64,000 nucleotides of DNA, taken from assembly GCA_026397475.1 (NCBI GenBank), contig JAPLUT010000005.1, positions 1 to 64,000 on the forward strand, read 5' to 3'. Made by a program: the position numbers and the translations under genes. The stretch comes from a candidate division SR1 bacterium (GTDB lineage: Bacteria > Patescibacteriota > Gracilibacteria > Absconditabacterales > Absconditicoccaceae). Shown here piece after piece: positions 1-64,000 of the stretch (the stretch's first letter is position 1; every line of letters begins with the position of its first letter). The notes under the pieces were generated by a model. It saw only the letters and a program-made list of their open reading frames with translations. It had not been told where the DNA came from and did not search any database.

Positions 1-2229
1 GAAGATATCGCTTGTCGCATTTCAATATATTTTGATAGAATCATAAATCTTATTATTCGTCGCTCATGACATAGACCATCACTGTCCTCCATTATTAAAT
101 ATTTCTACGTCTTTGATAATAGCATTACTTACAGCACCAGAGAATCTATTGATAGCTAATCATCACCAAAGGTTGTTATAAATTTGGGTATTTGCAATTA
201 AATTTGAATTTCCAGTAGAAGACGACATCCCCGTTCCTGCATTATTAAATACATGTGAGTTATTTATACTTCAGAAATTAGCATTAAACCCAATTCATCA
301 CGTAGCATTATTAAATATCGTAGCTGAATTTATTATTATATTAGTATTTAACGGTGAACCCGCACTGACAAGGATACCATATGAAGCATTGGAGTGTGCT
401 ATGATGTTGTTTAATAAAATGTTTGATGAAGATACAACATTTATACCATAAGCAGCGTGATTCTGAAGCTGTATGTTGTTTAATGTAGAACTTGCACAAG
501 TTGTCAAAAGTACTCCAACTGTATTTTTTGCGGTATGGGCTGCTCATGTGCTCGTTAGATATCCATCAAACTTTAAATTATCCAATATCACATTTATTCT
601 AGAAGTTGTTGTAAACGTATTGGCAATCGCTCCTGTAGAGTATATTTTTACATTTCATTTTCCTACTATAGCCGTACAGTTTCAGGCAAACACCCTTGCA
701 ACAGCCATAATATACGATCCAGAATTTAACACGTACACCGTATTCGCGGCAGGAGTAGGGATAGAATTTATTCCACTTATTGAATAAGGCTGCACATAAA
801 CTACTCCAGTCGCCTGACAGTTACCCGTTCGATATTTATTATATGCCGTCGTGTCCGTCAAGCCACTTCCATATAATGCTTTAATTACCATTCATGTTGT
901 GGGATTTGCATCTCGAAACGATTGATCAATAAATTTTAAATTATCCCAAGTAATCGTTCAGACCGTAAATGTCGTAAAGTGATTAGTTTTAAATATGACG
1001 TAAGTTTCTCCTGCTATTCAAGTAATACTAGCATCTGTAAGATGATTCCAGTTGATTCAATCCTCCGAATAATTTATGACCACATCCTTGCCTATTTCCA
1101 AATCTGGGGTAGGAATCTGTACTGTCGCATATACATCATTTCCTCATGAATCCTGTAGAATCAAGCTCTGATTATTCTCTCATATTTTTACCGCAGAAAA
1201 TATTTCTTGTCCAGGAATATGGATACTTTTTTCATCTATGATTTCTGGAGTTTGCAATACTCATGTAAATCACTCGTCATTACCATTTTGTATATTTGTT
1301 CCTTCAGGAAGTTTTACTTCTACTGATTTATTTTCTATCTGATCTAAGGATTGGATCAAAGTATCCACAGCAACTTTTGAATGAAATTGGTTAAAATCTA
1401 AAGATTCTTTACCGACCATTTCTCATTTTGTATTTTCTTTGAATCCATGATATTTCATAATATCTTTGGTTTCTCTAATCGTAAGAACATCAGTACTATC
1501 ACTTGCAGAGTTTACTCGATTTGGCAGTTGTGCCTCAAATGAATTGTTTTTTGTTTGATCTTTATCGACATCTGAAGATATAGCGATATCTGAAAGTGTC
1601 TTTGGCGCTCCTAAAACTCATAAATCTCAAGAAGATACCTCATCAGTAACAATTAACGAAATATTATCCTGTCAGACAATTTCTACATTATCCACTATTC
1701 GATTGCTGGTATCATCTCCTGTAAGGAACTCGCCAGTTACTGCATCAGTTTGAATTTTTACTTCTCATTTTCCAAGTAGAGCGCTACAATTTTCCATCAC
1801 AATATCGCCACTTGTTGTATAATTTCATGATTCTAGAACATAAAAAGTATTTGCTGGAATATGGTTTGGCAATTCTAATCCTGCTGATATTCCCGTAATA
1901 CTTATATCTCAAGTAACGCAGCCCATAGTAGTTCGATCTTTGGTATAGACCGCTCTATTGCTCTCATCACCAAGCACGGCACACATAATTTTATTGTTAT
2001 CTGGATTACCTTCTCGAAATCATTGTGTGAGCAACTGGGTATTATCTCGATCTCCGCAAGATATTTCTCCTAAAGCATATGTTCATGAAGCATTGAGCAC
2101 ACCTAACATTGATACAAGAAAAACTATTGCCTTAACTGCAAAAAATCCGATTCCTCAAATAGCCGTTCCCAAGATATATGTCTTGTGATGTTTTTTTATG
2201 TGGTGGTGAATATGGCTAAATGCGTTCAT
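1..2229 (-). CDS. Surface beta-helix protein (3' end cut off by window edge)
   Basis: About 743 residues are visible; the C-terminus lies outside the window. The ATG at 2229 opens a short His/Lys-rich N-terminus followed by a hydrophobic stretch (about residues 18-45) that reads as a signal or membrane anchor. The middle (about 50-450) is Ser/Thr/Asp-rich with no recognised motif. From about residue 450 onward, repeated short Asn- and Ile-rich turns (LLNNI, IFNNA and VFNN types) resemble the coils of right-handed parallel beta-helices, a fold common in adhesins and polysaccharide-binding proteins. The frame stays open only with TGA as Gly, and many turn glycines are TGA. The role is unknown; surface attachment or glycan binding is inference from the fold. 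Confidence 0.75.
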
Positions 2230-2469
2230 TTTAATGATAGCAAATATTTAGATTCTAAATAATGATGATAATGCGGTTTTTTACTGTTGTATCTCATTAT
2301 ATTTCTTTTTTAAAAATCATCAAAAAAACGACCATAAAACAGCCACTAAAAGCCTCTATTATCTCAATTTTTTTATTTTCCCCATTGACTTGTATTAATT
2401 TAATGATTTATACAAAAAAAGACGCATATTTTGCGTCTTTCTTTTTAGGATAAAATACAAAAAAATTCT
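2230..2469. other. Intergenic region upstream of the beta-helix gene
   Basis: AT-rich stretch holding the 5' side of the beta-helix gene and the terminator of the gene to the right. A short plus-strand frame inside it has no recognisable protein features, and I do not call it a gene. Confidence 0.5.
2411..2441 (-). terminator. Rho-independent terminator of the 2470-3030 gene
   Basis: A 9-bp perfect stem (AAAGACGCA / TGCGTCTTT, loop of 5) lies about 30 nt after the stop of the minus-strand gene ending at 2470 and runs into seven Ts on the minus strand. Confidence 0.8.
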
Positions 2470-3030
2470 CTATTTGCTTATATCAGCCATATAGTATATT
2501 TTTTTAGCCACCATATCATAAAGCTCCATCATAGGAACTTCATGACTATACCCCCTTTCTTCCATATATTTTGTAATTACCGGATAGACTTTCATAGGAC
2601 CTATCATATAGGAAAAAGTATTTTTTAATGGGAATACAACGACTATCCTATTTTTAGCAGGGATCGTAGTTATTTTCACATTTTTATTATTTGCTAATTT
2701 TTTTGCGTCTTGAGTATCAATTATTGCCCCGATATCACTTCTAAGAAGTGCTCATGAAATCACTACTGGATCATCATAATAAATTCCAGCTCCTGTATAC
2801 GAGACAATTCATGCACCAGAAAGAACTTCATATACCTTTGTCATTGATGGGCCTACTTTACCGTATTCACCTACAAATCCTGTATATGCCATTGTATATG
2901 GCCCCATATTTGATTCTTGAGCAATAAGTTTTGTGAATCACCCCAAGTACCATCGATTGATGAATGCTAAAATAGCAAAAACAGCAATTAAAATTAATAA
3001 ATTTTTAAGTAAAGATTTTATGAATCTCAT
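2470..3030 (-). CDS. Membrane-anchored GyrI-like (TEX264-type) ligand-binding protein
   Basis: 186 residues. Residues 1-26 form one N-terminal transmembrane segment (MRFIKSLL, then LLILIAVFAIL). The rest resembles a GyrI-like small-ligand-binding module: a GIYYDDP turn followed by LRSDIGAII, an arrangement known from the GyrI-like domain of TEX264 and relatives. That family binds small molecules or acts as an adaptor; no catalytic residues are expected. The start is the first ATG of the open frame, and several glycines are TGA. It has its own terminator, 67 nt separate it from pnp upstream, and its partner or ligand cannot be told from context. The family assignment rests on two motifs and is moderate. 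Confidence 0.6.
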
Positions 3031-3097
3031 TTTTTCTATATAAAAAATAAATGATATACCCATAAAAGACGTTTTGAAAACATCTCTTACAAACACA

Positions 3098-5230
3098 TTA
3101 AATTTTCGTCACTGCGACTTTACCATCAGGATCTATACCTTTTACCTTTACTCTAATCACTTGACCGAGCTTGAAGTGTGCTGTAAGCGGAGTTGTTAAT
3201 TTTTCTCCAAGATTTGAAATATGGCAGAGTCCCATTTTCTTTTTTGGAAGTTCTACAAATAATCCATAATCTTCGATTCTCTTGATCTTTGCATCAAATT
3301 CTTGTCCAACTTCTAAATCAGCAACAATATCCATGATAATCGCTATTACCTTATCAATAACTTCCTGATCTTTATGTCCTATATAACATGTTCCATCATC
3401 ATCGAAATCGATCTTCACGCCATCATTTGCATCTATGATACCATTGATAACATCACCACCTTTTCCGATAACTTCTCTTACTTTATCAGGCTTAATTTTA
3501 ATAATTTGAATCTTCGGTGCATATTTACCGAGTTCAGCTCTTGGTTCTGGAATAGTCTTGAGCATGAGACCCATAATCTCGTTATATCACTCAATAGATC
3601 TATCTAAGGTTTCGTAAATGATTTCCATAGTAATTCCTTTAAGTTTTGTATCTAGCTGGATTGCAGTTATTCCATCTCTCGTTCCTGCAACTTTGAAATC
3701 CATATCTCCCGTAAAATCCTCTGTCCCCATAAGATCATTGAGCACCATATGTTGAGTTATGGCATCATTATCATCATGTGCTGTCATCAATCCCATTGCG
3801 ATACCTGCTACAGGTTTTTTTATTTTCACTCCGGCATCCATAAGTGCTAAAGTAGACCCGCATACTGATCCCATAGATGTAGATCATCCTGACCCCAAAC
3901 ATTCAGAAACCAATCTAATGGTATAGGGAAATTCAAGATGGGAAGGTATCATTTTTTCTAATGCTTTTTCTGCTAATCTTCCATGTCCAATTTCTCTTCT
4001 TCCTGTTCCTCTCATTCCTTTTGCTTCTCCTACGGAAAATGGAGGGAAATTGTAATGATGGAAATATCTCTGATGAACTGCATGATTTTCCATATCGTCG
4101 AGAATCAGATATTCTTTTGGTCCACCTAAAGTTACTGTTGTAAGTACTTGTGTGTCTCCTCTTCGAAACAATCCTGATCAATGAACTCTTGGCAGCTGAC
4201 CTACTTCACAGAAGATGGGTCTGATATCTTTTTCTCATCTATCATCGATTCTTTTTCCTGTCTCCAAAGTGCGATGACGGATAAAGTACTTAATGACATT
4301 GAATACTCACATCTTGATTTTGACTTGCGTAAAGTCCGTTTGATCATTATTAGCGATATTTTCTTTTGCGATTTCCATCACTTCTTTTTCATATGCCGCA
4401 CACAAATCATTGAAAGGGACTTTGCTATTGCCAGTCAATGCCTGCAATTTATCCTTAGTAAGAATGTTGGTAATGTATGCAATAAGTTCTTCAGAAGGCT
4501 TGTTGTACATAATTTCTTTTGGTGTTATAGTAAGTTCTTTGAGAAATTTCGTTTGAAAATCACATGATGCGTCTATAGCCTTTTGTCCTACTTCAAATGC
4601 TTGTTTAAGCAAAGCATTTGGCACTTCATTTGCTTCCGCTTCGATCATATTTATAGATCACTTTTTACCTGCGACTAACAATAAAAATAAACTTTTTTCT
4701 GATTCAATCTTAGTAGGATTGACTACAAATTTTTCATCAATATATCCTATCTGAGCAGCACCAACGGGGCCATCAAATGGCAATCCTGCAGCCATAACTG
4801 ACAACGATGATCCGATAATCGTAGAGACTCCAAGATCTATTTCATGATCAATAGCAAGAGGCGTGATGGTAATTACAACGTCATTAATCATTCATTTTGG
4901 GAACATCGGTCTCAATGCTCTATCAGTAAGTCTGCAATAAAGAACTGCAGAATCTGAAGGCCTTCCTTCTCTTCTTCTGTACGCCGCCCCTCCAAGTCTT
5001 CCTGCAGCAGAAAAACTATCTCTAAAATCAATCATCAAAGGCAAAAAATCTGAATCTGATCTTGGGCGTTTTTCCATCACGGTAGAACACAAGAGCACAT
5101 TTTCTTGAAACTGAAGCTTAAGCGAACAGTCAGCTTGAACTGCTAACTTTCCTGTTTCGAATGACAGCTGTTTCCCTTCTCGATCAAACGATTGCGAGTG
5201 GACTTCGAATTCCTTTTTTTTAATAGCCAT
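3098..5230 (-). CDS. pnp: Polyribonucleotide nucleotidyltransferase (PNPase)
   Basis: 710 residues, the usual PNPase length. It degrades RNA phosphorolytically from the 3' end (RNA + phosphate to NDPs). Visible in order: first RNase PH domain ([11 protein letters not shown], then [17 protein letters not shown]), an all-helical linker, second RNase PH domain ([19 protein letters not shown] with [26 protein letters not shown] region with the catalytic Asp area), a KH domain with GxxG (REVIGKGG) and a C-terminal S1 domain ([16 protein letters not shown]). In-frame TGAs break the standard-code frame at several places, including conserved Gly positions. The start ATG at 5230 gives the expected MAIKKKEF N-terminus. 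It is monocistronic as far as seen. Confidence 0.97.
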
Positions 5231-5486
5231 GCTTTAGAAAAACAAAAAATAAAATAGTGAGTAATAACAAGAAAGAAAAAATACATAACTAGACAGATTA
5301 AAATAACTAACAGTTAACAACGAATAATTAACAGTTATTGAAACTATTGGCTGTTTTAATCTGTCTTTCTAATTATTGCAAATAATCTTTCGATAAAAAA
5401 TATAGCGATTGTGGTCTAAAATGCAAAAGAATTACTTTTCAATTCAGCTATCCCCTGTTTGAGAGAAAAACTTAGCAAATAATTAA
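5231..5486. promoter_or_regulatory. pnp upstream region with a 13-bp inverted repeat
   Basis: Between pnp and the terminator of the next gene. Perfect arms at 5291-5303 (AGACAGATTAAAA) and 5354-5366 enclose about 50 nt with two copies of TAACAGTTA. In other bacteria pnp is autoregulated through a leader hairpin; a similar use here is inference. The start of transcription is not known, so the repeat could also lie upstream of the promoter. Confidence 0.45.
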
Positions 5487-5514
5487 AAAAATCGGGGGGA
5501 TACCCCCGACCTGG
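5487..5514 (-). terminator. Strong terminator of the 5515-6303 gene
   Basis: On the minus strand a GTCGGGGG / CCCCCCGA type stem with a TAT loop is followed by seven Ts, directly after the stop of the TGA-free gene. It resembles the GC-rich terminators found after the other TGA-free genes. Confidence 0.85.
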
Positions 5515-6303
5515 TTACTTACTTACAGAAACTAGTGTTCCTACTAGTATTTCTGAAACAAACAAGTTTATTTCTTCTCCAAAATATATCTCACGACATT
5601 GAAGATGGAAACAATCTCTCACTTCAAAGCGAACAACATCGCCCTGCTGAAGGACATAACTCGAATCAACTACTCCATTACTGTCAGGATAAAATCCGTG
5701 ATTATTAGATGGTGTTTGATGTTTCGCATTTCGCACCCGATATTTGTCGGGGACTACATATTCTTCGTTTGTCCTTTTTTTGAAATCCTCCCACATTTTT
5801 CTTATGGGCCGTCCCACATATTCTGTGGCTATGAACGATTTAACGACACTTTCTTGACGAATATAATCACCCATATTGTGGAGAGTCCAACCTTTTCTAC
5901 ATTCAGGACACTCCACCCAAGGAAGTGGGGGAAGCTCTGAACATACACTGAAAACCGTTGGAGGAAGACGCTTTCCTGACTCAATAACCTTCTGTCTATT
6001 TTTGTAGACTTCATCATATCCTGCGATATTATGTTGAAGATTATATTCAGCGAAAAGTAGCCAAAATAGCTCACTCTCTATTACCAGAGGAACTACTTCC
6101 TTAGGCAAATGATACCCTTGTAATGTCGAACAGTCACCCTGTTCATCTAAACTGAATGCTCCATTAAAAATATAGAAGCCAATTAATTGCTCTTTTCTTT
6201 CATGCGCTTCTTTTCTAGCAGCTAAGAGCTGATGGAAATCCTCGAGAGAACTAAGCTGAGCTTCGATCCCCTCTTTAGTGTTATACATTTTATCCTTGTT
6301 CAT
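5515..6303 (-). CDS. Unknown protein with Cys pairs, TGA-free gene
   Basis: 262 residues from the ATG at 6303; an upstream extension would translate the A-rich leader and is unlikely. I do not recognise the family. Two cysteine pairs, VECPECRKGW (about residue 130) and CFHLQC (about 235), could form a zinc site. There is no signal peptide or transmembrane segment. None of its glycines is TGA, unlike neighbouring genes. It is preceded by a run of AAAC/AAAAC repeats without a Shine-Dalgarno sequence and followed by its own GC-rich terminator, features shared with the genes at 11.3, 38.7-41.5 and 46.7-47.5 kb. I infer recent acquisition from a standard-code bacterium. Confidence 0.7.
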   Translation of the reverse strand: MNKDKMYNTKEGIEAQLSSLEDFHQLLAARKEAHERKEQLIGFYIFNGAFSLDEQGDCSTLQGYHLPKEVVPLVIESELFWLLFAEYNLQHNIAGYDEVYKNRQKVIESGKRLPPTVFSVCSELPPLPWVECPECRKGWTLHNMGDYIRQESVVKSFIATEYVGRPIRKMWEDFKKRTNEEYVVPDKYRVRNAKHQTPSNNHGFYPDSNGVVDSSYVLQQGDVVRFEVRDCFHLQCREIYFGEEINLFVSEILVGTLVSVSK

Positions 6304-6380
6304 AACAATTTGTTTTTGTTTGTTTTGTTTGTTTTTCTTTGATATATAAATGAAGGAGAAAGTCAATGCTTCCTTGCCCT

Positions 6381-6842
6381 TTAATAATGGTAACTCTTTC
6401 CCTGCTCTATAGTTCCGATCCTATACAACTGTTCCAATAAAGTAACTTTTGCCAGTCCATGGGGCAAGGTAATTGCTCAAAAAGAAATTTTGCTATTTAT
6501 ATGCTTAGCCAATAATTGTTCATCAAGCCCATAGGGTCATCCGATAATGAATACTACCCCGCTAAAGCGGGACTCCGCATTTTTATTTCTACATACCGTA
6601 GCAAATTGCATGGTATCTAACACTTTACCTTCTTTGCTCAAAAGTATTTTCGTGGTATTAGAAAATTTCTGCAGATGAGCAAGGAGCGTCTCTGTGTCTT
6701 TTGTGATGATTTGCTGATTGTTTCCATTTTTACTCGGTTTAATATCAATTATTTTTACTGATTTTCCCAAACGCTTGGTATACTCTTCTACGACCGACTT
6801 TCGATGTTTATCAGAATCGCTGATACTCAGGATGGTGAACAT
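6381..6842 (-). CDS. rlmH: 23S rRNA pseudouridine(1915) N3-methyltransferase RlmH
   Basis: 153 residues, normal for RlmH, a SPOUT-fold enzyme that methylates pseudouridine 1915 of 23S rRNA using SAM. The C-terminal half carries the family signature: VVFIIGGPYG, with the second Gly encoded by TGA, then LPHGL and the C-terminal LLEQLYRIGTIEQGKSYHY, which closely follows the LVEQIYRA..I..GEPYH ending of known RlmH. Just before VVF, residues ESRFSG are encoded by the palindrome CCCGCTTTAGCGGG (6558-6571), which looks like an in-frame insertion of a repeat seen elsewhere in the window. Confidence 0.93.
6558..6571. repeat. CCCGCTTTAGCGGG palindrome inside rlmH
   Basis: A 14-nt near-perfect palindrome, read in frame as part of RlmH. 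The same core occurs in two tRNA-like copies (12998-13011, 13428-13441) and, as the variant CCCCGTCTTTAGCGGGG, in gltX (61027-61043). Confidence 0.8.
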
Positions 6843-7054
6843 GGGAGAGAATTTTAAATTTTAAATTTCCCTCTTTCGAGGACAAGTTAATTTACAATTT
6901 TAAAATAGTATTTACGTTTCAAAATTTCAAATTGTAGTTCACCAACTAAATAAGTTCGAAATGTAATGAGAAACTATTGAGTTGGTAACTATATATTCTT
7001 CACTCAAAATTAAATATAATTTTGAAGAAGAATACATAAATTTTAAATTGTAAA
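6843..7054. repeat. Intergenic region with a hairpin element also found at 38.5 kb
   Basis: AT-rich with several TTTAAATT repeats. The part 6952-7036 resembles 38532-38630: both contain AAATAAGT..GAAATGTA, then TATATTCTTCA.TCAAAA and the complementary TTTTGAAG.AGAATA, so each can form a 12-14 bp hairpin. No gene is seen. Confidence 0.5.
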
Positions 7055-8542
7055 TTAATATTGTATATACTTCGCGGGTTGTCCTTCATAAGGACTGATG
7101 ACTTTGAAAATATCTCCTTTTTGTATTCCTCTATTTTCAAATTCTTGTAACAATCATTTCTGTCCTAGTTGTTTCCAAAATCGCGCTTCTCATTCATCAT
7201 TTCCTCGTGGAAGCATTCGCACCATCTTTGCAAAATCTTCATTATAAATTTCTCGTACACTCACATACTGGGCATCTCATGCCTGAATATAATTTTCATT
7301 TACCAAAACTTCTTTTTCCTGTTCGCTAATATTTTTTATATATTCTTCTTTACGTTGTGTTTTAGGAGTCGGAATATTTTCTATCTGATATACCTCTTGA
7401 ACATCTGTTTTCTTGAGCACATCGACTACCTTTTTCAATCGTTCGTCTACGCCAAAATGTGTCGCTGCGGAGATCGTGAAGGTATACTCTTCGAGAAGTT
7501 TTTTCGTGATTTTAGTTCAGATCTTATTTTTTTTGAAAAAATCTAGAATCTGTTTTCGGAATTGTGCTTTGTATTCTTTGAGAATATCAGCATCGTTTAC
7601 AAGATCATATTTATTGATCAAAAAGAACATTCTTTTTTCGATAACAAGCTTTCCCTCCTCGTAAATAAATAAGGTAATCATACCCTTATCTTCTCTAATT
7701 TGAATCTCAACTGCGTTAGGATCTTTGCTAAATTTGGTACGCGTATAGGTACAAATTTCTTCCAGCAATTCTGGGATCTCTGTAATTCCTTTGTCATATC
7801 TAGAAATATCGCCTATCATACAAAATATTCTCGCTTTGAGAATATGACGAAGAAAAGCATTCCCCAGTCACTTGCCTTCGGCAGCTCACTTGATGAGACC
7901 TGGAATATCTATGACATTGAAATTAGTTTTTTGAACCGTGACTGAACCTAAATTTGGTATCAATGTCGTAAACGGATAGTCCGCGACTTTTGCTTTGGTG
8001 TTTGAAATGCTATTGATAATGCTGGATTTACCGACGCTTGGTGTACCGATCAAGGCCACATCAGCTAATAATTGCAATTCAAGAACAATCTCTTTTTTGT
8101 GCCCCGGTTCTCCCAGCAAACAAAAAGTAGGATACTGATGAACAGCGTCCTTGAAATGGATATTTCCTACTCCTCACTCTCCTCCGTGAACTGCGATATA
8201 TTGTTCTCCGTCTTCGGTGAATGTGTAAAGAATTTCATCAGTTATTTTATCTCTTATGAGCGTCCCTACAGGGACATAAAGAATTAAATCTTCTGCGTTT
8301 GATCCATACTGATCTCTCGATCTTCCGGGTTCTCCGAGATTGGCTTTGAAGGTTGCTCTATATCTGAAACCTTGGAGTGTGTTTTCGTCTTTGAGTGCTT
8401 GTAAGATGACGGATCATCCCTTTCCTCCATTTCCTCCTGAGGGTCATCAAAAAGCCACCCCTGCCTCTCTTCTTCAGGTCACAGTTCCATCGCCTCACTT
8501 TCCAGATTGTACACTTATCGTGACTTCGTCATAAAAACGCAT
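7055..8542 (-). CDS. obgE: GTPase Obg (CgtA)
   Basis: 495 residues. Obg is a ribosome-associated GTPase acting in 50S assembly and stress control. The Gly-rich Obg fold fills residues 1-160 (GGPSGGNGGKGGSV, YGSNAEDL, GEGGVGN), followed by the G domain: G1 GTPSVGKSS, G2 YPFTTLIPN, G3 DIPG, G4 NKYD. A C-terminal extension of about 150 residues follows. Many of the glycines in the Obg fold are TGA. The ATG at 8542 gives the canonical MRFYDEV start. The promoter must lie in the 8543-8633 gap, beside the structured region. Confidence 0.95.
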
Positions 8543-8633
8543 TTTTTTTAATTAAGAATTAAGAATGTAGAATGCAGAATTAAACTATTCTGTGTAATAG
8601 TATTAAAGTAGTACGAAAAAAAAAGAGATAATA
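8543..8633. promoter_or_regulatory. obgE upstream region / end of the retron-like transcript
   Basis: AT-rich. A run of nine As at 8616-8624 reads as T9 on the minus strand and follows a weak TTTCA-AGA-TGAAA hairpin, so it could end the transcript coming from the reverse transcriptase operon. The obgE promoter must also lie here; no clear -35/-10 pair was picked out. Confidence 0.35.
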
Positions 8634-8951
8634 TATTTCATCTTGAAACGACGAAAAATTTTGCTACACTCATCAGCAATGCGGTGGCAATTGTCCATAT
8701 AGTAGCAGAGTCTTTGGTTTGCCAAAGGCGTAGGAGAACGGACTTTCATGTCCAATATCGCTGGTTACTAAAGGTAACTACAGGTGATGTATTCTCCATA
8801 ACTACCTCAAAGAAAGAATGACTATCATCATTTTCCTTTAATGAGGGTTAGACGCCGTTCCACTTCGTCTAACAACAATACCCAGAAAAGAAATAAAATG
8901 GCCGTTGCCGAACGTACACCCTTCAGTTTTTCTGAAGGGTATTGTTGTTAT
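8634..8951 (-). ncRNA. Densely structured non-coding region, candidate retron RNA (msr-msd)
   Basis: No plausible protein frame on either strand, but dense perfect stems. Perfect 14-bp arms lie at 8870-8883 and 8937-8950 (TAACAACAATACCC), with a competing hairpin inside (8918-8926 / 8932-8940, loop TTTTT). Others are TTAGACG 8848-8854 / 8866-8872; a long imperfect stem 8805-8846; GTTAC 8764-8768 / 8774-8778; GGAC 8740-8743 / 8750-8753; CTTTGG 8712-8717 / 8722-8727; TGCTAC 8662-8667 / 8702-8707. It starts 10 nt after the stop of the retron-like reverse transcriptase. Known retrons usually carry their RNA upstream of the RT, so the orientation and role are inference. Confidence 0.55.
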
Positions 8952-8960
8952 AGAAAAAAA

Positions 8961-10475
8961 CTAGAACGGAATATCATCTCAAGATGGCCGCTTTGATCAA
9001 GAAACACCTACTTTTTTTTCTTCCAACAAATCAATTTCCATCTTTCGTGACTGATAATTCTCTCGCTTCTTTTTCGCTTTTTCACAAGCCTCTCTTAGAT
9101 CTCTTGGAATATTGCTCTTACCTGATTCGTCCACTCCGTAAATAGTTGAAATATATCCGTGCGTTCATTTTATAGTATCAATGATAGTAGCTATGCGTTC
9201 CTTCTCGTCCTTTTTTTGACTGAATTTGAATTTGCGAGCATAGTAAGGAGCATTTTTACTCTCCATATCATCTAAAGAGAGATCAATAAGATCTTTTAAT
9301 AATCTCATATACTGACTTCTTTTTTTCTTATCTATACCCCTTTTTCACGTATGGTCAAAAGTCATGCCATTGATTACTCTATCGTCGTTGCCCTGTGGTG
9401 TTCGTATTTTAAATTTTTTGTGATTTATCTTTCGTCATTCGTTTCCTATGATATCGATGATCTCATCACTGACATCTAAGATACGCCAATCCGTATATCT
9501 AATACTTTTTTTATACCCATCTATGATTCCTATATATATACATCTCTCTTCGGGATCCAAAGATGATTGTTGAAGAAATTTCCTTAACTCTTTTATTTGT
9601 TTCTGCAGATAAGTAAGCTCAAAACGATCTGTCAAAATAAATTTTTCTTTTGAAAATTTTTCTATGATATGTTCTATTTCTTCTCGTCATTGCATTTCTT
9701 GTCCTCTGATATCTGCGAGATAGTTCTCCATTTTTTCCTTGAGTACGTCCATCGTAGAAAAATGCGGAAAACTCACCGCGATATCATCTGCGTATCTTGA
9801 GTAGATGATATGCGATCAGGTAAGTTCTGGTAGTTTTTTTTCTATCTTAGCATCAAACTTGCTCATTACAATATTTTGTATCACATTACTTGTACTTGCT
9901 CACTGAGGAAGTTGATCTTCACTCACGCACAAATGAGTAATTGCCCTGACAAAAAGTCGTTTTTCTTCTGGCGTTTGTAAAAGTGGACACCAAATACTTA
10001 GGGGCTTCATAAGCGATCATTCCAAGCATTTGTAGACTCTATTTGTGTTTATCGAAGGATAGGCGTTTTTGATATCTATGGTAATGAGGTAGGGATTGTA
10101 TCTATGAAGATCAGCATTTTTTTGTGGAGAATCTCATATTCTCCCTGCAGTAGAAGCAAAAGAAATAGGAATATAGGATAAACGTGTTTTTATCCCTTCC
10201 TGAATTTTTTTTAGTGACTCCTTGGGAGCGCTTATGAGCCTTTTTTTCTTTCCGACTTGTTTCCAAGACTTTATATACCCATAAACATTTTTCTTGGACT
10301 TTTTTCCATACGGGAGTATAGCATCATCAGTAGGATCTTCATTTCTCATTTTGAGAACATCAATCAATTCTTTTTCCGTGCATGCACAAAAACGAGACAA
10401 ACTACGAAGTACTAGATTGCCTTCTTGAGAGATTTCTTTTATAATATTGTCTGGTAGGATACATCCCTTTTCCAT
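8961..10475 (-). CDS. Retron-like reverse transcriptase with SSB-type C-terminal tail
   Basis: 504 residues. RT landmarks in order: RLISAPKESLKKIQEGI (RT1), the retron X-region motif NADLH (matches NAxxH), ITIDIKNAYPSI (RT3), LPQGASTSNV (RT4), catalytic RYADDIAVSF (RT5), then INHKKF.IRT and RVINGMTF at the place of the retron VTG motif. About 100 residues are inserted between the YADD box and the thumb. The last residues are SKRPSGDDIPF, the acidic tip otherwise typical of bacterial SSB. Retron RTs reverse transcribe a dedicated RNA into msDNA, mostly for phage defence. The ATG at 10475 is chosen over an in-frame TTG at 10490. It follows the 232-residue gene by 23 nt, so the two are probably one operon. 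TGA glycines show the gene is adapted to this host. Confidence 0.85.
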
Positions 10476-10498
10476 ACTTGCGTTCAACAAGATATAAA

Positions 10499-11197
10499 TT
10501 ATCTTTCTTCTAATTCCTTAATTCTTTTTTTAAATTCCTTTATTTTTTCTTCTTTACTTTTTACGCTTTCCAGAATAATTTTTTTCTTATCACTTGGTAA
10601 TTCCATGGCATTTACTGCTTCGATAATATCTTTGTGAGAAAAAACTGTCATATAATACTCTAGTATAGTTAAAGGGTTTCGTAAAGAAGAAATGAGAAGG
10701 GTAGAGACACAATCTTGAATACGTTTTTTTCTTCTTATACTATATTCATTATGCCATTCGTGATCAGGACTTACTACCGTGGAATTTTGGAATGATTTTC
10801 CTCCGTATGATTTCCGATAAAAATCATTGTATTGTTTAAATGTCTTCAATCAATTTTTTTTTAAGTGATAGTAAATCTCCTTATCAAACTTAGATTTAAG
10901 TATACTTCTGACGATATTATTATGCCCGCGAACGTAATGCACATATTCATCATCCATTGTTTGTTCAAGATAGAATATACTGTCTCCCATCTTTTTGAGC
11001 ATGGCAATTTTTAAGTCTTCAGCAACGTTTTTACTTGTGAGAAGCAGGTGAGTAAGTTCTTGAGCTGAATATTTAGTTTGTCGCAGTACGTGAGAAAAAT
11101 TTCATTGTTCAAACTCTTGGATATACGAGTCTTCGCAATGACCATTGTTTATTTTTTCGTCTGCGCTAGCGTCTCAAAAAGCTAAGGTGAGTTGCAT
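10499..11197 (-). CDS. Unknown protein, upstream partner of the retron-like RT
   Basis: 232 residues. I do not recognise the family. It is soluble and mostly helical. The N-terminal part (1-110) includes THLLLTSKNVAEDLK and YVHVRGHNN; residues 160-200 (LRNPLTILEYYMTVFSHKD) look like a packed helix pair; the C-terminus is a Lys/Glu-rich coiled coil ending KEFKKRIKELEER. No catalytic motif is evident. Its position directly before the RT suggests it is the accessory or effector component; it does not look like the Avd protein of diversity-generating retroelements. Glycines include TGA codons. A TTGACT -35-like box lies about 55 nt upstream. Confidence 0.75.
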
Positions 11198-11221
11198 AAG
11201 AAATGATAATTAAATAGTAGC

Positions 11222-11256
11222 ATATAATTAGTATATAAATATGCATTAAAGTCAAG
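11222..11256 (-). promoter_or_regulatory. Likely promoter of the retron-like operon
   Basis: On the minus strand TTGACT (11250-11255) is followed by an AT-rich stretch with TATACTAATTATAT, offering several -10 candidates 14-19 nt downstream. Start about 30 nt before the ATG at 11197. Confidence 0.4.
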
Positions 11257-11290
11257 ATATAGTATTTTGTTTTATCGTTATTGGAGAATA

Positions 11291-11322
11291 TAAAAAAACT
11301 TACCCGGAGAAACCGGGCAAGC
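11291..11322 (-). terminator. Terminator of the PhoH-family gene
   Basis: Minus-strand stem CTTGCCCGG / CCGGGTAAG with a TTTCT loop, followed by seven Ts, 26 nt after the phoH-family stop. It belongs to the same GC-rich type as the terminators at 38.6, 40.8 and 46.6 kb. Confidence 0.85.
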
Positions 11323-11347
11323 GAGAGTATTAAATTATATGACTTTT

Positions 11348-12742
11348 TTATAGTAAATCGGCTGCCAACTGTGCCAAAGGACTACGCTCACTTTTTTCAA
11401 AAGTGATGTGCCCAAACACGTCTTGCCCCTTCATCTTTGCTATCAGATGAGATAATCCATTTGAATGTGCATCCAAATATGGGCTATCTATCTGAGTGAT
11501 GTCACCACAAAACACAATCTTAGTGTTTTCTCCTGCACGCGTCACAATAGTTTTGACTTCGTGAGGAGTAAGGTTTTGTGATTCATCCACCACCATAAAG
11601 GTGTTATTAAAACTGCGTCCACGAATAGAGACCAAGGGTTGTATTTTTATCTGGCCTTTGTTCTCTTCGTCTTGCATTTTCGTCAACCAATCAGCATCTT
11701 TTTTTCCTATAACACTTTTTATAAATGCCAGGTTATCGAAGATGCCCTGCATATAAGGAGAAACTTTTTCATTAATTCCTCCTGGCAATGCTCCGACATC
11801 CTTGTTACTCAAGGGTACGGTGGCTGAAGCGATTATGATTTGAGCATACTTCCGCTCTTTCATTTGCTGCAATGCTGCAGCCATAGCAAGCAAAGTTTTA
11901 CCTGTACCTGCTGGTCCAAATAAAGATATCAATTTGATATCTGGATTGGTCAACATATTGATACCAAATGCTTGTTCAGAGTTTTTCCCGGCTATTCCGC
12001 ATGTTGTTTCTTTTTCTATGCGCACCAAAGTATTGGTTTTTTGATCATAGCGAGCCAACACCGAAGTACCACCGTTCTTTAGCGTGAAATACGTATTCGG
12101 GTATAAATTACCCTTGTATATATTTCTCAGTCTTTCCATAGAAAACTCATCTGACTTTTTAGTGTACAATAACTGGATTTCCTCACAAGGATACTCTTCA
12201 ATAAGTTCTCGTCCCAAATAAATATCAGAACTTGCTACCTTATCGTTTTCATAATCCTCACTCTCTATCCCAAGGACATCAGCTTTGATTCGCAGATTCA
12301 CGTCCTTTGTCACAAAGATAACCTTTCGCAACTCTTTGGCGTCTTTCTGCATATCATAGACTAATGAGAGAATACGATTGTCTGCAAGGTCATCCGGGAA
12401 CGTTTCCCTGATTGCCTGATTGATTTTTCTTGCAATCAAAACTTCGATTTTCCCTTTACCTTCTCCAAGAGTTACGCCTCCATTGCACAACAGAGATACG
12501 CTTTTTTTCTTGTTTCCAGTAATATTTTTTTCAATGCGTTGATCGCGCATTTTATCAAGAAAACCAATAAACTTCCTTGCATGAAAGTTCTTTTCTTCAT
12601 TTCCTTTTTTGAACTTATCCAGTTCTTCAAGGACTATTGAAGGTATAGCCACATCATTTTCTTTAAATTTTTGTGCAGACCTATAGTCATGCATCAGGAC
12701 GTTCGTGTCTAGAACGTATACCTTTCTTTCTTCTTTTGCCAT
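11348..12742 (-). CDS. PIN-PhoH family ATPase/RNase (YlaK-like), TGA-free gene
   Basis: 464 residues, typical for PIN-PhoH fusions. The N-terminal PIN nuclease domain begins VYVLDTNVLMHD (catalytic Asp pair with later acidic residues up to about 150); the C-terminal PhoH ATPase domain carries Walker A GPAGTGKT (about residue 277), ALPGGINEKVSPYMQ and Walker B MVVDESQN, then VFCGDITQID. The family couples an RNA-helicase-like ATPase to an endoribonuclease. By my count it has about 31 glycines and none is TGA, in contrast to its neighbours. It has an A/T-rich leader without Shine-Dalgarno and its own GC-rich terminator, so it belongs with the suspected imported genes. Confidence 0.93.
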   Translation of the reverse strand: MAKEERKVYVLDTNVLMHDYRSAQKFKENDVAIPSIVLEELDKFKKGNEEKNFHARKFIGFLDKMRDQRIEKNITGNKKKSVSLLCNGGVTLGEGKGKIEVLIARKINQAIRETFPDDLADNRILSLVYDMQKDAKELRKVIFVTKDVNLRIKADVLGIESEDYENDKVASSDIYLGRELIEEYPCEEIQLLYTKKSDEFSMERLRNIYKGNLYPNTYFTLKNGGTSVLARYDQKTNTLVRIEKETTCGIAGKNSEQAFGINMLTNPDIKLISLFGPAGTGKTLLAMAAALQQMKERKYAQIIIASATVPLSNKDVGALPGGINEKVSPYMQGIFDNLAFIKSVIGKKDADWLTKMQDEENKGQIKIQPLVSIRGRSFNNTFMVVDESQNLTPHEVKTIVTRAGENTKIVFCGDITQIDSPYLDAHSNGLSHLIAKMKGQDVFGHITFEKSERSPLAQLAADLL

Positions 12743-12936
12743 GATTTTTATTTTTCGTTTATTTATTTTTATTTATGTACAGCATACCATACCCATTATA
12801 ACAATAAAAACAATAGCATTGTTTGTAAAATGTGGTTTTGTGTCTTAATTGTGCCATGAATGCTCTATACTATGCTATTTAGAATAAATTTATTTTAAAA
12901 AAAATCTGAATTCTCATCAGATTAGTCTTAACTTTT
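12743..12936. promoter_or_regulatory. Upstream region of the PhoH-family gene
   Basis: About 190 nt without a gene. The minus-strand leader just before the ATG is almost only A and T with a few Cs. A TATAAT box on the minus strand lies at about 12796-12801, with a TTTACA-like box further upstream; the spacing is longer than usual, so the promoter call is weak. Confidence 0.35.
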
Positions 12937-13036
12937 GGGTAAGCGGGGAATCCAATGCGTAGCGAAGTCCAGCGAAGCTGGAGAACCCCGAACCTTTCCC
13001 GCTTTAGCGGGACTGCTCTAGCCAATTGAGCTTACA
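12937..13036 (-). pseudogene. Degenerate tRNA-Lys copy with two palindromic inserts
   Basis: Shares the 3' acceptor and T-stem, D-arm and variable region with the intact tRNA at 13075-13147. The anticodon arm is replaced by the palindrome CCCGCTTTAGCGGG (12998-13011), and about 30 nt with a second palindrome (TCCAGC 12968-12973 / GCTGGA 12977-12982) interrupt the T loop. The 5' acceptor strand is also degraded. No normal anticodon with U33 can be placed, so it is not a working tRNA. Confidence 0.8.
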
Positions 13037-13074
13037 AAAAAAATCTACAATTCAGTAGACTTTAAGTTTATTCT

Positions 13075-13147
13075 GGGTAAGCGGGGAATCGAACCCCGAA
13101 CCTTGTCCTTAAGAGGGACCTGCTCTAGCCAATTGAGCTACTCACCC
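13075..13147 (-). tRNA. tRNA-Lys(CUU)
   Basis: 73-nt cloverleaf: acceptor GGGTGAG pairs with CTTACCC (one G-U), D stem GCTC/GAGC, anticodon loop CTCTTAA with anticodon CTT, T arm GGGG-TTCGATT-CCCC. CCA is not encoded. The outermost anticodon-stem pair is a G-A mismatch. The 5' end overlaps the last codons of the GIY-YIG gene by 10 nt. Confidence 0.93.
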
Positions 13148-13386
13148 ATTACAAAACCTTTTTCTTTAATCCGTCTTTCAATATGACCAGATTTTTTTAC
13201 TTTGGTTTCTAATGTTAACGCATCATTTTTGTCTTTATATTCAAACCATCATACTAATACAATGTTTTTTCATATTCTTTTAGTGAAATATACATTACCC
13301 CTTTTGTGCTCTGCAAGCCTTCTAGATAAATTATTTGTAACTCAAACATAATACTTTTTTCACTTTAGAATATATACATAATACAT
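13138..13386 (-). CDS. Small GIY-YIG nuclease-like protein (UPF0213/YhbQ-like)
   Basis: 82 residues, the whole length of the single-domain GIY-YIG group. It begins MYYVYILK, followed by YYVGVTNNLSRRLAEHKRGN, with the YVGVT and R residues of the nuclease core, then LVGWFEYKDKNDALTLE. TGA codes for glycine in KGKKYYVGV, in a glycine pair area and at WF. Members of this family are DNA or RNA nucleases, often of unknown substrate. The stop codon TAG lies inside the 5' part of the tRNA-Lys gene, and upstream of its ATG sits another partial tRNA copy, so the gene is bracketed by tRNA sequence on both sides. Confidence 0.85.
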
Positions 13387-13415
13387 GTAATAAATTTGTA
13401 TGTATGTAAATCTAG

Positions 13416-13470
13416 CCCCGAACCTTTCCCGCTTTAGCGGGACTGCTCTAGCCAATTGAGCTACTCACCC
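13416..13470 (-). pseudogene. Truncated tRNA-Lys copy with palindromic anticodon arm
   Basis: Has the intact acceptor 5' strand, D arm and start of the T arm of tRNA-Lys but stops in the T stem. The anticodon arm is again replaced by CCCGCTTTAGCGGG (13428-13441). The 26 nt from the D arm to the acceptor end are identical to the intact tRNA, forming a direct repeat around the GIY-YIG gene. Confidence 0.8.
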
Positions 13471-13491
13471 CTAACACAAAAAAGGTGTGTG

Positions 13492-15342
13492 ATGTATATA
13501 AAAAAATCGAGTAAAAAAGCAATTGAAAATTTAGGTTGGAATAAGTATAAATTCATTAATTTATTTCTTTCGCTTTTCATGCTATTTTTCGACTCTCTCA
13601 AAAATCTAGATACGCATATGGGACTATTGCAAAAAAAGATCAAAGATACGCACAACATTTTCTTGGTAGGATGATGCGTTAGAGATCTTCTTTTAGGTAT
13701 AGATAAAAAACCTACTGACATAGATTTTACGATGGCCGGCGAACCGACAAAGCTCTATGGGGCTATTGATAAAAAAGGGATATCTCACTTTATAACTGAA
13801 AAATACGGAACAATAACGCTTATTAACAAATGAAAAGGAGCAGGGAGTAAGGAGCAAGAAATAAAATATGAATTAACGCCACTGAGAACTGAAAGTGATT
13901 ATGCTGACTTTAGGCACCCGGGCGAAATCACTTGGAGCAATGATTTACTTTTGGATTCCAACAGAAGAGATTTTACGATTAATTGTATCTATTATACTAA
14001 CGCACCCTATAAAAAAGAATACACTCAACTCCTTGATTCTAAAACCATTCAAAAATATACTGACGATGAAATTTTCCTCAAAAGACTTGATGATCACGGG
14101 TGCCTCTATATCAAGGGACTCAATCTCCTTATTATTCAAAATCACAAACACATTGAAAGACTTTTCCCTGATGGAAAGTTTGAAACAAAACAGCTTTGAG
14201 AGATACTTAAATCAGCGACAATTTTTTCTCCCAATAAAAAATCTGAAACAAGTAAACAGCTAAAAATAATAATCGATCCCCACAAAGGGATCCATGATAT
14301 GATAAATAAGAAACTGAAATGTGTCGGAGATCCTGATAAAAGATTTTGAGAAGATGCTTTGAGAATCATTAGAGCAATTAGGCTTGTCAACGTCTTAAAT
14401 ACAAAGCTCGCATTAAACACAAAAGAAAAGATTAAGCTTTTTGATTTTCAAAAAGAGACACGAAATAGTATAAGAAAAAATCATGCACTAGTAAATAATA
14501 TCGCCAAAGAAAGAATTAAGGAAGAAATCATGAAGGCATTTACTGTCGGAAATCCGTTTAATTTTGTGGGGCTTGTCGATGAAGCAAAACTTTTAGAACA
14601 TCTTTTTCCGGCACTATACGCCACCATAAGCGTTCCACAGCCTATCAGATACCACCCTTTCGATATCTATGCGCACACTTTATTGACCTTGTTTGAATTA
14701 CAAAAAATAAATAAGAATCCTCTTGTAAGGTTAGCCATGCTCTACCACGACGTTGGAAAAGTTGACCAGTTTGGTGCGTATGGGGACGATCTCACAAAAG
14801 ACGAGATTAGAGCAATTATTGCTGGCCCGCTCAATCACAGAAGAAGTTCTCCTGAACATACAAAAAAAGATTTCCAAGCACTTTGATTTTCTAGCAAAGA
14901 GGTTGAGACGATCGCACGATATATTGCTCATCATCACAAAGCAGAAGAGTTGCTGAGTCCAAAAAAAGATGTCATGGAAAAGAAGATGAGAAAGTTTTTT
15001 AGTGAGGCAGGATATGAAAAATGCGACAATATCCTAGATATTACTATTGCTGATAGACTAGGACAATATAACCCTTTACAAAATAGTTCTGATATTTCTG
15101 ACATCTATACACTCAAGACTATCCTGAAAAAACTTCAAAAACAGGAATGACAATTTACGATAAAATATCTCGCTATCAACGGTTCAGACATTATCACCCA
15201 CTTTAAACTCCCTGCCTCCCCTGCTATTTGAACGTTATTACAAAAGGCGTTAGCGCGAGTTATTGATGATATTAAAAAAAGGAATGTGAAAACAGAAATT
15301 TTTTGATTCTTAAATATACAAGTCAAAAATATTAAAAAATAA
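13492..15342 (+). CDS. cca: CCA tRNA nucleotidyltransferase / poly(A) polymerase family with HD domain
   Basis: 616 residues, longer than average for the family. It adds or repairs the CCA end of tRNAs. The class II nucleotidyltransferase head carries LVGGCVRDLLLG (second Gly = TGA) and the catalytic DIDF; the RRDFTINC motif and a neck (FGEDALRIIRAIRL) follow. An HD domain (LYHDVGK, about residue 420) with YIAHHH downstream matches the CCA enzymes that carry a phosphohydrolase domain. The ATG at 13492 follows AGGTGTGTG, a possible ribosome-binding site. It is one of only three plus-strand genes. The last 40 nt of the gene are duplicated 270 nt downstream. Confidence 0.93.
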
Positions 15343-15704
15343 TTTTATTTCTCTTTTTTATCGCCTCGCCGGCGGGGCATTTCTTTTTTTCTTCCAGGCA
15401 AAAAAAGAAACCAAAAAAGCCCTCGGCACCATTAGGGCAATATCACGTTTTTACTTTTAATCATATTACGATAATTCCACCAGACGTCGCTGTTGGTTTT
15501 TTGCTCGACCTACTTTTCACGCTGATTTAATAATGGTGCCACAAACAAAAAAGAGAGAAAAACATGCTTTTTCTGATTTTTAAATACGCAAGTGAAAAAT
15601 ATTAAAAAATAATTTTATTTCTCTTTTTTATCGCCTCGCCGGCAGGTCGTTTCTTGTCCACGAATGTGGACTTTTTTTCTTCCAATTGAATTGGTATAAT
15701 TATC
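15343..15704. repeat. Intergenic region with a 73-bp duplication of the cca 3' end
   Basis: 15571-15643 is a near copy of 15301-15373 (end of cca plus the following 31 nt). Between the copies, a 10-bp inverted repeat GGCACCATTA at 15425-15434 and 15531-15540 spans about 115 nt and has the look of a small non-coding mobile or folded element. No gene is seen. Confidence 0.7.
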
Positions 15705-16364
15705 TTACAAAATATTTTGCAATTCTTTGAGATCTCCTATTTCAAAATCACAATAGCTAGCATCGAGCTTAGCTATTTTTCATGGATTTAGCCATACTGT
15801 TTTTGCTCAGGCCTTATGTCATCACTCAACATCTGCCCATCCATCTCAAATCACGTAAGTAGTATCGGGCGTTCAATATATTTTTTCTATCTTTTCAAAG
15901 GTAGCTAGAAAAACATCAGGATAGGGTTTCTTATGTTCTACTTCATTTGAGCTAGTACTGGCGAGAATCATTTCTTCTAGATGGAAATATTTTACTAATT
16001 CCTTTATACGTTCTTTTCAAGATCAAGAAGAAATTCAAATTTTGTATCCTTTATTATATAGATAGATTAATGTCTCAAAGGCATGAGGGATAAGATCTAT
16101 TTTTCATGCATGCAACAATGAGATTAAGACTTCATTTTTCCAATCAACAAAAGCATTTACCTCTTCCTGAGTAAAATTAATTTTTTTAGACATCAATACT
16201 TCAGGTATCCATTCCTTCGGCGTTCTTCACGCATATTGTAATCCGACACCTTCTGGTTGAATATCTATTCATTTCGATTTCAAGAAATCAGATTCAAGTT
16301 TTTGATGTATGGTTTGAGTATCGGTCAGGGTTCAATCTAAATCAAATACAATATGTATCTTCAT
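15705..16364 (-). CDS. HAD-family phosphatase (phosphoglycolate phosphatase-like)
   Basis: 219 residues. Motif I is FDLDGTLTD with its Gly encoded by TGA; the cap domain is helical; motif II is ISSGSGK, motif III the KKPYPDVF lysine, motif IV VIGDGWADV. This set is that of HAD subfamily I phosphatases such as phosphoglycolate phosphatase and beta-phosphoglucomutase; the substrate cannot be told. It starts 17 nt after the miaA stop, so it is probably co-transcribed with miaA. Confidence 0.88.
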
Positions 16365-16381
16365 AATTTTTATTATACAAT

Positions 16382-17350
16382 CTAAATATCTAATCATGAC
16401 AACCTCCACACTTTATACGTAACATTTTCCCTAGGAGATTGAATTCATTCAGCGATGTATCTGCGGAATCGACTTCTTTGTTTTTTTGCGAGTTGATGCG
16501 TAGCAATGATGATACGATCTTCCATTTCATTATAGGAGCAGCGTCATTCAAGATATTCAACAACTTCTTTGTATCCAATTCACTGCATAGATTGCAAATC
16601 TTTTGTATATCATTGCTTGAGTAATCACTGTACTTCTTCTATCAATCAAGATTTCAACATATCTCTTACTCTTGCATTGATCCTCACATTAGTATCTTCT
16701 TTTTCTCTCCGAAGTCCAAGCATAAGCAAAGGCCAAACCGGAGGCTGTGAGATAAATGTTTCCGTTTTTGTTTTCCCGCTTTTATAATATATTTCTAATG
16801 CTCTTACAATATATCTTGTAGATTTAGGATGTAATTTCATCGCTTCTTCAGGATCGACTTTTGTAAGTTCTTGATGGAGAATTCAAGGAGTTACTTCTTC
16901 TTTCGCGAATAGTTCATCTCTTAGCTTCATATCAGGCGGAATGTCGGGGAGTGAAAAATTTTTGTACACCGTATCGATATATAATCATGTCCCTCCTACG
17001 ATCATCGGGATTTTTTTACGTGAATGAATTTCAGAAATAATTTTGTAGGTATCATTTTTTCGTCGTCCTGAAGTATAGGTTTCATCTGGATTTACAACGT
17101 TTATTTGATGGTGCGGAATTTTTGAAATAACCTCATCAGAAACTTTGTCGGTACCAATATTCATATATCTAAAAATCTGTCTGCTATCTGCAGAGATAAT
17201 TTCTTCATCAAAATATTTGGAAAGTATTACCGATAATTTACTTTTTCCTGTAGCTGTGGCTCATCGAATAATGACAACACCCTCAGGATTTTTATTACGA
17301 AAGGACTCGATTTCTTCTTTTGCGTCTTGAACGATATCTTCGATTTCCAT
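16382..17350 (-). CDS. miaA: tRNA dimethylallyltransferase MiaA
   Basis: 322 residues. It transfers the dimethylallyl group to A37 of tRNAs reading UNN codons. It has a P-loop GATATGKSKL (residues 30-39), DSRQIFRYMNIGTDK with the tRNA-contacting Asp and Gln, VVGGTGLYID-type IVGGTGLYID, the DPEEAMKLHPKSTRYIVRALEI motif and the C-terminal QGIGYKEVVEYL. TGA codes for several of the conserved glycines. The ATG at 17350 gives about 30 residues before the P-loop, slightly longer than usual. It heads a two-gene unit with the HAD phosphatase. Confidence 0.95.
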
Positions 17351-17462
17351 TACCTTAAATTAATGAATAATTAAAGATGAAAGATGAATAATGATGGAAT
17401 TTATTTTTTAATACATACAAATACCAACATTATTAATTATTAATTATTCATTTTTCATTGAG

Positions 17463-18272
17463 TTATTTGTATTTGTCGGGATTGAAAAATGGCATGGTTG
17501 AACATCATTTTGTCTTACACATCAGCTGCCCTATTTTTCGTTCATTATTTTTGTTAATAAGAACCGTTGATCGTTCCTCTGTTATTTTTTGTTGAGTACT
17601 TGCAAGCATATATTCTAAGGTGTATGAGAAATTTTTTATGTTAGGATTTGTAGAATTCGTTGCTTGTTCCTGGATATTCGTAACAACTATCTTTGGAGCG
17701 AGAATAGTTGCAGAAAACTTAGATAACCAATTTTTGCTGTAATACGTCTGGAAGACATTAGACTCTTTGAGATGAGAATCTGTCATTGCGCGCATAGCAA
17801 CGGTGTCTATTGAATTTACTGCCTGATAAAAATCTACAATCATTTGTTGCTCAGGAGCAAGTGCTTGAACGGTAGCTTGGACCGTAGCCGTATTTTCCTC
17901 AACAGCGGGGTCACTATTGCTAGACCTGGTATCTTTAGTATAGTCGATATTTCCTGTATCAACATTTGCTATTTCAGCTATTTCTGAAGGAGCAAATTCC
18001 TTCACTTTTTTATCCCTCATGAAAGTAAAATATAGAGATACCATAAACAAGACGAAAGAGAAAAGGAATAACAAAAAGATAATCAGATCCTTCTTCTTGG
18101 ATGCATCTACCGATTTTGCGACAAATCCTACAACGGCAGGAGAAGGTGTGTTTATGCCATTCCTTTGGTCTTTCCTTGGTCTTCCAGGTCAAGACTTTAC
18201 CTTAGTTTTTGGTTTTTTGGAAATAAATTCCTTTTTGGGTCTCCCTGGACTCTTTTTTTTGTTTTTAGGCAT
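17463..18272 (-). CDS. Single-TM protein with two AT-hook-like motifs and an NTF2-like outer domain
   Basis: 269 residues. The first 45 residues are Lys/Arg/Pro-rich and hold two AT-hook-type cores, SPGRPKKEF (8-16) and GPGRPRKDQ (28-36). A transmembrane helix follows at about 62-82 (DLIIFLLFLFSFVLFMVSLY). The outer part (about 120-255) starts PEQQMIVDFYQAVNSID, like the first helix of NTF2/SnoaL-type cone folds, and contains FSYTLEYML strands. With the positive N-terminus inside, the AT-hooks would face the nucleoid, so the protein might tether AT-rich DNA to the membrane; that is inference. AT-hooks are short, and a plain basic tail cannot be excluded. Confidence 0.65.
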
Positions 18273-18325
18273 ACTAAGAGACAATGAATAATTAAAAATG
18301 AATAATTAATAATTCCCGCGCTATT

Positions 18326-19918
18326 TTATTTTGTTATATTGTTAAGTGCCTTTCTTGTAGCAGGGCCCATCCATCCCCAAGTATCTGGTTTTTTTTCGTA
18401 TCCTACCAGCAATCATTTATTGAGCTGAAACTGATATACTGCATTTTTTGTAGATTTGCTATATATTCCATCAATAGCTCAAGTATAGATGCCAAGATCG
18501 GCTAATGTACTTTGCAAGTATTTAATATCTTGATTGTATTCACCACTTTTGAAAGGCTTGGTAAACGTTATGGAAGAATTTTTTTCTGGAGAAGGTACAA
18601 TTATTTGATTGCCTCCGGTATCAGAAGATCCTGTTCCCTCTTTTGTCGAGATTAATGATGTGGTCAAAGTTCTCAATGCTGTTGAAATATATTGTTTAAG
18701 AGATAATCAGTATTCATTGTATCTTTGTTTAAATTTCTGAATATAGAGGGACTGAAATCCACTATATAATTGATCCTTGAATGTCGAATCTATCCCCTGA
18801 CTTTCTATCTTTACTAATCATGAATCAATCATCGCCTTCATAGCAGTTATCCTCGTCAATAGTTGCGGACTTTCATCTGTTAGTGAAAGAAGGTTTGAAC
18901 AATTAAGCTGTTTAGCTTCTGTATAATATTTTGCTTTAAATGTATTTATATCATTTTGCAATGATAGCAACTGACTACGATTATATCGAGTTTGGAGATT
19001 ACTACTAAGATACCCATCCAGATCCATTTGATATTGGCCGACTAAAGATGATTTTTGCTGCTCTAAATCATCTGATAAATTTTGGAGTTTTTTATATTTT
19101 TTAACATTACTATCAATAACTGTCTGGATTGTTCTATCTAAACTAATGAGTCATTTATTTTTACTATCATCCATTTTTTGGATAAAATCGCCCAATCAGG
19201 TTATCTTTGCATTAATGCTGTTTACTCCTGCTGTTACTCCAGAAAATGCAGTCAATACTGACTGGATTTTTGCCATTTTATCTTGAATGCCCTTTACCAA
19301 ATCTTTGTTGACAACACTATATTGTTGAAATGTAGAAAGAAAGTTTGTGTTTTTTGTAAGATAACTCGTCTCGAAGTTAGCAAAAAGTCATTTATGAAGC
19401 TTTACTTTTACATCAATCACGTCTCTAATCCTGACTTTCTCGCTTTCATAGCTAGTTCATGCATCAAACATATTTATCCCATTAGTTTCTTGCAAATCTT
19501 TCATCTCTTCCAAAGACTGAATTTGACGTTCCAAATCGATAAAATCTTTTTTAAATCCTATCATTAATGCTGTTTTGTCTTTTTGGAGCTGAGATAATAA
19601 TGACTCGTCTTTTATTGCTCATAAGCAGACTAGGCTCTGATATTCTATACTTTTAATAATATTGAGTCATGTCTTACTAAATAGTGTATATATTTTTGTA
19701 TATGTCGTATTAAATAATCAGCTCACAGCACTCTGCTGTAAAGTAAGATAATCTAACAATGATCATGTATATGGTGCTGAATTTCCTGTTAAAATGTTTC
19801 CACTCAGCACACTTCATGTGCCTTGGTTTGTACTTCATGTGCTAGCGTTAGTATGAAATCCGAGAAAAAAAGTAGCGCATAGTATTGAAATTCCCATTAT
19901 TTTTCAGAGATTCCTCAT
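18326..19918 (-). CDS. Secreted coiled-coil protein with C-terminal peptidoglycan-binding domain
   Basis: 530 residues. It has an N-terminal signal peptide (MRNLGKIMGISILCATFFLG), a long helical region (about 60-400) rich in Lys, Gln and Leu heptads, and a C-terminal PG-binding type 1 domain (about 455-530): YLQSTLADLGIYTGAIDGIY, then AVYQFQLNKG and GPATRKALNNI. Such domains bind the cell wall non-covalently, so the coiled coil likely projects from or spans the wall. TGA provides several glycines, including some in the PG-binding motif. It lies 53 nt before the AT-hook membrane protein on the same strand; the two may be co-transcribed. Confidence 0.85.
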
Positions 19919-20122
19919 ATCACTTTTTATGAAAAAGTAAAGACACTAAGCTTGATTACTCAATTTTTTACACTTTTATTATATAAATTCAAGTTGAATT
20001 TGGTTGTGAAAATAACTAAATTACTGGTATTTCTTTGCAAAAGAACTATTTACGAATATAATTAAATATAAATTTTAAATTTACAATTTTGAATTTTGAA
20101 TTTTAAATTTTAAACTAAAAAA

Positions 20123-20698
20123 ATGACCTTGATTCCTAGCGTAATTGAAAAAACTAAATGATGAGAAAGAGCATATGACATCTACTCTAGACTTCTAGAA
20201 GACAGAATCATATTCGTTGGAGAACCCGTACAAGCAAATATGGTAAACTCTATCGTTGCTCAATTACTTTTCTTGGAAAAGAAAGATCCTGACAAAGATA
20301 TTATTATGTATGTAAATACACCAGGTGGTGAAGTATATTCATGAATGGCCATCTATGACGTCATGCAATATGTAAAATGCGATGTTTGTACCGTTTGTGT
20401 AGGACTCGCTGCGTCTATGGGATCAATAATCCTCGCAGGAGGGACAAAAGGAAAAAGATACTCGCTTCCTCATAGCAAAATCATGATTCATCAGCCATTG
20501 GGAGGTATCGAATGACAAGCAAGTGATATCGTTATCCAAGCAGAAGAAATATTAAAAGTCAAAAATATGTTCATCGGATTGATGGCTAAACATACGGGGC
20601 AAAAGTTAGACATCGTTGCTAACGATATGGATAGAAATAAATGGATGAATGCTGAAGAAGCATTGAAATATGGAATTATTGATAAGATCATTAAATAG
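20123..20698 (+). CDS. clpP: ATP-dependent Clp protease proteolytic subunit
   Basis: 191 residues, standard ClpP length. Serine protease forming a tetradecameric chamber with ClpX or ClpC. It has [27 protein letters not shown], the nucleophile in GLAASMGSI, the active-site His in [16 protein letters not shown], and the catalytic Asp in NDMDRNKW. Four of 17 glycines by my count are TGA, each aligned with an invariant Gly of ClpP; this is the clearest proof of code 25 in the window. It is monocistronic, with a strong terminator after it. Confidence 0.97.
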
Positions 20699-20728
20699 AA
20701 CGATAAATAGAATTAACTTTTCTTAACA

Positions 20729-20767
20729 TAAAAAAACCTCGTCGAGTATGTGGCGAGGTTTTTTTGT
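20729..20767. terminator. Bidirectional terminator between clpP and the SNF2-methyltransferase gene
   Basis: AAAAAACCTCG / CGAGGTTTTTT, an 11-bp stem with A and T runs on both sides. It serves clpP on the plus strand and the giant minus-strand gene ending at 20784. Confidence 0.88.
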
Positions 20768-20783
20768 TTATGGTAATTATATA

Positions 20784-23700
20784 TTATTCTTTGGTTGCTA
20801 TCGCTTTTCTATATCTAAATAGTCATGCGTTATGAGGTAAAGAAATAACAAGGACCAAAGATTTACCCGTAGAATATCTTCCGAATCAATACTTTCTTAT
20901 TATATCTTCCGGAATTCTTTCAAGAGAACCATATCTTTTTTCCCGTTCTTTTATGAGATTAGTATATGATTTTTCCATATCCAAGGTTGATTTTCCTTGA
21001 GAATTAAGTTCAATATCTATTTTATCATATCATATCTCAACTGCCTGTAAAATACTTTGTTGATTATTGAGATGAATTTTATCTTTTTTCATCTCCAATC
21101 CATCAAACATATTTTGTTCTCTCAAAAGATCTACTATCTCTTCTAAAGAATACTCAATATCTTCTTTTTTGCGCAAGGTAAGTGTTTTTACATGAAATAT
21201 ATTACTCTGTTTACCAAATGACTCTGCATTTCACGAATATTTTGGATCTATTTCAAATCACAAAAGAGTGAGTATTTTATACAATTTTTCCTTTTGTGGA
21301 TAATATAAACTATAAATAGTACTAATAACCGCATACCCTCACCTCTTCAATACCCTCTGCATTTCGTACAAACAAGCCAATCTTTCAAAATCTTCTTTTT
21401 CTGGTTTCCATCAAGTATCATTGAAGGAAAGAGAAGACGAAATAATATCTACTGATTTTTCATCACTCGAAAGTGAAATAAAATTTCATATTTTTACTTT
21501 TCACGACTTTCTATCTTCTTCGGTAAAATTATAAGGATTGATATCTATACTAGTTACACAATCTTTAAGACCGTCAGCAATATGGTGGTAAAGCATTTTA
21601 GGTCATGATCAGAGATCTAATATATTAAGATTCTGGATATTATTTTGACTCATTAGCTGATTAATAATGGAGCCATTCCATCTATTCACATTGGCTTGAT
21701 AACTTCTTGAAGACAAATCTTTATAATATCCCGCAAGTTTTTCTCCTTCCTCTGCAATAAGCTTTTCTACACTTGTTGTCCCTCCCTGTTTGAGAGATCA
21801 ATACATAGCATTTAATTCTTCAGCACTTTCTCTGAAGTAGGTCGTCAATCATTTGTTGATTTCTTTTTCTGATCCTGGCTCAACCTCAGCAGAAGTTCCT
21901 GGATCATCAGATTCCAAAATTCTTTTTTCTAAGACGGAAAGTTCTATTCCATAATAGAGTTTCATAATCGCATCTTGTTTGAGTTCCACGTACTCATGGA
22001 TTCCATGCTCTATGCTTGCACGAGTAATACATGTCGTAGATTCTATATCCTTTTTTTGTCCGTATCTATATACTCTTGCATCTTGTTGATCTTTTTCAGC
22101 TTGAGTTCGGGCTTCATTTACGTGAACAATATATTCTCCTCCTGTAAGATCTATCCCCACATCTGCTGTAGATCCGCTTACAAAAAGAGCTATCTTTTTA
22201 TTGCTTGAGTTGAATTCGTCTTGAATCTCTGTTCTGTTGCTGCTATTTTCACCGTCGATTACCATTACTTCGATATCTTTATCCAAACCCATTTGTGCAA
22301 TGAATGTCTCGTCTAGAGATATAGCTTCTGTAGGCCTCAAAACACCGCTAATAAAACTATTTACAAAAAATACAATCTTATTTTTTTCTTTGAATAAGAT
22401 ATTTGCTTTTTCTCATATTTTTTTTGCTTTTGTGGAAACGGGAATATCTGTGATTCCTAGGATTCTTGGATTGAGCAGCAATTGTCTCAATTTGATAATC
22501 TTTTGAGATGCAGATATTTCTTCGTCTGCCAATATCGCATCATAGTAAAATTTTTCTTTTTTAGAAATATCTCCGTCTCCAAGATTCCGATATTCATAAT
22601 TAGAGTACAGCTCTGGCATATCGATATGATCACTTATTTTTTTCATTTGCATCCTTGGCAACAAGAGACTTCTCAAATTCAAAGTATCTCCAGCAAGAAT
22701 AGACTGGACCAATGCTCTATTATCTGTGACTCCGTATTCCTGTGGATACAGTAATTTCAAAAGCATGGCAATATCTCCGACTTTATTAGGAATAGGAGTT
22801 CAAGAAAGCAGACAAAGATACCCATTTTTTTCTTCTATTTTTTCTGTAATTTGCAACAATGCGTTAGCTCTTTTTCCTTTGCTTACATTTTTTAATTTAT
22901 GAATTTCATCGACTATCATAAAATCAAAATTAGTATCAATCAAAGGCTGCAAGTAGCTATCGCTCGACAGTTTTTCTTGTGAGATAATAACGTATTCATA
23001 CTCTGAGATATGGTTTTCTTTGATATCTTGCATAGAGTCTATAACTAATACTCTTGGTGCTTTTCCTACCCCAAAATATCATTGCTTCTTTTCTTCTGGG
23101 ATATCGATATCGGAAAGATAATTTTTTCGAGTACTAACAACATTACTTGGAGTGACTACAAGGCAGCTTTTTGCTTCTATTACTTCTTTTGCTAAGATTG
23201 CAGAGAGGGATTTCCCCATGCCCATTCCATCGGCAATCAAGAATCTTCTCTTTTCTTTGATCTCTGCTGCATTAAGTTTTTGTAGAAAATCCGGAAAATC
23301 TCTACGTGCCTCCAGCTTATCAATAAAGCGCTCTGGCTTACCAATAGCGAGGATTTGTTCCAAAAATTTACTAAATTTTTCTAATACATTTTCAAATACA
23401 GGTTCATTTTTACGGATTTTATTAAATTCACTTCTTGAGTGTTCTATATAAGCATCACATATTTCACGATCTGCCATTTCTGGAGATTGTTTTTTTGTTT
23501 TAGTATAGTAACTAATAAATCACTTTTCAGTTACCGTGAATATTCTGTCCACCATCTCCTTGCCTCATAAATGAAGAGTGTCGGGTATGGCAACAAATCC
23601 GAATCATTTTTTCTCTATCAAAAACTTTCATAAGTATTGTGATAAAATTGACTTTATTGCGAGCACTCACAAAAATTTATACTGAGGATACAATTGGAAA

Positions 23701-26654
23701 AGGATATCCGCGGCATTTTCCATGCCGAATAAGGTAATCAATTCCTCTAATTCTTTGACTCCGATATTATCTCTATCTTTAAGGAAAGATACTAACTGAT
23801 TTTTAACCTCTTCAGCAGAATATTGATCTATTCCATATTTATTTTTTAACATAGCAAGTCCTTCTTTGTCTTGGGTAAGAACGTAAAATTCTTTCCAAAG
23901 TTGGAGGGCATTATTGATATATTTCTGACGCATGTTATTATTTACCGAGAATTCATAGAGCTCTTTTAGCCTCGTTTTCATCTCTCCTACTGACAATATA
24001 TTCTCATTTTTTTTATGTAAATTTTCTGGAAGAGGACGTAAGGCTTGGAGGGCATCTAAAATTCTACCGCAATATATTTCATAACACTTTTTAACTGCTC
24101 TCTGCATATTTACCGTTCGAACTTGTGTATGTTCTTCTTTCTTTTTCTTTTCTTTTACTTGATCGCAAGCTGCTAACATTTCTTTACATAAATCAAATGC
24201 ATATTCTGCAGGTTGATTGCGATAGTACTTAAATAGCATATCTCAAGCCCAAAAATGTTCCTCGCTCAAAGACTCATATGTTTTTTCTAACATATAATAG
24301 ATGTACCTGTACTGGTGCTTCACGACTCCCTTCGCGTTGAAATAGGTTAATATCTTTGTTGCAATAATTTTTATAAGTTCCTCTGGGATATTTTCTTGGT
24401 TATTGTCATAAAGAGTTAAAAAATAATCGATATTTTTTGAATCAATAGGCATTTCATTTATCTTAGTTTCGATGAGTTTTTTTGTCGTTTTGTGAATAAT
24501 TTTTTCATCTTTAGAAACTAATGAGATCAAGAAAGTAATGAGCCCTGCGTCTGCTTTTGTTTTTTCAACCTTTTGATTAAATGCAAGTGTAGTCTCTGCG
24601 TTAAAAAGAATATCTTCAAGAGTAAAATGCAAAACGCTCTCTGTTTGAATTTCCTTTACTATCTTTTTTTCTCTGATTTTTTTCTTTTCTTTTTCTCCTC
24701 AAAGTTTCGTTTCGTAGGTCTCGAAGAGCGATTCAGCATAAGCGAAATCCTCTCTATCTAGTGCCTTGTCAAAAACCTTCGATATTCGCTTTTTATTTGA
24801 TATTCAGTATTTCTCTCCTACTTTTTCTATAAGCGGGAGAATATATTCATATTCGCCAAAATCCAGCATAACCTCTAATATTCAAGATAATGCTGTTTTT
24901 TGCTTCACTACATTTACTTCACAAATATCTCACAAGATAAATTTTTCTATCTCTGATAATTCTCAGTTCCTGTTTGCTATTTCTAAAACTTCTGACATAT
25001 CTTGATTGAGACAGATCTTTTTGAATTCAGTTTTTAATTCTGAGATTATTTCTTCTGATCTAACAAACTTTTCTATAGTAAACATTTTCTTATTTATCTT
25101 TTGAAATATTTCTAGTTTTTGTAGCTGTTTTTCTTTTCTAGAGATACCAGGAAATTTATCAATATAAGTAAAAAATACGTCGGGATGGAGTACTCCGTTT
25201 TGATTATTGCAGCCTTTGGGATCTTCCAGAAATATATTTTTTTCTTTGTTAAGGATTGTAAGTAGGATTTCTTCTGAAATACGATACTTTTGTATATAGG
25301 TAGTTATAAGTTCTTTTTTGCTCTCCCGCATATACAGAGAGGGATCTAAGTATACTTCGAGTATTGAAACGACAATATTCTGTTTTAACAGAATTTCTCA
25401 TTGTGCCGGACCTGCATTGATTTCTAAAAGTAAACTTTCCATATCTCAAAGACGCTCTGGGTCTCCACGAAAAAGAGTATATATTTTCTTATATGCCATG
25501 ATGAGATAGTGATGGTTTCCCCCTACGCATAAATTAGCTGCGAATTTTATTGCTTCCTTTCGTCCTTCCTTAGTTATTACTGCATCTATGTTAACGAATT
25601 TAGTATCTTTTAACTTACTCTCTTTCTTACTATACATCTCATACACATGATCTTTTTGTGATTTTATATCTGGATAGAATTTTAATAAATCTACCTTACT
25701 AAGTATGACCATACATATATCGTATTTTGCTTTCTCATAGTTTACGTCAAATATCTGATGCAAAAGTTTTACTCATTCTTTCGCCGCCGACCACTGTTCT
25801 GCCGAAAATGAATTAATCAATATCCTTATTTTTCATTCTACTTGACGCTCTGGAAATCATATGTCATTGAGTATTTTTATAAGGACATCTAAGGATATAT
25901 CGTTATATTTTTCCATAAGATTCTCCCATCAATATTTAGCGTGGCTTTGTTTGCTCATATATGAAATTCATTTTTTCCAGTCAAAAAAGTAGCGAGCTAA
26001 TAAGTTGATCACTATTGGCTCTATTTTTTCTTTTTCGTATTCCACCTTTTCAAGCAAGGCAAGATTATCTTCAAGTTTATCTATTTCTATGGTTTTAATA
26101 TGGGTAGATAATTGTGCAGCCAATTCCTCAGCGGCTTTTCTTACGGTTTCATCCTTAGCAGAAGTAGCTGCTTTAAGAACTTCTATAATATCTATTTTAC
26201 GTGCTTCTGGACTTATATTCTTTGCTTGTATTTTTACTTCTGGAAAATATGCTGAGAGACTTTTAAGTCCATTCGCATCATTAGTTTTTGTATATTTTTC
26301 CCAAAGCTGAACCACTATATCGCGTTTCAATTCATTTGCTTCTCCTCCCTCTAATAAGGGATCTTTTTGTATCATTTCGATAGCGGCTACACAATTGCTA
26401 CGTTGGATAGTTCAGGACAAATCATATCGCTGCATACAAATAGCCTTGAATATCTCTTTTGCTGTCTCTTTGTCGGTTTCACTTACTTTCTCTTTGATTT
26501 TTTGAATATCCTTAAATTGTATCTGGGGAAGAAGTCCAAAAGTATTTCGAATAGGCACAAAAAGTGCAGATAGTGTCAGCATTCTCTCTGCCTTTAATTT
26601 GTTTATACACTCCTGTACAAACTCATCTTGTCTCGTTTTTGAAACCACTTCCAT
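20784..26654 (-). CDS. Giant SNF2-family helicase fused to a methyltransferase domain
   Basis: 1956 residues; I checked the gaps between fragments and the frame is continuous when TGA is Gly. Residues 1 to about 1050 are helical, without a recognised family. An SNF2 ATPase follows: Walker A IADGMGMGKSLSA (about 1145), IVDEIHKLKN (about 1246), LSGTPIPNKVGD, and in the second lobe STADVGIDLTGGEYIVHVN with QDARVYRYGQKK. A class I SAM methyltransferase ends the protein: ILDLGSGP (about 1680), SSSLSFND, and LKRGGYAVIS. No NPPY-type adenine methylase motif is visible. The combination recalls the large helicase-methylase proteins of mobile elements and anti-restriction systems, but the domain order and N-terminus differ. 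A TTGCAA/TATAAT promoter and two palindromes precede it. Confidence 0.88.
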
Positions 26655-26686
26655 CTTTTAGATATTGGGGCTAAATTAACATGTAT

Positions 26687-26715
26687 ATTATACCCGAAAG
26701 TGGCTTTTTTTGCAA
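26687..26715 (-). promoter_or_regulatory. Promoter of the SNF2-methyltransferase gene
   Basis: Minus-strand -35 TTGCAA (26710-26715), 17-nt spacer, -10 TATAAT (26687-26692), 33 nt before the ATG at 26654. The same boxes with similar spacers occur at 36.2, 46.5 and 59.7 kb. Confidence 0.75.
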
Positions 26716-26727
26716 ATCCTTAAACGG

Positions 26728-26790
26728 ATTTGTAAACAAATTTCCTTCGAAAACTTATGAAAAAATTCTAAAACGAATTTATAAACAAAT
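26728..26790. promoter_or_regulatory. Paired palindromes upstream of the promoter (operator candidate)
   Basis: ATTTGTAAACAAAT (26728-26741) and ATTTATAAACAAAT (26777-26790), 49 nt apart centre to centre and just upstream of the -35 box. The same pair stands at 59746-59786 in front of the 615-residue membrane protein gene, which suggests a common activator or repressor. Confidence 0.55.
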
Positions 26791-26810
26791 TTTAAATGAG
26801 AAATTATATG

Positions 26811-26833
26811 AAAAAGCGCCCGAAGGCGCTTAG
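26811..26833 (-). terminator. Terminator of the 702-residue protein gene
   Basis: AAGCGCC-TTCG-GGCGCTT stem-loop on the minus strand followed by Ts, 30 nt after the stop at 26863. Confidence 0.85.
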
Positions 26834-26862
26834 TGAAGTATATTATGTAACAGGACTTAGAT

Positions 26863-28971
26863 CTATTTCTTCGTAAGTGTATTTAAAACATCTACCTGTT
26901 CCTTGAAATCGGGATTGCTTGCAAGATTATATTTTGTTATTATAGTTTGTGCGTCTTCGTAATCTTTTCTTCTAATGTATTCGATTATTTTTTCCTTTAT
27001 CTTTCCCATCAAGAACGGGATGACTTTTTCTTTAGCGATTCCGTACGCATCTAAGGATAACTCCGGGGAATAATATCCACCATTTCTTTCTGCGAAGGAT
27101 CGATCATTATTTACCATCAGATCTATAATTTCTTCTTCTGTAATGGTAAATTTTGAGATCAATTCCTTTCCTCTTTTGTGATCATGTCGGAAACATTCTT
27201 TGAATTTACTAAGTCCAATGTCATGAAGAAACTTATCAGAAAGTTCTAGCTTTAGAACGAGATCAAATATATTATAAGCATTTCAACATTTCTTATCTAG
27301 AATCATTACAAATGCCTGTTTTTCGTATTCAGAAAAAATATCTCTGTGTGTTTGCATCAACGCTAATGCGTCATCAATGCAGTTATAAAGTAAGTTTTTC
27401 TCATCGCTATAGTCATGAGGGCGCCTCTTATTTATCTCATTAATTAATTGTTCTGCGTAAAACTTTTGATACTCAGGAGAAAGTTCTAGAGATATACTTT
27501 CTGCAAATTTGTAGACATGTCTCATATGGAGTATACTTGGATTGCACCAATGAGTTGATTCTTCTATAATTTCTTTACATAAGGTTTTAATCTGCTCAGG
27601 GCCGATTATCACATCATACTTTTTTGCAAGCTCTTGGATATCTGAGTACTCCCCTGTTTTGACTATGGCATCCCCAATCATATCATAAAGTATTCTCACT
27701 GTACAATCTTTTCATAAATTATATTTCTGGATCAATTGAAGCTTTACTCCAAAGTTTTCGTAATCTCATTTAGCCCCATATCTAAAATGTCATAGATTAT
27801 CTTGATAGATATATTCAGCGATAATTTTGGCTGTTATTTCGTCCTGTTTATTTTCGTAGTATTGTAAAATCTGTCGGATATCTAGTCCAGGATGCTTTTC
27901 TATGATGGCCTGAACGCTTGCATCCTTTTTATCTTTTTCTTCTTTTTGTTGAATCACTCCCTCTATTTTAGTTTTGAGATCTTGTGAAGTATTAGGATGA
28001 TTGAGGATAATCTGTTCATAACCGTTTTTACCGTATCTTGCATATATTTCTTCTAGTATCCATGAAGGCGTTTGCTGATGAGAAGCAAGTGTTGTCAAGG
28101 CATTGTGATTCTTTGCTTTTTCAGGAGTTATTAATGCCTCAATATGTTCTGAAGTTAAATTCTGATTTTTGAAGAGTGACGCTAAGTAAGAATCAATGTA
28201 TTCTAATAAAAGTTCAGAAACTATTGGCGCCTCAGTACTACAATCTCATTGCTGTCCTTCTTCAAGAGCAAGTTGTTCTTCATATCCTCCTTCGTCATCT
28301 TCATCGTAACGTGGAACATGGATAAGCACTACTTTTTCTGTTCACTGAACTACTCAAAGCAATTTCTTTACTAATTTTTCTAAGAGATCTCAAGCGATTT
28401 CACCGTTCAAACATAAATTTCCTAACACTACAGAATCAGCCTTGCTCAGCAAAAGATTGAATATGCTTTTGGAAAGATTTTTTTCTTGAGAAAGTTGATG
28501 CAAAAAATTTTTCTTCCCTGATACTCATAATTTATCTACTAAAGACATAATATCTTCTAGCTCAATTTGTACTTTTGCTACTTCGTTTCCTGTGAGGCTT
28601 AATTTTTTCTCTGGCAAATTTCCTGGTTTGTATACCGTAGTATCTAATGCAGTATAAAGTTCACGAAATTCATCTTCATCCATATCTTGCGGAGCTTGCT
28701 TCGCGAAAGCGTTCATCTGCTCTGCTAGCCAATTGAGTCTTTCAATTTTAGATTGAATTTCTGAAGAAATATCTCTATTGTATGCTACTTTTGGATAAGG
28801 CTGCATATGAAAAGTAGGCTGTTGCGTGTAATTGCCTGTTTTAGTTAATAGAGATTTTACTTCGTCGAAACCACCCAATCTAAACGCCATCCCTAAGAAG
28901 CAATACTGGTTGACGTAATCGCTATTGATGGTGGTGAAAGTCTGTGGAACGTTCTGCAATATGTCTGTCAT
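26863..28971 (-). CDS. Large helical protein of unknown function
   Basis: 702 residues, open across all TGA codons. I do not recognise a family. It is soluble and mostly helical, with an acidic patch around residues 235-255 (DEDDEGGYEEQ) and repeated short helix pairs in the C-terminal half (IYARYGKNGYEQIILNHP; ILYDMIGDAIVKTGEY; ITKYNLASNPDFKEQV) that resemble HEAT/TPR-like solenoids. No catalytic motif was found. It lies downstream of the 619-residue gene (42-nt gap), and the two look like parts of one unit with a common helical style that also occurs in the N-terminus of the SNF2 protein. Confidence 0.7.
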
Positions 28972-29013
28972 GATATTTAATTAAAAAATTAAAAAACGTA
29001 TAAGATTAAAAGA

Positions 29014-30873
29014 TTATTTGTCGCTTAGTTTTTCCTGATATTTTAATGCTTCTATCAATAAATCTTTGTCTGCTTGTTCTACTGATGATAATTCTGACAA
29101 TATTTTCATGTCGATTTTATATTCTTGTTTGGGAGACATCTTTACTATCTTTTTGTTGCCTGCTCATGTTTTTACAGTAACGACATACTCCTCAGTTTCT
29201 TTCTTTATATCCAATACCTCAATATACTGGTTGTTGTAGTTATCTTTCGCAGACTCGAATCTGTCCCTGTAGTTTTGGTTTCCTGTAGATGCCTTTAGAG
29301 TTCCACCTTCAACATATACACAAAGTTTAGAATCTCTTTCTATACCTCATCTACTTCCATAATAAGAGTGTTCACTAATTACTGCCATAGCATCTATTTC
29401 CTTAAATTGTCGAAAACTATGCATTCCCGTACTATGGGTTTGTCATCGCGTTTCTTTATATGCCTTACTAAAATATTCTTTTTTTCATTCTCTAGATAAT
29501 TTATTGAATATTTCTTGAGCCTTACTTTTTGCTTTGTTTATTGTGATTTCTCTTATCCTCTTAACTTCTTCTTTGTACGCTACGTTGCTTTTGTAGGCGG
29601 CATGAAGTTCTGCGATAATTTTTTCACAATCTACTGTTCATTCTTTTCTGACGAGATATTTTTTAGCTTGAAAAAACACTCTCACAAATTCTATATACTG
29701 ACTAAATTTCGCATCAGGGAAGACTGAAGAAATAGCTATTCTTCAAGCCTTTTTTGCCTCATCTAAAAGATCAAAACACAATTTTTCTGACTTAGAATCT
29801 TGGATTCCTGCTACGAGGATGTCCATCCAAAATTTGCTATCGATATCATGCATGCCTATTTCTTTTCTAAAATCACCCTCTGCATATTTCATAAGATTCA
29901 TCGTAAAGGAGATATCTTTGCCTAAAAAGTGCATATTTTTTGAAATATAGTGAAACATACCGTTGCGTACTGCATACTGAAATGAGCTAGAGTTTGTTCC
30001 ATCTTGGTGTCTTTGTTCTATGAGCAAATCAAAAATAGCTGTCATATCGTTTATCACTGATGCATCTTCTGTACATATAAAAGCAAGCATCATTCGAAGC
30101 TCGCGATCTCTAATAGCAGCTGATCTTGTGTAATCATTATATGTCTTGCTTTGTACATTTTTCTCTACGTTAAGTTTTCGATCATGGATGGATTCTTGTA
30201 TCTGTGCAACTACTCAAGACTCTTTGAGAATAGCAGGATCTCTTTCTTGGATTTCACAAAGCAACTTCATGGTTTTGCTTATAGTTTCTCCGCGCATCTC
30301 TCATTTAACATATTCTGGTCTTTTATCCCATGAAGTGTTTTTATAAACACTTTGTAAGTTATCTTGAGTCACAAACGTATCAGCTATAGTAAATATTCAG
30401 TCCTCACAAGCCTTAGCCAATGTCTTTTTAAGTTCTTCTGGAGTCCCCTTTCTAAATACGCTATCAATCTTTTTGAGAGATGTTTCTTGATATCTTACAT
30501 ATCCCTTCAGTTTCTTGATAACATCTTTCTCAAGTACAGAAAATTGTTCTTCTAATTGTCCCGCCACACCCTTTTTTTCTTGTACTTCTTTTTTTTGTTT
30601 TTTTATTTCTTGATATTCTGGAGACAACTTGAGAACAGAAAGTATCTCTGCTGCATCAACCTTGTCATCATAAATTCTTAAAAAGTTAAGAACTTTTATG
30701 AGTTCTGCTTTTGCTTTTAATGACTGTTCGTCTAGTCATTTTTCTGTTTCTTTTTTACTTTTTTCTAATGTAAGAAAACTTTCTCCTAAGCCTCACATTA
30801 GTTTTGATATGAATTTAATTTTGCTTTCTCCACTTTCTGGAGTTTGTTTACTTGTAGTAATTTTCTTAGTCAT
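29014..30873 (-). CDS. Large helical protein of unknown function
   Basis: 619 residues. Begins MTKKITTSKQTPESGESKIK, then long Lys/Glu-rich helices (to about 150) with coiled-coil character. The middle part contains DRELRMMLAFICTEDASVI and FQYAVRNGMFHYISKN, the C-terminal part a compact domain with YGSRGGIERDSKLCVYVEGG and IEVLDIKKETEEYVVTVK, which reads as a small beta-rich fold. No family recognised. The N-terminus resembles that of the 640-residue protein at 31.9-33.8 kb (MTKKAITRG), which hints at a shared origin or localisation tag. Confidence 0.7.
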
Positions 30874-30926
30874 AGTTTTAAATTAAAATATTAAAAGATT
30901 ATTAAAATTAAAAGGTTATTTGTTAA

Positions 30927-31100
30927 TTATTTGCCGATTATCTCTACGAATCCAACGCCGGTCTCTTCGTCGTATCCGATCTTGATTTCTGTTCCATCAG
31001 AATCAAAATATATTTTTTTGTTGTTGATGTTTTGTTTTATATCGCGAACAACTATTTTTTTACTGTCTCCTGAGTTTTTTTTATTCGCTGGATTGGTCAT
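30927..31100 (-). CDS. Small basic protein, overlaps the upstream gene
   Basis: 57 residues from the ATG at 31100: MTNPANKKNSGDSKKIVVRD, then a beta-rich tail with YFDSDGTEIKIGYDEETGVG. It overlaps the end of the 216-residue gene by 20 nt, the usual mark of translational coupling. Function unknown; the C-terminus looks like a small two-stranded domain. Confidence 0.6.
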   Translation of the reverse strand: MTNPANKKNSGDSKKIVVRDIKQNINNKKIYFDSDGTEIKIGYDEETGVGFVEIIGK

Positions 31101-31731
31101 GATTTTGAGGTGATAAAGTAAAGAATTCTCTTTGATGGTCCATATTGATAGTGATGGTGTATCACATATTTTTGTACTCCTCAAGCATCCATTCAACGAG
31201 CTGATTTGAACATGAGCCATAAGATCCTGAATCTTGTTTGATGTGGATGGTTTTTTTTTCGTGATCGATATCTATTCGTGCTCAACCCAAAATAGAAACT
31301 TCTGCGACTACTCATTCTAATCAGCACTGCGCTGCAATCTTAGCATGTGCATCGTCTCCTGTCGAAACAAGTAATAAGGTATTCGTTGCTTCTTTAATAT
31401 TTGCCGATACAGAAGTTCAACGCCTCAATTGTTCTGGTATCGATGTCACAATAAACTTGTAAGAACCATTCGTCACAGGGAGAATTACTTTTCTTTTAAT
31501 GGGCAGATTCTCAATGTTTGCATATATTGTAAATGAGAGCTTTACGAGATCTGCTAGGATCTTCGCAGAAACCGCAAATCCGTATTTCTTGGATTGCAAA
31601 TAAATTTCTGCGAATGAATCTATGCCCAAGGTAGTAAATAGATCCTTAGTCGTCGGAGTCAGCGTATCTCCTGATCAGAGGAATAATTCATCCATTCCGT
31701 CTCTGATTTTTTGAAGTATTGGATTTTCCAT
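31081..31731 (-). CDS. Unknown protein, first gene of a two-gene unit
   Basis: 216 residues starting MENPILQKIRDGMDELFLSG. The N-terminal half is helical; the C-terminal half alternates strands (KVILPVTNGSYKFIVTSIP; NTLLLVSTGDDAHAKIAAQC; AEVSILGGARIDIDHEKKTI). The DDAHAKIAAQCG stretch could be a nucleotide-fold loop but I cannot assign it. The stop at 31081 falls inside the next gene. No transmembrane segment. The role is unknown. Confidence 0.65.
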
Positions 31732-31843
31732 TTTGTAATTTTTTATGAATAAAATTTTCTTTACTTGACATTTAGAGTTTTATATAAAAGTAATTAGATA
31801 ACAATGCTGAACTGGTAAATACTGTTGTCGGAAAATTACAACA

Positions 31844-31877
31844 ACGAAAAAACCCTCAGCGAGTGAGGGTTTCTTAT
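31844..31877 (-). terminator. Terminator of the 640-residue protein gene
   Basis: AACCCTCA / TGAGGGTT stem with a 5-nt loop and T6 on the minus strand, 14 nt after the stop at 31891. Confidence 0.85.
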
Positions 31878-31890
31878 GCATATAGAAATA

Positions 31891-33813
31891 CTATATTTTA
31901 ACAAATTTTTCTGCTTTCACCAGTGTATTTGCATAAAATTTTTCTTGAGACTCATCATCGATTACTAGTTCTACCGTTCCTCATTTATAATCAATTTTGC
32001 TTTTTACGATATACGGCAATCCTGCCTCATCTAGCAATTTCTGTTTGATTTCCACATTTCCTAATGTCCAGAGCGTAACTTCCTTGCCTTGCTGTTGATA
32101 GTCTTTTATCATCTCGAGCACCTTTGGATTGAATGCTTTTTTATCGTTATTATACAAGCAACCATCTCGGTCAACGAATACTCCTTCAAACCTTGTTCCT
32201 TCGGGAAGTACTTTTTGTTTGATGAATTTATAGGTATCCAAGATACCTCAAAGATTTCTTTCTCTAGAAACTTTTTTGTAACTCGCATGTTGAAATTGGA
32301 GCAAACTAATCAATTTATTTTCGAACGCAATTCGTTCTCCAGACTTTTTATCTTGCGCTTGTTTGAAGTACCACTTTAAATGATCTTCATAGGGCAGCCC
32401 CTCTAACTCTTTTGTACCTCTATCTTTCAACCAATATTTCCCGTCATGCAAGAAATGACTAATCTCCTGCTCAAGCACCTTTTGAAAAGCGGTCTCTGAC
32501 TCGATAATCGCAAGTTGTTTAAATGCTTTTGATCCCTCAGTAGATTCTGATTTCTCTTCTTGGGGATACATGCCTTCGAATTGCTTAAGAACTTCTTCCT
32601 TCGTCATACTATTTCCTCCTGCTGATTGAATGAGTTTTACATTCTTTCCTTGAAGCAATGTTTTCAAATATTCTTCAGACTTTGTGCCGGCAATTACTTT
32701 TTGAAAAATATCTATAGGAATTAACGAACATAGAATTATTTTTGCATTCGGATCTTTTTGAAGCGTTTCATTTGCTATTCTGAGTCCGCTCATATCATCC
32801 CATCAAGTATTCTTATACGTTTTTTCGTCTGCTCTGAGATCTACTACGATGCTATTTTTGAGATTGAATGCTGCTAGATCTAGGGTTGAGAAATATTCTT
32901 TGAGGTAAGGAAATCGTCCATTTACTTCATAAAACTCAACTGTTTTTAAAATATCTTCATTACTTTCTTGCTCTTCTTGAGTATCAAAAATATGTTCTAA
33001 CTTTTTAGGATCATCCCCATATTCAAATGCCCTTACGTTTTTACCACTCATAATAAGATTGAATTTATCTGATTTATTTCCGATTTTTACCATTTTGTCT
33101 GTACCCTCCTTATTTAAGGGAGTAAAAATAATTATCTTTTGTTCAGGATTTTTCTGAAGTATATCTAGAGCGACTTGTATTCCATGATAATCTTGCAAAT
33201 ATTGATCCTCGCTCTCCCTAAATATAAGATCAATGAATACCGTATCTTTGAGTCCGCTGATATCTATTTTTATTAGTTCTTCTCTCATACTCTCTTCTAT
33301 TGCTGTTCATTTTCTCATCTTGAATGTAATCGTTTTGAGAACGTCTTCCTTACTTTCTTCAATTGGAAAGAGATTCACCAAATCTTGTATATGAAAAGGG
33401 AATCTAATAAATTTAACATTAGGATTTGAAAGCAAGAGTTTTACTTTATCTCCATCTCTTTTTGAGAAATAATCAATCGTCATAAAACTAGAAAGAATAA
33501 TTTTATCTTCTGGATTTTTTAACATTTTTTCAAGAGCCAAATCAATTCACCTCTTAACCAAGTCGAGATTTACAAACTTAGTATTTCTTAACGAGTTCGG
33601 ATTTAATTTTTTCAATCATTCCTTAAGCGCTTCTCAGTACTTATGGAAATTATTATCATCTGACATATAAAATTCCATCGTATCTAGAACGTTTGGTATT
33701 GTCTCTAATGTAGATTTTATTTCTTCTTTACCATTTTCTGTTTGCTGAGAAACTGCGCTAGAATTTTCTAACTCTTCTCCCGAAGTACCTCTAGTAATAG
33801 CCTTTTTAGTCAT
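31891..33813 (-). CDS. Protein with repeated Rossmann-like units and a C-terminal HAD-like domain
   Basis: 640 residues. The last 120 residues carry a HAD-like set: VFVDRDGCLYNND (motif I), VTLWTLGN (motif II), VKSKIDYKGG (Lys) and ELVIDDE (motif IV). The preceding 500 residues contain three similar units, each with a strand ending in Asp, a helix with A-x-[DEK]-x-L-x-K-[ND]-P, and a second strand: ALEKMLKNPEDKIILSSF, ALDILQKNPEQKIIIFTP and ANETLQKDPNAKIILCSL. They look like degenerate copies of the same fold that have lost the catalytic Asp pair. Whether the last domain is active is open; motif I has DRDG, which is compatible. Confidence 0.75.
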
Positions 33814-33915
33814 GTTGACATTTCATAATTTAAAGATATTGAATGCGCTATATGGAAATAGCGCTGTCATTTCAATATCTGAATTCAATTAGCTGTCGTT
33901 AATTACTTACAACAG

Positions 33916-35598
33916 CTATATCTTTTCTACGATGATTCCCTCATTACAATATCCGTCTATCCAGTTGGCATAAGCAACTCCCATGTTTTTGTGTCCTTCT
34001 TTTTTGAGGACTTCAAATACCTTTTCCAGCGTTTGTCTGCTTTTTCTGTACTTCATTACGAAACCATAACTTCCTCCTTCTTTGCCTGCCGAGATAGGAA
34101 AAATACCGAGTACTTCATCAGGAAAGATTTTATATTTTTCAAAATATTTTCTAATCAACTTAATAATCTGGGGTTCTGATTCTATGATATCACTGAATTC
34201 GGCGTAATTATTGAATAGACGGACGAACTCCTCTATCTTGTCTTCATCATGCGGATATTGCAGGATGTTTTTAAATCATAAGATAATATTAAATTTAAAA
34301 ATAGTGAAGATATTTTTAAATTGTTGCCCAAAATCTAAAGTATATACGTCGTCGAAGATCTCTTTGAGTTGTTTTTCTGTAACCTTGTTATCTTTGAAAA
34401 TCTGAAACATTTTTTCTTTATTTTCTTTCATGATATGCTCAAAATTTTGACGAACACTGATACGCATCTGAGAATCATAGCCTCATCCTAGCGTTATAAA
34501 ACCATAGTCTAAAGGGAGCAATTCAAAGATGTTTTTTTGATCGCTTCACAAAAGTACATCCATTTTTTGCGCGAAATATGTTTTTTTATCTCCATCGATT
34601 TGCGTATACAAGATTGGCTTTTTGGTATGAGCAAGTACGGCGTAACTGTTTGCACCGTAAGCGTTTTTATTGGTAGTGAGATGAGTTAATTTAATTGCAT
34701 AGTCAAAAATTTCTTTGTACACAGAAGAAGCAAGAAATTTTTTATAATCTTGCAAAAGCATAGACTTTAATTCCCCACTCAAAGCATGCAATATTGTACT
34801 TACTACGGTCAGAATAACTGAAGTATATCCCGTTCCTTGACCTTGCGTACTTTCCATAATCACGGAAATTTTTATTCCTTTTTTTATTTTATTTTTTTTG
34901 AAAAAGTCTTGAAGCTCTTCGATGACAGAAACGTATTTGTGTTCTTGTTTCATATCGTGCTCGTGAAAAGCATCCGCTAACATATCATATTCGCAAATCG
35001 TAGCGAAGCTGATGTCCTGAGGGTTCTTCGTGTATGAGATCCCTACGTAGACCTTAGTCGGTAATTTTTGTTTGATGTTGAATTTGCCGCTGATACCTAC
35101 TCCTCCGCCTCGCGTAAATACGCTCGTTCAAGAAAGAACCATATCGTTTTCTTTGAAAAACTTTTTGTATACTGAAGGAAATTTCTTCTGCAAGCTTGCT
35201 GTCGTGATAGATTCTCTTTCTGATCTTTTAATTGCTTCTTCTCCCGCCTTGCGGGATTCCACTCCGTTTCATTTCTTGATGGATGTAAATTTGCCCATGA
35301 TTTCTAACAGTTGAGGCAAAGATTCTTTGATGCTAAGATATTTATTCTCAAAATTTTTAGATAATGTTTCTGGATGTACTGCGGTATAATATTTTATGTT
35401 GTTGATGGTTTCAGATAAAATTACCGCCTCTTTTATCATCTCTTCAAGCACGGTATACACGGTTACTCTATTAAGTTCTGCGCGTCTTGCAATGGTACTC
35501 GCTATCGATGTCCCCAATTCCAAAACGGTGAGATATACTCTCGCTTCTTTGTCAGATAACCCGTAATTTTGGAGTGTAGTGAGTAAAGTTGCGTCCAT
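33916..35598 (-). CDS. TrmB-type HTH fused to a possible GHMP-kinase-like domain
   Basis: 560 residues. Residues 1-75 are a TrmB winged helix-turn-helix (LSDKEARVYLTVLELGTSIA, IARRAELNRVTVYTVLEEM). Instead of the usual TrmB sensor domain, about 400 residues follow that recall the GHMP kinase layout: FTRGGGVGISGKFN near the start, a Gly/Ser loop MESTQGQGTGYTSVILTV where GHMP enzymes have PxGxGLGSSSA, and SAGKEGGSYGFVMKY near the end. The loop lacks the usual Pro and Ser-Ser. It may be a sugar-sensing regulator that reuses a kinase fold; that is inference. It is one of three TrmB-family proteins in the window. Confidence 0.7.
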
Positions 35599-35638
35599 GC
35601 ATTAATTACAAAATTAAAATATTTCTAATATTACAATA

Positions 35639-36178
35639 TTACTTCTGTCGATAATAGCCGACTTCCATTGCTCAAGATTTATGTTCTTTATATCAAAACA
35701 TCTTTCCTCACATTTTTTTGTAAAAGCTATTGGACTGCATGTTGTCTCTTAATGTTCGAAGGAAAAATGATGCACAATGTACAAATTTTTCATCTTCTAA
35801 TAATCTTTCAAATAATTCTTTTCCTATTTTTTTTCATTGCTGAGCAACATCTACATATACCATAGTAATTTCATTTTCATAAGGAACCGTTGCATCGTTA
35901 TTTTTTGATCACCCTATAAATCCAGCAATCTTACCATCAATTTCTTTGACATACATTACAGCAGTTTTCTGTCTTTCTTCAAAATTTGATGTCCATCTTA
36001 CTTTTTTTTCTTCTACAGATATAGCATCTAAAATATTTTGAGCAATAATTCATTTGTAATTATGTTTCCAACATTCTGCATTGATACGTGCCATTTCAGG
36101 AATATCTTCAATAGTCGCCTTTCTTATTGATTCAGATGGATTTTCTTGGAGAGTTTCTTTTGATTTTATTTTGTTCAT
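35639..36178 (-). CDS. GNAT-family N-acetyltransferase
   Basis: 179 residues. After a short N-terminal tail it shows the GNAT pattern: IRKATIEDIPEMARINAECW, then VKEIDGKIAGFIGG, the acetyl-CoA loop VAQQGKKIGKELFERL (Q-x-x-G-x-G/A) and the C-terminal NSFYKKMGGKMFGYKE. It acetylates an amine; the substrate is unknown. Two of the glycines near the C-terminus are TGA. It has its own TTGCAA/TATAAT promoter and lies 40 nt before the TrmB-fusion gene. Confidence 0.87.
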
Positions 36179-36225
36179 AAATGGCTTTGTAGTGTAAAAT
36201 ATGCTCACAACACAGATACAGCTTA

Positions 36226-36253
36226 ATTATAGTCAGAATTACAAAAATTGCAA
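36226..36253 (-). promoter_or_regulatory. Promoter of the GNAT gene
   Basis: -35 TTGCAA (36248-36253), 16-nt spacer, -10 TATAAT (36226-36231) on the minus strand, 48 nt before the ATG at 36178. Confidence 0.7.
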
Positions 36254-36276
36254 TTTTTTGAACAAAAAACCACTAT

Positions 36277-36337
36277 ATTTGTCCTCCTTTGTAAAGGAGG
36301 AGGTATCCGCATTTTGCGGATGGAGGATTTGTTGACA
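36277..36337. repeat. Intergenic palindromic repeat, inverted copy at 57714-57774
   Basis: About 60 nt containing CTCCTTTGTAAAGGAG and ATCCGCATTTTGCGGAT palindromes; nearly the same sequence occurs in opposite orientation at 57.7 kb. Non-coding. Confidence 0.8.
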
Positions 36338-36345
36338 TAGAAACT

Positions 36346-36726
36346 TTAGTTTAGTCATATTTTCTTTGACCTTTCTGTTATTTTGCTTTCTAAATCCAGG
36401 AGTACAGCATCTAAGTTATAATGTACATTATTGTTGCTATATCTAATAATTTCTACTCAAATACTATTAAGATATTTTGTTCTTTTTTCATCGTATTCTC
36501 ACTTCGAATCATGACTACTATCGTCTATCTCAATTCATAATTTAAGTTTGTGACAGTAAAAATCTAAGATGTATTCTCAGAGCATTTTTTGTCTAAGAAA
36601 TCTGTATCACGTTTTATCTTTCCTTAAACCTAAGTTCCATATTTTTCATTCGGCTTCTGTCATAATATACTGACTTCTATTAGCTCTCGCGTAGTTTTTA
36701 TTTTTGCTGTTGCAATATAAAATCAT
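36346..36726 (-). CDS. DUF559 (Vsr-like endonuclease fold) protein
   Basis: 126 residues. It has the features of the DUF559 group, which adopts the Vsr/PD-(D/E)xK nuclease fold: AEGKIWNLGLRKDKTGYRF, the LRQKMLGEYILDFYC strand pair, and LGIEIDDSSH with the acidic residues expected at the active site, followed by DEKRTKYLNSIGVEIIRY. Several Gly codons are TGA. The substrate is unknown; members often sit next to mobile or repair genes. The start is the first ATG, which leaves about 17 residues before the domain. Confidence 0.82.
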
Positions 36727-36755
36727 AGTAATGATTATATATATAAAGTCTTTTA

Positions 36756-36797
36756 AATCCCTCTGCCTTCGGCTTCTCCCTTTACAAAGGGAGACAA
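36756..36797. repeat. Short palindromic intergenic repeat
   Basis: AAATCCCTCTGCC...GGCTTCTCCCTTT type repeat with a GCCTTCGGC hairpin, related to the larger palindromes at 38.3, 40.8, 43.1, 47.5 and 54.6 kb. Confidence 0.5.
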
Positions 36798-36820
36798 AAA
36801 ATGTAATCTATGTTTCAACA

Positions 36821-38260
36821 TTAGAATTCTAGCTTTGGCGTAGCTTTCTCCGCCTCGAGAAATGCTTTTTTTTTATTGATATGTTTGTAGTATTGTTGTT
36901 CTATAGTTTGTATTTCTTTAATTATCGCCTCTTTTATTGCCTCACATTTAGCTATCTGATCATCCGGGTTAAGATTAATTTCTACTGCATCAAATAACAT
37001 ATTTGTTGCAGTACCTAGATCTTCAGAATTGGCAATAGTTTTGAAAGAAGTATGAAACTGCTCTTCCAATCTTTTTAAGAGAGCTCTATTCTCATCAGAA
37101 ACATCAGTAGTGGCGTTGAGTTTACTTATTTTTCTGCGTAAATCGTGAAAATCTTTCATGAGCACGTTTTTTTTAGCTTTATATATATTTAATGTTTCGT
37201 AATAATTTTTCATAACATAAGAAATATCCTTAATACTATTGATGTTTAAAAGAGCATCTGGACTGAAACTATTAGTCTCTTTCAATTTATGGATATGATT
37301 TTCTACGATGTCGATAAAGATTTCCATCTTATTAATCTCTCATTTATTTTTATTTTTTCCGTAGACTCCCTTGTTGAGGAGTCGGTCAAAGAGTTCGTTT
37401 TCATGCGTGTCGGAAATTTCTGAATTTTTTCTTCTAAGTTCCCCTACTCGATATGAAATTCTTTTAACGATATAATTACTATCTGCTCCTGTCTCAAAAG
37501 CGTAAAGCATATCTGTCGCTACGCCATTTGGAGCTAAATAAGAAAAAGATCTAATCCTTGATCGATTACTCTTTTCACATTTTTTTCCAAACTCTTCTAT
37601 AGATTTTTTATCTCTTTCCATAATCCTCATCTGCCTATATACATTCGCTCTTTCTATATCCGTCTCTGCCGTAGCAAGTGCGTTCGACATCAGCGCAACC
37701 ATCTTTGCGTCATCGAAATCTATGTCGTTGAGAATCAGCGAAGGAAGTTCTTCAAAGTTGCAATTATGTTTTTCACAATACGCCTGAACCTGAGCATCGT
37801 CTTTATATTTGGTCGAAAGCCTCGTGAATGCCTCATTTCTTGAATGTCCTGCTAAGACATATAATTTTGCATCATTACTTCTCCATAAAAGGGCGGGAGT
37901 AAACATTTTCCATTTAAATTCTCAGCTCTTCACTGCTTCTACAATACCTTGTACACTGTATTCGCTATAAGGAGTTCTTCTATTTTGGAAACTTTGGGTA
38001 TCAATATGAATATGCCCTAATAGGACTCTATGATAGGCGAAATTTCGGATTCTATGATAATCAATCCCATCCTCCTTATCTTTTTGAATAACCGTAAGTA
38101 CTTTATATAATTCTGTTGCGATTTCAGGATTTTTGATGGCATCGAAAACCCCTAGCGCTTCTTTGGAAAATTTTTTTGTAATAGAAGAAATATCCGACCC
38201 TTTCTTAGCCCTGCTTCTTGTATTTAATACTTCTTTGGTCTTGCCATTTTTACTTACCAT
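36821..38260 (-). CDS. ParB-like nuclease-domain protein
   Basis: 479 residues in one frame across TGA codons at 37922 and 37340. Residues 85-230 match the ParB N-terminal pattern: a strand-helix unit SEYSVQGIVEAVKSGEFK, the LYVLAGHSRNEAFTRLS box (like the G-x-R-R box), then LPSLILNDIDFDDAKMVALM and ATAETDIERANVYRQM, equivalent to the ParB helix pair before the HTH. The C-terminal 170 residues are coiled-coil. ParB-fold proteins bind CTP and DNA, or act as nucleases in mobile elements. No ParA is next to it, so chromosome segregation is not implied. Confidence 0.72.
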
Positions 38261-38631
38261 GGCCTAGATTTATACAAATATATTTCAAAGTCAATACGAG
38301 TCGTATTTATAGTCTATTTATGCAAATTTCCTTATCTCTTACTTAGCGACCTTTCCTCACCCCATCCCTCTCCTTCAGAGAGGGCGATGTCCCCCTTCTC
38401 TGAAGGAGAAGGGGCTAGGGGATAAGGAAATTAACGGATAAATATATTTTTGTTCCAAAAATATATAATTTCGACGTCGTAAAAACTTTCGTTATCACTC
38501 AACTTTTTCCTGCGTCTCAAATCATTTACTATCCAAATAAGTCTGAAATGTATAATGAGGAATTATTGTGATAGTAAATGTATATTCTTCAATCAAAAAT
38601 ATAAAAAATATTTTTGAAGGAGAATATAAAA
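38261..38631. repeat. Intergenic region with a long palindrome and shared hairpin elements
   Basis: Holds a long imperfect palindrome (38344-38422: CCCTCTCCTTCAGAGAGGG and CCCCTTCTCTGAAGGAGAAGGGG), a TATAATTTCGACGTCG stretch similar to 46444-46520, and the hairpin element 38532-38630 that resembles 6952-7036. No gene is seen. Confidence 0.7.
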
Positions 38632-38659
38632 AAAACTGCCCCGGAGAACCCGGGACAGC
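38628..38659 (-). terminator. Terminator of the 38.7-40.6 kb TGA-free operon
   Basis: Minus-strand CTGTCCCGG / CCGGGGCAG stem, GTTCT loop, T8 tail, 21 nt after the stop at 38681. Same type as those at 11.3, 40.8 and 46.6 kb. Confidence 0.88.
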
Positions 38660-38680
38660 GTATTGTTGCTTAATTAATTT

Positions 38681-39529
38681 TTAGAAGTGAAGCCACAAAT
38701 AGACGTTCACTGCTTTTTTTTCATGTTGATATCCTACCCCATATAAACCCTTCACTTGCTTAAACTTAAAGTTTTTTAGGATTCCATCTTCACTCCGCAC
38801 CACTTCGTTCTTCTTCAAGTCGTAACCGAAATCACCATACAGAGTTAAGTTAAGTTTGTCAGGGAATATGTTGATACAAAGGATATTTGCTACCACCTCA
38901 TCTTGCTTCCAGACAAAGGTGTCGTAGACCTTTTTCCCGTTCCAGCTTGCCTGAGCGCCACCTTTCTGGCTATTCATTGAGTAATACCCGGACATCACGA
39001 ACTTTTTAAACTTAAAGTTAGCATGATATTCTGCATCTCTTTTCCGAACTGCGGCACCCAAACCAATAGATATATCGGAAGTGGGATTCACATTCATCTT
39101 GATGCCCGGAGCAGCGCCTGGAATCTGAGCCTCAGAGAAGGTTTCAAACTGCCCTGCTGCGGTTACCGGATGCGGTCGTTGTTCCGTACTCAAGGTTGCC
39201 ATCTGGCCTACCTGAATCGTAAGCAATTTGCTTGGAGTAATTCTCAAATAGAAGTGCGTTAACTGGCTATTGATATCTGAATGAAAGGATTCCATAGCTT
39301 TGACTGCAATATACTTGTTCACTTTCCAGATTGCTTCAGCGCCCAGTTGGATATTCACGAAGTTAGTGGTATGCATGCTATCAACATTGAAGCTTGTTCC
39401 ACTCAATATGCCGCCATACAATTTAGTTACTGTAACGGAACTGTCTTTGGAAGCGTTGATATTTTCTATCTGAGCAAATCCCAGGATTGTGCTTGCGATG
39501 CAAGCGATGGTCATAATAATTTTTTTCAT
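38681..39529 (-). CDS. Secreted beta-barrel-like protein, TGA-free and Bacteroidota-like
   Basis: 282 residues. A signal peptide MKKIIMTIACIASTILGFAQ ends at a typical Ala-Gln site. The mature part alternates short amphipathic strands (FYLRITPSKLLTIQVGQMA; FKFKKFVMSGYYSMNSQKG; LNLTLYGDFGYDL) and ends in an aromatic residue after VYLWLHF, as outer-membrane barrels do. No glycine uses TGA. Base composition is visibly more GC-rich than neighbouring genes and the leader is AAAACAAAACAAG-like without Shine-Dalgarno. CPR bacteria are not known to have an outer membrane, so the gene looks like a recent import from Bacteroidota. It is the last gene of a three-gene unit. Confidence 0.72.
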   Translation of the reverse strand: MKKIIMTIACIASTILGFAQIENINASKDSSVTVTKLYGGILSGTSFNVDSMHTTNFVNIQLGAEAIWKVNKYIAVKAMESFHSDINSQLTHFYLRITPSKLLTIQVGQMATLSTEQRPHPVTAAGQFETFSEAQIPGAAPGIKMNVNPTSDISIGLGAAVRKRDAEYHANFKFKKFVMSGYYSMNSQKGGAQASWNGKKVYDTFVWKQDEVVANILCINIFPDKLNLTLYGDFGYDLKKNEVVRSEDGILKNFKFKQVKGLYGVGYQHEKKAVNVYLWLHF

Positions 39530-39556
39530 AATTCTTGTTTTGTTTTTACTTGTTTG

Positions 39557-40015
39557 TTATTTTTTTTTGTTAATTTTTTTCTGCTTGTATACATCTCCTA
39601 TAAAACGAAGTAACCTCCCTCGATCGATAGAATCATCGTAGAATCCGATCACCACGAAGCTATGGTCTGAAGAATTTTTTAATATTCTTAATTCTTCTTT
39701 CGTTCCACGCCACGTCATGTACCTTTTGAGTGTTGGCCATTGAAACTCATATGCCCCTGATACATCAATAACGAAATTACAATTTCTCCATTCCGTTTCT
39801 TCTAATGTGTCATGAATCAGTGTTTCATAATCTTCCTTGCTCTCTGTCCAAAGCGTAATATTGATTCCAATTTTACGCAACGAATCCATAGAGATAGAAA
39901 GTTGTCCTGATGGTAAATCACTGGACTTTTCTTCTGTCATTTCTTGTGCTTTGTTGTCACAAGCCAATAGTAGGATACTTAGTATACCTACTACTATAGT
40001 AATAATTTTTTTCAT
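39557..40015 (-). CDS. Lipoprotein, TGA-free and Bacteroidota-like
   Basis: 152 residues. MKKIITIVVGILSILLLACD is a lipoprotein signal with a clear lipobox (LLLAC-D), followed by an acidic Ser/Thr linker. The remainder (about 40-152) contains FVIDVSGAYEFQWPTLKRYM and SFVVIGFYDD, a small alpha-beta fold I cannot assign. No TGA glycine. The leader is A/C-only (ACAACAAACAAGTAAAAC). It stands between the 198-residue TM protein and the barrel-like protein with gaps of 12 and 27 nt, so all three are probably one transcript. Confidence 0.7.
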   Translation of the reverse strand: MKKIITIVVGILSILLLACDNKAQEMTEEKSSDLPSGQLSISMDSLRKIGINITLWTESKEDYETLIHDTLEETEWRNCNFVIDVSGAYEFQWPTLKRYMTWRGTKEELRILKNSSDHSFVVIGFYDDSIDRGRLLRFIGDVYKQKKINKKK

Positions 40016-40027
40016 TTTTTTGTTGTT

Positions 40028-40624
40028 TTACTTGTTTGTTGTTTCGTTTTTGTACACCTGTCTTGTTTCCCAGATAATGATACTTTCAATTTTCTTGGGA
40101 TGTTCGTAGTTATCCACCGTGAATTCTACTTTTGCAATCGGCTGGAACTTATCATTGGAAAGTTCTGTCTTTGCAAATACATCTACGGTTGTACGATGTT
40201 TGAGCGGCTTCCAGCCATAGTCTGTTGGCTCACCTACCAAAAAGGTACGAGGATATTTACTGATGCCCAGAGTTGTAGAATGAGCAAGGACACTATCATC
40301 ACAATAATTTTGATAGCCTCGCATAAAATGAATTTCTTCATAAAAGCGAAGTAATGATGTGAAGTCCTTTGTCTCGAAGCTAATGAGGTAGGTACTATCT
40401 TCCAAGGATAAGGACACACTAAGGTATCCAATTTCACCGTTTGGCAGAGAGATTTTTTGCGAAAGAAGTCTCTTGCTTGAGGTGTCGGTGGATGCTGCCT
40501 GACCACTCTGATCGGGTTTCTCTAGAAATACCAAGACGATCATACACAAAACCAGACATCCAACAATAGCTGCGAACAAAATACCTATCACTTTATTTAC
40601 GCTTATTTTTTTTACTTTTTCCAT
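40028..40624 (-). CDS. Single-TM protein, first gene of the TGA-free operon
   Basis: 198 residues. The cytoplasmic MEKVKKISVNK is followed by one transmembrane helix (GILFAAIVGCLVLCMIVLVF), a Ser/Gln linker and a mostly beta outer domain (ISLPNGEIGYLSVSLSLEDS; KVEFTVDNYEHPKKIESIII). Family unknown. No TGA glycine. The 5' leader is very A-rich (AAAAATAATTAAAAACAAAAAA) after TTGACTTCTTCTATATTTTG, which resembles the -33 TTG and -7 TAnnTTTG boxes of Bacteroidota promoters, though the match is imperfect. Confidence 0.68.
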   Translation of the reverse strand: MEKVKKISVNKVIGILFAAIVGCLVLCMIVLVFLEKPDQSGQAASTDTSSKRLLSQKISLPNGEIGYLSVSLSLEDSTYLISFETKDFTSLLRFYEEIHFMRGYQNYCDDSVLAHSTTLGISKYPRTFLVGEPTDYGWKPLKHRTTVDVFAKTELSNDKFQPIAKVEFTVDNYEHPKKIESIIIWETRQVYKNETTNK

Positions 40625-40768
40625 AATTTTTTTGTTTTTAATTATTTTTTTATTTTTATTGACTTATTTTTATTTTTACACATAATATATATACAAAATA
40701 TAGAAGAAGTCAATTGTCCATTAGCAAATGGTGTTGTTGACCGTCATCAACAGGAGGGCTGTCTCTAG

Positions 40769-40822
40769 TTACCCCACCCTTAATCCCTCTCTACGAAGTG
40801 GAGAGGGGCGGGGGTGAGGTAA
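40769..40822. repeat. Palindromic intergenic repeat (CCCTCTC family)
   Basis: ACCCCACCCTTAATCCCTCTC pairs with GAGAGGGGCGGGGGTGAGGT. Related copies lie at 38.3, 43.1, 47.5 and 54.6 kb. Confidence 0.75.
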
Positions 40823-40830
40823 CAATTTAA

Positions 40831-40862
40831 CAAAAAAACTATCCCGGGAAACCGGGACAGCG
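40831..40862 (-). terminator. Terminator of the 40868-41455 gene
   Basis: CTGTCCCGG / CCGGGATAG stem, TTTC loop, T7 on the minus strand directly after the stop at 40868. Confidence 0.85.
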
Positions 40863-40867
40863 TTTAC

Positions 40868-41455
40868 TTAATCTTTAAAATACTTCTTTTCCTTAGCAGC
40901 GAGTTCTATATAGAACTCAACTTTCGTTTCTTGCTCGTACACTTCGTTTTCTTTCTCATCCAACTGCTTCTGAGCTTCATCAAACCCTTCTTTTTCAAGT
41001 TCTGTTACATCAGATATGTATTCTCTCCATAAAGGATCTACATCTTGATTTTGCAGATAGTCAGTTATTCCTTGAACGGTCTTCCATTTTTGTTCCGCCT
41101 CATTGAATGACAGTAATTCAGATTTATATACTTCTTTGAGGTGTTCCAACCATTCTTTATCCCATTTTATCTTGTTATTTATGCCTTCGAAGTAGCGATA
41201 TAATATCACTACAATCGCCACAGAAATAACGCAACTCAATACCAAGATTATATATTCTGGAATAATACACCTTAATACCATCATCATGTATTCTGGAATA
41301 ATGTCATGTACTGCCATAGAACCTGCTATTAACAAAACGTCACATACAGCGAATGCCACAATAAAGATGAAAATCCATCCTGGCCCCCTCTGCCATAGAG
41401 CCCGTTCCTTTTGGAACTGACTGAATAATTCTGTTTTTGTTTTTTTGTTTTTCAT
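40868..41455 (-). CDS. Membrane protein with C-terminal coiled coil, TGA-free
   Basis: 195 residues. Two or three transmembrane helices lie at about 27-95 (WIFIFIVAFAVCDVLLIAGS; YIILVLSCVISVAIVVILY). An 8-residue unit IIPEYMMM/IIPEYIIL is duplicated in tandem between them. The C-terminal 90 residues are a Glu/Lys-rich coiled coil. No family recognised. No TGA glycine, A/C-rich leader (CTAAAAACAAAAAAATT), own terminator: the same foreign-looking cassette format as the neighbouring operon. Confidence 0.68.
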   Translation of the reverse strand: MKNKKTKTELFSQFQKERALWQRGPGWIFIFIVAFAVCDVLLIAGSMAVHDIIPEYMMMVLRCIIPEYIILVLSCVISVAIVVILYRYFEGINNKIKWDKEWLEHLKEVYKSELLSFNEAEQKWKTVQGITDYLQNQDVDPLWREYISDVTELEKEGFDEAQKQLDEKENEVYEQETKVEFYIELAAKEKKYFKD

Positions 41456-41518
41456 AATTTTTTTGTTTTTAGATTGTTTTGTTTAATTTATATGTAAGTT
41501 TTTTTTATTTTTCTAACT

Positions 41519-41980
41519 TTATACCAAAGCAACAAGCCCCTTAAGAATTTCTTCCAAATCCTTTTGTGTAGAAGCGATTAGAGCATAATGCTCTCCGTCT
41601 TTTCCCCCGGGCGAAACTCTTTCAATAAAACAATCCTCTCCTTTAATAATTAAGCCATTTTTTTGCATATAGGGACTCTCCGAGATTTTTTTAGAAAGAT
41701 CCGTATCGTTGAATTTTATCTCGATGTCTCACTTCTGCATTGCTACATGTCGCCATGCTCAATTTTCTATTACCTGCTTTTTGAAATCCAATACCTTCAT
41801 AACCCCCTCATCTATCCTGGTAAATTCAGTGCCTAAACAAAGCTCGTTATAAAGTTTAACGCATATCTTTTCTTTTACATTTACATACGTATCTATCTTT
41901 TGTTTATTGTTTAACCTACGAACAGCGTAAGCTTTTTCTATGAGAAGATTGCAAGTAGTTACTATTGGTAGTGTGTACAT
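41519..41980 (-). CDS. Small protein of unknown function
   Basis: 153 residues, TGA-using (for example before AWRHVAMQKG). The N-terminal half is helical (EKAYAVRRLNNKQKIDTYVN); the C-terminal half contains GEDCFIERVSPGGKDGEHYA and ends TQKDLEEILKGLVALV. No motif assigned. It lies 28 nt after the 345-residue gene and is probably part of the TrmB-linked module at 41.5-46.4 kb. Confidence 0.65.
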
Positions 41981-42008
41981 AAAATTTTTGTAAATATATA
42001 AAAAACGC

Positions 42009-43046
42009 TTAACTGGTAACGAGCAACTCCATCCCCGCCTTCATAACCTTGTCATAATACTCTTGTGAGAGTTTGCCTTGCTTGACTGCATTCAATGCTA
42101 TTTCTATATGACGCTTGTCCATTTCCTTGTGCGTTCCTTGAAGAAAATCATCGACACAGGTATTTACGATTTGGATATAATACGCTTGATTAAATTCTTT
42201 TTCAGCAAGTGTGCAAAGTTTTCTAAAAACATCTGTTGAATGTAATCGAGAAAATAATTCTTTGTTTTTTGTAATTACATCTAATACTTCCTGAAAAAAT
42301 GAAACTTCAAATCCATGTTGGAATATTGTATCCAATACACCGATTATTTCATTTGTAGAGGGAGCAAGTTCACTATCGATAAAAATCAACATAATTTTTT
42401 TATAATATTCGTTGTCAAATTTTCATAATTCCAATGCATTTCTAATAAACTTTAATGTGGAATCTAGTGACAACCTCTCTCTCCTTTTTTTACTATGAAT
42501 TATTTGTTGTATAAACATCTCATAATATTTTTTATCTAAGTTTCTCCATGTAAGAAGATTAAATACATCTTGAGCTTGATCTACACTCCAACCCCCACCT
42601 TCCCATCATCAGTTACTAGAAGACAGAAAAATTCACTCTCGATAGGAGATACCAAGATTGCCTTTGTCTATGAGAAGTGCAAGACGGTGGTAATGATGTT
42701 CGAATAATGAAACTCATCAGTTCTTTTCTAAAATTCTGTCCGCTATTTTTTTGTAGTAGATAGCATCTAAAGTAAATCCGCTATAACTAATAATTTCTAT
42801 AATTCTATCAGTATACCGAAATTCTTCTTCTTGAAGCCACTTATCTATGTACTCCTCTTGTTGTTGTTTTATATCGGTGTTGACTGCGGCAGACAGCTCG
42901 TTGTAAGGTTTTGTATCGAGAACTTCTTTAATTTCTTCCTTTTTAACTCCTGTTTCTTTCTCTACTTTTAGAGAAGTTCAAAAAATAGACGGAAGTCGTT
43001 GTTCGAGCCTCTCGCCTATTGATTTTCATTTTTTTCTGTCTGTCAT
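42009..43046 (-). CDS. Helical protein of unknown function
   Basis: 345 residues starting MTDRKKGKSIGERLEQRL. It is soluble and made of short helices with repeated Tyr/Tyr-Lys elements (IYYKKIADRILEKN; EYYKKIMLIFIDS; EYYDKVMKAGMELL), suggesting a helical-repeat (solenoid) fold. A Gly/Trp-rich turn (NGGWEGGGWSVD, partly TGA-coded) sits at about 135. No catalytic motif. It is part of the TrmB / membrane protein / helical protein module. Confidence 0.68.
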
Positions 43047-43142
43047 GAACGTTTTTTGTAAATAATTAAACGCCCATTATATATGTAAAATCTATTAAAT
43101 GTCAATCTTGTGAACGAAAAAGGTGCTGTTGAACGTCATCAA

Positions 43143-43233
43143 CAGCAACCCTTCCTCACCCCTTCCCTCTCCTTCAGAGAGGGAGAGCTATCCTTCCCCT
43201 TCTCTGAAGGAGAAGGGGGTAGGGGGATGAGGA
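43143..43233. repeat. Long palindromic intergenic repeat (CCCTCTC family)
   Basis: CCCTCTCCTTCAGAGAGGG followed by CCCCTTCTCTGAAGGAGAAGGGG; very similar to 38344-38422. It could fold into two strong hairpins, and sits between the 771- and 345-residue genes. Confidence 0.8.
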
Positions 43234-43239
43234 AAAAAA

Positions 43240-45555
43240 CTAGTGTCTAAACTTATTTTCAAACTCATATTTTTTCTTCAAAAAATCTGACTTCGTCTTA
43301 AAATAATCCTGCGCTACAGCATTTCCATCATAAATGCCAAAAGAATTTTTTGTATAAAAAATCGCGTGATTACTATTAAGGTCATTTGCGAAAAGATATT
43401 TTTTATTATTGATAATGGTATATCCGACAGAATATATTTTCCCCGTAGAAGATTTGTATTTTCAGATGTACTGTACAGAAGTCTCTGATCTATTCAGATC
43501 ATTTCCAGCAAGCCAAGGTGAGACTTTAAATATCTGATCATAATCTTTTATGGTATTTTGCATCGCTTCTTCATATTCCTCGAACATAGCATTAGGAGCT
43601 AATTTTAGTTCGCTAGATCATTTAAGACCAGATAAATTATTTTGATTAGCGACAACAAAATTATCGAGATAACTAACGACTTTATTTATCTTGATCTCAG
43701 GAGGAAGATCCTTTGGGATCTTATCGAGCATTCCCTGACGAATAAAATCTTTGATAAGAAACTCTTCTAGCTGCCAAGGTAATGTTGCTTTTTCGTATCC
43801 CTTTGAATTGAGCGAATGACTATTATCTCGTCCATAGTAACGCATAAGATATTCATCTATAGTGATGGTAATCAAAGGTTGCGTCTGCTTCAGAAAATCT
43901 ATAGCAATATTTTTTGCTTGTTGTGTGCTCAAAGTAAACCTATCTTTCTTATCGAAATCTTGATAATATGCTCCCGTAGCGAGAATACAGGGTGTATTTG
44001 AATTTGTAGTAAGCGCGAGCCTGTATTTCTCCAATGAGCTTCCATAGTATCATATGTTTTTTAGACTATATTCTCCCAGATCTCTTAACATCGGATAGCC
44101 TGTATCGACTCATCTAAACGCCACAGTACTTTTGCCTCTTTCATCCCAATTACTTTCAAAATCTTTCTCTATAAGCAGAGTATTTATAAAATCCTGAGTA
44201 TACGGGATATATTTTTCGTAAGGGATGGTCGAAACTTCTGCAGTTTTAAATTCTCCTATGTTGTTGGGGAGCAGATAGTTATCTATTACTTCATCTTCGA
44301 TAGAGATCATACTTCAATCGTAATTACTCATTTTATCCAATGCGTCTTGATTGTTTAAGCAATCTACAATCTTTGCATTGAACTGTTCTTGAGAAAAATT
44401 CCCAATAGAACCATAACGGAATATAAATCTATTATATATTTTCTGAACATATTCATGGATTTTATCTATTTTTTCGCTTCCCTTATATTCTCCTCAAGAC
44501 ATATCTCACGATCGTTCTACTTTTTTATTTTCAAAAATCTCTTTGATGGTTTCTTCTTGCTGATGATGTATTTTTTGTGATTGCATATATTTTCCTACTT
44601 GATCGGTTCACAATACGGAAAGTATTGCTCAAACGGTGAAGGCTGTTATCGTTCTTGTCTTTGATAAAATCTTGTTTTTGCTTGCAAGTTTTTCTGCGAA
44701 CTCTCATGCCTTTTCTGTGTCGAAGTATAATCATCCAAAGCTCTCATCGCCTAATTTATCTTCGCAAAATTTTTTGAATGCATGCAATAAAGGATAGTCA
44801 GGGTTTTTAGTATTGATATGTTTGAGCAGCAAGGCATCATATTTTTTTTGCCTAGCTACGCCTCATTGGAGAGTGATTCCGTGAAGTAAAGCGTTGATGC
44901 GGATTGCGAGTTCTACAAGTCCGTAATAATCAGAATCCCCTGTTTTATCTTTGAGTTCTTTAGGTTTGAGATCTTTAATTGATTGAAAATATTCTGGGTC
45001 ATTTTGACAGATTCGATATAAATACTTTGCTATCTCTAAGCTTGTAAACTTTGTCTGAGAAAGTTGAGGCTGTCATCCCTCAGTTTGTAGTCATGCGACT
45101 CATTCTGCTCTAAGCACTCAAAACAAGGCGCTATTGTTCTGTTCAATATCTACAATTTCTATATCTTTTGCTCTCTTTTTATTAATCTCTTTTGCCAGAG
45201 AAAGGATATGGTTTTTCTGATCCTCAAAACCTCTGTATTCTCATTTTTCTGGTTTATCATTTAACAGCTCACTTACTCCATTTGCAAGTTCTATAACTAT
45301 TTTCTCATCTTTTGGGGTATGTAAAATAAAGTAGCTCAGCAATGCACTAATCACTTCATCAGAATAGGTTCACTCACCATCGACCCTCATTTTACCGATA
45401 TAATTATGACAGGAGATATGATCAAGGGAGATATTCTCAACTGGCTTATCTTTACCATTTTCTCTATAACTCACAAATCTTGGATCGGGTCCGTTGAGGG
45501 CTTGATCCATATGTTTAAATTTGTTGCTAATGTGATGAATGATTTTTTTAAGCAT
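43240..45555 (-). CDS. Large single-TM protein, paralogue of the protein at 57.8-59.7 kb
   Basis: 771 residues. The cytoplasmic part (1-350) contains SLEIAKYLYRICQNDPE and SDYYGLVELAIRINALL..LQGGVARQKKYDALL, which match IARYLYAISKKDGK and SDYYAMIEVAIRLYEIL..IQGGAIRQIRYDRII of the second copy. One transmembrane helix follows at about 360 (TITAFTVGAILSVL). The outer 400 residues include YKGSEKIDKIHEYVQKIYN, RYGSIGNF and LIKDFIRQGMLDKIP; no known domain. It starts 24 nt after a TrmB-family regulator, as the paralogue does at a distance of 126 nt. Function unknown; regulation by the neighbouring TrmB is inferred from the repeated pairing. Confidence 0.72.
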
Positions 45556-45579
45556 AAAGCATTCAGAGAATTAAAGAGA

Positions 45580-46353
45580 TTATTTTTTACTTCTTTTTTT
45601 TGTGCTTCAATGGTACACATCTCGAACCAGATTGAATACGCTCGTTAAGGCATCGTGGAGCGTCTGACTTTCTATAATCAGCCCGCACATTTCTTCTGTG
45701 GCATACATGAGAATTGCTATTTTGTTTGATCAATACATAACAATATCATTTCAGATTTTGAAAAACGGTTTATCTACTACGATAGCGTTGTGTGCTTTTT
45801 TATGATATTTTCCATATTCAGAGGTATCTTTTGCCATGATAGACTTTGTCTTGGTTTTGAGCTTCAATCTTTTAGGAATAAATTCATTGTAAATGTAGTT
45901 CTCTATCCTTGGATCCATGGAGCTCGCGCCGATAAAGTTCAGATAAGGATCTTTCATCTTTTCACCTGCGAGTAAAACTTCTTCAAACACCCTTTTGAGT
46001 CCTTCGAATCCTTCGAAGAATTGGGTCTTCGGCTTGCTTCCAAACTTGTTTGTTACTGCAAGAATTTCAGGCAATTGCGATTTTATATTTTCGTATTTTT
46101 CTTCCTGTTTTTTGAAAAGAATCTCAGGGCTGATAGCACTGTAATATTTGACGCCCTCTTTGGTCATATCGGTAACGATGCCTCTTCTTTTGAAGTCTTC
46201 CAAAATAGAATAGGTCGTTCCCCTGTTGATCTCTGCACGTCTTGCAATCGTACTAGCAATACTGCTGCCCAGTTCCAACATAGTCAGATATATCTTCGCT
46301 TCCTTGTCGTAGAAGCCGTAATTTGCGAGGTAAGAGATGAGATTTGAGTCCAT
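45580..46353 (-). CDS. TrmB-family transcriptional regulator
   Basis: 257 residues. The N-terminal winged HTH (GFYDKEAKIYLTMLELGSSI; ARRAEINRGTTYSILEDFKR) is followed by the TrmB-type effector domain: QFFEGFEGLKRVFEEVL, LNFIGASSMDPR, the EFIPKRLKLKTKTKSIMA box and NAIVVDKPFF. TrmB proteins sense sugars and act as activators or repressors. Closely similar to the regulator at 59.8 kb, and its HTH resembles the TrmB fusion at 33.9 kb. It probably controls the 771-residue membrane protein gene just downstream. Confidence 0.85.
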
Positions 46354-46606
46354 TATATTAGGTACAAGGTAAAAGATTACAGGTACAAGGTATAAGCCTC
46401 ATTTAAAACAAAGTTAGTTCATGCTATAATTACACACTTCGTGTATAATTTCGATGACACAAAAACTTTCAGAAAATTCAAGTTTTTATTGCATCTCAAT
46501 TATACTCTGAAAGGTCTTTTTTTGCAAATTTAGAGACATATAATATTTCGGGTTTTTATTCCAGATTTTCTCTCTGTTGATAATTTCCAACATAGTAGCC
46601 GAAAAT
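46354..46606. promoter_or_regulatory. Upstream region of the TrmB gene with promoter and short repeats
   Basis: Contains GGTACAAGGT repeats (46371-46402), the TACACACTTCGTGTA hairpin, a stretch similar to 38466-38520 (TATAATTTCGA..AAAAACTTTC), and a TTGCAA/TATAAT promoter at 46499-46527. No gene. Confidence 0.6.
46499..46527 (-). promoter_or_regulatory. Promoter of the TrmB gene
   Basis: -35 TTGCAA (46522-46527), 17-nt spacer containing AAAAAGACCTTTCAGAG, -10 TATAAT (46499-46504); the spacer resembles those at 26.7 and 59.7 kb. Confidence 0.65.
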
Positions 46607-46638
46607 TTAAAAAAACTGTCCGGGAATACCCGGGCAGC
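46607..46638 (-). terminator. Terminator of the 46.7-47.5 kb TGA-free pair
   Basis: Minus-strand CTGCCCGGG / CCCGGACAG stem with a TATT loop and T7. Same type as after the other TGA-free genes. Confidence 0.85.
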
Positions 46639-46674
46639 TGGAATCATTTTTTCTTACTTTACAGCATCGTCAAT

Positions 46675-47082
46675 CTATTGAAAATGTTTGAACGATATTA
46701 AAGCATATTTACCGCCAATGAGACGTACCAAGTCACTGCATTCCAAGACATATAAAGTGAAATCATGATTCACAATATACTGTTTAATCGTGCAGTTTAT
46801 TTTGTAAGTTTCAGGGCTAGTTTTTAGAATTTCCCACCTCTTAAGTATGGACTGAAGTTGTTCCTCTCTCTCCTCCTTTCTTAGTATGGTCTTCTTATCT
46901 AATGACTCATTTGTGGTATAGGGAGGATGAAATTCAGAAACCATAACCATTTCAATATTTAGATTTCGAAAGGTTGTAATCAAAACATCTTGAGATATTT
47001 CCTCAACCGAAATAAGTTTCTTAAACCAATGGCTCGCCATATAGGTCGACCATATTCGTAACATTAACTTTAGTGTCTTCAT
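46675..47082 (-). CDS. Unknown protein, second gene of a TGA-free pair
   Basis: 135 residues starting MKTLKLMLRIWSTYM. It contains LITTFRNLNIEMVMVSEFHP and NHDFTLYVLECSDLVRLIGG; no family recognised, and no signal or transmembrane segment. The few glycines are ordinary GGN codons. The gene follows the 122-residue gene by 1 nt, so the two are translated from one message. Function unknown. Confidence 0.65.
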   Translation of the reverse strand: MKTLKLMLRIWSTYMASHWFKKLISVEEISQDVLITTFRNLNIEMVMVSEFHPPYTTNESLDKKTILRKEEREEQLQSILKRWEILKTSPETYKINCTIKQYIVNHDFTLYVLECSDLVRLIGGKYALISFKHFQ

Positions 47083-47083
47083 T

Positions 47084-47452
47084 TTACTTTTTTAAGTTTT
47101 TGTTTACTAACTTCTCTCCAAGCTCCTCCAGCAATTGCTTGCCTTCGCTTTTGCCTTTGACTACGTCAATCACGCCTTCAATCGTCTTGATTGCGGTACT
47201 GAAGGCTTCGAAATCTGATTCATCTGTCAGGAAGAAAGTCCGGTTACCATCTGGCTCACAAAAGACAATAGTAAAAGCATATTTTCCTTTTAGCTTGCCT
47301 TTGAGAACTGTTTTGAACTTTTCCTCGTCCATCAAGGTATCCCAAGACTCCATTTTCACGTAGATCGGAAGTAAGTTTTTGGGATCTATCAGTTTTTGAG
47401 TAGTTGATTTTGGAGATACTAGGCTCCATAATTTTTTAAATACGTTTTTCAT
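47084..47452 (-). CDS. Unknown protein, first gene of a TGA-free pair
   Basis: 122 residues. MKNVFKKLWSLVSPKSTTQK, then VKMESWDTLMDEEKFKTVLK, AFTIVFCEPDGNRTFFLTDE and a helical C-terminus. No family recognised. Codons for Gly are all GGN. Its leader AAAAAAAACAAAAACAAA resembles those of the genes at 6.3, 39.5, 40.0, 40.6 and 41.5 kb. Confidence 0.65.
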   Translation of the reverse strand: MKNVFKKLWSLVSPKSTTQKLIDPKNLLPIYVKMESWDTLMDEEKFKTVLKGKLKGKYAFTIVFCEPDGNRTFFLTDESDFEAFSTAIKTIEGVIDVVKGKSEGKQLLEELGEKLVNKNLKK

Positions 47453-47498
47453 TTTGTTTTTGTTTTTTTTAGTTAATTTTTTATTTTTATTTTTGCAA

Positions 47499-47571
47499 AT
47501 CCCTCCCGACCTCCCTTTATCAAGGGAGGCAGTTCCCTCCTTGATAAAGGAGGGAAAGGGTGGATTTGCCT
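47499..47571. repeat. Long palindromic intergenic repeat
   Basis: CCTCCCTTTATCAAGGGAGG and CCCTCCTTGATAAAGGAGGG form two strong hairpins between the TGA-free pair and the radical SAM gene. Confidence 0.75.
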
Positions 47572-48951
47572 TTACCTATCAAACTTTCCACTATTCTCTC
47601 TTTTCTTACTTGCTAAAACTTCTTTTGAGTCTCATATATCGTAAGGGAGAATAGGCAAAGTAGTGTTTCCTGGCAAATCACACATCTTAAGGTAGTACTC
47701 GTTTACAAGGTTTCTGAAGCTATCATCAGGATGGGTGATTTTGCTTGCTAAGGCTGAATATTCTAAATTGTTAAACAGTATGGGATTTTCTATTATGAGC
47801 TTGATGCTTTCTTGAAAATCAGATTTTGTTCGTCCGTCATTTCCTGGGACGAATGATTTTGCTACATAGGGTCTAGGAACTGCTCAATATTTTTGTACCA
47901 TAGCTTCTGCAAAATCGTAGGCATCTTTTAAACTCTTTTCTGTATCGATGCCTGCGTGTCCAAAGACCATGAGTAACTCTGGAGTGATAGCGTATTTCTC
48001 TTTGGTGAGACGAATTGCGTCTAGAATTTCTTTTTCATTATTTTGTGGTTTTTTTATTCACTTCCAGATCTCAGGTCAAATGCCGTCTACTCCGTATCCG
48101 ACATTGTTGAATCCTGCTAGAGCTAACTTGTCCAAGACTCGAGGATATTTTTTATCCAAGTGAATAAATGACTTGGTGCAGGCAAGTCCACGAAGAGAAA
48201 AAGTGAATCCAGGATGACACGCTTTGATCTGTAAAATCATATTTGCAAACTCTCCCAGTTGTTGTGCCGACTGAAAGACATCAAGATTGGACATATACAT
48301 GCTCACAGTATTTTTTCACAATTTTTGTAATCTGTTTACAATATAATTAAGATCCTTCCACAACATTTCTGACTCTCTATATTGTTCCGCTTGCCCTTTC
48401 AGTGCAGCGCAGAAGTCGCAATTGAACTTGCATCACTCTGATACATATAAAGAGGTCTCTGTTGAAAAATAGCTTAAGAAGTCTGAATCCGAAAGTTTCT
48501 CATACATGGAAATCAATGAAATCGTGTGTCATTCAGATATATTTTTTATGTTGAGTAATGATTCTAGAACTCCCTCTTTCATACCATTATACACTCCCTT
48601 TCAAAATAGATATTTAAACTGACCCTCATCCAGGCCCAATACTTTTCCATATTTATTTTCTTTTTGGGTGAGCGGTTGCCCTCACAAAACAAAAACTAAC
48701 TCATCTCAAAACTGCTTTCTCAGTCTCTTGATAGTCTGGATAGCTACCGGAATATACGGCGCGCCGACTAAATTCATCCCTACAATATTTGAAGAGAGTG
48801 AATCTGTCGGTCTTATATTTTCGTCATGCAAACAAATATCTACTCACTTCTCAGCGAGGAGAGCTCCGATTGTCCGCAAGGAGGTATTTGTGTAGATGTG
48901 TCATTGCGATGCGTCATCAGCATAGGCATGTTTGGGTTGTATCAGATCCAT
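47572..48951 (-). CDS. Radical SAM protein with N-terminal B12-binding-like fold
   Basis: 459 residues. The N-terminal 130 residues look like a cobalamin-binding-type Rossmann fold (GALLAEKGVDICLHDENI, VGMNLVGAPY, LVFVLGGQP). The radical SAM core has the cluster motif CKFNCDFC (C-x3-C-x2-C) at about 175, then VSMYMSNLDVFQSA, FSLRGLACTKSF and GFNNVGYGVDGI, the usual beta strands of the barrel. This B12-plus-SAM class does methylations or ring chemistry on diverse substrates; the product cannot be predicted. It lies 21 nt after the 321-residue gene and may be co-transcribed with it. Confidence 0.85.
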
Positions 48952-48972
48952 TTTTAATTGATTATTTAAAAT

Positions 48973-49938
48973 TTATTTCCTTCGACATAATTCATCTATC
49001 TTTTTTTCTTCACCGAATAGGAGCTTCTTGAATCCGTCTATTCCTACAAACTGTCACTGTTCATAGCATTTTCTAAAAAATACTTTACGAAAACCAACTT
49101 TTCCATTTATGACGTTGTCGCGAAGACCAAATCACTGTTCTATGTTGATCGCAGGAGCATCAAAGGTTTTTCCTATTTTCACTAACTCAATAGTTCCATC
49201 AGCAAGTTTGTTCTTATAAAGAAAAGCATATCCTCGCCCATCTCATACTATTGCAATATCATCTTGGTCAAAATATTTTCTTATATTAAACGCTCATCTT
49301 TCAACAAAAGATATTTTTCCATCTTGCGCTATTTCTTTTTGAAAATATGTAGATTGATATGCGGGGCCATCAAACATCGTGCAACGATGTTCTATAAGTC
49401 CATATTTTATATATTCTTCTTTATCAAAAACGATTTTTCCTCTATCTCGAGTTAAATGGAATACTTTTTCTATACCCTCTTCTCAATTTTCAAACCCTAC
49501 TTTTCTGATAAGTCCTACGCCTCCTATGCCTAGTTCCTGTACTTGGATTAATCCATCGGGAAGTATCGGATTTTCTTCGTCATCTTCACAGACAGCACGT
49601 GCTCCCACTACCAATGGATAATAAGTAATAAACTTGAGTAACTCAGTATTTTCTTCCATATATTTATTATATTTTTGAAACAAATTATTTTCTCCATACT
49701 GAGTTTTTGATAAAACAAAGTGCGATCTGAATGTCTCCCAGACTTTTGATTGTTCGTTTTTTGTTATAATTTTTCACTCCTTCATCTTCGACAAAATTTT
49801 AGAAAACTTGTCCATATTACTTAGAACATCTAGTAATTCTTGCTTATGAGAATTTAATTCTACCGACTGAGACTCCACTTCTTTGGAAATGAGTAAAATC
49901 TTTTTAATAATTCCGTGGGGAATGTTTTGTTGTTCCAT
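48973..49938 (-). CDS. Unknown protein with beta-rich repeats
   Basis: 321 residues from MEQQNIPHGIIKKI. Helical N-terminus, then repeated strand pairs with Gly turns (LIQVQELGIGGVGLIRKVGF; GKISFVERGAFNIRKYF; GYAFLYKNKLADGTIELVKI) reminiscent of WG- or propeller-type repeats. No family identified. It lies 24 nt before the radical SAM gene on the same strand and may provide its partner or substrate; the sequence does not prove it. Confidence 0.65.
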
Positions 49939-49962
49939 GGTGATGTGGCAAAATATAAATTT

Positions 49963-50757
49963 TTATTTAACTTCTTTTACTAACTGCCCTCTCTCTAGGA
50001 TATGCTCCGTATTTTCAATACGATCTTTCCCGAAGTATATTTCTTTGATAACTTCAGAATGTTTAATTTGAGAATAATTTCCCTCTAATACAATTTTTCA
50101 TTCGTTCATCACACAGAAGCTGTCGACGAATTGAGCGAGGAACTCAAAGTCATGCTCTACTATTATTACCATCCTGTCTTTTGAGATAATTTTATTGATG
50201 AGATCGATAACTTTTCATTTAAGCTTAGGGGAAACGCCTGCCGTAGGCTCGTCGAGTAAGTATACTTTTGTTTTCTGGAGATAGAGTCTTCCTATCTCGA
50301 GCAATCTCATCTGTCCTCCACTGAGATTTCCTGCGAGCTGATCTTTTTTGTCGTAGAGTTCGAGTTCGTGAAGTATTTCGTCGATTTCTGCTCTCATATG
50401 TTTGGGAAGAAATCTTATGGGGAGGAATTTGTATTTCCGATGCAGCTGTTTGACAAATGCAAGTGCCAGGTTTTCGTAAAGAGTTAGATTTCTAAAGATT
50501 CAAAAGCTTTGGAAGACTCTTCCTATACCTCCAATCGCCCTTTGTTCTACCGAAGTATTTGTAATATCGAGATGATCGTGAATGATTTTTCCCTCTGTCG
50601 GAGAATAAAATCCGTTGATCAAATTCAGTAATGATGTTTTTCCGCAACCATTCGGTCAGACGAGTCCTATCACTTGTCCGCTTTGGATGGTGAAGTCGAT
50701 GCCATTGATGATAGGCGTCTTGCCGGCTTTTCGGTGGATGTTTTGGAGTTTGAGCAT
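49963..50757 (-). CDS. Branched-chain amino acid-type ABC transporter ATPase (LivG-like)
   Basis: 264 residues. It has Walker A GPNGCGKTSLL, Q-loop region GRVFQSFGIFRNLT, ABC signature LSGGQMRLLEIGR, Walker B VYLLDEPTAG and the switch His in IIVEHDFEF. TRANSPORT is powered by ATP hydrolysis with LivM and LivH. It is LivG-like by the long Q-loop to signature spacing. It is separated from livM/livH by three small genes of a paralogous family, and no second ATPase (LivF) is present in the window. Confidence 0.9.
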
Positions 50758-50791
50758 GGGAGAAATAGCATAATAAATAAAAATATGTACA

Positions 50792-50989
50792 TTACTCAGT
50801 CCCTCTTTTACCAAAGATGGCTGAATTCCGAATGTTATTAATTCTTTGTTCTTCTTTCATTCCCTCTCTTATAACAGTTTCTAATTCTTGTTTCGTCGCC
50901 TTCAGCAAGTTTTTCTTACCCTCCTCAGAAAGACTTTCTAAAAACTCCTTCGTTCCTTCTACTGTTTCTAATTGTTCGTTTGTTTCCAT
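50792..50989 (-). CDS. Short protein of the MET-x-LET-EG family
   Basis: 65 residues. METNEQLETVEGTKEFLESL is shared with the N-termini of the two following genes (METNKQQLETSEGRKSFL and MEVHKKLETLEGAKDFFS), so this looks like a truncated or minimal member. The rest is helical (LLKATKQELETVIREGMKE). Function unknown. Confidence 0.6.
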   Translation of the reverse strand: METNEQLETVEGTKEFLESLSEEGKKNLLKATKQELETVIREGMKEEQRINNIRNSAIFGKRGTE

Positions 50990-51016
50990 AAGTGAATAAT
51001 ATGTGAGTAAAAAATA

Positions 51017-51792
51017 CTATTTTTTGCAATCCCTATAAGTAACGACAGGCATCGCGCTCTGTTTATCAAATCAACAGATCGCTGCCTTTTTAATGACTCC
51101 GCAATTATATAATCTGTCCCAAGATACTCCGTATACCAATCCATCTTGATCTGCCTTTGACAATACGACATAGCCAGCATAACCAGCTTTTTTTCGCTTT
51201 TTTTCTCCACTTGGATTCCAATAGCCAGCTGCATTTAGACCAAAAAGAGAGACGAAATGAGATATTTTTTCCACGATATCTTTCCCTGGAAAGAAATTAA
51301 TAAACTGTTCCACTTCTGATTTACTTTTCAGAAGTTTTCTACCATTTTGTATACATACCCTTCTTGCTCCGTTTTCGGTAAAGTAAGTAAGTCCAGTCTC
51401 TCCTTTATATTCGCCATGTAGCTCTTCATCAGATATATATGTTTGGTCTCCCGCACCCTTAATTATATCTTCTCCATTACCATCTGCTTTGAGGACAGAA
51501 AACTTCTTCTTCATTTTGATCATCTTTATCTCTTCATCTCTAGAGATACCAATATTTTTTCTCACTTGTTCTTGTATGTCGTAATAAGGAATTTCTTTCC
51601 GTAGTTTAAGATATCTTTCATCTTCAGGAAATGGACAAGGATTTTTTTTGCCTTCTTTTTCTGTATTTCTATTTCTTCTGATTCAAATTCTTTCATTGTT
51701 TTTATTAAATCTGCTCTATGCTTCTTAGAGAGATTTTTTAGAAAGCTTTTTCTGCCTTCGGAAGTTTCAAGTTGTTGTTTGTTCGTTTCCAT
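51017..51792 (-). pseudogene. Frameshifted member of the MET-x-LET-EG family (A8 slippage site)
   Basis: The first 50 residues read in one frame (METNKQQLETSEGRKSFL..ESEEIEIQKKKAKK), the remaining 210 in another (NPCPFPEDERYLKLRKEIPY, later YISDEELHGEYKGETGLTYF and GYVVLSKADQDGLVYGVSW). The shift coincides with a run of eight As on the coding strand (T8 at 51642-51649). One extra A would restore a 258-residue protein, close to the 260 residues of the paralogue upstream. It may be a sequencing error, a decayed gene or transcriptional slippage. Confidence 0.7.
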
Positions 51793-51816
51793 GTAAATAT
51801 CTATTAAGACATAAAA

Positions 51817-52599
51817 CTACTCTTCAATAAACCATATTCCTAAACCGTCATCTTTACAATGCTCATCTATACACCCTTCTTCACTATGACATCTTATTCC
51901 ACATCTTATTCCACATTTTTTTCCACATTTTTTTCCGATCCATAAGTACATACCATCAAAACTATCCACCCATCTATCATTTTCTTTTGTGTAGCATCAG
52001 ACTTGATCTACTCATAGTAATTCTAAGAAATCTTTTACTTTGGGTGATTTAATATTTTCCCATATCTCATTTCCTCTAGGAAATATGTTTATCATGTTCA
52101 TATATTCTTTTTCACTACATATTCTCTTCCCCATGGCTTCTATCTTTTCAACTGCTTCAAAGTTAACTCGCAATCATTTCTGTCATGAATTCTCATTCTT
52201 CGTTCGTACATTTTTACCTATTTCTATCCCTGGGATATCTTTTATCTCTTCGTAAGTAGCCTGCCTAGGTGCCATTTTAACGGGACCTTCTGGAGTGAAA
52301 AATATCAATCAACCACTTTTTGTAAAATCCACTTTTTCATTTAACATTCTGAGCATTTCTTCATCTTTTTCTGCTACAAGTTTATCAGTTATTGTTCTAA
52401 ATCTTTCCCATTGATAACGAGGTCAGTTTCTATCTACTCTTTGAAGAATTTCTTTTTGAAGAGCAAGAATTTTTTTTTCTTCAACTAGTTTAGCATCACA
52501 AGCAATTGCTTCTATAAGATTTTTTCTACACTCTTCTGTGAGTTTACTAAAAAAATCCTTTGCTCCTTCTAAAGTTTCTAATTTTTTATGTACTTCCAT
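51817..52599 (-). CDS. Full-length member of the MET-x-LET-EG family with Cys-rich tail
   Basis: 260 residues. Begins MEVHKKLETLEGAKDFFSKL. The middle has RQATYEEIKDIPGIEIGKNV and FPRGNEIWENIKSPKVKDFL. The C-terminus holds a Cys-rich repeat (GKKCGKKCGIRCGIRCHSEE) encoded by near-perfect 15-nt tandem repeats, then GCIDEHCKDDG, which could bind a metal. Family unknown. It and its two paralogues interrupt the transporter operon. Confidence 0.68.
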
Positions 52600-52675
52600 A
52601 TCTTATGCTTAAAGTATAAATGTTGACATTTAGAGAATACATTATTTAATATCTATTTCAAGAGATGTCAATAAA

Positions 52676-52712
52676 AAAATGTAGTAGAAGTTCTTCTACA
52701 ACATAATTACAA
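52676..52712 (-). terminator. Possible terminator after LivM
   Basis: TGTAGTAGAAG-TT-CTTCTACAACA, a stem of about 10 bp 20 nt downstream of the livM-like stop, followed by T-rich sequence on the minus strand. A similar hairpin lies at 57557-57580. Confidence 0.45.
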
Positions 52713-52732
52713 GGGAATACCTATGAGGAAAA

Positions 52733-53608
52733 TTATACGTCTCTTCCAAATTTCGTCTTTCTAAAGACAATAAATGAAACGATAACAATCATCGCACCAA
52801 ACAACATCTCTCTAAAATATCCTAACCTACTCGGATCTACAATCTTGAAAAATCTGAGATACTCGTAAAAAAAAGTAACTAATAACCCTACGATTAATGT
52901 CCCTCCATCATTCCATTTGTAGGAAACGAATACAATTACGAGAGCAAGTTCCAGCATACCTATCCAGAAACTAGAAGGATCGATATACAGATAATAGAAG
53001 CTAAATAAGTTTCATCAGATTACCGCTAAAGCCGTAGTAACAAGGATCATTCCGGTTTTGTATTTGTTGATACTCGTTCACAATGACTTTACGCTCAGTA
53101 AGTTTTCTCATCGTCAAGTAAGTATTTTGTAGATATAAGTTCTTTTGAAGTAGATTAAAAATCCAACCACTATTCCGATAACTATCGCTCAGAAAATAAA
53201 AAATTGCCATAAGCTTTGCAGGACTATTCCTCCGATAAGATTTCTTGAAATACCGGAAAGTCACAATGCTCATCAGGTCACTCCCTCTAGATTGTATGCA
53301 AGCTGGTAGACAAGCATATAGAGAGCAAATGTCCCTATAGTAAAATAAACATCATTGAGCTTTGATGACAAAAAGAGAATAAGAAAGGTGAAAGGAATCG
53401 CTGCGAGAAATGAGATTCCGATACATCATAAAATTCAGATTCCTAAATTAATATTGATCAACGCTCCTATATAACTCGCAAACATAATAATTGCGATGTA
53501 TGAAAAATCCAATCCTCATTTGAGTTTTATGAAAAATTTAAATCCACTCGCGATGACAGTGAAGATAATTGCCGTGATAATGATATGCAGGATGAAATTA
53601 CTAAACAT
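52733..53608 (-). CDS. Branched-chain amino acid-type ABC permease (LivM-like)
   Basis: 291 residues with about nine hydrophobic segments (FILHIIITAIIFTVIASGF; ISFLAAIPFTFLILFLSS; FFIFGAIVIGIVVGFLIYF; ALVIVFVSYK). It contains GALGLSGISR and YKTGMILVTTALAVIGGN, which match the EAA-like loop region and the GxxAGxxG-type turn of LivM, and the DPSSFWIGMLELALVIV stretch typical of the last third. TGA encodes several of the conserved Gly residues. It pairs with LivH (85 nt upstream). Confidence 0.88.
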
Positions 53609-53693
53609 ACGTATAGACGAAATAAATGGGAGCAGGTTACAGGTTACAAGTTGTAGCAACCTGCTCCCTGTAATTTGTGACCTGTTCCTGTGC

Positions 53694-54515
53694 TTAAATC
53701 TTCCTTCTTCTTATCATAAAAAGTCATTCAGGCTTCCATAAAAGGACTCAGAGTATTATTATAAGTACTAGTGTTTCTTTGTATGCTATGGGCAATCACA
53801 AGGTAATGAAAAGAAAATATTCTAAGAGAACATAGAGCAACGCTCAGACAAAAATATATTCTTTTTTGCCGACACCTACGAGGATCATAATTCAAATTCA
53901 CTTGATGAGATAGAAGACGCCGTCGGTAGCCTTGAGATTAGTTTCATTGATGATGAAAAGCGCATTGACTACGAGCAATCAAAATAGTCAGCCAAAAAGT
54001 TGATGTAATAATTTTGTACTCTTGATGCCTAAACTATCAGTCGTTTGTGTATTTTCTTCTATACTAGTATAGACCTTTCCGATCAAAGATCCCTTGAGGA
54101 GATAATACGTTATTCATGAAATACCTAGAATCATAATAAGCAGGATCCATGGGGTGGTAGTGAAAAGATGCAATCCAATAGAACTAGGGCCATACATATA
54201 ATTTACCATGTTTTGTACAAAAACATTAAGCCCTATAGTTATGACAAGTCCCACATGATCTCTTTGTTTCGTATTAGGAAAATATTTTATCAATGCCCGA
54301 TTAACTCATCGGTAGATAATAATTAATGAACAAATCATAAAAATATTCTGAACCGTAAATCACTGATTGACTACACCATAAATGATATACCCCATCATCC
54401 CGACAAATGCTCCTATCGAAAAATTAATAAACTTTCCATAGGCAAAATAGGAACTCATAACAAGTCCTATACTGCCGTAAATTAAGGTATTGAAAAGAAT
54501 ATAGGAGAAATCCAC
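53694..54515 (-). CDS. Branched-chain amino acid-type ABC permease (LivH-like)
   Basis: 273 residues, strongly hydrophobic, with about eight transmembrane helices. It has FNTLIYGSIGLVMSSY, NFSIGAFVGMMGYI (the N-F-a-x-G-e type start of LivH), VITIGLNVFVQN, and the C-terminal IILVLLSPKGLF ending with a basic RRRKI. No ATG fits; the GTG at 54515 is taken as start. Together with LivM it would form the channel for branched-chain or related amino acids, urea or amides. Confidence 0.87.
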
Positions 54516-54569
54516 TTTAAATGAATGCAGAATGTAAAATGCAGAATGTAGAATGATAGTATCTTTTTT

Positions 54570-54655
54570 ATTACCTCGCCCCCGCCCCTCTCCACTTTAT
54601 AGAGAGGGGTGTTTCCCTCTCCATGAAATGGGGAGGGATTAAGGGTGGGGTGACT
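54570..54655. repeat. Long palindromic intergenic repeat (CCCTCTC family)
   Basis: CCCGCCCCTCTCCACTTTAT pairs with itself and with CCCTCTCCATGAAATGGGGAGGG, ending GTGGGGTGA. Next to it (54520-54556) are AATGCAGAATGTAAAATGCA tandem repeats. No gene in 54516-54687. Confidence 0.7.
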
Positions 54656-54687
54656 AAACGTCCGTAATTCAAAATTCAAAATTTCCC

Positions 54688-55032
54688 TTATATTCCTTTT
54701 CCTGATTTTGGCTTTCTTCCTTGAGAAAGCGACTTGCTTCAAAATACTTCTTGGATTTTTGTGTTTACGTCTTTTCTATATTTATCAAAACAGTTAGGTC
54801 CAGCACTCGTAGAAATGCTAGCGTTACAAGGGATGAATTCAGGTTCTCATTTTTCTAAAAATGATGCAAGATTTTTTTGGAACTCAGGATCGCCAGGACG
54901 AAAATTTCCTCACATTTCAATTTGCCCATAGAGATCAATATCTGATCCCCCTTGAACGGGTGGTGGGGCGAAATTAGTAGTAACCGGCGGCAATCCTTCT
55001 GTCTTTGTAAATTCTGGTTTTCTATAGTTCAT
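54688..55032 (-). CDS. Small acidic protein of the transporter operon
   Basis: 114 residues starting MNYRKPEFTKTEGLPPVTTN; two Cys residues (IPCNASI and GPNCFDKY) and DPEFQKNLASFLEKGEPEF, in which both Gly codons are TGA. No signal peptide, no transmembrane helix, family unknown. It lies 29 nt after the LivJ-like gene and before LivH, so it is probably co-transcribed. Confidence 0.62.
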
Positions 55033-55061
55033 ATTTTTATTGGGAAGAGAATAAAAATAGA

Positions 55062-56216
55062 TTATTTTATGAACTCTGGTTTACCCTTAACTATTTTTTT
55101 GAAAACAAACTGGAGTCACTGTGCGTCTGTTCCTTTGAAATAATATTTACCAAAATATCATTCTCTTGGATTGCTTTGATTTATTGACTTAAGATAACTT
55201 GCGATAGTTTGAGGAGTACGATTTCCTGCATCAAACATATCCGTAATAAGATTGATAGCTTCCTGGTACAATACCAAGTAAAAGTTTACTCATTTGACGG
55301 TATACTTTTTGTTAAAATCGCTCATCATATTTGCAACTGTTGATGAATACTTGCTTCGATCATCAGGCAATGTAGCACCTAGAAATCATTCCATTTTACT
55401 TGCTACAGCATCCAAAATGCTTGTAGAAAATAAAGTATCTGTACCAATCCAATCCCCTGTAAAGGCCTTAAGTGTACCTTCTTCATCAAACTTATTGATC
55501 ATAGAGATGAAGAGCGTATCCGTACCTCCATTTACAATAACCACATCATCAATATTTTTTACCTGATTTCAGATTTGTTTTGTAATAATAGTAATATCTT
55601 TTTCGCTAGCTGCAACTTTTTCATCAAGCAAGACATTTCATTTATAGATACTCTTAAGTGTTTTAACAAAATCTACCGCATAATCCGTATCTTCATAGAT
55701 TACTGCTATATTTTTGGAATTGTGATCATTAAGATAGTTTGCAATAAGATTTGCCTGATTAATATCAGAATAGAATCTTCGTACTCCGTCTCACAGTTTT
55801 GTAATAGCAGGAGAACTTGATGCAGCAGAAAGGAGTGGAATATGATAGGTCTGAGCTACTTTTACAGCAGCAATAGTTTCTGCAGAACACACTCATCCAA
55901 GAATCATATCTACATTGTCTATCGTAATGAGTTTCTGTGCGGCAGCTGCAGCATCTTTTCAGCTACACTTTCCATCTTCATAAATAAATTGAACATCATA
56001 GCCCTTTACCTTTCCCTCTTGCTTCATCTTATCAAAAGTAAATTTGTATGAATTTACCGTATCTTCACCATAGGTTGCTGCAGGTCAAGATAATGGTGCG
56101 ATAACTCCTACTTTTACAGTTTTGATTTCTGTAGGTGTAGAAGTTGTTTGTGAACATCAAGCAAGCGTAGTAAGGAATAGTCCTAAAATTAGCATCAGAG
56201 AGAATTGTTTTTTCAT
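55062..56216 (-). CDS. Solute-binding lipoprotein (LivJ-like) 1
   Basis: 384 residues. The signal MKKQFSLMLILGLFLTTLAG ends in a lipobox LAGC whose Gly is TGA. The mature part is a type I periplasmic-binding fold: VKVGVIAPLSGPAATYGEDT, YEDGKCSGKDAAAAAQKLI, VDMILGGVCSAETIAA, SSSPAITKLGDGVRRFY, AVIYEDTDYAVDF and GYFGKYYFKGTDAQG. It delivers amino acids or similar solutes to LivH/LivM. A second, closely similar protein is encoded just upstream. Confidence 0.9.
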
Positions 56217-56324
56217 AAGTAAGAATAAAAGAATAAAATAAGACGTGGAAAGTTCCGTAAAAACTTTCCCGTCGTTTTTATCTATAGGAATTATTTTAAA
56301 TTCTTATAGATAAAAAGGCAACTT

Positions 56325-57454
56325 TTAGTTAATAACGACCGGTTTTTTGTTTTCTATTTGTTGGATGACATAATGTATTCCTACGACATCGCTTCCATCG
56401 AAGTAATACTTCCCAAAAATCATTCTCTTTGGTTGTTTTGGTCGATGGCGTGTAAATATTTTTGGATGGAGATACTGTCATAATTTCAAGCGACGATTGC
56501 ATCTAAAATAACTTTCATCGCCTCTCATTGAAATACGATGTAGCTTGCAACGACTTTTATCGGATATGATTTTTCAAACTCAGCGACAAATGATTGTGCT
56601 TTGTTTCATAGATTATCCACTAGAGGTACGTCAACTTGTTGTGCTCACTCCATGATATCCCCTACTCCATCCAAAAAACTAGTTGCAGAATAAAAATAGG
56701 CACTCATAATTTTTCCCTTATAAAGACTTAGCAATCATTCTTTTTGAAATGCCTTAGCTTTTGCGATGGCATGCGTATCATCTTGATCTATTACGACTAC
56801 CCCCTCAGCATTTGATGATTTAATTTGCTTCGCAACCAAAGACAAATCTTTTTCATCTATCTGTACTTTGATATCAGCGAGGATTTTTCCTTGATAATTC
56901 TTTCTCACAGCATCGGATAATGCCACCCCGTAATCATTATTATCATAGACAAGAATTATGCTTTTGAAACGTTTGGATACCTGTTCAGAAAGTTTTTTTC
57001 CTGCATAGGTATCATTAATATATTTGAATACATGATCTCCTAATGTAGAAATAATGGGATCACTAGAAACCGAATCCATCAATACTACACCATTTTCTTG
57101 TGCAAGCTTGCCTGCGGGCATAGTCTCTGCTGAGCAACTTCCTCACATAATCACAGGAACTTGATCAATATTAATTAATTTCTGGGCGGCACTCGTCGCA
57201 TCTTTTCCATTACACTTTCCATCTTCTACGATGAGGTCTATCTTGAGATTCTTGTGTTCTGCGTTAAATTTATCCGTAAGATATCTATAGGTATTTACTC
57301 CATCCATTCCGTAATCTGTTGCAGGTCAAGAAACCGGAGCAATCACTCAAATTTTAATTGCCTTTATTTCTGTTGATGTAGAAGTCTGTGTACATCAAGC
57401 AAGCGTTGCAAGGAGTACTCCTAAAATGAGAGTCAGAGATAATCTTTTTTTCAT
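56325..57454 (-). CDS. Solute-binding lipoprotein (LivJ-like) 2, frameshifted near the end
   Basis: Reads as MKKRLSLTLILGVLLATLAG-C (lipobox Gly = TGA), then IKIGVIAPVSGPATDYGMDG, VEDGKCNGKDATSAAQKL, VPVIMGGSCSAETMPA and ILVYDNNDYGVALSDAV. At a five-A run (plus 56415-56419) the frame runs into a stop at 56381; one more base would continue to FGKYYFDGSDVVGIHYVIQQ and a stop at 56325, as in the paralogue. So either the last about 30 residues are lost or the base is missing from the assembly. First gene of the transporter cluster. Confidence 0.8.
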
Positions 57455-57827
57455 AAAGAGATAGTTTAGGTCTATAAATATTTTGTTGACATTCATAAAA
57501 ACAGTGACATAGTAAAAAACTACCATTGATTTTCAATAGTAGTCTTGAACAAAGTGTAGTAGAATATCTTCTACAATATAGGGACGGAGGACAAGAATAT
57601 ATTCTCTATATTTTGTCTCCCTTTGTAAAGGGATTTATCTATCGTAGATAGAGATGCCGAATCCACCTTCGTGGATAAAGGACAGAGGGACTTAAAATTA
57701 TAATAAATAAATTTATCAACAAATCCTCCATCCGCAAAATGCGGATACCTCCTCCTTTAAAAAGGAGGACAAAAATTATGTATTTTTGTTCCTGAACTTA
57801 TAAAATAATTTAACTAAGTATATAGTA
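57455..57827. repeat. Intergenic region with several palindromic repeats
   Basis: Contains the TGTAGTAGAATATCTTCTACA hairpin (57557-57580), a CCCTTTGTAAAGGG...GGACAGAGGGA repeat (57600-57692) and, at 57714-57774, an inverted copy of the 36.3-kb repeat with ATCCGC palindromes. No gene. Confidence 0.7.
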
Positions 57828-59675
57828 TTACTTACTTTTCTCTAATGCTTTTTCTGCCTGAGCCCGACGACTCGTAATGTCTGCGATTATTTTTTTTCAC
57901 AATTCTAGACTATAGGTTTTGTTTATCATCCCTGTAGTATGACTAGCCACTATGTATTGCTTTGTAATGGGAGGCTTTCTGTCGAGTTGATATGTGTCAT
58001 TCTCTCTTCTTTCGCAGGTAGAAACTACCATTACACTATACGTCACTCAATACGCATCCTCATACTCATCCATGACTTTTTCGAAATAACATTTAGTACT
58101 TTGAGGAAGATTGTTTTCGTGAATGGCTGTATCGTTTTCTTTTGTTGGGTTTATGTAATAGGAGTTATCACCGTTTGCCATAGGATCTACTTCCCAGTCT
58201 ATAGTTAAGTCACCCTGAAAATTTGTGGTTTCATTAAAATATTTTTGATATTGCTTCATATCTTTGTACGGTAAAAGATCACATCACCATTGATTAAGCA
58301 AGACGGTATTGTTCGGGATAAGCACGTTTGAGATAAAATCATTTGCTATCTTTGTTATCCTTTCTATATCCATAGAGACATCATTCAGATTATTTCACTT
58401 AAGAAGCTCATTTTTAATCAATGCCTTGATTTCTTCTTCAGAAGTATTTTTTATCTTATATGCTTTGAGTAATTCATAATAAACATTATTCGTTGCAACA
58501 TCTAGCATCCCTAATTTTGATTCCATCGTTGTATGATTTTGAAACGAGTAATGATATCCTGATTGTAACTTTTTTGCTTTGAGTTTACTTGCCAAAAGGG
58601 CGATTTCTTTTTCCTTATTTTCTTTTTCTTTTTGATGTTTGATATAAGACGAGGTTCATACTGCCCCTCATAATGCTCACAGAAGCAATGAAGACACCAG
58701 TCCTGTATATATTGCCAACTTTTTAATAGTCCCCTTTCTTTCTATTTTTTTATCTTCTACTTTTTGGATTTGAGTATTATCAATGTACAATCTTTCAAAT
58801 TGCACATTAGGATTTATTTGTTTACAAAAATTATGAAACTTGAGTAATTCAGGGAAACGATCAAGAGAATAATCCTTGTCTTTTGAATCCTTTCCGTACA
58901 ATAACATTCAGATAATTCTATCATACCTTATCTGCCTGATAGCGCCTCATTGAATATTCTTCCCTTTTAAAATTTCGTACAAACGGATAGCTACTTCTAT
59001 CATCGCATAATAGTCAGACTCATTTTCACCGATAGGAAGAGTATCCATTTTTTTCTGTTCCTCTGGTTTTGTAGCATAAAGGGTGATCATGAATTTCCCA
59101 TCCTTCTTGCTTATGGCATACAAATACCTTGCTATATCTAACGGGGAAAAACTTTGGGGATCAAGAACGATTTCTTTGTCAGATTGTAATCCAACAACTC
59201 ACTTTTTTTCTAGCAGAGAAAACACTTCTGGATACTGATCTGCGACACTAACGATATCTACCTTATGCATATGCTCTTTAAAATATTTTTTGATTATTTT
59301 CTCTATTTCTTTCTTTTCTTGTTCGTACAATAATACTTCTTTCATCCCCCTGTCATCATCTTTATTTGTTAGTATATCTGCCAGATCTTTTCGAATTTGA
59401 ATCGTTATCTTTTGTCATAATCCTACCTTATGAAGTAAGTAATCTAAGGCTCCAGCCAGAAATTCTTTGGTATAGAGTGTTTCGTTTTTTTTATCCATCT
59501 TTCCTATTTGAAAACAGAAATTATCCTTATCCAGAGCAAGATTTCTATCATCTTTTTTTCATTCAATCCCATAATAACTTATATTATTTTTAGGAACCAC
59601 AAAATTTAATTTACTATCTCGTTGAGTAAATTTTTCTTTTCCTTTTTTAGCTATGTTTCCAAGTATACGCGCCAT
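57828..59675 (-). CDS. Large single-TM protein, paralogue of the 43.2-45.6 kb gene
   Basis: 615 residues. The inner part (1-330) includes IARYLYAISKKDGKF, SDYYAMIEVAIRLYEIL, IQGGAIRQIRYDRIIG and FPELLKFHNFCKQINP, aligned with the 43-45 kb protein. A transmembrane helix lies at about 335-355 (LAIYTGLVSSLLLGALGGAV, partly TGA-coded). The outer part is helical and shorter than in the paralogue (LQSGYHYSFQNHTTME; EVDPMANGDNSYYINPTKEN). A promoter with the paired palindrome lies directly upstream, followed by a TrmB gene. Function unknown. Confidence 0.72.
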
Positions 59676-59704
59676 CACATTATTAAGGAATAAATGGCGA
59701 TATA

Positions 59705-59786
59705 ATTATACTCAGAATAGTCTTTTTTGCAAATTTCTAAAAGAAATTTGTAAACAAATTCTCATCCTGAGAATTTATAAACAATT
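59705..59786 (-). promoter_or_regulatory. Promoter and paired palindromes before the 615-residue gene
   Basis: -35 TTGCAA (59727-59732), 16-nt spacer, -10 TATAAT (59705-59710). Upstream of the -35 box lie ATTTGTAAACAAAT (59746-59759) and ATTTATAAACAATT (59773-59786), the same pair as at 26728-26790, here directly next to the TrmB gene. Confidence 0.65.
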
Positions 59787-59801
59787 TTTTTCTATATGTT
59801 T

Positions 59802-60557
59802 TTACTTCTTACCTTTTTTACTCAATTTTCGAATCAGATTAAACATACTTTTGAGTCCATTATGAAGTGTCGTACTTTCTATGGTCAAACCACAGAGTTC
59901 GTTACTCGTATACATCAATATAGCAATTTTGTTATTTCCGTATACAATGATTTCGTTAGCAAAATCAAAAACAGGATCATCAATCACTATAGAGTCATGA
60001 GTTTTAATATTATATTCAGAATATTTACTTGTACTTTTTGCTGCAATTACCTTCGTTTTAGTTTTGTATTTTAATCTCCAAGGCACAAATTCCTTGGTAA
60101 GATATTCTTGAAAACGAGGGTCTATCTTACTCGTTCCTACAAAAGTCAGAAACGGTTCACCCGCAGACATGAGCTTCCCGGAGACGATTACTTCTTCGTA
60201 AATGGACTTAAGTCCTTCTATACCATCAAAAAACTGCACCTTCGGTTTATTGTCATACTTGTTGGCGATTGCCAAAAACTGAGGCAATGCTTCCTTGAGT
60301 AGGGCATATTTATCTTCAGATTTTTTAAGAAGCTTCTCTGGTGATATAACGGTGTAATATGTCGTATTTTTCTTATTCACTTCCGTAGCAAGTCATTTTT
60401 TTACTAAACTTTTAAGTGCTGAATATATGGTTACTCTGTTCTCTGAAGTACGCCTTGCGATACTACTGACAGGAGCAGTACCTAGCTCTAAAACAGCCAA
60501 ATAGCTTTGCGCCTCGGTCTTGGATAATCAATGGTCTTGAAGTAACTGATCTAACAT
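59802..60557 (-). CDS. TrmB-family transcriptional regulator
   Basis: 251 residues. Winged HTH at the N-terminus (LSKTEAQSYLAVLELGTAPV, RRTSENRVTIYSALKSL), then the TrmB effector domain: VQFFDGIEGLKSIYEEVIV, FLTFVGTSKIDPRFQEYL, PWRLKYKTKTKVIAAKS, SIVIDDPVFDF and ALMYTSNELCGLTIEST-like ILMYTSNELCGLTIES. It ends in KLSKKGKK. It is the sister of the regulator at 45.6 kb; both precede a paralogous single-TM protein gene, and this one is followed by the palindrome pair that it could bind. Confidence 0.85.
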
Positions 60558-60612
60558 TACACACAAGTTACAAAGTAAAGGGTACAAGTTGCAAACATAT
60601 ATTTTTTAAATT

Positions 60613-62283
60613 CTAAGCTCTAAGTCTTTTTGTTACTCTCTCCTTCCCCATCACTTGCATGACAGAATATAAGTCTGGAGTTTGTGCGGTGCAACACAGT
60701 TGAATTCTTAGAAACATAGCTAAATCTCAAATTTTTCCTACATATCACCCCTCCTTGAATTCTGCATTATTTCATGCGAAACCATATTTTTTTCAGATTT
60801 CTTTCAACTGAGCGAACCATTCTTCTACGGACATTGATAAGTTCATGACTTGAATATACTCATCGACGAAACTTTTTGCGATATCTTTTGATATGATACT
60901 TTTTTCTTTCTGAATTCTGAATTCTGAATTCTGAATTAATTTTGCCCGTTCCTCATCAAAGAAAAAACGTAACTGTGTTTCTACATCTGCATACGTAGTA
61001 AATCTCTTCGGATCCTTTGCGGCCTGCCCCGTCTTTAGCGGGGTATGGCGTTCGATGTTTAATGCTGCTTTTATATAAGAGACATCAGATTTCATCAAAG
61101 CAGCTAGTTCCGGTCTATATTTTTCTGCTCGGGTCAAACTTTGCTCATACAGTTCATCAGTTGAAATTTTAGAGAGATAATTATTATTTACACTTTGAAG
61201 TTTTACAAAATCAAATAATGCTCACGACTTACTCATCTTTTCAAGCTTCATCTCAAAGTCGAGATATGTCTTATCAGGATTGGCTTTTTGTCGCTCTTCA
61301 AATCATGGATCAATGAGCGTAAGAAGAAACTCGATAATTCCTTGTGTCGCATATCCTTTCTCGAAAAAAAATCAGATATCAGATTCTGGATCATGTCTTT
61401 TGGAAAGTTTTCTTTTATTTCAATTATCTAATTTGAGTAATGGGGCAACATGACAATACTTAGGAATAGGCAATCCAAATGACTGAAAAAGCTGTATGTG
61501 TAATGGTACAGAAGGAAGTCGTTCTTCTGATCTAATTACATGAGAAGTTCTCATTAGATGATCATCAGCAATATGCGCAAGATGATAGGTTGGTAATTCA
61601 TCAGACTTGATAAGTACGATATCATTGAAATTGTCTATCGTTTCTATCCTTCACTTTACTACATCATCAAAGACAACTCTCTTAGTTGCATCTCCGGGAG
61701 AGCGAAATCTAATCACAAAGTTTTTATCCGATTGTAATTTCTCTAAAATTTCTTCTGAAGACTTATTTCTTCGAACTGAATAATTTCAATAGATACCTGG
61801 AGTTACTTTACTTTTAGTTTGTAATTCACGGGTAGCATTCATTTCTTCTGTCGTCATCCAACAAGGATAGGCTAGCCCATTTGCTAACAAATGCTTTGCA
61901 AATACCTTGTAGATAGATTTTCTTTGGGACTGTTTGTACGGTCCGTAATTTCCTACATCGCTATGATTTTCACCGAGAGATCATTCATCTATTCCGATAC
62001 CAAATGTTTTCATATATTGTACAATCAGCTCGACTGATCCCTCAACTTCTCTTTTTTGATCAGTGTCTTCTATCCTAAGCATAAACGTTCATGCATTTTG
62101 TTTAGCAAATTTTCGTGAAATAAATCCCGTAGAAACTCCTCCGATATGAAGAAATCCCGTAGGACTCGGTGCGAAACGCGTACAGACAGAATGGGATCTT
62201 GGAGGATATTTTTTTTCTAAATCTTGAATCGTTTCTGTTACCTCAGGGAAGATTATATCAGCGAGTTCTTTTCGTGTTGTCAT
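60613..62283 (-). CDS. gltX: Glutamyl-tRNA synthetase
   Basis: 556 residues. Charges tRNA-Glu (or tRNA-Gln as a non-discriminating enzyme). The HIGH motif is [13 protein letters not shown]; the KMSKS motif is [11 protein letters not shown]; other marks are [27 protein letters not shown] and [14 protein letters not shown] supplies many glycines. Two segments look like inserted repeats: [13 protein letters not shown], encoded by the CCCCGTCTTTAGCGGGG palindrome, and [11 protein letters not shown], encoded by tandem TTCTGAA units (60909-60937); both lie in the C-terminal anticodon-binding part, where length varies. Confidence 0.94.
60909..60937. repeat. Tandem TTCTGAA repeat inside gltX
   Basis: Four copies of TTCTGAA/ATTCTGAA in frame within gltX. 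Related sequences stand in intergenic regions at 8551-8580 and 54520-54556. Confidence 0.7.
61027..61043. repeat. Palindrome CCCCGTCTTTAGCGGGG inside gltX
   Basis: Variant of the palindrome in rlmH and the two tRNA-Lys copies; read in frame as part of the C-terminal domain of the synthetase. Confidence 0.7.
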
Positions 62284-62407
62284 GGATGCAATTTTAAAAA
62301 TTAAATTTTCTTAGCTTGTAAATTTTGTTCTACATTACAGATATGTCTCTTACTTTCAAGAAAATCAATATACTATATTATTTGAAAAACTTCAACTTGA
62401 TTAAGAC

Positions 62408-62436
62408 ATAACATTAGGCTATATTAAAAAGGAACT
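62408..62436 (+). promoter_or_regulatory. Likely promoter of the SIMPL-domain gene
   Basis: TTGATT (-35) and TATATT (-10) separated by 17 nt in the plus-strand sequence before the ATG at 62459. No clear Shine-Dalgarno. Confidence 0.45.
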
Positions 62437-62458
62437 TTTAGCACCTTACAATATATCT

Positions 62459-63229
62459 ATGAGCAAACAAAGCACTAACTGATTTTTTCTCTTGGGCGCA
62501 GCCCTCATCCTAGCATTGACTACTTTTTTCGTAGGGAATGCTATGATACAATCCAATAAAAATAATCAACAAACCTCACAAGGAGTAACGAATACTATTT
62601 CCGTTATGGGTGAAGGAAAGGCTTCCGTAGCTCCTGATATGCTAGTAATCAATGTTTCTATTTCTGAACTTGCTACTACTACAGAACTGGCACAGTCTCA
62701 AGCAAACGATAAGGTAAGCAAGCTCAAAGACATCCTCAAAACAGCAGATATCGCTGATAAAGATATCAAGACAACTAACGTAAATGCTTATCCAGAATAT
62801 GATCGAAACCAAACAGGCAGAAAATTACTTGGATATAGAGCACAACAAAGTATTGCCATTAATGTCATCGGAGATAAGTTTGCAGAAAAATGATGAAATA
62901 TCGTCACACAAATATCTAAAATCGGAGGGGTAAATGTTGATAATACCTATTTTGATCTTAAGGACAAAAATACTGCTTACGCATGAGCTCGTGAAAAAGC
63001 ATTCGCGGATGCAAAAGCAAAAGCTGAACAACTTGCAAAAGCTGGTGGAGTAACCCTTGGGAAACCCGTTATGATCACAGATAATAGCTATTCAAACGTT
63101 CCTGGTCCTATCTATTATGCGAAGGGAATGGGCGCAATGGCAACACCAGATGCTGCAGTAAGCAATACTCTCTCACCAGGAGAAACTGAAGTAACGATTA
63201 ATATAAATATAATGTACCAGATAAAGTAA
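62459..63229 (+). CDS. SIMPL-domain (DUF541) membrane-anchored protein
   Basis: 256 residues. One N-terminal membrane anchor (FLLGAALILALTTFFVGNAM), then the SIMPL/DUF541 domain: TISVMGEGKASVAPDMLVIN, VSKLKDILKTADIADKDIKT, GYRAQQSIAINVI, AYAGAREKAFADAKAKAEQL and the C-terminal TEVTININIMYQ. Members oligomerise in the envelope; their role is poorly known (the family includes interleukin-1 receptor signalling-linked and bacterial periplasmic proteins). The start MSKQSTNG at 62459 matches the reading frame, and TGA codes for Gly at several positions. Confidence 0.88.
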
Positions 63230-63253
63230 TTAGAATTTATTACTAATTAAAGT

Positions 63254-63290
63254 ATAGAGATGCTCGAGCGAGCGTCTCTTTTTTTTATTT
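63254..63290 (+). terminator. Terminator of the SIMPL-domain gene
   Basis: AGAGA-T-GCTC / GAGC-G-TCTCT stem followed by T8; it lies between the stop at 63229 and the end of lgt and overlaps the lgt stop codon. Confidence 0.8.
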
Positions 63291-64000
63291 TAGCTTTTTT
63301 CTAAAACACATGATCACAGCCCCTAACACAAAAAATCATATAAAAAATCGCTGGGAAACACTGAACCAGCCATGAAACTCGAGTTGCGAGTCAGCTCTTA
63401 GATACTCCAGACAGAAACGAATCAAACTATATCCCAACAAGAACACTGCAACTATTTTCCCTGCTTGCGGTTTTCTTGTTTTTACTCGATTGCGGATGAT
63501 GGAAAGCGTAATAAGTAAGAGTATAAATCCCTCAAAAAAACTTCCGAGGAAATTAGTATTTACTCTCAAAAAACTATCTACTTGAGGATATACATGAAAC
63601 ACATTGAGATCATTCAGAATAGAAAATAACGGATATCCAAGACGAGGAAGTCGGTTTGAAACGATGACGCCATAGAGTTCTTGATTAAGAAAATTTCCTA
63701 TTCTTCAAAGCATGATTCCGAAAGGAACGATTGCGAGAATGACATCAAAGAGCAAAACCATTTCAGTATATTTAAGTTTATTTTTTCGAGCAAGCAAACA
63801 TAAGGCTATCGTAACTCCTAGCATTCAACCAATAAACGACATACCTCACTTTCGTACTTGAAATATTTGCCCGGGGTGCGATAGATAATATTGAAAATCA
63901 TAAATCACTACATGCCCTAGTCTTCATCCTATCAATACTCCCACAAATATACAAAGCACGAGGTCATCGAGATGAGTCTCGAGGAATCCCTGCAAACGTG
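63285..64000 (-). CDS. lgt: Prolipoprotein diacylglyceryl transferase (5' end outside the window)
   Basis: 238 residues visible; the start lies beyond the window. It attaches diacylglycerol to the lipobox Cys of prelipoproteins. The signature RIGNFLNQELYG and the GGRLGHVVIYD region with HPGQIFQVRKGGMSF are clear, and multiple hydrophobic helices follow (GSFFEGFILLLITLSII; IVAVFLLGYSLIRF). Its presence fits the several lipobox proteins in the window. The stop lies inside the terminator of the convergent SIMPL gene. Confidence 0.93.

What the first reader, a model, noticed from the sequence alone, without database searches (positions are those of the whole stretch)
8634..8951. 320-nt region with at least seven perfect or long stems, no coding frame
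Perfect 14-bp arms (8870-8883 / 8937-8950) enclose a competing 9-bp hairpin, followed by a 7-bp hairpin, a long 8805-8846 stem and four more. Such density is not expected for AT-rich spacer DNA. It could be a msr-msd RNA, with the 14-bp arms like a1/a2, or a regulatory RNA switching between two folds, because GTTA and CCC are shared by two stems each.
Basis: seen in the sequence. Interest (0 to 1): 0.75.

Follow-up and report, generated by a model that had tools for sequence, protein, structure and literature searches.

The report
Retron-like RNA facing its reverse transcriptase
In a bacterium that reads the stop codon UGA as glycine, a conserved, folded ~270-base RNA with its own promoter lies head-on against the gene of a retron-type reverse transcriptase and travels with it, so it is most likely the enzyme's template, in a gene layout opposite to that of standard retrons.

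Summary
The structured region is real and is an RNA gene. It lies directly behind the stop codon of a retron-type reverse transcriptase (RT; minus strand, TGA=Gly). The RNA is on the plus strand, convergent with the RT. Six loci (window, four relatives, one RT-deleted relic) share a promoter (TTGAAA-N16-TAnnnT; window 8643-8670), a three-way-junction core with strong covariation (25 pairs, 17 with double changes, 98% of cells paired, 0/500 shuffles), a hairpin behind the core, and a terminator abutting the RT stop. A truncated seventh locus keeps the 3' half. The two ends pair (8680-8698/8898-8916) in 5 of 6 loci, like retron a1/a2. A covariance model finds the RNA only in genomes that carry this RT. 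The cassette sits at varied sites, and three same-genus genomes have the site empty. The RT is retron-like (NADLH, YADD; solved retron RTs are its best matches), but VTG reads ING and the RNA is downstream and inverted. Best reading: a retron-like msr-msd RNA in a new layout. The RT C-terminus DDIPF resembles the SSB tail. cDNA synthesis and defence are untested.

The parts
8643..8670 (+). sigma70-like promoter of the ncRNA: TTGAAA (8643-8648), 16-nt spacer, TACACT (8665-8670)
   Evidence: TTGAAA-N16-TA[TC][ACG][GTC]T is found at the same place in 6/6 loci with the 5' end present; it is the only match on either strand of the 64-kb window; 8 matches in 264 kb of strand sequence of 15 loci, 5 of them at the ncRNA
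8677..8950 (+). conserved structured ncRNA (ends inferred: 5' end 7 nt after the -10 hexamer; 3' end after the terminator hairpin and U-rich tail)
   Evidence: folding z -5.5, covariation, model hit 88.9 bits
8680..8698 (+). P1 5' strand (a1-like), pairs with 8898-8916
   Evidence: 16 bp in the minimum-energy fold; equivalent pairing in 5 of 6 loci
8710..8729 (+). hairpin A
   Evidence: covarying helix 1 of A4/A6
8733..8797 (+). stem D (GGAGAA/UUCUCC) enclosing hairpins B and C: three-way junction
   Evidence: helix 2, with compensatory changes in L032 and L086
8740..8753 (+). hairpin B, 6-nt loop UUUCAU (family pattern UUYYRU), stem sequence differs in every member
   Evidence: helix 3: 4 of 5 pairs with changes on both sides
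8755..8790 (+). hairpin C, with G-U pairs that favour the plus strand
   Evidence: helix 4; alignment fold energy plus -26.1, minus -18.7 kcal/mol
8805..8846 (+). hairpin E with inner AAUGA-CUAUCA-UCAUU
8847..8873 (+). hairpin F, stem sequence different in every relative (msd-like candidate)
8898..8916 (+). P1 3' strand (a2-like)
8918..8940 (+). terminator hairpin H, U-rich tail to about 8950, 10-11 nt before the RT stop codon complement
   Evidence: only terminator-like site in 8500-11300; a hairpin at this place in all relatives examined
   Evidence: present in L029 and L030, absent in L031, L032, L033 and L086
8937..8950 (+). right arm of the 14-bp repeat (overlaps the terminator 3' strand and tail)
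8961..10475 (-). retron-type reverse transcriptase, 504 aa (TGA=Gly), NADLH and YADD motifs, C-terminal DDIPF
10499..11197 (-). partner protein, 232 aa, all-helical model, unknown function

Best explanation
The region encodes a ~270-nt structured RNA on the plus strand, with its own promoter and terminator, convergent with the retron-type RT. Shown by comparison: promoter, structure, strand, and co-inheritance with the RT as a cassette. Inferred: the RNA is the RT's cognate retron-like RNA. Its paired ends (P1) act like a1/a2, the conserved hairpin A and the D/B/C junction with the UUYYRU loop act as the msr that the RT binds, and the variable hairpins E and F next to P1 act as the msd that is copied into a small single-stranded DNA. 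The RT, RNA and cDNA, in most loci with the helical partner protein, would then form a defence-type complex. The RT's SSB-like C-terminal tail may dock it on proteins that bind SSB.
For: Covariation: 25 pairs, 17 with changes on both sides, 98% of cells paired, 0/500 shuffles, and sliding the partners destroys it. Plus strand favoured by alignment energy and z-score. Promoter in 6/6 loci. End pairing in 5/6 loci. The model finds the RNA in five of the six genomes with this RT, the sixth being a cut-off contig, and in none of the other 282 genomes of the class. Three same-genus genomes have obg next to phoH without RT or RNA, and the cassette sits at other sites elsewhere. RT: all best PDB profile matches are retron RTs, E 8e-20 to 1e-11, against 1e-4 for DRT1; NCBIfam and PADLOC agree; NAxxH motif.
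Against: No transcript or cDNA data. The RNA lies downstream of and opposite to the RT, unlike described retrons (PMC6868368). L031 lacks P1. VTG is replaced by ING. There is no recognisable conserved AGC/branch G. No Rfam match. The partner is not universal (absent next to the RT in L030) and unidentified. An RNA copy survives in L086 without an RT core. Few sequences: six plus a fragment.
Confidence: 0.62

Rival explanations
1. The RNA belongs to the RT but is not a retron template-primer: it works as in DRT systems (RNA scaffold or short repeated template, protein-primed), or only as a structural or regulatory cofactor.
For: DRT9 and DRT10 RTs also use neighbouring structured ncRNAs (PMC12483538, PMC12632851). 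There is no clear branch G, and L031 lacks P1. The RT is longer (about 500 aa) than most retron RTs and has an insertion after YADD.
Against: Sequence profiles put the RT with retrons, not DRTs. The a1/a2-like end pairing is present in 5/6 loci.
Confidence: 0.25
2. The structure is a cis-acting element on the minus strand: the RT 3' UTR or the leader of obg.
For: On the minus strand it lies between RT and obg, and the minus strand also folds better than shuffles.
Against: Relatives at other sites have no obg behind it, and obg in G162, G165 and G169 lacks it. Promoter and terminator are on the plus strand. The alignment fold is worse on the minus strand.
Confidence: 0.06
3. The plus-strand RNA is an antisense or attenuating regulator of the RT gene (convergent transcription control).
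For: It is convergent with the RT and its terminator abuts the RT stop.
Against: It does not overlap the RT coding sequence, and a ~270-nt covarying multi-helix core is not needed for transcription interference. It is retained in L086 where the RT core is deleted.
Confidence: 0.05

Closest known systems
Retrons (RT plus msr-msd ncRNA plus effector), types II-A, III-A, XI, XII by RT similarity
   Same: RT profile, YADD, NAxxH, structured RNA with paired ends, conserved msr-like hairpins followed by sequence-variable hairpins, patchy distribution, partner gene in most loci
   Different: ncRNA downstream of and convergent with the RT with its own promoter and terminator; VTG replaced by ING; no identified effector; about 500-aa RT with an insertion and an SSB-like C-terminus; UGA=Gly host
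DRT9/DRT10 (protein-primed RTs with neighbouring ncRNA)
   Same: RT with an adjacent covarying ncRNA
   Different: the RT is much closer to retrons by profile; the ncRNA of DRT9 lies upstream of the RT and that of DRT10 upstream of the SLATT gene (PMC12483538, PMC12632851)
Retron-Eco8 (solved with SSB, PDB 9p4k)
   Same: distant RT match and a link to SSB in a retron
   Different: here an SSB-like tail is part of the RT itself; no ATPase/nuclease effector was found

Membership tests
retron | RT groups with retron RTs | tested here: met
   best PDB profile matches are retron RTs, E 8e-20 to 1e-11, DRT1 1e-4; PADLOC retron models E 1e-35; NCBIfam St85 RT 125 bits, below its curated cut-off of 235. 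No tree was built.
retron | NAxxH in region X and YADD | tested here: met
   NADLH and YADD in the window; relatives NAEMH, NTEMH, GAEQH, NAELH, NTEIH: two have A to T and one N to G; L032 has YVDD
retron | VTG at the start of region Y | tested here: inconclusive
   the aligned position reads ING in five of six members and INK in L033; ITG or VTG in three of the four distant RTs; PMC6868368 reports variants among verified retrons
retron | msr-msd upstream of the RT in the same cassette | tested here: not met
   the RNA is downstream and on the opposite strand with its own promoter
retron | complementary a1/a2 ends | tested here: met
   P1 in 5 of 6 loci, not in L031
retron | priming from the 2'-OH of a conserved G, and msDNA | not testable with these tools
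   needs nucleic acid analysis; no obvious conserved branch G
retron | associated effector | tested here: inconclusive
   partner family in five of six close loci, divergent in L033 and absent next to the RT in L030; no known domain or fold
Rfam RNA families | match to a curated model | tested here: not met
   no match at gathering score; only chance-level hits below it
diversity-generating retroelement | template/variable repeat pair near the RT and DGR-type RT | tested here: inconclusive
   no second copy of the region in the genome by DNA search; LPQGAS motif and retron profile of the RT; DGR repeats were not searched for specifically

The most novel reading that the evidence does not exclude
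A retron-like class of recoded Absconditabacteria in which the RT uses a separately promoted, convergently encoded ncRNA as template-primer and, through an SSB-mimicking C-terminal tail, is placed on SSB-binding partners so that its cDNA monitors or intervenes in replication.
Probability: 0.3. Interest if true: 0.8.

Novelty: new variant of a known kind. Interest (0 to 1): 0.62.

Why it matters
Retron searches look upstream of the RT on the same strand; this family would be missed. It suggests that retron-like RTs can work with an RNA expressed in trans from its own promoter, extends RT-ncRNA systems to ultra-small bacteria with UGA read as glycine, and offers a testable link between a retron-type RT and SSB-binding proteins.

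Tried and rejected
Rfam at gathering and permissive thresholds: nothing. Single-sequence scans of genome and viral contigs with the RT: nothing; with the alignment the same relatives came back plus distant RTs. Plasmid tblastn: only distant retron RTs. Partner protein: no family or fold match. Model search in 380 genomes of the phylum: only the window's own genome. The 14-bp arms as a1/a2: rejected as the conserved end pairing. obg-leader idea: rejected by empty sites and varied neighbours. The RT structure model was weak (pLDDT 66, pTM 0.35), so its fold matches to retrons are only supportive. Literature searches for an inverted or downstream retron ncRNA found none, but the library is partial.

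Full report
Setting. The window comes from a bacterium that reads TGA as glycine: under table 25 long ORFs such as obg, the RT and pnp become intact, and named relatives are Absconditabacteria/SR1 MAGs. The finding lies between obg (7055-8542, minus) and an RT (8961-10475, minus); upstream of the RT is a 232-aa partner (10499-11197, minus), then phoH.

Observation. The stems named with coordinates are present, and the region folds well beyond shuffles on both strands, better on plus (z -6.5 against -4.9).

Relatives. Searching 288 genomes of the class with the RT gave five close relatives (44-60% identity) and several distant RTs. Each close relative has a structured stretch directly behind the RT stop codon; in L033 the contig ends 121 nt after the stop and only the 3' half is seen. 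Neighbouring genes differ between loci, and three same-genus genomes (G162, G165, G169) have obg directly next to phoH with no RT, partner or RNA. The unit is therefore a cassette of RT plus RNA, usually with the partner. L030 has no partner next to the RT: only about 213 nt lie before phoH, and the contig's single run of N lies inside phoH. In L033 the partner is divergent. G189 has a partner at a contig end, so its RT cannot be judged.

Strand and promoter. On the strand opposite to the RT every complete locus has TTGAAA, 16 nt, TAnnnT just before the structure (window TACACT, L029 TATCTT, L030 TATATT, L031 TATATT, L032 TATAGT, L086 TATATT). In the window this pattern occurs once on both strands; in 264 kb of strand sequence from 15 loci it occurs 8 times, 5 of them here. 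The loci share ancestry, so these are not independent draws, but the spacers are not conserved. The structure ends in a terminator-like hairpin next to the RT stop. The RNA therefore runs plus, convergent with the RT, without overlapping its coding sequence.

Structure. The minimum-energy fold of 8677-8950 is a P1 stem closing a multiloop with hairpin A, stem D holding hairpins B and C, hairpin E and hairpin F, then terminator H (pair probabilities P1 0.91, D 1.00, B 1.00, E 0.97, F 0.98, H 0.98). On a MAFFT alignment not fitted to the structure, RNAalifold finds A, B, C and D with 25 pairs. With five sequences 97.5% of cells pair and 16 pairs change on both sides; with six 98.0% and 17 pairs; 0/500 shuffles reach any measure, and sliding the partners drops pairing to 39-57%. 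These helices were derived from five of the same sequences, but the sixth (L086) was found later by the model and fits. Plus-strand alignment energy is -26.1, minus -18.7 kcal/mol, because G-U pairs in helix C become A-C on the other strand. Hairpin B keeps a 6-nt UUYYRU loop while its stem changes in every member. E, F and H are hairpins of different sequence in every locus (elements picked by eye from the folds). P1 is strongest in L032 and L086 (13 bp each, with changes on both sides between them), present in the window, L029 and L030 (L030 not significant against shuffles, 0.096), and absent in L031, whose RNA seems to start at hairpin A.

Distribution. The 89-position model R1 finds the RNA in five of the six genomes with the RT and in none of the other 282 genomes of the class (the sixth is the cut-off contig), and only in the window's own genome among 380 genomes of the phylum (stricter filters, so weak copies could be missed). 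It found a second copy in G134 (E 1e-8): there the RT core is deleted, the partner N-terminus is joined to an RT-like C-terminus ending KWDDDLPF, and promoter, RNA and terminator remain. The flanking genes match those of L032, so it is a decayed orthologous cassette.

The RT. It has YADD, LPQGAS and NADLH (NAxxH). The profile's best solved relatives are retron RTs, as are the PADLOC and NCBIfam matches. The VTG position reads ING in five of the six and INK in L033, and ITG or VTG in three of the four distant RTs. The C-terminus is DDIPF, DDDLPFL, DDISF, DDLPF, DELPF, NDIPF in the six members with synonymous codon changes; the host SSB ends DDDEDVPF. This resembles the SSB-Ct motif, which recruits replication and repair proteins (general knowledge); the consequence here is inference.

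The 14-bp arms. They occur in the window, L029 and L030 only and show no variation. Forcing them costs 2.6 kcal/mol against the best fold and excludes P1 and part of H. They may be a genus-specific alternative 3' end structure; they are not the conserved closing stem.

Mechanism. Paired ends, msr-like conserved hairpins followed by variable hairpins, and a retron-type RT point to a retron-like template-primer RNA. Described retrons place msr-msd upstream of the RT (PMC6868368), so by that criterion this is not a standard retron. It works most likely like one, encoded in reverse. In the distant RT clade (L034, L035) promoter-like sites and a conserved block lie upstream of the RT in sense orientation, twice in L035, which would fit the inverted layout being derived; this was not tested further.

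Noticed in passing
window 8961-8990 (RT C-terminus); L053 1495-1905 (host SSB): RT ends in DD[I/L]PF-like tails conserved at the peptide level, resembling the C-terminal tail of the host SSB (DDDEDVPF).
   Followed up: partly
L035 (G217 contig 44), 420 and about 900 nt upstream of the RT; L034 about 375 nt upstream: Distant RT clade has a promoter-like site plus a conserved ~110-nt block upstream in sense orientation, duplicated in tandem in L035: candidate canonical retron RNAs.
   Followed up: partly
L086 4480-5554 (G134 contig 1): Relic cassette: intact promoter, RNA and terminator, RT core deleted, partner N-terminus fused in frame to an RT-like C-terminal tail.
   Followed up: yes
L053 53-520: Long run of about 15-nt tandem repeats (IKQDL / GLDPV in opposite frames) near ssb.
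   Followed up: no
L032 6207-7745 and L086 3193-4402: Neighbour gene with antitoxin-like look (about 257 aa) and a 91-aa gene next to the cassette in both orthologous loci.
   Followed up: no
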